From contig JAEFBC010000029.1 in assembly GCA_016292155.1 (NCBI GenBank), forward strand, positions 1 to 34,162: DNA of 34,162 bases, written 5' to 3'. The DNA is from Saccharofermentans sp. (lineage in GTDB: Bacteria; Bacillota; Clostridia; Saccharofermentanales; Saccharofermentanaceae). The number at the start of each line of letters is the position of its first letter. The first letter of the stretch is position 1. A program made the position numbers and the translations under genes. The notes beneath the pieces were generated by a model. The model made no database searches. It saw nothing but the letters and a program-made list of their open reading frames with translations, and had not been told where the DNA came from. Below are positions 1 through 34,162 of the stretch, one piece after another.

Positions 1-576
1 ATGCTGCAGAACACGTACCCAGAGATAGTAATCCTCAAGCTTAAACGGAATATAACCGCCTGATTCCTCGATCGCGGTCTTCTTGTACATTATGCAGGGA
101 TGATTAAAAGGACACCTGGTCTTGCAGTATTCGTAGACCTCTTCAGGCTCTACGGGGAGTTCTCTTCTGGACTCGATGACATCCTTTGTGTCGATGAATT
201 CTTCGATTGTACCTGAGACAAGATCGACATCATCTCTTGATTCGAAGATCTTAAGCTGCCTCTCGCATCTGTCAGGATATGAGATATCATCAGAATCCAT
301 ACGGGCAATAAGCTCGTTCTTACACTTCTTTATACCGATATTGAGCGCATTTCCAAGGCCGCCGTTCTTCTCTAACCTGATAACATGAAGAACACCGGGA
401 TGAGCCTTCTCATGCTCGGCAATAACACTGTCTAATTCTTCGTTAAGAGGACCGTCACAAACGAGAATAAAGTCATCAGTCTGAACAGTCTGATTCCAGA
501 TGCTGTCCAATGCTTCACGTAAGAATTCTGCTTTTTCTTTGTGATAAACACTCATGAGAACAGAATAATTATCCAT
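1..576 (-). CDS. Glycosyltransferase family 2, C-terminally truncated by window edge
   Basis: Open minus frame from ATG at 576 to the window edge: MDNYSVLMSVYHKEKAEFLREALDSIWNQTVQTDDFILVCDGPLNEEL...ARMDSDDISYPDRC; GT2 fold and DxD-like motif; AAGAGGAAG RBS upstream. Missing from the ORF track because no stop lies in the window. Confidence 0.88.
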   Translation of the reverse strand, partial: MDNYSVLMSVYHKEKAEFLREALDSIWNQTVQTDDFILVCDGPLNEELDSVIAEHEKAHPGVLHVIRLEKNGGLGNALNIGIKKCKNELIARMDSDDISYPDRCERQLKIFESRDDVDLVSGTIEEFIDTKDVIESRRELPVEPEEVYEYCKTRCPFNHPCIMYKKTAIEESGGYIPFKLEDYYLWVRVLQH

Positions 577-610
577 TTGACGGCTTCCTCTTTTACTTAA
601 ATCTCACTAG

Positions 611-638
611 ATAATATCAAAAATTCTAATAAAGACAA
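611..638 (-). promoter_or_regulatory. Candidate sigma-A promoter for the GT2 gene
   Basis: Minus strand TTGTCT-N16-TATTAT with TG extended -10 (TGATATTAT). Confidence 0.4.
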
Positions 639-656
639 AATAATAAAAGAGGCAAA

Positions 657-1022
657 TCAGGCAGGAGACACCACCTTTGTCGCAATAACAGGGATACCGG
701 TGCCTGCGCAGTCTTCGATAAGCACGTCGCCGATAGCTATGGGAGCCTTACAGGAAGCTTTATTTATGGCTTCCATAACCTCGAAAATCCGCCCCTTCGG
801 AACCGGTTCTTTAGTCTTACAGGACACGCGGTCAACTGTGCCGCCAGTAACTTTAATGGTAGTCGTAACAGTCCTTACGGGCGATCTGACCTCGTTTGTT
901 GCATAAACAAAGCCTCTTTTGCAGGTATTTCCTTCGATAACGATAATATCGTCACCTTCCATCGTGACGGTTATACGGCATCCCATAGGACAGTTGATAC
1001 ATGTAAGTTCACGCTTTTCCAT
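657..1022 (-). CDS. DUF1667 family protein (Cys-rich, accompanies GlpA-like oxidoreductases)
   Basis: MEKRELTCINCPMGCRITV...GNTCKRG; conserved CxxCPxGC motif; adjacent to two FAD oxidoreductases. Confidence 0.85.
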   Translation of the reverse strand: MEKRELTCINCPMGCRITVTMEGDDIIVIEGNTCKRGFVYATNEVRSPVRTVTTTIKVTGGTVDRVSCKTKEPVPKGRIFEVMEAINKASCKAPIAIGDVLIEDCAGTGIPVIATKVVSPA

Positions 1023-1023
1023 A

Positions 1024-2277
1024 TCAGTTCTCCGTAATCTCGATTAAGATCTCAGAAGGGGCACCCGACAGTTCCTCTTTCTTTAAGATCACCTGCTCCA
1101 TCTCACCCGGCGTAATGATCTGCTTTCTTCTGTGAAGCTTGGTCTCTCCGTCGAAAAGAACGTTTATATAACTGTCCTTATAGACATTTCCTGATCTGAA
1201 TCTTATGACCAGGTCATCTTCTAATTCATTTAAGCGGACAAAGCTTGGAACGGTATATCTGACGCCGTTTCCGTTCTTTATATTGATTACAGGGCCTTCT
1301 TCAGCTTTATTGGCCTTAACAAATCTTGCTGCACTTCTTCCCGCCCTGCCTGACTCTTCAGAAACATAATCAACAAGGTCATGTACGTGAAGTACATTGC
1401 CGCAGGCAAAGACTCCAGGTATCGAAGTCTCAAAGGACTCATTAACAACAGGTCCGTTTGTAGCTGGATTTATCTTGACACCAGCAGATCTGGATAATTC
1501 ATTCTCAGGTATAAGTCCGCATGACAGGAGCAGCGTATCGCATGCGATCTCCTGCTCTGTACCAGGGACAGGCTTGGACTTCTCGTCAACTTCAGCGATC
1601 ACTACCGAAGTCACCCTCTCCTTGCCTTTGATATCTATAACTGTGTGGGACAGCAGGAGCGGGATGTCAAAGTCATCAAGACACTGTACGATATTACGCT
1701 TAAGGCCTCCTGAATAAGGCATAAGCTCACATACAGCCTTTACCTTTGCGCCTTCTAATGTCATGCGGCGTGCCATTATAAGTCCGATGTCACCGGAACC
1801 TAAGATAACGACTTCCTTGCCGGGCATAAATCCTTCAATATTTACAAGGCGCTGAGCCGTTCCTGCTGTGAAAACTCCGGCAGGTCTTAGTCCCGGTATA
1901 TTAAGAGCACCTCTGGGGCGTTCGCGGCAGCCCATGCAGAGTACAACAGCTCCGCAGTCTACCGTAAATACGCCTTCTTTGCTGTTGACTGCAGTAACAA
2001 CTGAAGATGCGACATCAAGAACCATAGTATCAAGCATATAGCGGATTCCAAGGCCGTCTAACTGCTCTTCGAATCTTGCTGCGTATTCAGGTCCTGTCAG
2101 CTCTTCATTAAAGGTATGAAGGCCAAAACCGTTATGAATGCACTGGTTTAATATACCGCCGAGCTCCCTGTCACGCTCGAGGATAAGGATATTGAGATTA
2201 CTGTCTTCCTTTGCTGCGGCTATAGCAGCTGCAAGGCCTGCAGGACCGCCGCCGACGATTACGATATCAGCCTTCAT
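1024..2277 (-). CDS. FAD/NAD(P)-dependent pyridine nucleotide-disulfide oxidoreductase
   Basis: N-terminal Rossmann GGGPAGLAAAIAA, internal GSGDIGLIMARR, GVFACGN motif; 11-nt overlap with the upstream gene. Confidence 0.88.
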   Translation of the reverse strand: MKADIVIVGGGPAGLAAAIAAAKEDSNLNILILERDRELGGILNQCIHNGFGLHTFNEELTGPEYAARFEEQLDGLGIRYMLDTMVLDVASSVVTAVNSKEGVFTVDCGAVVLCMGCRERPRGALNIPGLRPAGVFTAGTAQRLVNIEGFMPGKEVVILGSGDIGLIMARRMTLEGAKVKAVCELMPYSGGLKRNIVQCLDDFDIPLLLSHTVIDIKGKERVTSVVIAEVDEKSKPVPGTEQEIACDTLLLSCGLIPENELSRSAGVKINPATNGPVVNESFETSIPGVFACGNVLHVHDLVDYVSEESGRAGRSAARFVKANKAEEGPVINIKNGNGVRYTVPSFVRLNELEDDLVIRFRSGNVYKDSYINVLFDGETKLHRRKQIITPGEMEQVILKKEELSGAPSEILIEITEN

Positions 2278-3727
2278 CTTTGGTCCTCCCGGTAACTATC
2301 TTAGAATTTCCGCCGCTCTTGGTAATGGAATCAAGAGCAACACCCAGTTCCCTGCTCAAGATATCCATAACTCTCGGAGAGCAGAAACCGCCCTGGCATC
2401 TGCCCATTCCGGCTCTCGTCCTTCGCTTAACTCCATCAAGAGACTTAGCACCCAAAGGACGCCTTATAGCATCAATGATCTCGCCTTCGGTAATGGTCTC
2501 ACAACGGCAGATGATACGGCCGTATTCTGGATACTCCTTTATAAGTTTTTCACGCTCTTCAGATGGTAATTCAACCGGTTTGACAACATCTTTGCAGATG
2601 CCGTTCCAGGTATCCTTTTGCTTTAAGGCCAACTTTTCAGATACAAGCGAAGCCATATATTCACCGATAGCAGGACATGCCGTAAGTCCTGGTGATTCAA
2701 TACCCACGCAATCAAAGAATCCGGGGCATCCGTCTGCTTCTTCGAGGATAAATTCGCCGCCGTCTTCATGAGCTCTAAGTCCTGAAAAGCCCGTAATCAC
2801 CTGCTTTAGCTGCAATCCCTTAACGTTCTTTACAGCGCCTTCCTGCACTTTTACAAGGCCTTCTGCAGTTACAGGCGCTTCATCCTTGCTCTCTATATCG
2901 ACCGCAGTGGGACCGACTATCGTATTGCCGTGGACTGTGGGGGTTACGAGTATGCCCTTACCCATTTTCGTAGGCTGGGGGAAGATAACATGCTTCACAA
3001 AGCCATCCAGAGAACGGTCGAGCAGCATGTAGTCGCCTCTTCTTGGCGTTATATGGAGCTTCTTATCTGATACGAGATTATGTATATCATCTGCGTGGCA
3101 CCCTGCCGCATTGATTACGGCGCGTGCAATGTAAACTGCATCACCGGTATCCACTTCCCATACACCGCCTGAAGATCTTATGCCGGTTACCTTTGTATCG
3201 AACTTGAATTCAACGCCGTTCTGGGCAGCACATTCAGCCAGAGCGATATTAAGTCTGAAAGGACAGATAACGCCTGCAGTGGGAGCAAATAGCGCGCAGA
3301 CAACGTCATCTGAGATGTTAGGCTCAATCGCCTTTACTTCTCCGGCGGATAAAATCTTCATGCCCGGGACTTCGTTGGTGATGCCCCTTGCGTAGAGATC
3401 ATCAATGCCTTCACGGTTTGCTTCATCAGTACATACGACAAGAGAACCTATCTGCTTAAAAGGGATATCCAGTTCCTGGCAAAGACCCGGCATGAGTTCA
3501 TTGCCGCGGATGTTCATTTTCGCTTTGAGAGTACCGGGTTTTGCATCGTAACCCGCATGAACTATGCCGCTGTTAGCTTTGGAAGTGCCGCAGCAGACAT
3601 CCTCGTCCTTCTCGATAACGAGCACAGAACAGTCAAAGCGCGAGAGCTCTCTTGCTACCGCACATCCTGTTACGCCTGCTCCGATGATGATCACGTCAAA
3701 TGAATTGTCCATAAGCCTTTGCACCAA
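2267..3727 (-). CDS. GlpA/LhgO-like FAD-dependent oxidoreductase with C-terminal BFD-like [2Fe-2S] domain
   Basis: DVIIIGAGVTGCAVARELSRFD (DAO fold) and C-terminal CRCETITEGEI...RCQGGFCSPRV. Start may instead be ATG at 3712. Confidence 0.85.
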   Translation of the reverse strand: MVQRLMDNSFDVIIIGAGVTGCAVARELSRFDCSVLVIEKDEDVCCGTSKANSGIVHAGYDAKPGTLKAKMNIRGNELMPGLCQELDIPFKQIGSLVVCTDEANREGIDDLYARGITNEVPGMKILSAGEVKAIEPNISDDVVCALFAPTAGVICPFRLNIALAECAAQNGVEFKFDTKVTGIRSSGGVWEVDTGDAVYIARAVINAAGCHADDIHNLVSDKKLHITPRRGDYMLLDRSLDGFVKHVIFPQPTKMGKGILVTPTVHGNTIVGPTAVDIESKDEAPVTAEGLVKVQEGAVKNVKGLQLKQVITGFSGLRAHEDGGEFILEEADGCPGFFDCVGIESPGLTACPAIGEYMASLVSEKLALKQKDTWNGICKDVVKPVELPSEEREKLIKEYPEYGRIICRCETITEGEIIDAIRRPLGAKSLDGVKRRTRAGMGRCQGGFCSPRVMDILSRELGVALDSITKSGGNSKIVTGRTKDEG

Positions 3728-3765
3728 TAATCAGAAAAGCCGTTACGTCAATTCAATTATATCAA

Positions 3766-5193
3766 TTATTTGCAGTCTGCGTCGTGCATTTCTTTCGCAC
3801 GCTCGCTGTCAAAGCCCTCTGTGCTCTCTTTCTGGAACAATATCTTGATGGTCTCGAAAATGATCTGGAAATCAAGTAAAACGCTGTAGTTTGCAATATA
3901 TGTGAGGTCGAGCTTCAGCTTATCAAGAGCTGAAGTATTGTACTTGCCGTAAACCTGGGCATAACCTGTAAGGCCGCCCTTGACCTTCTCTCTGAACTTG
4001 AATTCAGGGATATCCTGAGTGTACTTGATAACGTGCTCGTAACGTTCAGGCCTCGGTCCTACGATGCTCATATCGCCTGCAAAGATATTGAAAAGCTGGG
4101 GAAGCTCGTCCACTCTGCATGCACGGATGATATTGCCGACCTTAGTGATCCTGTCATCCTTCTCACCTGCCGGATGCGGACGTCCGTCCTTCTCGGCATC
4201 TACGATCATGGAACGGAATTTAAGGATCATGAAGTGCTTGCCGTCCTTAGTTACTCGCTCCTGCTTGAAGAATACAGGACCGTGATCTTCGATCTTGATG
4301 GCAAGTGCCGTTATAAGGAAAATTGGACTGAATACGATAAGTGCAAGGCCTGAAAGGATAATGTCCATTGCTCTCTTCGCAAATCTCTGACCGAAGCTCA
4401 TGCCGAAGTTGCGGCTCAAATACAAAGGCGTATCGATAACGTTAATACTGTCTGAGCACTTCAAGATAATATCAGCGATTTTCGGAACAACATAAGTCCT
4501 GACATCATTGTCGAAGCACAGCTTGATGATCTTATTCTCGATCTGTGAAGGAACGTCGTTGATAAGAACGCTGGAGCTCTCATTTATAACTGATTCGAGA
4601 TCGACACCGGGATCGTCGAACTTAACTCTCTTTACGACCTGGTATTTGTGCGGCAGGCATGCGAGCTTGTCCTCGATATTATTGGGGTGATATCCATAGA
4701 TAAGTGTGATCTGCAAAGGCGGGATGATCTTCCTGTAAAGGAAGTTCATGATGATCACGAAAACACCTAAGACAACTGACTGGGCAAGAGCCAGAAGCAT
4801 ATAACGCCATGCAAAATCCAGCATATATCTGAAGTTGTTCTGGATCGTTGCAGATACCAGTACTTCTGCAAGATCCGTTACAAAGAAAGCCATAGCAGCA
4901 CTGACGACCTGCTTAGCAATTCGCTCGACACCGATGCTGAACGCGTGGAAGAATCTGCCGAAGATGATAAACATCATGATGTAGATGATAACTGACATCC
5001 CGATGTTACCAATACCTTTCAGGTATTTGGTACGGTTCTCGACATTATAAATATAATCGAGCCAAACCCAGAGAAAACTTCCAGCAGCAAGCGCTGTAAT
5101 AATGAGCGAACAGAAGCCGCGGAATATATATCTAGAGCCCTGACTATTAGTCTTTGCCCTGTTAACAGAAACGTTGTTACTATCCTTACTCAT
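3766..5193 (-). CDS. Polyprenyl-phosphate sugar phosphotransferase (priming glycosyltransferase)
   Basis: Multiple N-terminal TMs, KRAMDIILSGLALIVFSPIFL, KFRSM, RVDELPQLFNIFAGDMSIVGPRPE. Start chosen at ATG 5193 (GGAG RBS) rather than the track start at 5217. Confidence 0.92.
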   Translation of the reverse strand: MSKDSNNVSVNRAKTNSQGSRYIFRGFCSLIITALAAGSFLWVWLDYIYNVENRTKYLKGIGNIGMSVIIYIMMFIIFGRFFHAFSIGVERIAKQVVSAAMAFFVTDLAEVLVSATIQNNFRYMLDFAWRYMLLALAQSVVLGVFVIIMNFLYRKIIPPLQITLIYGYHPNNIEDKLACLPHKYQVVKRVKFDDPGVDLESVINESSSVLINDVPSQIENKIIKLCFDNDVRTYVVPKIADIILKCSDSINVIDTPLYLSRNFGMSFGQRFAKRAMDIILSGLALIVFSPIFLITALAIKIEDHGPVFFKQERVTKDGKHFMILKFRSMIVDAEKDGRPHPAGEKDDRITKVGNIIRACRVDELPQLFNIFAGDMSIVGPRPERYEHVIKYTQDIPEFKFREKVKGGLTGYAQVYGKYNTSALDKLKLDLTYIANYSVLLDFQIIFETIKILFQKESTEGFDSERAKEMHDADCK

Positions 5194-5228
5194 AGTTCTC
5201 CATATCAATAAACGCAAATAACAACGCT

Positions 5229-5255
5229 ATTATACACTAAACATCCGGAACTCAA
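5229..5255 (-). promoter_or_regulatory. Candidate internal promoter before the second priming sugar transferase
   Basis: Minus strand TTGAGT-N15-TATAAT in the 75-100 bp gap. Confidence 0.35.
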
Positions 5256-5292
5256 AGCGCGTCAGATACCCAAAAAATGGGGCAAATCAGCG

Positions 5293-6588
5293 TTATATCT
5301 CGTCAATAAGAGTGATGATCTCCTTGATGGACATAAGTCTGTCATCGACTTCTTTTGCTCTGTGATACTTAAGGATATCCTCAGCTGTCTTCTGCATTGC
5401 AGGGAAAGCTGATCTTGTAAGCTGGTTGGCATAGATAACGATGTTTACGCCGTGAGCTGCAAGTTCTTCTTCAGTGATCGTATTGAATGAAGAAGGAACA
5501 ACAACGATAGGTGTTGTCTTATCGAATGCTCTGAACTTGTCGCAGAACTCAAGGATCTCAGCAGGATCCTTCTTGCGGCTGTGGATCATGATGCCGTCAG
5601 CACCAGCCTCAACGAATGCCTTTGCTCTTGCAAGAGCATCTTCCATGCCCTGCTCGAGGATAAGGCTCTCGATACGTGCGATGATCATGAAGTCATCAGT
5701 GAGCTGTGCTCTCTTGCCTGCTGCGATCTTGGCGCTCATCTCTTCGATGGTTGCCTGTGTCTGCTTAACTTCAGTACCGAACAGTGAGTTCTTCTTTAAG
5801 CCCTTCTTATCTTCGATGATTACAGCAGAAACACCCATTCTCTCAAGGGAACGTACTGTATAAACGAAGTGCTCTGTAAGTCCGCCTGTATCACCGTCGA
5901 AGATGATAGGCTTTGTCGTAACTTCCATGATATCGTCGATAGTCCTGAATCTGGATGTCATATCAACGAGCTCAATATCAGGCTTGCCCTTTGCTGTGGA
6001 ATCGCAAAGAGATGAGATCCACATAGCATCGAACTGCTCGAGCTTGCCTTCATGCTCTACTACGGTCTTCTCAACGATAAGACCTGTAAGACCGCTGTGA
6101 GCCTCCATTGTCTTAACGATAGGTGTCATTTTAATAAGCTGTCTTAAGCGCTTACGGCGGTATTCAGGCATGGCGAGCTTTTCTCTAAGCTGCATGTCGA
6201 TCTTCTTTACCTTCTCGTTATATGTGTAAGGAACGTCGATGAGTTCACCACCGTATTCCTTAAGGAGAGATTCAACATTTTCGCGGATGGCGCTCTCAGG
6301 ACCTGTCTTCCAGTTATCGCCATGGATTACATAGTCAGGCTTGATCTCAGCGATGACGTCGTTATACATGAAATCTTTCTGTACAACTACCTCATCAACG
6401 CCGTCAAGTTCCTTGTAAAGCTTGATCCTGTCCTCAAGAGAGATCGTGGGGAATCTGTTGTATTTGATGAGAGCTTCATCTGTAAGAGCGCCTACTACAA
6501 CGCGGCCGTGCTCTTTTGCCTTCTCAATGATGTTCAGATGTCCGTCATGGATAACATCAGTACAGAAACAGGTATAAACAGTCTTCAT
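5293..6588 (-). CDS. pepM: Cytidylyltransferase-phosphoenolpyruvate mutase fusion
   Basis: N-terminal HDGH nucleotidyltransferase motif and HGDNWKTGPESAIR; C-terminal PEP mutase with EDKKGLKKNS (diagnostic EDKX5NS) and FDGDTGG. Confidence 0.93.
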   Translation of the reverse strand: MKTVYTCFCTDVIHDGHLNIIEKAKEHGRVVVGALTDEALIKYNRFPTISLEDRIKLYKELDGVDEVVVQKDFMYNDVIAEIKPDYVIHGDNWKTGPESAIRENVESLLKEYGGELIDVPYTYNEKVKKIDMQLREKLAMPEYRRKRLRQLIKMTPIVKTMEAHSGLTGLIVEKTVVEHEGKLEQFDAMWISSLCDSTAKGKPDIELVDMTSRFRTIDDIMEVTTKPIIFDGDTGGLTEHFVYTVRSLERMGVSAVIIEDKKGLKKNSLFGTEVKQTQATIEEMSAKIAAGKRAQLTDDFMIIARIESLILEQGMEDALARAKAFVEAGADGIMIHSRKKDPAEILEFCDKFRAFDKTTPIVVVPSSFNTITEEELAAHGVNIVIYANQLTRSAFPAMQKTAEDILKYHRAKEVDDRLMSIKEIITLIDEI

Positions 6589-6591
6589 GGT

Positions 6592-7731
6592 TCAATTCTC
6601 CTTATAAATTACGGGTATCTGAATGTTGTATGTCTTAAGTGCTTCTTCGAAAACTGCGAAAAAGTCATTTATATCCTTCACATCAATTGCACCGAGAGCG
6701 CAAAGTCTGAAAGTGTTTGTGGAAGAGATCTTGCCGGGATAGATAGTAAATCCTCTCTCGTAGCAATAATCGTGAACCTTCTCAAAGCTCCAGTTGGGAT
6801 CATCGGGATAAATCGCAGTGCTTACAAGGCCTGTGCGGTCTTCAGGCTTGATGACCTGCTTAAAGCCAAGCTTATCAAGGCCTTCATTGATAGCGTTAAA
6901 GACTCTTGTATGGCGTGCCCACTTGCCTTCCTCGCCTTCAGCCCAGTATTCCTTAATGCCCTGGAGTGCTGCATAGATCGTCTGTACCGGAGGTGTAAAG
7001 TGCATCTCGCCGGTCTTCTCAAAGCAGTCGTACTGAAGGAAAAGATTGCAGTAGTAACTTCTCTTGGGATAATCCTTGGACTTCTCGATGATGGCTCTGT
7101 TGCCTACCACAAATGACAGGCCTGTCATTGCCATAAGGCCTTTCTGTGCTGAAGCCATGCAGAAATCGATATTGTCTTCTTCGATATTGATAGGACGCAT
7201 TGCATAAGTGCTTGTAGTATCAACAGTAAAGATAGCACCATACTTATGAGCAAGCGCGCCGATCTCTCTGATAGGATTTAAAATGCCTGTACCGGTCTCG
7301 TTATGAGTCGTGTGAACGAGCTTGATATCAGGGTTATTCTTCAAAGTCTCTTCAACAACTGCGAGATCAGGCTTCTGATCTACAGGGAATTTGAGATTGA
7401 TATGAGGAAGTCCGTAGTATTCGCAGATCTCGGCAGCTCTTGTGCTGTATGCGCCGTTGTTTACGACGAGGACTTTGCCGCCTGCAGGAAGCAATGAATT
7501 GATGCAGACATCGATATTGATCGTGCCTGAACCGCAGAAGAGCACTGAAGTATATTTCTCAAGATCACCGTGAACGATCCTTACGAGATCTTCACGAAGT
7601 CCCTTCATAAGTGAAGCGAATTCTTTTTCTCTGGGGCAGATATCAGGTACGACCTGAGCCATCTTTACCGTGTCAGTCGTTGTGGACGGACCGGGATTTA
7701 AGAGAACATTCCGTTTAACAATCGGATCCAT
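6592..7731 (-). CDS. phnW: 2-aminoethylphosphonate:pyruvate transaminase-like PLP enzyme
   Basis: NVLLNPGPSTTTDTVKMAQVVPDICPREKEF, SAQKG PLP-lysine region; adjacent to pepM; GGGAGG RBS. Confidence 0.87.
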   Translation of the reverse strand: MDPIVKRNVLLNPGPSTTTDTVKMAQVVPDICPREKEFASLMKGLREDLVRIVHGDLEKYTSVLFCGSGTINIDVCINSLLPAGGKVLVVNNGAYSTRAAEICEYYGLPHINLKFPVDQKPDLAVVEETLKNNPDIKLVHTTHNETGTGILNPIREIGALAHKYGAIFTVDTTSTYAMRPINIEEDNIDFCMASAQKGLMAMTGLSFVVGNRAIIEKSKDYPKRSYYCNLFLQYDCFEKTGEMHFTPPVQTIYAALQGIKEYWAEGEEGKWARHTRVFNAINEGLDKLGFKQVIKPEDRTGLVSTAIYPDDPNWSFEKVHDYCYERGFTIYPGKISSTNTFRLCALGAIDVKDINDFFAVFEEALKTYNIQIPVIYKEN

Positions 7732-7756
7732 TAAAAATGCCTCCCGCGTTCAATTT

Positions 7757-7775
7757 TTGAGTATAACGAACTCAA
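7757..7775. promoter_or_regulatory. Perfect 6-bp-arm dyad (TTGAGT-N7-ACTCAA), putative operator
   Basis: TTGAGTATAACGAACTCAA sits just downstream of the candidate -10 of the phnW promoter. Confidence 0.45.
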
Positions 7776-7802
7776 TATTAACACAACAGAAGGCAAAAAC
7801 AA
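7775..7802 (-). promoter_or_regulatory. Candidate promoter for phnW-pepM
   Basis: Minus strand TTGTTT-N16-TAATAT in the 138-bp intergenic gap. Confidence 0.4.
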
Positions 7803-7821
7803 TATTTATTTTATTATTTGC

Positions 7822-7857
7822 GTTCATTTTTCCATAATATTGCCTGAGAAAATGAAC
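7822..7857. repeat. Inverted repeat GTTCATTTT-N18-AAAATGAAC
   Basis: Perfect 9-bp arms (7822-7830, 7849-7857) in the intergenic region. Confidence 0.6.
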
Positions 7858-7869
7858 TAATCGGCCAGA

Positions 7870-8766
7870 TCAGACGTCGTAACTCTTATCTATGGCCTTC
7901 AATTCCTTGAAAGAATCGATCTCAACGATGTCCTCATCGAAGCATTCCTTGACCGCAACTTTATAGTTGTCCTTGCGGTAAACGAGGGGAACTTGCTCCC
8001 AGTATCTCTCACGTCCGCCGGGTGTCTGGAATACATCATCGATATCCTGTGAGAGCTTGTGACCGTCTGCTTCATTCCAATAAGAGATGCCAACCATCTG
8101 CCAGCAGTCGAGGCCTCCCACCTTCTCTTCCGTGATGATGCCGTCCTTTACGGTAAAGCACCAGTCGTCAGTACGTTCCTTCTTGATGGCAAGGAAATCG
8201 GAAGAATAATGATATTTCCTGATTATCTCCGGATTGCTGCAGACAAGGTCAGCTTCCAGAACATAAGCATTCGAGAGCAGATATCTTGCAACAAGAGCAC
8301 TCGAGATATTATTTGCATCGTTGTAAGAAGGGTTCTCAAGGAACTTGATCATCGGATATTTATATAAGAGCTGGTCGAACTGCTCGGCAAGATATCCTCT
8401 AACGATATAGATCTCTTCGATTCCTGCAGCAAGGCAAGCATCGATCAGAGTATCAATGATCCTCTTTCCGTTGACTCTTACGAGCGGCTTGGGAGTATTT
8501 AGTGTTATCGGAACCATTCTGGAACCAAAGCCGGCAGCAATGAAGACTGCCCTCTTTGCCCTGTAAGGCTCAAGAGCTTCAAGGCCTTCTTTTGTGATCT
8601 TGCATTTCTCTATGTAGCCGAGATCCGTAAGTTCCTTAACGGTCTTGTTTACGGTGCCTAATGAGTAGCCTGTGTGCTTTTCGAGATCGCGCTGGGAAAA
8701 AGACTTCTCCTCAGTAGCCAGTGTCTCTAAGATATCAAATTGCTTTCTTGTAAGTTCTGCAGCCAT
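7870..8766 (-). CDS. Winged helix-turn-helix domain fused to LicC/PntC-like nucleotidyltransferase
   Basis: N-terminal LTRKQFDILETLATEEKSFSQRDLEKHTGYSLGTVNKTVKELTDLGYI (wHTH), then AVFIAAGFGSRMVPITLNTPKPLVRVNG (NTP transferase signature). Confidence 0.88.
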   Translation of the reverse strand: MAAELTRKQFDILETLATEEKSFSQRDLEKHTGYSLGTVNKTVKELTDLGYIEKCKITKEGLEALEPYRAKRAVFIAAGFGSRMVPITLNTPKPLVRVNGKRIIDTLIDACLAAGIEEIYIVRGYLAEQFDQLLYKYPMIKFLENPSYNDANNISSALVARYLLSNAYVLEADLVCSNPEIIRKYHYSSDFLAIKKERTDDWCFTVKDGIITEEKVGGLDCWQMVGISYWNEADGHKLSQDIDDVFQTPGGRERYWEQVPLVYRKDNYKVAVKECFDEDIVEIDSFKELKAIDKSYDV

Positions 8767-11064
8767 TTATGCCTCCACTTCTGAATTGCCAAGTATCTTA
8801 TGGTACAAATAATCGATCGATTCCTTATCGAGTGCTATCGGATGATTCTTAAGCCTGTCCACATTTACAGAGGATGCGAGAAGCATGTACTCCGCTTCAT
8901 TCGCAGAAGGCGTGGACATATTAAGTCTCTTATATAATTCATCAAGATAAGCGCAGACCAGCTTAGGGTCATTAAATCCGAAAGTCTCGGCAATATAATT
9001 CATTACTGAAGCAAGATACTCCGGACCTCTCGGATCAATGCATTTATCCATGTTATCAAGCATCCACGGGAACAGTGACTTAACGCAGAGCATTGCAGCA
9101 TGGCCGTGTGCAAGGCCATAGAGCGATGTGATCTTATAGCACATAGCGTGTCCCGCTGTTGTCTGTGTGATATTTATAGCCTTTCCGGCCTTATATGCGG
9201 CATTGAGCATCTCAAGGTTGGATACCTTGTCATTGGCAAGATAACCGTCGAGATTATCCATTATGAGGTGGATAGCCTCGCTCGCATATGCCTTGCTCTC
9301 ATCGGTGCTGTTAACTGACCAGATGGACTCTATAGAATGGCAGAGCGCGTCGAACATCGTGCATTTTCTCTGATAAAGAGGCAGAGTCTTAAGAAGACTG
9401 CTGTCCATAAGAACAGTCTTAGGGATTATGCTTTCATGGTTAATCGACTGCTTCGCTCCGTTATAGTAGATAACCGCAAATCTGGTAGCTTCTGATCCTG
9501 TTCCTGCTGTAGTCGGAACTGCAAGGAACGGAATATCATTGGCAACGATATCCTGCTTAAGGAAATTCTTCTCAGGATCCATGTTGGAGAAGAGCTTAAT
9601 GCACTTAGCAACATCCATTGCAGATCCGCCGCCGATCGCGATTATCGCCTGGCATTTCTCCCTGTTGAATACGTTGACTCCTTCTACGACTGATTCATAT
9701 AAAGGATTAGGCGAGAAATCGCTGAAAGGTACTATCTTAACACCAAGTCTGGCCTCGACATTATCAAGATATCTCTTGATGGGCATTACATTAATAGAAG
9801 GGCCGCAGACGAGCAAAATAGCGTTCGCGCCTGAAGATCTGATCCAGTCATCAACCTTGGCGTAGTTATTCTCAGCCGTAATTATTCCTTCAACGGACTT
9901 CCAGATATCGCGTTCGATCTCGCTGTTATCGGGATCTGTGATCTCACCGCTGAAAGTATTCTCGATGGATGCATATTTCGCATCGGCAGCGTACGGGAAT
10001 TCAACGAGTTTGCCGCCATATTCAGCAAGAAGGCTAATTACCTCTTCCCTTATGGGCTTCTGGTAACCAGTCTTCCAGTTATCGCCGTGAACAACGATAT
10101 CAGGCTTATATTTCCTGATATTGTCCGCATAGGACAATGTATCCTGGTCTACTACCCTGTATACGCCTGCAATGCTTGCCACAAGAGCTTTACGCTCGGA
10201 TCTAGGAACGATCGGAGCACGCTTGTAGCTTGCGACTACCTCATCTGAGAGAACTCCAACAGTAAGTTTTCCAAGCTTTGCGGCTTTCTTGATGATGGCT
10301 ATATGTCCGCCGTGGATAACGTTGGTCGAGAAAGACATGTAAACAGATCTGTTCTCAACTTCCTTAAGCCTTGCAGATACAACTGCGAGGTCCTCTGGGT
10401 TGTCAATCTCTGAGCAGAGCCTGTCCTGAACATCAAATGCCTTGATATTGCATGCGCCGCCCAGCTCATTCAGAGCATTCTCGGCATAGCACTTGCGGTT
10501 GTCGCTCTCACAGAACTCAACGATCTTATCGAGCCAGAGCTTCCAGTCCTCGCGGTTAAGCTTATACAGAGCCTGTGCTTCCATCGCATCGTCGAAGAAA
10601 TCAATGCCGACCTTCTGAACGAAGCCGTCCTTGATAACAGCCTTAAAGTCCTTCTCAGGAAGCGGGATCGTGGAAGATACCTTCATGCAGCTCGTCGGGC
10701 AGTTCAATATGTCTTCTAGTACTGAGGCTTCAAAAACCAGGTCTCCATGCATCAGTACGATATCGTCATCCAAGTATTCTCTCGCGCAGTAAATGCTGTA
10801 AATATAATTGGTTTCAGCGTAAAGCGGGTTATTTACAAAGGTGAAATTCATCGGAAGGCCCAACGAATGGCAGTAATCCACCAGGATCTTATCGAAATAG
10901 CCCGTCGTCATGACGACTTCGGTAACTCCGTTGCTTTCAAGAAGCTTTAATTGTCTTGAAAGGATAGTATCTGTTGCAGATACTTCCGTCATGCACTTGG
11001 GATGCTCGGATGTAAGAACTCCCATCCTGTGTCCCAATCCGGAATTCAAGATCAAAGCTTTCAC
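8767..11064 (-). CDS. Three-domain fusion: NTP transferase + cytidylyltransferase + iron-containing alcohol dehydrogenase (phosphonoacetaldehyde reductase-like)
   Basis: KALILNSGLGHRMGVLTSEHPKCM; FSTNVIHGGH...IVVHGDNWKTGYQKPIREE; IIAIGGGSAMDVAK...PTTAGTGSEATRFAV...GLAHGHAAML. GTG start at 11064 follows a GGAGGG RBS; the track start at 11079 is a TTG within the RBS. Confidence 0.88.
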   Translation of the reverse strand: MKALILNSGLGHRMGVLTSEHPKCMTEVSATDTILSRQLKLLESNGVTEVVMTTGYFDKILVDYCHSLGLPMNFTFVNNPLYAETNYIYSIYCAREYLDDDIVLMHGDLVFEASVLEDILNCPTSCMKVSSTIPLPEKDFKAVIKDGFVQKVGIDFFDDAMEAQALYKLNREDWKLWLDKIVEFCESDNRKCYAENALNELGGACNIKAFDVQDRLCSEIDNPEDLAVVSARLKEVENRSVYMSFSTNVIHGGHIAIIKKAAKLGKLTVGVLSDEVVASYKRAPIVPRSERKALVASIAGVYRVVDQDTLSYADNIRKYKPDIVVHGDNWKTGYQKPIREEVISLLAEYGGKLVEFPYAADAKYASIENTFSGEITDPDNSEIERDIWKSVEGIITAENNYAKVDDWIRSSGANAILLVCGPSINVMPIKRYLDNVEARLGVKIVPFSDFSPNPLYESVVEGVNVFNREKCQAIIAIGGGSAMDVAKCIKLFSNMDPEKNFLKQDIVANDIPFLAVPTTAGTGSEATRFAVIYYNGAKQSINHESIIPKTVLMDSSLLKTLPLYQRKCTMFDALCHSIESIWSVNSTDESKAYASEAIHLIMDNLDGYLANDKVSNLEMLNAAYKAGKAINITQTTAGHAMCYKITSLYGLAHGHAAMLCVKSLFPWMLDNMDKCIDPRGPEYLASVMNYIAETFGFNDPKLVCAYLDELYKRLNMSTPSANEAEYMLLASSVNVDRLKNHPIALDKESIDYLYHKILGNSEVEA

Positions 11065-11093
11065 ACTATTTCCCTCCAAAATCTATCAACAAA

Positions 11094-11114
11094 AAGTGAA
11101 TACATTATACACTT
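11094..11114. promoter_or_regulatory. 21-bp imperfect dyad over the -10 region, putative operator
   Basis: AAGTGAATA-CAT-TATACACTT (8/9 matched arm positions). Confidence 0.4.
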
Positions 11115-11132
11115 AGAAAGGGAAAATCTTAA
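11104..11132 (-). promoter_or_regulatory. Candidate promoter of the phosphonate module
   Basis: Minus strand TTAAGA-N17-TATAAT upstream of the GTG start and GGAGGG RBS. Confidence 0.55.
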
Positions 11133-11156
11133 AAAAACTTCATTTAACCGCACGGA

Positions 11157-12827
11157 TTATACAATAAAGCCTTCCAGTTCAGCCATGATCTCAGATTCAA
11201 CAGCCATAGCCTTTTCGCGGTTCTCAGAAACAACGCTTACATAAGTCTTGAGCTTAGGTTCAGTACCGGAAGGCCTTACAACAACGGAGATATCCTTAGT
11301 GTAGAACTTAAGAACATCAGACTTGGGAAGGCCGTTTAAGCCCTTGCTGTAATCCTCAGTCTTTATAACCTCCTGGCCTGCGATCGTCTCAAGACCCTTA
11401 TGGAACGTATCCATGATCTCGCCCATCTTCTCCATTCCGGCAGATCCGGGGAATTCAAATGAATGCAGAGTATTAAGGCAGTAGCCGTACTTCTCATAGA
11501 GTTCATTGAGCTTATCGATAAGGCTGATGCCTCTTGTCTTATAGAATGCGAACATCTCAGCGATGATGAATGCAGCATTTACGGCATCCTTATCTCTTAC
11601 ATATGAACCCGTGAGATAACCGTAGGACTCCTCAAAGCCGCAGATATAATCAGATTCCCTGCCCTTTGCTTCCATCCTTCCGATGACTTCACCGATGAAC
11701 TTAAAGCCTGTAAGAACATTAATGGTCTCGACGCCGTAGTTGCTTGCGATCTTCTCAGCAAGATCCATCGTAACGATAGTCTTGATGAATACAGGGTGCT
11801 CGGGCATCTTGTTATGCTTAATCCTCTGGCTACAGATATAGTCCAGAAGCAGTATTCCGACTTCATTTCCTGACAAGAGCTGATACTCACCGCTCTCAGT
11901 CTTTACGGCTATACCGCATCTGTCAGCGTCAGGGTCGGTTGCGAAAAGAAGATCCGCACCTGTCTTCTCGCAATACTGAAGTCCAAGCTCCATCGCTTCC
12001 CTGATCTCAGGATTCGGATAAGGGCATGTCGGGAAGTTGCCGTCAGGATTCCTCTGTTCTTCAACCACGATGATGTTAGTAAATCCGGACTCCTCCAAAG
12101 CCCTTGTTACAGGCTTTAATCCTGTGCCGTTCAAAGGAGAATAAACGATAGTTACATTCTTATCGATCTCATCGCCGAAGAGAACAGATTGGCTCTTAAC
12201 AGCCTCAATAAAGCCGTCCATTACCGAATCAGGGATATACTCGATCCTGCCCTCTTCTACTGCCCTATCAAAATCCATGGACTTAACGTCAGCAAAGATA
12301 TCGAGCTTTTCGATCTCAGAAAGGATCGTTGCAGCAGCTTCAGTTGTGATCTGGCATCCGTCAGCGCCATAGACCTTATAGCCGTTGTATTTTGCGGGGT
12401 TATGCGATGCAGTGATCATGATGCCCTGTGAAGCCTTAAGATCTCTAATAGCAAAGCTTACGGTCGGAACAGGATTCAATGTAGGCCAGATCCATACCTT
12501 AAGGCCGTTTGCAGCAAATACAGATGCGGCAACTTTTGCAAACAGGTCAGACTTGATGCGGCTGTCATAGCCGACTACAACGCTCGGCTGGCCGTCAACT
12601 GTCTTAAGAAGATAATCGGAAAGGCCCTGGCTAGCCTTAGCAACAACATAGATATTCATGCGGTTGGTGCCGGCGCCGATCGTGCCTCTCAAGCCGCCTG
12701 TACCGAATGCTAGGTTCCTGTAGAATGCATCCTCCATGGCAACATCATCCATGCCCTGAAGTTCTTTATTGATCTCGCTGTCTTTTGCAAGCTCTAACCA
12801 GCGCTCATATTCTGCTTTGTAATCCAT
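11157..12827 (-). CDS. Phospho-sugar mutase (phosphoglucomutase/phosphomannomutase)
   Basis: GTGGLRGTIGAGTNRMN, MITASHNPAKYNGYKVYG, ATDPDADRCGIAV, GFEESYGY, VRPSGTEPKLK. Confidence 0.95.
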   Translation of the reverse strand: MDYKAEYERWLELAKDSEINKELQGMDDVAMEDAFYRNLAFGTGGLRGTIGAGTNRMNIYVVAKASQGLSDYLLKTVDGQPSVVVGYDSRIKSDLFAKVAASVFAANGLKVWIWPTLNPVPTVSFAIRDLKASQGIMITASHNPAKYNGYKVYGADGCQITTEAAATILSEIEKLDIFADVKSMDFDRAVEEGRIEYIPDSVMDGFIEAVKSQSVLFGDEIDKNVTIVYSPLNGTGLKPVTRALEESGFTNIIVVEEQRNPDGNFPTCPYPNPEIREAMELGLQYCEKTGADLLFATDPDADRCGIAVKTESGEYQLLSGNEVGILLLDYICSQRIKHNKMPEHPVFIKTIVTMDLAEKIASNYGVETINVLTGFKFIGEVIGRMEAKGRESDYICGFEESYGYLTGSYVRDKDAVNAAFIIAEMFAFYKTRGISLIDKLNELYEKYGYCLNTLHSFEFPGSAGMEKMGEIMDTFHKGLETIAGQEVIKTEDYSKGLNGLPKSDVLKFYTKDISVVVRPSGTEPKLKTYVSVVSENREKAMAVESEIMAELEGFIV

Positions 12828-12828
12828 C

Positions 12829-13866
12829 TTATATCTCCTGTTTTGTATTGTTTTCGATTATATCAGCGATCTTCGAATACTCATTCTTATAGATTTTATC
12901 CGACCATTGGAAACTGTCCATCTTCTCAATCACTTTGCCGATGTCCTTAAGTTCACCGACCTTAATTGATATTGCAAGGTTCCTTTCCTTAAGCTGGTTA
13001 ATGGTCATGGTATCTTCCGCGGTGTCGTCACGCTCAAGAAGAGCTGTTCTTACGCCTGCGGTAACAAATTCAGATACCGTGGACCAGCCAGCCTTTGCAA
13101 TGCAGTAATCAGCTGCAGCGACATAGTCCTGAGTGTTGTTTGTTTTGGGATCAAGATATTCGACATTGTCGCCTATAAGCTTAAGCGCTCTCGTTACGAT
13201 AAATGAATAAGGGAGCCTGCTTACGTCGATATCAAAGTCGAAGCCTGAATTGCTCGCGCCGCAAGTGATCACAACGATAGGCTTATCGTGAGCAGCCCTT
13301 ATCGCCTTTACCTTCTCCGGATCAAAGGGTCTTGCCGAGAATCCTACTTCGATACCCTCTCCGAAGAATTTACGTGATGCTTCATTGGCAAGATCGAAAT
13401 AGATGACCTTATCAGCCTGTCTGTAGGCATCTTTATAAGCATTTACGAGTTCTTCCGGAACGAAGGGTTCATACTGCTCGATCCAGGTGAAGTTCGTCAT
13501 GAGAAAGCTTCTGATACCCTTCCTTTTTGCAGCGATAACGGCCCAGGGGCAGATATCGATGACATAGGCATCAGCGTCAACGCTCTCATCGATAAGGCTT
13601 TCCCACTTCGATATATGTTCGCTGATCTTATCGAAAGTAGCATCGCTGTCGATGATAAGAGAACCGGGAATAACGACAAGGCCGGCATCAGTATTCTCAA
13701 CTATAATCTCAGCCTTGTGTTCTAAATAGTCATCGGTTACTTCTGCCTGCTGCAATCCTGTGACAACAGTTACTTTGTGACCTCTTCTTATGAGCTCTCT
13801 CATAACGGGAAGCTCTCTCATAAGATGGCCGAACCCGTGATCGGTAATATAATAAGCAAATTTCAT
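12829..13866 (-). CDS. GT28/MurG-like glycosyltransferase
   Basis: MKFAYYITDHGFGHLMRELPVMRELIRRGHKVTVVTG and ...AADYCIAKAGWSTVSEFVTAGVRTALL; start taken at ATG 13866. Confidence 0.75.
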   Translation of the reverse strand: MKFAYYITDHGFGHLMRELPVMRELIRRGHKVTVVTGLQQAEVTDDYLEHKAEIIVENTDAGLVVIPGSLIIDSDATFDKISEHISKWESLIDESVDADAYVIDICPWAVIAAKRKGIRSFLMTNFTWIEQYEPFVPEELVNAYKDAYRQADKVIYFDLANEASRKFFGEGIEVGFSARPFDPEKVKAIRAAHDKPIVVITCGASNSGFDFDIDVSRLPYSFIVTRALKLIGDNVEYLDPKTNNTQDYVAAADYCIAKAGWSTVSEFVTAGVRTALLERDDTAEDTMTINQLKERNLAISIKVGELKDIGKVIEKMDSFQWSDKIYKNEYSKIADIIENNTKQEI

Positions 13867-13868
13867 AA

Positions 13869-14843
13869 TCAACAACTTACATCCAGAATCTGTGCCTGGC
13901 CGTGGAGCTTCATTTCTATGCTGTTGGCAGGAACAAAGATGCAGTCTCCTTTAAAGAAATTGAGCATAAAGCCGTCTGCTGCTATTATTCCGCAGCCGTC
14001 GACGCAGAGCAATGCATGGAATGAATTTTCTTCAGTCTTAAAAGATGCAAGTTCCCTGTTTACTTCAGTATTGAGAAGAAGTCTTTCAACCTGGAAATAC
14101 TTGCAGCGGCACAATAATTCGCTCGCGCAGCCGTTCCTGTATTTTAAGACTCTCATAGGCTGTCTGGGCGCGGCAGAAGCCTTAAGATTAGCTACTTCCA
14201 GCCCCTTATCGATATTCAGTTCACGCTTCTCACCGTTCTTATCGACACGGTCATAGTCGTAAAGACGGTATGTGACATTAGAGTTCTCCTGGATCTCAGC
14301 CACAAGACATCCGGAACCTATGGCGTGTACCGTTCCTGATTCAATGAAGAAGAGATCATTCTTCTTTACCGGGACGTGATTTAAGAGATTGCCGACAGTG
14401 CCGTCGTCTATTGCTTCCCTGACTTCATCAGCTTCAACATCACGGTTAAATCCATAGACGAGGGATGCGTCCTTCTTGGCATCAAGGACATACCAGAGCT
14501 CAGTCTTGCCAAGCTGGCCCTCATTTGCAAGGCTGTATTCATCGTCAGGATGAACCTGGACAGAAAGATCCTTATTGGCATCGATGAGCTTTATAAGGAT
14601 CGGGAAATGTCCTCCTGCAACTGTCGATGCATGTGTTCCGATATATTCGGGATGCGCCTTAAGAACTTCTCTTAATGTCTCACCCGTGGTAAGCACAGAA
14701 CATCCGTCACGGTGCGTGGAGCAAACCCATGCCTCTGCGAAAGGATCGGTGTCGATACCGAACTTGAAGTCATCATTAAGCCTGGAACCACCCCAGAGGT
14801 AGTCCTTAGATGCTGGCTTTAACAAGAACGGCTTGTTGTTCAT
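13869..14843 (-). CDS. manA: Type I mannose-6-phosphate isomerase
   Basis: KDYLWGGSRL, FPILIKLIDANKDLSVQVHPDDEYS, KTELWYVLDA, GTVHAIG. Confidence 0.93.
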   Translation of the reverse strand: MNNKPFLLKPASKDYLWGGSRLNDDFKFGIDTDPFAEAWVCSTHRDGCSVLTTGETLREVLKAHPEYIGTHASTVAGGHFPILIKLIDANKDLSVQVHPDDEYSLANEGQLGKTELWYVLDAKKDASLVYGFNRDVEADEVREAIDDGTVGNLLNHVPVKKNDLFFIESGTVHAIGSGCLVAEIQENSNVTYRLYDYDRVDKNGEKRELNIDKGLEVANLKASAAPRQPMRVLKYRNGCASELLCRCKYFQVERLLLNTEVNRELASFKTEENSFHALLCVDGCGIIAADGFMLNFFKGDCIFVPANSIEMKLHGQAQILDVSC

Positions 14844-14855
14844 CGGTCTCTCCTG

Positions 14856-16169
14856 TTACAGTTCGTACTTATGCTTGTCGGCAACGTTGATATCTTCGCC
14901 GAGCTGGACTTCGATGAGCTGAATGCCCTCGTCGCCTGCGAAAACAGTATGCTTGCAGCCTGCAGCCATTGTTACGACATCACCGGGCCTAACGAGCTGT
15001 TCCATACCGTCAACTACCGTACGGCCGGAGCCTGCAATTACAGTCCATACCTCATCACGCTTGTCGTGGCTGTGATAATTCATCTTATTGCCGGGATTAA
15101 GTGTTACCTTAACGGTCATGGAAGTCTCTTCGATATCCAAAACCCTGTAAGAACCCCAGCTCTTCTCGGCAAACATTACGCGCTGGTTGATCTCATCAAC
15201 AAAAGGCTTAATATAGGAACTCTGCTCCTTATCGGATACAAGGATTCCCTCAGGGCTCGCAGAGATAACAACGTCCTTAAGACCCATGCCGATGATCGGG
15301 ATGCCGAGCTCATTTACGATATGAACGTTGGAGCACTTATCGTTAAGAGCGCCGTCACCGATAATAGGATCGACCATGGCTTCAGTAAGTGTGTTCCATG
15401 TTCCGAGATCCTTCCATTCACCGTTATAACGGAGAACATCAATAGAAGTCTCAGCTTCAACTACTGCGTAGTCGAATGAGATCTTCTTAAGCTCTGCATA
15501 ATTAGAGAAGAGCTCATCATAATCGTCTGTGCCGAGAAGATCCTTGCTCTTATCAAGAACATAAGAAAGCTTATAAGCAAATACTCCGCCATTCCAGAGA
15601 GCTCCGCCGTCGATATATTCCTGGGCTTTTTCTGCTGTGGGCTTTTCCGTAAAGCCCCAGCCATCAGTACCGTCCTCGTTCTTTATAGGCTTGATATAGC
15701 CGTACTTTTCGGACGGATAAGTAGGTTCGATACCCATGAGCGTTAGATTTTTCACGCCCGTGGATGCAGCTTCATAAAGCCTGTTTACGCACTCGAAATA
15801 AGAATCGTCCACATAAGGATCCACCGGGCATACAACGACCGCCTCGTCTCTAGGGACATTCATTACACAGTTAAGATAAGCAGTAGCAAGTGCGATAGCA
15901 GCAAAAGTATCTCTTCTGCAGGGCTCTACGGATACTCCGACATCAAGTCCCAGCTGGTTATGGATTGCAGATACCTGTGACTTCGATGTGGCGACTGTTA
16001 CAACAGCATCAGGGTCTACAGCCTTGATCTGGCCATAGATGCGCTGGACCATGGATTCGTATTCTCCATTGTACTTTTTGAAGATCTTGATGAACTGCTT
16101 GGAGCGGATATCGTTGGATAAAGGCCAGAGGCGCTTACCTGAACCGCCGGAAAGTAGGATTATATTCAT
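14856..16169 (-). CDS. manC: Mannose-1-phosphate guanylyltransferase with C-terminal cupin (ManC type)
   Basis: ILLSGGSGKRLWPLSNDIRSKQFIK; C-terminal WGSYRVLD...NYHSHDKRDEVWTVIAGSG. Confidence 0.93.
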   Translation of the reverse strand: MNIILLSGGSGKRLWPLSNDIRSKQFIKIFKKYNGEYESMVQRIYGQIKAVDPDAVVTVATSKSQVSAIHNQLGLDVGVSVEPCRRDTFAAIALATAYLNCVMNVPRDEAVVVCPVDPYVDDSYFECVNRLYEAASTGVKNLTLMGIEPTYPSEKYGYIKPIKNEDGTDGWGFTEKPTAEKAQEYIDGGALWNGGVFAYKLSYVLDKSKDLLGTDDYDELFSNYAELKKISFDYAVVEAETSIDVLRYNGEWKDLGTWNTLTEAMVDPIIGDGALNDKCSNVHIVNELGIPIIGMGLKDVVISASPEGILVSDKEQSSYIKPFVDEINQRVMFAEKSWGSYRVLDIEETSMTVKVTLNPGNKMNYHSHDKRDEVWTVIAGSGRTVVDGMEQLVRPGDVVTMAAGCKHTVFAGDEGIQLIEVQLGEDINVADKHKYEL

Positions 16170-16172
16170 AAA

Positions 16173-17117
16173 TTACCTTTCTGCCCTCATCGGGTTTTCG
16201 AGGAAGTCCTTATAAGCAAGCCTGATGCCGTCTTCAAGCTCAGTCTTGTATGTCCAGCCGAGCTTTGTAGCCTTGGAGACATCAAGAAGCTTTCTCGGAG
16301 TTCCGTTAGGCTTTGTCGTATCCCACTCGATACGGCCCTCATAGCCTACGACCTTTGCTACGAGCTCAGTAAGCTCCTTGATCGTAAGTTCTTTTCCTGT
16401 ACCGGCATTAACAGTCTCGTCACCGCTGTAGTTATTCATGAGGAATACGCAGAGGTTGGCAAGATCGTCAACATATAAGAATTCACGCAAAGGTGAACCG
16501 TCGCCCCAGCATGTTACGGATTCCTTGCCTTCGACCTTAGCCTCATGGAAGCGGCGGATCAGAGCAGGAAGAACATGGCTGTGCTCAGGATGGTAATTGT
16601 CGTTGGGTCCGTATAGATTTGTAGGCATTACGGAAATATAGTCTGTGCCATACTGGCCGTTAAGATATTCGCAGTACTTAAGGCCTGAGATCTTGGCAAG
16701 AGCATAAGCCTCATTGGTCTGCTCGAGAGCAGAAGTAAGAAGGCATGACTCAGGCATAGGCTGGGGAGCCATTCTCGGATAGATGCATGAGCTTCCCAGG
16801 AACTCGAGCTTTTTGCATCCGTTCTTCCATGCGCTGTGGATAACGTTCATCTCGAGGATCATGTTATCGTACATGAAGTCAGCCTTAGCCTTGGCATTTC
16901 CCATGATGCCGCCGACCTTTGCAGCAGCGAGGAATACATATTCAGGCTTCTCCTCTTCGAAAAACTTCTCAACCTGATCCTGTCTTGTGAGATCAAGCTC
17001 TTTATGTGTTCTTAAAACGAGATTGTGATATCCCTGACGCTCAAGCTCTCTTACGATAGCTGAGCCGACCATGCCTTTGTGACCGGCAACATAGATCTTT
17101 GCATTTTTGTCCATCAT
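16173..17117 (-). CDS. fcl: GDP-L-fucose synthase
   Basis: IYVAGHKGMVGSAIVRELE, LGSSCIYPRMAPQPMPE, MPTNLYGPNDNYHPEHSHVLPALIRRFHEAK. Confidence 0.96.
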   Translation of the reverse strand: MMDKNAKIYVAGHKGMVGSAIVRELERQGYHNLVLRTHKELDLTRQDQVEKFFEEEKPEYVFLAAAKVGGIMGNAKAKADFMYDNMILEMNVIHSAWKNGCKKLEFLGSSCIYPRMAPQPMPESCLLTSALEQTNEAYALAKISGLKYCEYLNGQYGTDYISVMPTNLYGPNDNYHPEHSHVLPALIRRFHEAKVEGKESVTCWGDGSPLREFLYVDDLANLCVFLMNNYSGDETVNAGTGKELTIKELTELVAKVVGYEGRIEWDTTKPNGTPRKLLDVSKATKLGWTYKTELEDGIRLAYKDFLENPMRAER

Positions 17118-17118
17118 A

Positions 17119-18162
17119 TCAGAGCGCCTCTTTCATTGCTTTCTGCTGCTTAGCGAGCATTCTGTCGTGCTTAGCCATGATCTCGATAAGCTCTTCGTAA
17201 GTTGTCTTCTGGGGATTCCAGCCAAGGACAGTCTTAGCCTTTGTAGGATCGCCCCAGAGATTATCAACATCTGTAGGTCTGAACCATGCGGGATTTACGC
17301 AGACGAGCATCTTACCTGTCATAGCGTCATAGCCCTTCTCGTCAACGCCAGAGCCTTCCCAGCGGATCTCAATGCCGTTTGCCTTGAAAGCCTTCTCCGT
17401 GAAGTCACGTACTGTGTGCTGCTCACCTGTTGCAATTACGAAATCGTCAGGTGTCTCCTGCTGCATAATGAGCCACATGCACTCTACATAGTCCTTTGCA
17501 TAACCCCAGTCACGGAGTGAATCCATGTTGCCGAGCTCCAGGTGATCCTGAAGTCCTTCAGCGATCCTTCCTACTGCAAGAGTGATCTTTCTTGTAACGA
17601 AGTTCTCACCGCGTCTTTCAGATTCGTGGTTAAAGAGGATGCCGTTAACAGCAAACATTCCGTATGCCTCACGGTATTCCTTGATCATCCAGAAGCCGTA
17701 CTGCTTTGCTACAGCATAAGGGCTGTACGGATGGAAAGGCGTTGTCTCTCTCTGGGGAACTTCCTCGACCTTGCCGAAGAGCTCTGATGTGGAAGCCTGA
17801 TAGATCTTGCAGGTCTTCTCTAAGCCCAACATTCTCATAGCTTCAAGAAGTCTTAAAACGCCGATGGCATCGACATCACCGGAATATTCAGGAACATCGA
17901 AGCTTACCTGAACGTGGCTCTGCGCTGCTAAGTTATAGATCTCATCAGGCATAACTTCCTTGATAATGCGGATAAGTGAAGTCGAATCGGTAAGGTCGCC
18001 GTCATGGAGCTTGATCTTATCCAGGATATGTTCGATACGGCCTGTGTTTGCGATACTTGCTCTTCTTGTAATGCCGTGAACTTCATAGCCCTTGTCCAAA
18101 AGGAACTCTGCAAGGTATGAGCCGTCCTGGCCTGTAATGCCTGTGATCAATGCTTTTTTCAT
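17119..18162 (-). CDS. gmd: GDP-mannose 4,6-dehydratase
   Basis: [53 protein letters not shown]; start set to ATG 18162 with GGAGG RBS, not the track start 18195. Confidence 0.96.
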
Positions 18163-18328
18163 GTAAGTATATCCTCCAAAACAATGTGTTAGCACAATAT
18201 GGTTTTACATATGACCACATTATTATAAAGACGAACCCGTTTTCAAATTCATCTTTTAGCAGATAACTTACATTATATAGCTTTTTAATAGTGATGTCTT
18301 AAAAGCAAGATTACTTCAATAAATTATC

Positions 18329-19081
18329 TTACCATTCATTTTTTAGAGTATGCTTTATGCTCCAGATAAAGGCCTTTATCTTTATCAGAGGGCTCTTCTT
18401 AGTAATTCCGTTCTTGATCCTGACATTATAGTTATCAAGGATCGTGTTGTAATAGCCCTTGCTGGATCTGCCTTCAGAGGAATAAATGCAGACTACCCTG
18501 TTCTCGTGACGGAACTTATGACCCTTTAGATATGCCCTAAGGAAGAAATCGTAATCGGCGCAGATCTTAAACTGTGTATCAAAGCTGATCTCATCGAAGA
18601 TCCTCCTTCTCGTAAAAGTTGCCTGATGGCAGAAGAACTTAAAAGCCTTAAGGTCTTCGATATCTTTGTCTGCAATATCAAGTTTTTTCTCATTGCCCCT
18701 GACGCGGTAGCTGTCACCGTAGATGACATCGATACCGTCATATTCTTTATCTGCGAAGACGTCTTCCAACACATCAGAATCTGCAAATGCATCATCTGCA
18801 TTCATATAGATGAGCCATTCGCCACTGCAGTATCTTACTGCCTTATTCATTGCATCGTAGATGCCGTTATCTTTTTCTGAGATTACTTTAAAAGATATGC
18901 CCTTTTCTTCAAAACCAGATTTAAAACTTTCAATGATCTTAAGCGTACTGTCTTCCGATGCACCGTCAACGATCACATATTCAAGGTCTTTATAAGTCTG
19001 CTCAAGAACTGACTTCAATGTATTTCCGATCGAAGCTTCAGCATTATAGCAGACAGTGATCACGCTAACCTTTGTGCCCAT
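18329..19081 (-). CDS. Glycosyltransferase family 2
   Basis: VSVITVCYNAEASIGNTLKSVLEQTYKDLEYVIVDGASEDST...DNGIYDAMNKA...MNADD. Confidence 0.92.
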   Translation of the reverse strand: MGTKVSVITVCYNAEASIGNTLKSVLEQTYKDLEYVIVDGASEDSTLKIIESFKSGFEEKGISFKVISEKDNGIYDAMNKAVRYCSGEWLIYMNADDAFADSDVLEDVFADKEYDGIDVIYGDSYRVRGNEKKLDIADKDIEDLKAFKFFCHQATFTRRRIFDEISFDTQFKICADYDFFLRAYLKGHKFRHENRVVCIYSSEGRSSKGYYNTILDNYNVRIKNGITKKSPLIKIKAFIWSIKHTLKNEW

Positions 19082-19087
19082 AAAGAT

Positions 19088-19960
19088 CTACCACTGGTGT
19101 CTGTACTGGACAGGAGACAAGCCTTCCACTTCTTTGAAGACTCTGGAAAAATAATGCGGTGCGCCTATTCCGACTTCATAACCTATCTCTTCAACGCTTT
19201 TGTTGGTAAATCTTAAGAGCTGCTTTGCATGAGTGATCCTTACAGAAAGAAGATACGATGTAATGGACATGCCGAACTGCTCTTTGAATGAATGCGTAAG
19301 ATAGTGTTTGGATATAAAAAATTTCGCACATAAGAGATCTAAAGTGATCTTGTCTTTATAGTTCTCATCGAGGAAAGCCTTGACCTCAAGGACGCTCGCC
19401 TTCTTGACCGGCAGCGCCTTATCTTCCGGATGCCAGGATTCGGACATTATGAGCCTTAGAAGCGTGGAGAGCTTCTCATTAATCAGCATGTCTCTCATAT
19501 ATTCGCTGCTCTTGGCATACTTTATGAGTTCATCTAAAACGGCTGTAAAAGCATCTTTTTCGGAAGGCTCGAAAACAGGTCTTCCGCCTCTTTCACAATA
19601 CTTGTTATAGATTGAAGACATCGAAGGTCCGTAGAAATGGCACCAGGTCAAAGACCAGAGATCTTTGCCGTCCGGATGATGCGAATAAGGCTTTTTGCAG
19701 TCGATAAATACGCAATCGTCCTTCTTCAGCTCGTATTCCCTTCCGGAATATTCCAAAAAGCCACTTCCGGAATTAACGATAAAGAACAGATAGGACTGCA
19801 GATTTTTTCTGGAAGATACGTGAGGCTTTAACGCCTTAAGGCTCCCTATCTCCTGAAGATGGAAAAGTGATGACCTTGCAAAAGTCGATGCCGTATAAAG
19901 GACACGGTCGGAATCTACGATCTTGGACTTGCTGTTAGTAAAGTAGTTTTCCATCGGCAT
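19088..19960 (-). CDS. AraC-family transcriptional regulator (cupin sensor + HTH)
   Basis: N-terminal cupin-like SGFLEYSGREYELKKDDCVFID; C-terminal FFISKHYLTHSFKEQFGMSITSYLLSVRITHAKQLLRFTNKSVEEIGYEVGIGAPHYFSRVFKEVEGLSPVQYRHQW. Confidence 0.94.
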   Translation of the reverse strand: MPMENYFTNSKSKIVDSDRVLYTASTFARSSLFHLQEIGSLKALKPHVSSRKNLQSYLFFIVNSGSGFLEYSGREYELKKDDCVFIDCKKPYSHHPDGKDLWSLTWCHFYGPSMSSIYNKYCERGGRPVFEPSEKDAFTAVLDELIKYAKSSEYMRDMLINEKLSTLLRLIMSESWHPEDKALPVKKASVLEVKAFLDENYKDKITLDLLCAKFFISKHYLTHSFKEQFGMSITSYLLSVRITHAKQLLRFTNKSVEEIGYEVGIGAPHYFSRVFKEVEGLSPVQYRHQW

Positions 19961-19967
19961 GGTCCTT

Positions 19968-21194
19968 CTAGCTTTCCAGTTTTTTGAGAACAGTCTTCAC
20001 GTTACCGGTTTTACTATAATCGCAGAAAAGGAAAATGTATATGACCGCAGAAGTATAAACAGGCTGTGCGAGCAAAGTCGTTATCAGGAACGAAGCGTTG
20101 CACAATATGAATTTGCGCTTGTCTTCTGCCCTGAGCAAAGCCTGAAGATATATGTTAATAAACAAAATGAAACCTACAATTCCGACAGATCCTATGGATG
20201 ACAGGAATGCGATGCCCGCCTGTACTTCCGTCGAAGAATAATCCTTCATGAAGCCTGAACCGAACAACGGATCTTTGATGAACTCCTGATAAGCAAAATC
20301 GAATGCTTTGGACCTCTCGCTGTAAGATATATCCATTCTCGTGGAAAGACTTAGATTGCCGCCGCGCATGAGAAGGAAAACCGCAAAGACAACTATCAGG
20401 ACAGGAAGGATATAGAAAACCAGATCCCTGGGTCTGATCTTATCAGATACTTTCTTAAAGCCTGTGATCTTCTCAAATACGAGCAAAGCAACGAAAATAA
20501 CGAGTCCTGTAGCAGACAGGCAGCAGAATACACCGATAGCCAGGAATATCTTTACAAACCTGGTCTTCTTAAAGAAATCGCCTGCCCTGAAATATGCCCA
20601 GATATAAAACATCTGGCTTATTCCTACTTCTCTTCCTATGGACAGCATTCTCGGGATCTTGAACGAAGAAAAAGTGATATCACCGTAAGTCGGAGTAAAC
20701 GGCAGATATACCGGCGAGATATAGGTGTATTTATAGTCGAGCATAAAGAGCTTTATCCTGTCCCAACCGATCGTCATGCCTAGAGCAAATGAAATAAGAT
20801 ACGAGATAGTACAAGCTATAAGAACTACCGTCAAAAGCCTGCCGAATGACTTCTCAACATTCTTTCTGCCAAGTACTGCAGCAGCGGCAAACGTGAATAA
20901 GACCCAGTAGATATAGATCTGAACGACCAGTTTGGTGCGGTCGCCGGGATCACTGACCATTCCGCTCACAAGACAATATGTGAAAAATGCAAAACACGAT
21001 GCCAGAAGGACGATACTCTTTCTCTCGATCTTAAGATCCAGATTCAAAACAAGGCATGCCAGTCCGAACGCAAGACCAATGATCTGGGAAATATTTCCCA
21101 GAAGCATCGCTCTTGAAAACAGGACCATAAGGAGGAATAAAGCTCCAACGGTCACATAATAGAGTTTTCGTTCTTTCCAGATCTTAATTTCCAT
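19968..21194 (-). CDS. O-antigen/EPS polymerase-like membrane protein (Wzy-like)
   Basis: Many TM segments, large loop and late DPLFGSGFMKDYSS motif typical of O-antigen ligase/polymerase family; context. Confidence 0.75.
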   Translation of the reverse strand: MEIKIWKERKLYYVTVGALFLLMVLFSRAMLLGNISQIIGLAFGLACLVLNLDLKIERKSIVLLASCFAFFTYCLVSGMVSDPGDRTKLVVQIYIYWVLFTFAAAAVLGRKNVEKSFGRLLTVVLIACTISYLISFALGMTIGWDRIKLFMLDYKYTYISPVYLPFTPTYGDITFSSFKIPRMLSIGREVGISQMFYIWAYFRAGDFFKKTRFVKIFLAIGVFCCLSATGLVIFVALLVFEKITGFKKVSDKIRPRDLVFYILPVLIVVFAVFLLMRGGNLSLSTRMDISYSERSKAFDFAYQEFIKDPLFGSGFMKDYSSTEVQAGIAFLSSIGSVGIVGFILFINIYLQALLRAEDKRKFILCNASFLITTLLAQPVYTSAVIYIFLFCDYSKTGNVKTVLKKLES

Positions 21195-21201
21195 TTGCCA
21201 A

Positions 21202-21990
21202 TCACTTACCGAGCTTTCGTTTTTCCGTGAGCTTCGCGTTATGCTTTAAAGCAAGCTTATGTCCTATCGCATTCTCATCTAACAACATCTTGTGATATAC
21301 ATCCTTGATCTTCTGCTTCAATGAGTTCTGCTTAACAAGACCATACTCGGCCTTAACAGCAACAGTATCCTGATATGTCCTTAACCTGTTCTGGTTGGAA
21401 TAACCTTCCAACGAAAATTTCGCGAACGTGATATCCGTCTGCTTAAACTTCTTTCCGCCAAGATAGAGGCCTAAGAAAAGCTTATAATCAGCCGTTATAT
21501 ATTTCGGATCGAAAGATACGAGTTCACGTCTTGTGATGCTGGACTGATGGCAGAAAGGCATCGTCAGAGTAATATTCTTAACAGGTGATGCCTTATCTAA
21601 ATACTGTTTATCTTCACCTATTCTGAAAACATTGCCGTAGATAACGTCATATCCGCTGACGTCATCCCTGAAAATGTCAGACAAGACGGTGCTGTTATAC
21701 AAAGCATCGTCAGCATTGATGAATATGACCCACTCACCTGAAGCGATCTTACAGGCTTTATTCATTGCATCGTAGATACCTTTGTCAGATTCGGAAACAT
21801 GTCTGTAAGTAATGCCTTTGGCTTTGAATTCATCATCATAGCTGCAAACGATCTCATATGTGGAGTCTGTAGACTTTCCGTCTACGACAAGATATTCAAA
21901 ATCATTAAAATCCTGCGACAGAACTGACTCTATCGCATCCCTTATAGATTTTTCAGCATTTCTGCAAACCGTAATTACCGTTGCTAACAT
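21202..21990 (-). CDS. Glycosyltransferase family 2
   Basis: ATVITVCRNAEKSIRDAIESVLSQDFNDFEYLVVDGKSTDST...DKGIYDAMNKA...FINADDALY. Confidence 0.92.
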   Translation of the reverse strand: MLATVITVCRNAEKSIRDAIESVLSQDFNDFEYLVVDGKSTDSTYEIVCSYDDEFKAKGITYRHVSESDKGIYDAMNKACKIASGEWVIFINADDALYNSTVLSDIFRDDVSGYDVIYGNVFRIGEDKQYLDKASPVKNITLTMPFCHQSSITRRELVSFDPKYITADYKLFLGLYLGGKKFKQTDITFAKFSLEGYSNQNRLRTYQDTVAVKAEYGLVKQNSLKQKIKDVYHKMLLDENAIGHKLALKHNAKLTEKRKLGK

Positions 21991-22989
21991 TTAAACCTCA
22001 AACGAACTCTTTTCAGGCAGGATCTTTTCAAAAGCTGCTGCAATTTTTTTCTGGGTATTCCCGAAATCAGTTCCCCTGTATTCATCATTTACGCAGGTAA
22101 CTTTCTTCTTCTGCGAGCTGATGATATTACATATGCCGGATACGTCATCGCTATTTATCGCCGTATATCCGAAGCACTGCTGGGACTTAACGTTAAAGCG
22201 CCCTTCCAAAAGTCTCCAGTATCTGACAAGCCATACAGTGACATCTTCCCTGGATCTGAACTTGTGCATCTGAGTAGCAGACAAGAGTTCAGGCACTTCT
22301 TTCCAGACCACCTCAAAATCATGCTTAGTAAATGCAAGCGGCACGTGATAATCCCTAATCGCAGAGAAAGAAGTCCACGGCTTTAACAGTTTTAAAGTAC
22401 GGTATAAAGACTTGGGATCTTTTAAGCTATACCATTTCGACTTATTCTCAGAAAGCACGCGCCTCATATCAAAATGCTTATTGATAACAAGCATATTGTT
22501 CATTCTCATGTATTCAAAATCATTACCCGGAGTAAGTATATCCAAAGCCGCAAAATCACATGGAATACCATTTTTAAAGAAATCTTCGGGCTTCATCGGA
22601 GCAGTCGGGAAAAAGTCATCATTAAATACAACAAAATGATCACTTAATCCGGGTATCTTATGAAGAGACATCTCAATTGCACAGGAATTAAAAGTCGGAA
22701 GAGCCTCTTGCGGCATATAATCCTTGTGATCGATCAGAACAAGCTTCTCGCAATTCGCATTAAGCCATTCAGGCTTCTGTCCGCAAGTAACGAAATAGAC
22801 CTTATTTACCCAGGGAGCGAACTTTTCGACTCCTCTGAACCAGTAACGCATAAGATCCCAGTCACGGTATCTGTGCAAACCGGCATTATCCTCGGATATC
22901 TTGATCCCAAGATATTCATTTCTGGTTTTCTGCCATTCCGGATCGTTACCATCGACCCATTCAACTATGAAATCAATCTTGTCGCTCAT
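21991..22989 (-). CDS. Stealth-family sugar-phosphate phosphotransferase
   Basis: Stealth CR1 IDFIVEWVDGNDPEWQ; CR2 RYRDWDLMRYWFRGVEKFAPWVNKVYFVTCGQKPEWL; VVFNDDFFPTAPMKPEDFF. Confidence 0.9.
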   Translation of the reverse strand: MSDKIDFIVEWVDGNDPEWQKTRNEYLGIKISEDNAGLHRYRDWDLMRYWFRGVEKFAPWVNKVYFVTCGQKPEWLNANCEKLVLIDHKDYMPQEALPTFNSCAIEMSLHKIPGLSDHFVVFNDDFFPTAPMKPEDFFKNGIPCDFAALDILTPGNDFEYMRMNNMLVINKHFDMRRVLSENKSKWYSLKDPKSLYRTLKLLKPWTSFSAIRDYHVPLAFTKHDFEVVWKEVPELLSATQMHKFRSREDVTVWLVRYWRLLEGRFNVKSQQCFGYTAINSDDVSGICNIISSQKKKVTCVNDEYRGTDFGNTQKKIAAAFEKILPEKSSFEV

Positions 22990-24128
22990 ATCCCCGCCGC
23001 TTTCTTGTAAAACTTTTCCAGCACTTTTATCTGCGCACTTATATCATAACCTTTTTCGGCGAATAAAGACCTTCTGTCACTTCTGGTCTTATACGCATCA
23101 AGAGAAGATTGGATCTTATCTGCCCACACCCTTGAATCATTATCAAGGCCAAGGCCCATAGTCTTTTCCGTGACAAATGATGCAGGAGAAACCGTATCAG
23201 AAACTATGCATATCAGATCTGAGGCCTGGGCTTCAAGCAAAGCAATACTTAAACCCTCATAGAGTGAAGGAAAAAGGAAAACATCCGCTGCCTGGAGCAG
23301 ACGGTCAACATCATTCCGGCTTCCGAGGAACAGAACCTTGTCAGATAAGCCGGTATCGCGGACCTTATTTCTTATCCTGTCTTCCTCTTCGCCGTTGCCG
23401 ACTAAGATCAGTCTGTATGATTCATCACGTGAACAAAGCTCGCTGAAGACATCAATGATCTTGTCATGATTCTTCTGCGTACGGAACTGTCCTACGTGAA
23501 TAATAACCTTCTTCCCTTCAAGCCCTAATTCCTTGCGGACTTCAGCGCGGGTCTCTTCGTTATAACTGTATTTGGATGATTCGATAGCATTTGTAAGGAG
23601 CAGGTAATTATCACCACTGCATCTCTTCTCTCCGAAAAGCCATTTACCGGCTTCAGGAGAACAAGCGACATAAAAATCAGCATAGCGTCTTAACAGGTGC
23701 TTTTCATACTTGAGATAAGCCCTGTGAAGATGATCTTTAAGCCCTTTGGGGTTATCTAGCTGATCCGTATTGTGGCTGTGCGCGATTCTTGCCTTTATGC
23801 CATGCTTTTTTGCGGCTCTGAGAGCTTCTTCACCTATTGCATCCATGTGGGTATGTACGATGTCATACTTATGCTCTCTAAAGAACTCATCAAGCTCTTG
23901 GTTATGGCGCTTTCTGTCTACTCCCCTTGCAGTTATCTGATAAAACCTGCAGCCTAATGATTCCAGATATTTCTTATCATCGGAAGTATCCGGTGTCTTA
24001 TCAAAAATAAGGAAATCGATATGGAACATCTCACGATCAATATTCTTCACGATATTGATCATGACATTCTCTGTGCCGCCCTTTTTCAAAGGACATCCGA
24101 AAACAAACAGTATCCTTAAAGGGTTCAT
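22986..24128 (-). CDS. Glycosyltransferase family 4
   Basis: GGTENVMINIVKNI; FLFPSLYEGLSIALLEAQASDL; 4-nt ATGA overlaps with neighbours. Confidence 0.92.
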   Translation of the reverse strand: MNPLRILFVFGCPLKKGGTENVMINIVKNIDREMFHIDFLIFDKTPDTSDDKKYLESLGCRFYQITARGVDRKRHNQELDEFFREHKYDIVHTHMDAIGEEALRAAKKHGIKARIAHSHNTDQLDNPKGLKDHLHRAYLKYEKHLLRRYADFYVACSPEAGKWLFGEKRCSGDNYLLLTNAIESSKYSYNEETRAEVRKELGLEGKKVIIHVGQFRTQKNHDKIIDVFSELCSRDESYRLILVGNGEEEDRIRNKVRDTGLSDKVLFLGSRNDVDRLLQAADVFLFPSLYEGLSIALLEAQASDLICIVSDTVSPASFVTEKTMGLGLDNDSRVWADKIQSSLDAYKTRSDRRSLFAEKGYDISAQIKVLEKFYKKAAGI

Positions 24129-25321
24129 ATCAGTTCCTCGTAAAGCTTCATATATGCCTCGTAAGTCTTATCCTTCGAAAACCTGAAAGAGCCCGTATCA
24201 AGCCTTTTCCCCGCATCACAGATCAGACCGATCTTATCAGCAGCGCTCTTAAGATCATGAGGTTCAACAATATATCCGTCATTTAAAGTCAGCGTCTCAG
24301 GAATTCCGGTGCAGTTATATGCGACAACAGGCGTTCCGCAGGCGATCGCTTCAACATTAGGGAGTCCGAAAGTCTCTTCAACGCTCGCATTGAAAAGAAC
24401 ATTTGCAGCGCTGTATATTTCAGCTAATTCCTTAGGGCCGTCTGTCCTTCCGATACCTGTCATGTTATCAGGCAGCAGCCTCTTCTCTTTGTCATTAAGA
24501 CCGACCAGAACTATTCTGTATCTGTCGTCCAAGATCTTGGATAATTCAATAAAATCAGAAAGTCCTTTTCTGGTATCCCAAGTGCTCGCAACACCTAATA
24601 CGATGCGCTTGTCACCTATATTGTATTTGATCCTGAAATTGCCAGAAGAAGGCTTAAAGACATTTGTATCTATGCCGTTGTAGATGACCCTGGACGGGAT
24701 GTCTTTTAGGAACGAATCCTTAAGTTCACCTGCGAGCCAGTTAGAAACGCATACGAGATTAAGGTTCTTAACCGAGTGGAACATCTTATTCTTCTCTGCA
24801 AAATTCTTTGCCGAATTATCGCAGATCAGACTTGCCGGATAAGCTTTCTTCTGCGGGCAGCTGCTGCATCCGGTGAGCTTCCATTTATCACATCCTGCCA
24901 TGCTGTAATAGCAGCAGTGACCTGTATATGCCCAGCAGTCGTGAAGTGTCCAGACAACAGGTTTATCTGCTTCTGCAAGATACTCAAAGAGCATCGGAAC
25001 GTTTATGTAATAACCGTGCAGATTATGGAGATGAATGATATCCGGATCGTACTCTTTTATCTGCTTTATGAGTTTTGCCGTAGCTCCTTTGGAATAGTGA
25101 CCTGCCTTATCCGTAAACCTCGTGAAGACACCGTCAGCATAAACAGAAAAGGAATTTCCGATCCTGAACGACGGAACATCACCGGGAACATCATTTCTCG
25201 CAAAAGCGACGACACCTTCACTCCCGCGCGCTTTTAACGTGCGGTAGATATCGACGGTGATCTTACCGGTGCTCAAATTTCCGAATGTGTTTATCTGAAG
25301 TACTTTCACTTTTTTAATCAC
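24125..25321 (-). CDS. Glycosyltransferase family 4 with Cys-rich insertion (WcaC-like)
   Basis: HDCWAYTGHCCYYSMAGCDKWKLTGCSSCPQKKAYP; ETFGLPNVEAIACGTPVVAYNCTGIPE. Confidence 0.9.
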   Translation of the reverse strand: MIKKVKVLQINTFGNLSTGKITVDIYRTLKARGSEGVVAFARNDVPGDVPSFRIGNSFSVYADGVFTRFTDKAGHYSKGATAKLIKQIKEYDPDIIHLHNLHGYYINVPMLFEYLAEADKPVVWTLHDCWAYTGHCCYYSMAGCDKWKLTGCSSCPQKKAYPASLICDNSAKNFAEKNKMFHSVKNLNLVCVSNWLAGELKDSFLKDIPSRVIYNGIDTNVFKPSSGNFRIKYNIGDKRIVLGVASTWDTRKGLSDFIELSKILDDRYRIVLVGLNDKEKRLLPDNMTGIGRTDGPKELAEIYSAANVLFNASVEETFGLPNVEAIACGTPVVAYNCTGIPETLTLNDGYIVEPHDLKSAADKIGLICDAGKRLDTGSFRFSKDKTYEAYMKLYEELI

Positions 25322-25328
25322 CGGTCTG

Positions 25329-26606
25329 TCAGAGCTTAGAGATCACATCAATGTATTTCTCTATGCTAATGTCTTTTGTAAGATTCTTAACAAGATAATC
25401 GTGGCCTTTGGTTCCCATATCGGAAAGCTCTTTGCTGTCAGCATTATCAATGAACCATCTGATGTTCTCTTCGACAGCCTTATAGTCACCGGGCTCAGAT
25501 ACTTTTCCGCAGCCGATCTCCGAGATCAGCATCTCAATCTCGGAACCCTTTTCGAGCACAGCAAGAACAGGCTTGGCAACACCTGCAATGCCATAGAACT
25601 TACTGGGGCACGATACACCCTTGATCCCCTTGGCATTGACGCACCAGTGCACATCAGCGGCATTCAGGCTGTAGATGAGCTTATCCTTATCCTGATAAGG
25701 GATGAACTTAACAGAATCCATATTGTGTTCTTTAACATAAGCAGTGAGTTTATCAAGAACAGATCCTGCGCCGACGAATGCGAAAACAACTTCCCTGCCG
25801 TCAGGTGTCCTGCTTCCGTTAAACTTCTCAATAACCTTGATAAGTCCTTCGAGATCGTAGTAAAGGCCGATATTGCCCGAATACATGATGATGAACTTAT
25901 TCTCTAAGCCATACTTAGCCTTGAATTCATTGATGCCGGGCTCATCCTGGGATAAAGGATATATCTGCTTTTCGTCGATCCAGTTGTTGATCATGGTATG
26001 GTCTGGAACTTCTTCACCCTTAAACCTGTTCTTCAATGTATCGACAAGGTCTCTGCCTACAGTGATAACGAGATCTGACTTCCTGCATGACTTCTTATCA
26101 AGGCTCATCGCGATCTTCATTACAGGCTTCATCTTCACATAGCCCGTAGCTTCGATCTGCTCAGGATTAAAGTCCTGGATGCAGTAGATAAACTTAGGGT
26201 GTTCACCCTTATCTGTCCTGATCTTTTTCTTGCCGTAAAGACCGAGCATACCGCCCATTATTGGAGGCTGGGATATTGTGAAGATATAATCCTGGTTGCC
26301 GGCTTTCTTAGTCGCCTTTTTTGCCTGTGAATAGTAAGCAAGAAGATTTTTGATCCTGCTCTTCTTACTGTTCTTGGAAAATTCCGGAACAGGGACTCTT
26401 AAGATCTTTACTCCGTTTAATTCCTCTTCGTAGATCTTCTTTTCCTTGTATTCTTCGGAGATCACGCCTGTATAGGACGGAACTGTACAGATGACCGTAA
26501 CGTCAAAATCATCTTTCATTCCCTCTGCCATATCCTGAAGGATCTGGCCGGTTGAAGCGGCATCAGGTGCGTAGTAATGAGCGTAGATAAGAAGTTTCTT
26601 TTTCAT
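25329..26606 (-). CDS. Glycosyltransferase family 4 (WbuB-like)
   Basis: MKKKLLIYAHYYAPDAASTGQILQDMAEGMKDDFDVTVICTVPSY; ATG at 26606 overlaps the upstream stop by 1 nt (TGATG); track extension to 26750 rejected. Confidence 0.9.
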   Translation of the reverse strand: MKKKLLIYAHYYAPDAASTGQILQDMAEGMKDDFDVTVICTVPSYTGVISEEYKEKKIYEEELNGVKILRVPVPEFSKNSKKSRIKNLLAYYSQAKKATKKAGNQDYIFTISQPPIMGGMLGLYGKKKIRTDKGEHPKFIYCIQDFNPEQIEATGYVKMKPVMKIAMSLDKKSCRKSDLVITVGRDLVDTLKNRFKGEEVPDHTMINNWIDEKQIYPLSQDEPGINEFKAKYGLENKFIIMYSGNIGLYYDLEGLIKVIEKFNGSRTPDGREVVFAFVGAGSVLDKLTAYVKEHNMDSVKFIPYQDKDKLIYSLNAADVHWCVNAKGIKGVSCPSKFYGIAGVAKPVLAVLEKGSEIEMLISEIGCGKVSEPGDYKAVEENIRWFIDNADSKELSDMGTKGHDYLVKNLTKDISIEKYIDVISKL

Positions 26607-27187
26607 CAGAGCTTCTCCATCTTTCTTATAACCCTGCCGGGATTGCCGACTATGACTGAACCTGCTTCGAACTTGCCTGATACAACAGCGCCGGCGCCTA
26701 CAACGCAGCCATCGCCAAGCTCTGTACCTTTGAGGATTATCGCATTGCATCCGATAAAACAGTTCTTTCCGATCTTAATGGGCTTTGAAGGAACAAGGTC
26801 ACTGTCGCCGCCGTTCTTATCGGCCAAAAGCTTATTTCTTGTCTCTGCTTCGATGGGATGGAAATCATTATCAAGGATCTTCGTATTACCGCCGATTGCT
26901 GTATTCTCACCGATCTCTATGCCTTTTCTCGCATAGACAGTAACACCGCTCATGCCGACGTTATCACCGATCCTGATATATGCTCCGGGTGCACGTGTAA
27001 CGATAATTGTTCTGCTGTAAAGACCTACGAGATTAGACAGGAATGAGGACTTGATGGTGACATTATTTCCGATGTTAAGCTCGGCACCCTTCTTGTTATA
27101 GATTACGGGAACGCCTTTAAGAAGCAGGCCTTTGCCATACTTCACCTTAGTAGCTTTCATAACAAGCTTATACCAGTTGCTGTTCAT
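26606..27187 (-). CDS. Left-handed beta-helix acyltransferase (hexapeptide repeat)
   Basis: Hexapeptide pattern IGDNVGMSGVTVYARKGIEIGENTAIGGNTKILDNDFHPIE...IGKNCFIGCNAIILKGTELGDGCVVGAGAVVSG. Confidence 0.93.
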   Translation of the reverse strand: MNSNWYKLVMKATKVKYGKGLLLKGVPVIYNKKGAELNIGNNVTIKSSFLSNLVGLYSRTIIVTRAPGAYIRIGDNVGMSGVTVYARKGIEIGENTAIGGNTKILDNDFHPIEAETRNKLLADKNGGDSDLVPSKPIKIGKNCFIGCNAIILKGTELGDGCVVGAGAVVSGKFEAGSVIVGNPGRVIRKMEKL

Positions 27188-27226
27188 GACCCCTCCTGTC
27201 AGTTCCTTTGCTTTCCCGGATGCGGA

Positions 27227-28669
27227 TTATTTCGCGCCTCTGCCGGTAAATACAACACCTATCGTCTTTAAAAGGATCTTAAAATCAAGACCCAGGCTCC
27301 AGTTGGAGATATATTCTGTATCGAGTCTTACGACTTCCTCGAAGTCCGTGATCTCGGATCTGCCGCTTACCTGCCACATGCCTGTGATACCGGGCTTTAC
27401 GGCCATTCTCGCACGGTGATGATAGTGATATTTCTCATACTCGTCGATCGTAGGAGGTCTTGTTCCTACTGTTGACATAGAACCCGTCAGCACATTGAAG
27501 AACTGAGGGAACTCATCAAGGCTTGTTTTTCTAATAAACTCACCGATACCGGTCTTTCTAGTGCCGTCAGGAAGGATCTTATTGCCGATGATACGGGGAT
27601 CGAAATCCATCTTGAACATCATGCCGTCCTTAACGAGGTTATCATCCATGAGTTCCTGCTTCATCTGCTCGGCATCCATTCTCATGGAGCGGATCTTATA
27701 GATCCAGATATGCTGGCCGTTCTTACCGATTCTCTTCTGCTTGAAAAGTATAGGTCCAGGTGACTGGATCTTGATTATGGGTCCTACGATAATCATGATG
27801 AGCACGGCAATAATGCTTCCGATTATGCCTGCGAAGATATCGAAAACTCTCTTTATCAGGATCTGTACAGGAGTAGCATAGTTAACAGCAGTTGTAAGGA
27901 CCGATGTTCCACCGATCTTCTCGGAGAATCTCTTTACGCCTGAACGTCCCATGTAAGGAACGTGATAATGAGTGGGAACAGCCATAGTAGCGCATGCATC
28001 CATGAGCCTTATTACTGCCCTGTCATTTATGGGTGCATCGATATAGACCGAATCGACCCATTCCTTAGCTATATACTGGGCAGCCTTCTTCATGTCGGAT
28101 ACGACAGGGATGCCCTGAACACTTGTGAGATTGGAGTTTTCGAGAAGGATAATACCTACGATATCGTAGCCGGCCCTGTTATCGCTTAACAGCTGTGTGA
28201 CGATCTGATCCGCATTCTTCTCTGATACGACAACGAGCATATTATTACGCTCTCTTCTGAATCTGCTGTGCTGGAGGAAAAGTTTCCAGAGTGCTCTGAA
28301 ACCGTATCCTGCAACCACATACAATAAAGCGGTTCCGCCAAGGACTGATCTGGAATAATATACGTCCTGCTGAGCCGAGAACAGATAGAACAAAACGATG
28401 GCAAATACATAGATGCTGTGCTTGCCGAATTCGATAAGTTCTCTTGCATAACTTCTCTTGATTACGTCATGAAGTGAATTATTAAGGACGATAACGAGAA
28501 GGTCAGCCAGGAAAAGCAATATACCCAGGTTCCTGTATGCATGGTTCAGATAGACCCATTCACCGAAACGTAAGTAATACACGAGCATATATGAGAGCTG
28601 AATGATCACGATGTCAAGCAGCATGAAGTCTATGTGCTTTGACCAGCCCTGTGCGTTTCTCTTATACAC
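27227..28669 (-). CDS. Exopolysaccharide priming sugar transferase (undecaprenyl-phosphate sugar phosphotransferase)
   Basis: KRVFDIFAGIIGSIIAVLIMIIVGPII, KIRSMRMDAE, KTSLDEFPQFFNVLTGSMSTVGTRPPT; GTG start with GAGGG RBS. Confidence 0.93.
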   Translation of the reverse strand: MYKRNAQGWSKHIDFMLLDIVIIQLSYMLVYYLRFGEWVYLNHAYRNLGILLFLADLLVIVLNNSLHDVIKRSYARELIEFGKHSIYVFAIVLFYLFSAQQDVYYSRSVLGGTALLYVVAGYGFRALWKLFLQHSRFRRERNNMLVVVSEKNADQIVTQLLSDNRAGYDIVGIILLENSNLTSVQGIPVVSDMKKAAQYIAKEWVDSVYIDAPINDRAVIRLMDACATMAVPTHYHVPYMGRSGVKRFSEKIGGTSVLTTAVNYATPVQILIKRVFDIFAGIIGSIIAVLIMIIVGPIIKIQSPGPILFKQKRIGKNGQHIWIYKIRSMRMDAEQMKQELMDDNLVKDGMMFKMDFDPRIIGNKILPDGTRKTGIGEFIRKTSLDEFPQFFNVLTGSMSTVGTRPPTIDEYEKYHYHHRARMAVKPGITGMWQVSGRSEITDFEEVVRLDTEYISNWSLGLDFKILLKTIGVVFTGRGAK

Positions 28670-28686
28670 TTAAAACCCTCTTTTTC

Positions 28687-29202
28687 CTATTTCTGCGGCG
28701 GGAGCTTATCTATGATCTCCAGTCCCACCTTGATCTCTCTCGGGCCTCCCATGAAATCAGCCCTGATTATCGCGATCCTCTTATGACGGTTGACCTTAAG
28801 GATGCATCCTTCAAGTCCGTGCAAAGGACCGTATTTGATAATGATCTTGTCCCCTTCGATGACTCCTACTGACTCTTGTGCAATATAGTCATCGCCAATA
28901 AGTATTCTTAAAAACTTCTCTTCATCAGGTGATATCGAACTATACCCGTAGCCTGTTCCCAGGATCTTCGTAAAAGCATTGATCTTTTTTAAGCGCAGAT
29001 AAAAACTGTCTACGTCATTTGTCTGAAAGAAAATGTATCCCGGGAATAGCGGCATAGTTACCTTAGTCCACTCGCCCTTGATACTTTTTCTCCGTTCAAA
29101 CAAAGGAACGAAGATCTCTTCACCATCTTCTTTGACTTCGAGCTTCAATCTTTCTGCCAGTTTAAGCTCGTCGCCAGTGCGCACTTGAACTACGTACCAC
29201 AT
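28687..29202 (-). CDS. loaP: LoaP-like specialised NusG paralogue (antiterminator)
   Basis: MWYVVQVRTGDELKLAERL (NGN), VTMPLFPGYIFFQT, KOW region GDKIIIKYGPLHGLEGCILKVNRHKRIAIIRADFMGGPREIKVGLEII; position in polysaccharide operon. Confidence 0.87.
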   Translation of the reverse strand: MWYVVQVRTGDELKLAERLKLEVKEDGEEIFVPLFERRKSIKGEWTKVTMPLFPGYIFFQTNDVDSFYLRLKKINAFTKILGTGYGYSSISPDEEKFLRILIGDDYIAQESVGVIEGDKIIIKYGPLHGLEGCILKVNRHKRIAIIRADFMGGPREIKVGLEIIDKLPPQK

Positions 29203-29297
29203 GCCGATATTTTACCATTAAAGCCAAAAGTATTATAAATAATATATTTAAGGCAACTTGCGTCAGTTTTGGTGAAACTGTGTAAGAAAAATGAAAG

Positions 29298-29327
29298 AAT
29301 CCTCCGTGAAAAGCTTCACAGAGGATT
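29298..29327. terminator. Stem-loop between wzz-like gene and loaP; terminator or attenuator
   Basis: AATCCTC-c-GTGAA-AAGC-TTCAC-a-GAGGATT; minus-strand exit followed by CTTTCATTTTTCTT (imperfect T tract). Confidence 0.65.
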
Positions 29328-29355
29328 ACTTCTAAAAAATCGCTGATTTATTAGC

Positions 29356-30891
29356 TTAAATGATGATTGCTCCGACGATCTTTGTTCCTGTGTTGTCGAT
29401 CAGGGCAATCTCGTTGGCAACAGTCTTATAGAGTGAAACATTCCGCTGCTCCAAAAGAACTACACCATCGTAATCCGGAATGATCTTAAGGATATCAGGA
29501 TCAGAGAACAGATCAGGCTTGTAATCGCCCTTAAGGCCAAGCTTCTTAACAGCTTCATCCATGGCCTTCCTATCGCCTGTACCGGTGATAATGATCTTAT
29601 CCATGCCTTTGATGATGTTATTGTAGTTGTTGGAGATGAGCTTGATATTGTTATCAGCACTCATCTTTGCATCATCTTCAGACTTGATGTCGATGTACGC
29701 AGTATATTTGCATCTCTTGCCTGTGGGCTTTAATACGCCGATCTTCTTAACAGAACCGAACTTACAGAAGAACTGCGCCTGTGTAGCGATCTTCTTTCCG
29801 AAAACATAAATGAGAACAAGGATTACAGCTACAACAAAGGCTCCTGCGACAAAACCTATCAGGCCGTACTTTATGCCGGGCTTTACTGTTCCCCAGAAGC
29901 TTACGTTCATTTCAGGTGCATCCGCAGTAACAGGTGCCTCATCCTCTATATGTTCTTCCTTAAAATACTCAATGAGTTCTTCCTTACCGGATACTTTAAG
30001 ATCTTTGGCAAGCTGGTCCAACGTATCGTTATAGCCTACGATCTGCTTCTGCAAAGTCTCGATCTTGGACGTCTGGTTTACCTGATTATCCCTGATAGAG
30101 GGATCAACCTTTACATTCTCCTGAATGCCTACAAGAGTAAGCGAATGATCTGTTACAGACTTCTTAAGCTTGTCATATTCAGTGAATACCTTCTTCTTTA
30201 CCAGATCGATCACATCGTCTGTAAATTCTTGGGAAGGACCGATGACTCTTACGTTAAATGAAGCTACCTTGCCCGCAGAACCTTCAGCAGAAAGGATCGC
30301 GCCGTCAGAGATCTGGCTGTCAAAATACATAACTTCCTTAATGTAATCAGCCCTCAGATCATTTTTAGCTGCATATTCGTCGAGATAATCGCCGCCCTGA
30401 ACCGCATTCTGATATGCAGCAACAAGAGCACGGTCAACGCCTCCTGCGACATTCTCGTTAACAGAGATCACGAACTGGCCCTTTGTCTCATAAACATTCT
30501 CAGCATCGATCTGCATATATACCGAATCAGAAAGATACTTTCTCTGATGTTCGATCTGAGAATTCACCTTAGCTGATGCATTTACAATATCTCTTGCTCT
30601 GCCGAGCTTCTGTATACGCTCCTCATACTCGACGTCAGTCTCTTTATCATCTCTGACACTTAAGCCGTTAGTGTAAGATGTAGAAACAGGGCTCTGCTTA
30701 ATGATCTTGTATGCGAAAAGCGCGCCTCCAAGCACAACTCCGGCAATCAGGACAACCCCAAGATTTCTTAAGACTGAATAAAGCAGATCCTTAAGACTCA
30801 GCATGGAATCATTCTCATTGGAATCCAGCATCAGAACGACATTCTGGCCGTTAGAGTTAAGATCTGCCTGCTCCTTTTTATTCGAATCCAT
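29356..30891 (-). CDS. Wzz/CapA-like polysaccharide chain-length protein with C-terminal degenerate BY-kinase-like domain
   Basis: Two TMs (LGVVLIAGVVLGGALFAYKII; YGLIGFVAGAFVVAVILVLIYVFG) flanking a coiled periplasmic region; cytoplasmic C-terminus without Walker A. Confidence 0.82.
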   Translation of the reverse strand: MDSNKKEQADLNSNGQNVVLMLDSNENDSMLSLKDLLYSVLRNLGVVLIAGVVLGGALFAYKIIKQSPVSTSYTNGLSVRDDKETDVEYEERIQKLGRARDIVNASAKVNSQIEHQRKYLSDSVYMQIDAENVYETKGQFVISVNENVAGGVDRALVAAYQNAVQGGDYLDEYAAKNDLRADYIKEVMYFDSQISDGAILSAEGSAGKVASFNVRVIGPSQEFTDDVIDLVKKKVFTEYDKLKKSVTDHSLTLVGIQENVKVDPSIRDNQVNQTSKIETLQKQIVGYNDTLDQLAKDLKVSGKEELIEYFKEEHIEDEAPVTADAPEMNVSFWGTVKPGIKYGLIGFVAGAFVVAVILVLIYVFGKKIATQAQFFCKFGSVKKIGVLKPTGKRCKYTAYIDIKSEDDAKMSADNNIKLISNNYNNIIKGMDKIIITGTGDRKAMDEAVKKLGLKGDYKPDLFSDPDILKIIPDYDGVVLLEQRNVSLYKTVANEIALIDNTGTKIVGAIII

Positions 30892-30920
30892 CTATTATCT
30901 CCTTAAAATAAATTATAATA

Positions 30921-30949
30921 ATTATAAACTCAGCGTCATGTATCCACAA
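30921..30949 (-). promoter_or_regulatory. Candidate main promoter of the polysaccharide operon
   Basis: Minus strand TTGTGG-N17-TATAAT, short leader then AAGGAGA RBS. Confidence 0.6.
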
Positions 30950-31082
30950 ACTCGCAACCTATCTATATAGTAACCCGCATCATCAGACAACCTATCGGCA
31001 AAATGCCAAAATACACTCTAACTCCGCTTAAGATATTTCCAATTGTGATATGATTCAAATCAGAAAGAAACGGAGGCGTTAA

Positions 31083-32402
31083 ATGAACAATTCCTCATTA
31101 TCTGAAAACGAATTCAGTTTTCTCAAAAAGCTTATTTCCATTGAAAGCACAGGCTCTTCACCCGTAGAAGATGCTTCTTACGGCACTCTTCCCTACGGTG
31201 CAAAACCATTCTCTGCTTTAAAGTTCTTTTTGGACGATGCAGCTCAATCAGGCATTAGAACCGGCATCATTGATAACCGCGTCGGCTGGTGCGAGACAGG
31301 CCCCGAAAATGCGGCCCTCATAGGCATAGTCTGTCACCTGGACGTTGTACCATCAGGCGACGGCTGGAACACTGATCCTTTTGAACTGACACTTAAAGAC
31401 GGTATCCTCTACGGCAGAGGAATCGTTGACGATAAAGGCCCTGCTGCAGCAAGCTATTTTGCCATGAAGAGACTTATGGCAAGCGGTTATGACTTCAAAA
31501 AGAGGATCCGCCTCATCCTTGGAACAGATGAAGAAAGAACCTGCTCCTGTGTTGAGACCTATGCCGCAAAGGGTGAGATCCCTTCATTCTCGATCACTCC
31601 TGATGCAGAATTCCCTGTAATCTATGCAGAGAAAGGCATAATGAATATTAAGATCTCAGAAGACAGTCCGTCTTCTGTAAAGGCCTCTGCCGGCACGGCA
31701 GCAAACATGGTGCCCGCTTTTAGCACTTGCACTATCGGCGGCAAGGAATACTCAGCCAGGGGCAAGACAGCACACGCTTCCAAGCCTGATCTTGGTGTAA
31801 ACGCGATTTTCGAGATGATCAAGATGATGGACGAAGATAATGCCGACTATTCCTCATCTCCTATCTTAAGCTTTATTTCAAAAGAACTTGTCGGCAAGAG
31901 TTCCGCTGAATATACAGGATGTGACGTAACCGATGAATCCGGCAGCGTTACAGCCAATCCTTCCATCCTGAAGTGCGGTGAAGACGGTGAATCACTCGTC
32001 ATCGACATCCGGTGTCCTGTTAGCTACAGCATGGATTCGATCACTTCTTATATAGCAATGAGAGCAGCTGAATACGGACTTTTCGCAGAGATAACTAATC
32101 AGATGGCTCCGCTCTATAAAGCTAAGGATCTGCCGGAGATCTCTGTTCTCACGGATATCTGGAAAGAAAACATGCCCTCATACAGCGGATATCTCCCTGA
32201 ATACCTTGAGTCATATACTGAGCCTATTGCAATCGGCGGCGGCACATATGCGCGTCACATGCCCAATACCATTGCTTTCGGCATTCAGACGCCCTGGCAG
32301 GAAGACCAGTGCCATCAGACTAATGAATGCAGGGCTCTTAAGGATTTTGAGACAGACATAAAGGTCATGATAGAAGCGATCAAGGCATTATCCGAACAGT
32401 AA
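31083..32402 (+). CDS. M20 family dipeptidase (PepV/Sapep-like)
   Basis: IGIVCHLDVVPSGDGWNTDPFELTLKDGILYGRGIVDDKGPAAASYFAMK, LGTDEERTC; RBS GGAGG; TG-extended -10 TGATATGAT upstream. Confidence 0.92.
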   Translation: MNNSSLSENEFSFLKKLISIESTGSSPVEDASYGTLPYGAKPFSALKFFLDDAAQSGIRTGIIDNRVGWCETGPENAALIGIVCHLDVVPSGDGWNTDPFELTLKDGILYGRGIVDDKGPAAASYFAMKRLMASGYDFKKRIRLILGTDEERTCSCVETYAAKGEIPSFSITPDAEFPVIYAEKGIMNIKISEDSPSSVKASAGTAANMVPAFSTCTIGGKEYSARGKTAHASKPDLGVNAIFEMIKMMDEDNADYSSSPILSFISKELVGKSSAEYTGCDVTDESGSVTANPSILKCGEDGESLVIDIRCPVSYSMDSITSYIAMRAAEYGLFAEITNQMAPLYKAKDLPEISVLTDIWKENMPSYSGYLPEYLESYTEPIAIGGGTYARHMPNTIAFGIQTPWQEDQCHQTNECRALKDFETDIKVMIEAIKALSEQ

Positions 32403-32425
32403 AATCTTTAACTTTAACAAAACAA

Positions 32426-32453
32426 AAAGCGCTGACCATAAGATCAGCGCTTT
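32426..32453. terminator. Bidirectional intrinsic terminator between convergent genes
   Basis: AAAGCGCTGA-N8-TCAGCGCTTT; T-rich on both exits. Confidence 0.88.
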
Positions 32454-32474
32454 ATTATTTCTGTTGTTGGTTTC

Positions 32475-33806
32475 TTATCTTACACGTCTGATGTGTGCGA
32501 TGTTCTTTGCAGAGGAGAACTTGTCTGCGACTACTCCGTACTTGGCACCCTTAGCGTGTACATAAGTATCATTTCCGATGTAGAGCGCGGAGTGTTCCAT
32601 AGTTCCGTCACCGTTACGGTCGAAGCAGATGATATCGCCGCACTGGATGTCTTCTTTTGCAACTTCCTTACCCTTCTTGGACTGGCTTGTAGCACCGTGA
32701 GGGAGCGAGATATTGTAGTAGTTCTTGTAGCAGTACATAACGAATCCGGAGCAGTCAAAGCCCTTCGTAGGAGAGGAACCGCCGGCGACGTACTTACACC
32801 CGATAAAGCTCTTTACGTACTTAGCGAAATCTCCGGACTTATCACCGACCTTGGTGGATGAACCGCCGCCGGAAGGCTTAGGTGTTGCTGTAGCCTTTGA
32901 TCCTGAACCTGAGCTGGGTGCTTTAGTTGTGGTATAGCTTGCCTTTACATAGTAACCGGAGCTAGATTTGTACCAGCCGTTATCTGTCTCGGCAACTACG
33001 GATATCTTTGCTCCTTCCTTGATCGTGGAGAGCAGAGAATATGAAATACCCGGACCGGATCTTGTATTAAGTGAAGTCGTAGCGTAAACAGTCTTGCTTA
33101 CCTTTGTCTCCTTAACGCCGTTTTTAGTTGTTGTGCTTGAAGAAGATTTTGTAGTCGTCTTCTTAGTAGTTGTCGTTGTCTTTTTCTTAGGCTTAGGAGT
33201 GTTTGTAGGTTTACGTGTAGGTGTATTTGTAGGAACAGGTGTAATAACTGTAGCAGACAGATCAGAATTCCTGATATAACCCTGAGTGCCGTCAGAAAGC
33301 TTAACAAGTGACCAGTCCTTATTATGTGAGATCCTTACAACCGTATCACCGACCTTAAGCTTGATCTCTTTATCAGTTGTCTTAGTATCCGGCTTGGCAT
33401 CAGCTTTAACCTCAGTAAATTCTGTGGAAGCCGCATCCTCAGTCTTAACGGGAACGAGCGAGACATTACTCTTAAGCCAGTATGTACCGCCATCATATGT
33501 GACCGGATCTTCAGGATTGTTATTGTAATCGACTGTAACATCGGAAAAAGATGTAACAGCTACAAAAGTATAGTCGTTGATGGAAACATTAGGATTACCA
33601 AGGCTGATAGGAACAACACCTGTCTCAGAGACATTGTTATCTTCCTGCATCAGTTTCTCATAGAAATCCATAGAACCAGGAGCAAGAAGCGAAGGGCTCT
33701 GGAGACCAATACGGTCCTTTGAACCGCATTCATAAATGCAGATTGAACCGACAGCAAAGCTTGCCGCCAATACAGCCGATACGATATTGAACACTCTGTA
33801 ATTCAA
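32475..33806 (-). CDS. SH3 domains + NlpC/P60 cell-wall hydrolase, secreted
   Basis: N-terminal hydrophobic signal; two SH3-like regions (LNTRSGPGISYSLLSTIKEGAKISVV); low-complexity T/K/P linkers; NlpC/P60 GFDCSGFVMYCYKNY...HSALYIGNDTYVHA. TTG 33806 preferred over track start 33830 (RBS AAGGAG). Confidence 0.9.
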   Translation of the reverse strand: MNYRVFNIVSAVLAASFAVGSICIYECGSKDRIGLQSPSLLAPGSMDFYEKLMQEDNNVSETGVVPISLGNPNVSINDYTFVAVTSFSDVTVDYNNNPEDPVTYDGGTYWLKSNVSLVPVKTEDAASTEFTEVKADAKPDTKTTDKEIKLKVGDTVVRISHNKDWSLVKLSDGTQGYIRNSDLSATVITPVPTNTPTRKPTNTPKPKKKTTTTTKKTTTKSSSSTTTKNGVKETKVSKTVYATTSLNTRSGPGISYSLLSTIKEGAKISVVAETDNGWYKSSSGYYVKASYTTTKAPSSGSGSKATATPKPSGGGSSTKVGDKSGDFAKYVKSFIGCKYVAGGSSPTKGFDCSGFVMYCYKNYYNISLPHGATSQSKKGKEVAKEDIQCGDIICFDRNGDGTMEHSALYIGNDTYVHAKGAKYGVVADKFSSAKNIAHIRRVR

Positions 33807-33978
33807 TCTTATGTCTCTCCTTCTGCACAACTACTTCGCTTAGTACAGTGATTTTACCATTTTTGCTCTGCTGATTTCCTGCAAAATTAAGCAAAACTCG
33901 GGCAGATGCCTATAAATGCCACAAAATTGTAACATAAAATGCGAAAAATCGATGTTTTCGGGCTCAGTTCACGAAAAT

Positions 33979-34008
33979 TAAAAACCTCCGTCACATGCTG
34001 TGCGGAGG
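33979..34008 (-). terminator. Intrinsic terminator downstream of the tRNA operon
   Basis: Minus strand CCTCCG-CACA-gcatg-TG..CGGAGG followed by TTTTTAATTTT. Confidence 0.9.
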
Positions 34009-34023
34009 CTATAATTAACAAGT

Positions 34024-34099
34024 TGGTGGCTCACTGGAGGTTCGAACTCCAGACCCCTTGATTAAAAGTCAAGTGCTCTACCGGCTGAGCTAGTGAACC
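34024..34099 (-). tRNA. tRNA-Lys (anticodon UUU), CCA encoded
   Basis: GGTTCACTAGCTCAGCCGGTAGAGCACTTGACTTTTAATCAAGGGGTCTGGAGTTCGAACCTCCAGTGAGCCACCA on the minus strand. Confidence 0.96.
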
Positions 34100-34102
34100 A
34101 TT

Positions 34103-34162
34103 TGGCTGGGGTGGCAGGATTTGAACCTACGAATGCGGGAGTCAAAGACCCGTGCCTTACCC
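34103..34162 (-). tRNA. tRNA-Gln (anticodon UUG), 5' part outside the window
   Basis: Minus strand GGGTAAGGCACGGGTCTTTGACTCCCGCATTCGTAGGTTCAAATCCTGCCACCCCAGCCA; loop CTTTGAC. Confidence 0.92.

Follow-up and report, generated by a model that had tools for sequence, protein, structure and literature searches.

A winged helix-turn-helix-cytidylyltransferase fusion as a candidate regulator of its own aminoethylphosphonate supply

The gene at positions 7870..8766 (minus strand) of the window, that is, the whole stretch of 34,162 nucleotides analysed here from the 2.4-Mb assembly of a rumen bacterium (Saccharofermentans sp.), raises the question of whether one polypeptide could serve both as a metabolic enzyme and as a DNA-binding regulator of its own module, as the original prediction proposed. 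We interpret its product as a PntC-type CTP:2-aminoethylphosphonate (AEP) cytidylyltransferase that is also a transcriptional regulator of the AEP-supply operon, a reading to which we assign a probability of roughly 0.78 in the absence of binding, expression or enzyme data. It rests on features that can be read from sequence, namely the fusion and its conservation, the operator and its linkage to the winged helix-turn-helix (wHTH), and intact catalytic and AEP-type residues.

The open reading frame encodes 298 residues and starts with ATG, directly 5' of which lies a GGAGG ribosome-binding site. Residues 1-70 (8557..8766, minus strand) form the wHTH domain, recognized by the Pfam models MarR_2 (residues 5-55; 40.7 bits, E = 2.6e-10, cut-off 27) and HTH_24, likewise above its cut-off. 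Residues 71-298 (7873..8556, minus strand) form a LicC/PntC-like cytidylyltransferase domain, with matches to pneumococcal LicC (residues 72-293; PDB 1jyk, E = 1e-26) and PntC (residues 71-178; PDB 6pd1, E = 5e-12). The wHTH extends over residues 5-68, and no linker precedes the LicC/PntC-type nucleotidyltransferase (NTase) at residues 71-296. In the AlphaFold model (pLDDT 91), helices at residues 7-19, 25-32 and 36-48, the last being the recognition helix (LGTVNKTVKELTD; 8623..8661, minus strand), are followed by a short wing at approximately 52-57, and helix 59-68 passes directly into NTase strand beta-1 at residue 72. Foldseek placed LicC and PntC-AEPT at the top ranks (TMt 0.88 for the LicC fold). 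Since the Pfam, PDB, AlphaFold and Foldseek results agree, the predicted arrangement of some 70 MarR-like N-terminal residues directly before a LicC/PntC-like NTase is confirmed. MarR proper has additional dimerisation helices at both termini; these are absent from the model, and because the single helix 59-68 runs into the NTase, we do not class the protein as a MarR regulator proper.

Conservation was analysed in orthologues of at least 60% identity from Lachnospiraceae, Oscillospiraceae and Negativicutes, and 97 of the 99 distinct sequences carry an intact HTH. In all 97, residues Q25, R26, S35, G37 and N40 are invariant, S35 immediately preceding the recognition helix; K or R occupies position 41 in 94 sequences and position 44 in 88, and the remaining exposed wHTH positions vary freely. 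The protein satisfies the criterion for a wHTH DNA-binding protein, since it has an HTH, a wing and a recognition helix that is both basic and conserved. An HTH devoid of a basic recognition helix had been named as an outcome that would refute the prediction; given these residues, no such refutation arises.

A scan of GTDB species genomes returned at least 568 stretches encoding a relative; the best 80 of these all carry the fusion, at 73-95% identity, in Lachnospiraceae, Oscillospiraceae, the Negativicute Schwartzia succinivorans and other hosts. The full fusion occurs in about 45 of 115 genomes of the source bacterium's own family. A class-wide sample searched at E 1e-60 yielded further orthologues in just 9 of 388 genomes, and the family is therefore patchy outside its home groups.

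The NTP transferase fold, the GxGxR and PK motifs and the Asp/Glu metal ligands are all present in the fusion, and D173, E282, GxGxR and PKP are invariant among relatives. D173 and E282 align with metal-site residues of LicC (E282 corresponds to LicC E216). E171 aligns with E104 of Tde-PntC, a residue located near the AEP amine and occupied by Asp in LicC (PMC6697681), and E257 falls at the position of LicC D192 (1jyk alignment, with the numbering offset derived by hand), such that an AEP-type Glu is found at both the LicC D105 and D192 positions. Judged from these residues the active site looks intact, and catalysis is inferred. E171 and E257 favour AEP as the substrate, CMP transfer itself being an inference without enzyme data; we caution that this assignment is based on the neighbouring genes and two residues.

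Two minus-strand genes follow the fusion gene. The first encodes a PhnW-type AEP transaminase (6592..7731; TIGR03301, above cut-off), the second a PEP mutase (Ppm; 5293..6588; TIGR02320, above cut-off) with a fused cytidylyltransferase-like domain. On its other side the gene abuts another minus-strand gene (8767..11079), whose 770-residue product has NTP transferase, CTP_transf_like and Fe-ADH domain matches and in front of which no operator was found. With two cytidylyl-transfer domains and an Fe-alcohol dehydrogenase, this protein could belong to a hydroxyethylphosphonate route. Elsewhere in the window, a NusG paralogue (28687-29202) close to the head of a polysaccharide cluster is a candidate for processive antitermination, and a trio of FAD oxidoreductase (DAO+BFD), Pyr_redox and DUF1667 genes (657-3727) resembles an anaerobic glycerol-3-phosphate dehydrogenase-type set.

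Over approximately 100 distinct loci, the gene behind the fusion is mostly PhnW (with Ppm and Ppd), a phnS2/T2/U2-like AEP ABC importer, or a permease. Three AEP supplies thus adjoin the fusion gene, namely PhnW-Ppm-Ppd synthesis, an AEP-type ABC importer and an amino-acid-type permease, the latter occurring together with PhnW-Ppm-Ppd in some loci (L087, L089). By predicted gene function, AEP supply is the common theme of these contexts and the wHTH-NTase their constant element. The AA_permease_2 directly behind the wHTH-NTase gene (L113:6910-8400; cluster 5 genes, 22 loci) is a candidate AEP permease. At L067 (9100-12600), a second, divergent cluster of NT-CyT, Fe-ADH and Ppm genes shares an operator-bearing intergenic region with the wHTH-NTase gene.

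In order to find a candidate operator we performed a word-enrichment search, started free of any motif, on the 200 bp 5' of the fusion gene in 95 non-redundant loci. TGAACA occurred in 66 of the 95 promoters, versus 12.8 expected. Half-sites paired as GTTCA...TGAAC lie 30 bp (24 pairs) or 31 bp (17 pairs) apart, start to start, and every other inverted spacing accounts for at most 2 pairs. Exact GTTCA-N25/26-TGAAC was present in 38/95 promoters and in 5/281 control promoters drawn from the same loci (P = 1e-20), and with up to one mismatch the inverted repeat was present in 62/95 versus 15/281 (P = 4e-32), in all three contexts (synthesis, importer and permease). No recognisable site was found nearby in 24 of the 95 loci, of which 4 have an altered or lost helix and some lie inside another operon; an exact repeat at -3487 of L050, apparently within the phnW coding sequence, was left out of the counts. 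The spacers between the arms vary in sequence among loci, and the complementarity of bases flanking the arms is not above chance, so that the arms look like protein-binding half-sites rather than an RNA stem. A TATAAT-like hexamer starts 12 nt before GTTCA in 7 of 38 sites, a merely suggestive -10 geometry. Direct half-site repeats were also seen 5' of the wHTH-NTase gene, at 20-21 bp (13 pairs) and 81 bp (10 pairs); these extra spacings suggest, on sequence grounds, several bound molecules or a loop. Genome-wide repeat counts, which are pattern searches, gave approximately one match per genome away from the operon in several genomes, near the control rate, and for this reason no larger regulon is claimed.

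Because the fusion gene lies on the minus strand, the 7732-7869 interval follows it and precedes phnW in the direction of transcription. Here we find O1 (7822..7857), a predicted operator without binding data, which is an exact GTTCA-N26-TGAAC of 36 bp and the sole exact repeat in the window (0.01 expected); the stricter pattern GTTCAW-N23/24-WTGAAC occurs once in the 2.4-Mb assembly. O1 starts about 15 nt past the end of the fusion gene and is kept in 7/7 members of the window clade. A putative second site, O2 (7748..7782), close to the phnW ribosome-binding site, comprises an exact half-site (7748-7752) and a partner TTAAC with one mismatch (7778-7782), the latter less well matched in the rest of the clade. 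All 7 clade members have a TGAAC close to the start of phnW, and between it and O1 the alignment of 7 relatives places a tentative phnW promoter (7775..7802, minus strand), with a weak -35 TTGTTT (7797-7802), 16 nt and a -10 TAATAT (7775-7780), which a consensus promoter scanner did not flag. The claim that the gene lies just upstream of a promoter region with dyads thus holds in transcription order, and the dyad is real, at O1. Of the two regions that had been suggested as binding probes, 7750-7860 contains the conserved operator, whereas 11090-11135 carries no such repeat.

The position of the site follows the AEP-supply genes. Fusion genes preceded at no more than 70 bp by a co-directional gene were taken as operon-internal; the site is found in front of 0/12 of these and of 62/83 of the others. 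In 8 of the 12 operon-internal loci (window clade, L098, L106, L133) it lies behind the fusion gene, ahead of phnW or the importer, and in L096, where phnW-ppm-ppd precede the fusion gene, it is ahead of phnW. In Schwartzia succinivorans DSM 10502 (L093), too, an exact repeat separates the fusion gene from phnW. As far as the genomic comparison goes, when gene order changes the site stays with the AEP-supply promoter.

The site is also linked to the wHTH. In L048, L049 and L223 a shorter stretch stands in place of the helix 2-helix 3 segment, AlphaFold predicts a single weak helix and no HTH, Pfam finds none in L048, and all three loci lack the inverted repeat. In another family, L198 and L219 have independently lost the HTH and kept PhnW and Ppm, and no repeat was found in 13 kb. 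These losses represent only two events, which limits the weight of the absent site. Orthologues with a changed helix (L051, L052, L199, L201, L202) are likewise without the site, and loci of HTH-less NTases show just 1 repeat in 258 kb; since Ppm is present in only 3/21 of the latter, they control for HTH-less NTases and not for HTH-less AEP synthesis.

The same TGAAC half-sites accompany paralogues of about 600 residues and ~30% identity (L053-L059, L205-L218), which share the wHTH-NTase core and differ by their own C-terminal choline-kinase-like domain. Exact repeats at 29-31 bp occur in 12/22 of these wHTH-LicC-choline-kinase loci; in L056 and L058 the site lies ahead of a permease preceding the gene, and L058 is a Lic-like cluster with EamA (LicB-like) and NCS1-type transporters. 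Some half-sites in this group overlap the start codon (ATGAAC). An 804-residue wHTH-NTase with an SHMT-like PLP domain and a diverged helix (L060:8104-10518) was also observed, with no operator found. The proposal of a metabolic enzyme that binds DNA and regulates its own module is therefore supported by genomics, the operator being tied to the wHTH in three contexts and in paralogues and absent in two lineages without the wHTH; that the fusion protein itself binds the operator is inferred.

We propose that the NTase domain produces CMP-AEP for the decoration of surface polymers and that the wHTH reads TGAAC half-sites. Two wHTHs, presumably from a dimer or two cooperating molecules, would contact inverted half-sites 30-31 bp apart, i.e. 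three helical turns, and thus sit on the same side of the double helix. The site lies at or close to the promoter that drives AEP synthesis or import (phnW-ppm in the window). As the wHTH gene is first in the AEP-supply operon in most relatives, the protein would also control itself. Most likely it represses the AEP-supply promoter, and AEP or CMP-AEP in the active site would alter DNA binding, so that supply would shut down once activated AEP accumulates; both repression and ligand dependence are inferred. Given that a common site serves both the making and the import of AEP, the simplest scheme is feedback by AEP or CMP-AEP. The product as co-repressor stands at nearly even odds, and the substrate as inducer is doubtful.

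Alternatively, GTTCA-N25/26-TGAAC could be the site of another, trans-acting protein that regulates surface-decoration genes, and the wHTH could be a structural or protein-interaction module. Direct binding data are indeed lacking for the wHTH, and further copies of the pattern exist away from these genes in several genomes, in numbers near the control rate. However, the wHTH-NTase is what AEP-synthesis, AEP-import, permease and choline loci bearing the half-sites have in common, loci with a lost HTH or a changed helix lack the site, as do HTH-less NTase loci, and contact-type wHTH residues are invariant; we regard a separate regulator as unlikely. One could also envisage that the repeat acts as RNA, as a hairpin or riboswitch of the 5' UTR, and not as a DNA operator, since it lies between the likely transcription start and the start codon in many loci. 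Nevertheless, its arms are invariant 5-mers whose flanks pair no better than expected by chance, direct half-site repeats at 20-21 bp exist as well, O1 is upstream of the putative -35, and Rfam gave no match of note over 7600-8000. On the arm-complementarity and Rfam tests we rejected this possibility, which we consider barely credible.

The two remaining explanations each remove one of the proposed functions. Were the wHTH a relic, or a dimerisation or stability domain of a protein that is only an enzyme, lineages such as L048/L049/L223 and L219, which lost the HTH yet keep the operon, would be readily understood; indeed, their persistence indicates that catalysis is probably independent of the HTH. 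The invariance of Q25, R26, S35, G37 and N40 on an otherwise variable wHTH surface, together with operator co-occurrence, makes this highly improbable. Conversely, the NTase could be a degenerate sensor and the fusion purely a transcription factor whose ligand domain resembles an enzyme, a possibility for which ROK-type regulators offer a precedent and which the second NTase of the window, in the 770-residue protein, would allow by catalysing the reaction. We find it very unlikely, however, since D173, E282, GxGxR and PKP are invariant and the 770-residue protein is absent beside the operon in most relatives.

Phase variation aside, control of phosphonate and phosphocholine surface decoration is largely open, and here this role seems to fall to the activating enzyme itself, through a short operator and in many genomes from rumen and gut. 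Dual function of the fusion would make a cytidylyltransferase one of the few enzymes that also act as regulators and would offer a genetic handle on AEP surface chemistry, and the operator could point to new AEP transporters. If an enzyme dimer does span the three turns of the operator, this would be an uncommon geometry for reading DNA. More tentatively, and at slightly less than an even chance, wHTH-fused cytidylyltransferases may constitute an uncharacterised enzyme-regulator family of gut and rumen Firmicutes that shares TGAAC, gauges CMP-AEP or CDP-choline pools and sets zwitterionic surface decoration.

Our search, which left subscription literature mostly outside, found no description of a wHTH-LicC/PntC fusion or its operator, nor of the wHTH-LicC-choline-kinase proteins. 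The closest enzymes, PntC/PntC-AEPT of Treponema denticola (Tde1415, PDB 6pd1/6pd2; PMC6697681) and LicC of S. pneumoniae (1jyk), share the fold, the GxGxR/PKP motifs and the metal ligands. At E171 and E257 the fusion makes the choice of PntC (Glu) and not that of LicC (Asp), and it has PhnW and Ppm as neighbours, as does PntC. Unlike the fusion, characterised PntC and LicC members carry no wHTH, and a wHTH fusion is not mentioned in the published inventory of fusions (PMC6697681). MarR-type regulators resemble the wHTH of the fusion in three helices, a wing and the MarR_2 match, whereas MarR proper has the extra dimerisation helices that the fusion lacks, and MarR operators are compact palindromes in contrast to the wider site predicted here, with half-sites 30-31 bp apart.

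NadR, RbkR and BirA are enzymes of biosynthesis or activation that carry an HTH and control the supply of their own substrate, and RbkR likewise combines a wHTH with a CTP-dependent enzyme. These proteins differ from the fusion in enzyme, pathway, helix and operator, and we do not claim common enzyme ancestry. An enzyme acting as its own regulator is thus a known principle, while this enzyme class, the pairing of helix and operator and the three-turn spacing are, as far as we could check, apparently undescribed. With enzymatic activity and ligand-dependent DNA binding both inferred, the fusion shows two defining features of enzyme-regulators of this type, namely an HTH and an enzyme in one chain and, at the promoter of the pathway it serves, a conserved operator.

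Follow-up and report, generated by a model that had tools for sequence, protein, structure and literature searches.

A predicted 2-hydroxyethylphosphonate-branch enzyme joining two nucleotidyltransferase domains to an iron alcohol dehydrogenase in a phosphonate surface-tailoring cluster of rumen Clostridia

More than two thirds of bacterial phosphonate gene clusters encode nucleotidyltransferases, and some carry more than one, the reason for which was not explained in the study that reported it (PMC6697681). The same study described a triple fusion, represented by 42 proteins, in which NTP_transf_3 and CTP_transf_like domains precede a PEP mutase (Ppm, here PepM) domain (Rice et al. 2019, PMC6697681). 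The CMP-HEP (HEP, 2-hydroxyethylphosphonate) of fosfomycin biosynthesis is the product of the CyTase domain of Fom1 (PDB 5X3D; PMC6697681), a CyTase-PepM protein that has neither an NTP_transf_3 (NTP) domain nor an iron alcohol dehydrogenase (Fe-ADH). In the 2-aminoethylphosphonate (AEP) branch, Tde1415 joins a single nucleotidyltransferase domain, PntC, to a PLP-dependent AEP transaminase (PDB 6PD1; PMC6697681), so that an enzyme consuming phosphonoacetaldehyde is linked to one activating its product. Among iron alcohol dehydrogenases, the stand-alone BkTauF serves taurine metabolism by reducing sulfoacetaldehyde, the sulfonate counterpart of phosphonoacetaldehyde (PDB 6JKO; PMC6616044).

Here, we analysed a stretch of 34,162 nucleotides from a rumen Saccharofermentans sp. 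(contig JAEFBC010000029.1; hereafter the window), in which a single gene encodes both of these nucleotidyltransferase types followed by an Fe-ADH. The gene and its parts are as follows (residues of the 765-aa protein are counted from the GTG start codon):

8767..11064, minus strand: fusion gene for NTP transferase, Fom1-like cytidylyltransferase and iron alcohol dehydrogenase, 765 aa
10360..11064, minus strand: NTP_transf_3 domain, LicC/PntC-like, residues 1-235
9985..10353, minus strand: CTP_transf_like (CTP) domain, Fom1 CyTase-like, residues 238-360, with motifs HGGH and VHGDNWKTG
9886..9984, minus strand: linker, residues 361-393
8770..9885, minus strand: iron alcohol dehydrogenase domain, residues 394-765, with metal ligands D572, H576, H639 and H653

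The open reading frame spans 8767-11079 from a TTG codon; the GTG at 11064, preceded by the ribosome-binding site GGAGGG, is the likelier start, coincides exactly with the end coordinate given in the initial annotation, and leads to a stop at 8767. That annotation had described one three-domain frame and gave no strand; a reading on the plus strand is ruled out by many stops, and Pfam confirms the three domains on the minus strand, with NTP_transf_3 at 8-126 (2.5e-7), CTP_transf_like at 253-346 (5e-12), Fe-ADH at 399-559 (4e-36) and ADH_Fe_C at 574-759 (2e-17), in the P0001 numbering, which adds 5 residues to the N terminus of the GTG form. The same Pfam search found no PEP mutase domain (PF13714) in the protein. 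All three previously noted motifs, LNSGLGHRM, HGGH and PTTAGTGSEAT, are present, and the catalytic residues of all three domains are intact.

The fusion gene lies within a polysaccharide cluster, with genes for phosphonate metabolism downstream of it on the same strand:

11157..12827, minus strand: phosphoglucomutase/phosphomannomutase family protein, just upstream of the fusion gene and not obviously a member of the phosphonate branch
7870..8766, minus strand: MarR-type HTH and LicC-type transferase, probable AEP cytidylyltransferase (PntC), with Glu at both AEP-contact positions
6592..7731, minus strand: 2-aminoethylphosphonate aminotransferase PhnW (TIGR03301, 455 bits, cut-off 361)
5293..6588, minus strand: cytidylyltransferase-like domain and PEP mutase (CTP-PepM; TIGR02320, 409 bits, cut-off 320)
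3766..5217, minus strand: polyprenyl glycosylphosphotransferase of the polysaccharide cluster (TIGR03025, above cut-off)

The contig ends at position 1, inside the cluster. Positioned on the syntenic locus of G033 (L140; 90-91% identity), the window and contig C215 of the same genome (L141, G000) show an overlap of about 136 bases, so the cluster continues into the C215 genes, which encode a GT2 protein, a LicD, an IspD-type cytidylyltransferase, an epimerase and a second LicD; with these included, it contains five cytidylyltransferase-like domains. With PepM, PhnW, a LicC-type protein and polysaccharide genes in the window and LicD just beyond, the locus has the composition of a phosphonyl tailoring (pnt) cluster. 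No phosphonopyruvate decarboxylase (Ppd) was found in the window, nor any above the cut-off in the genome itself, whose assembly is 77% complete and is the sole exception among the 11 fused genomes searched, the other 10 of which have Ppd. Several further genes stand out in the cluster. An FAD oxidoreductase (DAO with a BFD-type 2Fe-2S domain), a Pyr_redox_2 protein and a DUF1667 protein (657-3727, minus strand) are placed between the CTP-PepM and LicD genes, likewise in G033 and G005. The MarR-type winged helix N-terminal to the LicC-type cytidylyltransferase at 7870-8766 (minus strand) is part of one protein, conserved in 13 relatives, which is possibly a regulator fused to an enzyme. A Stealth-family (CR1/CR2) protein at 21991-22989 (minus strand) is possibly a phosphodiester-forming glycan transferase.

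Comparison with related loci, mostly from metagenome assemblies, places the window protein next to the triple fusion. The two share the same N-terminal nucleotidyltransferases in the same order and the same phosphonate setting, and the N-terminal 400 residues are about 60-77% identical, whereas the C-terminal domain is PEP mutase in one and Fe-ADH in the other. We found 69 NTP-CTP-PepM frames, in which the usual next genes encode a separate Fe-ADH and then Ppd. To judge from the sequence, the window protein is a derivative of this known enzyme, a variant in which PepM has been lost and Fe-ADH joined in its place. The NTP-CTP-Fe-ADH architecture is found in 18 distinct proteins, which fall into five groups:

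Fused group 1: the window, L021-L027 and G005
Fused group 2: L028-L030
Fused group 3: L031-L032
Fused group 4: L033
Fused group 5: L034, L035 and L099

PepM is carried on a separate CTP-PepM gene in all 15 fused genomes checked (11 by search, four by adjacency), and the searched genomes of the fused and PepM-fused types alike have one PepM each. PhnW above the cut-off occurs in 12 of 14 fused genomes, compared with none of 11 PepM-fused genomes. This is an association only, and the statement that every fused genome has an AEP branch was rejected: fused genomes G070 and G071 are without PhnW, so that sharing with the AEP branch is not universal, and a PhnW-like gene adjoins the PepM-fused loci L042 and L063. 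Apparent cases of a four-domain protein (G029) and of an NTP-Fe-ADH protein (G008) were also discarded: both long frames run across stop codons, and each locus holds separate genes. In G008, G011, G015 and G022, which are of the same genus, and similarly in L018 and L019, a stand-alone NTP gene adjoins Fe-ADH with no Fom1-like CTP domain; the arrangement in L018, L019, G011, G015 and G022 is a further stage of domain loss. Within the literature consulted, which did not extend to the 2022 phosphonate branch-point survey of Li and Horsman, the source likeliest to mention such a fusion, no description of the NTP-CTP-Fe-ADH order was found.

Among solved structures, the CTP domain is closest to the Fom1 CyTase, at 136 bits (next structure, 41), a relationship well above that to other PF01467 enzymes; it shares with Fom1 the motifs HGGH and VHGD-W and is intact in 18 of 18 fused proteins. 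Mean identity to the Fom1 CyTase is about 52% for the CTP domain of the fusion and 39% for the PepM-borne CTP domain. In half of the loci examined (12/24), the gene just upstream of the NTP domain encodes a LicD or a CDP-glycerol-type (TagF-like, PF04464) transferase, a neighbour that fits a CMP-activated donor. Together with the PepM/Ppd/PhnW context, these features support the prediction that the domain is a HEP cytidylyltransferase.

The Fe-ADH domain has the fold and the four ligands of a metal-dependent alcohol dehydrogenase, D572, H576, H639 and H653, kept in 18 of 18 fused proteins, as well as a GGGSAMD motif. An apparent loss of the fourth ligand, with Trp667 in its place, was rejected, the fourth ligand being H653. 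BkTauF is both the best phmmer match and the best fold match of an AlphaFold model (pLDDT 74.6, pTM 0.52, 14 sequences), which was used for the fold match of this domain only, its domain arrangement not being trusted. The metal site is conserved between the two enzymes. So is T257 of BkTauF: its replacement by alanine nearly abolishes activity (PMC6616044), and the equivalent residue is Thr in 76 of 76 related Fe-ADHs. Identity is nevertheless only about 24%, and F252 and F265 of BkTauF correspond to Ile and Tyr in the fusion, the latter being Tyr in all 76. The second metal ligand is Gln in 17 of the separate Fe-ADHs of 58 unfused loci, as Q196 in BkTauF, and His in all 18 fused proteins. The domain falls below the cut-off of every NCBIfam equivalog and is not PsrA, the phosphonate-cluster Fe-ADH (TIGR03405, 148 bits against a cut-off of 423.7). 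Its genomic context with PepM, Ppd and PhnW and its relation to BkTauF support its prediction as a phosphonoacetaldehyde reductase.

The NTP domain shares its fold and catalytic motif with LicC, a CTP:phosphocholine cytidylyltransferase (PDB 1JYK), although the match is weak (43-45 bits) and the substrate-binding half has diverged. Its R...PK motif and both metal-binding Asp are present in all 97 domains, the alignment of its profile with Tde-PntC extends over the full domain, and the PntC motif G-x-G-(T/S)-R reads GLGHR in the window, with Ser or Thr in many relatives. Of the two Glu residues that contact the amine of AEP in Tde-PntC, Glu196 is kept, but the position of Glu104 is occupied by His in all 97 domains (His106 in the window protein); in the HTH-LicC proteins encoded nearby, both positions are Glu in 13 of 13 cases. 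Because Ari-PntC shows that other solutions exist among PntC enzymes, this replacement lowers the probability of AEP as a substrate and does not exclude it; given that no PhnW above the cut-off was found in the 11 PepM-fused genomes, AEP is also an unlikely substrate there. AEP is disfavoured for the NTP domain.

We propose that the fusion protein probably makes HEP and activates it with CTP for the decoration of surface sugars. PepM (5293-6588) would form phosphonopyruvate, which Ppd, encoded elsewhere, would convert to phosphonoacetaldehyde, the branch point. On one side, PhnW would produce AEP, to be activated to CMP-AEP by the LicC-type protein at 7870-8766; on the other, the Fe-ADH domain of the fusion would reduce phosphonoacetaldehyde to HEP and its Fom1-type CTP domain would couple HEP to CMP, yielding CMP-HEP. 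LicD-type transferases could then place both CMP-activated phosphonates on polysaccharide, and the NTP domain would act as an intact nucleotidyltransferase of the HEP branch. The initial annotation had suggested this chemistry of reduction and CTP-dependent activation, and it holds as an inference for the Fe-ADH and CTP domains. The sequences themselves establish the architecture, the orthologues and their recurrence, the catalytic residues and the genome context; the substrates, CMP-HEP as the product and transfer by LicD are predictions. Taken as a whole, a HEP-branch enzyme of a phosphonate surface-tailoring cluster that originated about five times through PepM loss is the best explanation of the data, and we hold it with reasonable though not high confidence. 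A more specific version, in which the fusion channels phosphonoacetaldehyde straight to activated HEP and both nucleotidyltransferases are needed, in series or for two partners, is tentative.

Other assignments of substrate were weighed against this proposal. The reductase might use a different aldehyde, for example one derived from a sugar or glycerol, and the fusion activate a different phosphorylated alcohol, with the phosphonate genes as mere neighbours. The substrates of Fe-ADH enzymes do vary widely, the domain passes no equivalog cut-off, and PF01467 and PF12804 also include enzymes for phosphoglycerol, phosphocholine and inositol phosphate. We nevertheless consider this improbable, as the 69 related frames join this NTP-CTP unit to PepM, usually with Fe-ADH and Ppd following, the CTP domain scores far higher against Fom1 than against any other structure, and the closest Fe-ADH structure is that of an enzyme acting on the sulfonate analogue. 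Somewhat less improbable, if still unlikely, is a division of labour in which the NTP domain activates HEP, by analogy with PntC and AEP, leaving the CTP domain with a different substrate or an auxiliary role. The full-length alignment with Tde-PntC, the His near the position of the AEP amine and the four same-genus genomes that keep NTP beside Fe-ADH without a Fom1-like CTP domain would all agree with it. Against it, the close relationship to a characterised HEP cytidylyltransferase is that of the CTP domain, which is intact in every fused protein, and in the cases seen the relatives lacking the Fom1-like domain still have a CTP domain on PepM.

The origin of the fusion was also open to other readings. 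The initial annotation had named a sequencing artefact that splits into separate genes in relatives as a refuting outcome, and in most relatives the reductase does have its own gene, with NTP-CTP joined to PepM. An assembly or frameshift artefact joining neighbouring genes is nonetheless extremely improbable and is contradicted by the orthologues: the architecture recurs in 18 distinct proteins from independently assembled genomes, so the fusion is neither chance nor assembly error, and it is genuine and recurrent. The reading frame is conserved through the junction, the linkers are conserved within each clade, and one orthologue comes from Ruminococcaceae bacterium YRB3002, whose record is not flagged as a MAG. 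The fusion appears to have arisen about five times independently. The Fe-ADH domain tree and the NTP-CTP tree each require five changes, in the identical five groups, and in a concatenated tree of 72 loci well-supported branches force five origins. Constraining all fused proteins to a single clade lowers the best attainable likelihood by 102 log units (AU p = 0.0013). These trees come from fast searches whose branch support is likelihood-based only, and the AU test was applied to a concatenated tree of that kind. Surface polysaccharide clusters frequently move horizontally, and the best-supported branches of the NTP-CTP tree alone do not force several origins, both of which would suit one ancestral fusion that spread by transfer, with the five origins a tree artefact. 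Transfer of one fused gene would, however, put all fused proteins into one clade, which the concatenated tree and AU test reject; both protein parts give the same five clades, and linker sequence and length differ between them. We regard a single origin as very unlikely.

With Fe-ADH encoded by the next gene, a fusion needs no more than the in-frame removal of PepM and of the stop between them. The loss would have occurred in the widespread NTP-CTP-PepM / Fe-ADH / Ppd operon, in lineages having PepM on the CTP-PepM gene. In L039, NTP-CTP and Fe-ADH are separate genes and PepM is gone from the NTP-CTP unit, as expected of an intermediate. The linker KYQDIDRKMRSDLPSPE of L034/L035/L099 is similar to KYKDIDSRTRADLAMPE, the sequence at the CTP-PepM junction of L077, so that the start of PepM seems to persist there as a scar; in the window clade the trace is weak, and the linker at residues 361-393 is possibly a remnant of an excised PepM start.

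The repeated loss of PepM, with both nucleotidyltransferases kept and joined to the reductase, places the pair in the HEP branch and not with PepM catalysis; the compact fused proteins also make its role addressable domain by domain. The logic parallels that of Tde1415 most closely, with Fe-ADH and HEP in place of the transaminase and AEP. If the channelling reading were true, the five-fold origin would reflect selection for coupling reductase to activation once PepM was supplied by another gene. On this proposal, certain rumen Clostridia should carry HEP as well as AEP on their surface polysaccharides, with a single PepM and a single Ppd supplying both. In several clades the gene immediately upstream of the fusion (L030 6698-7975, L099 6675-7835, L024 5536-7899) encodes a protein of 386-787 aa without a Pfam match, and BspA-type leucine-rich repeat proteins adjoin the phosphonate clusters at L141 4844-7009 and L113 9147-10349.
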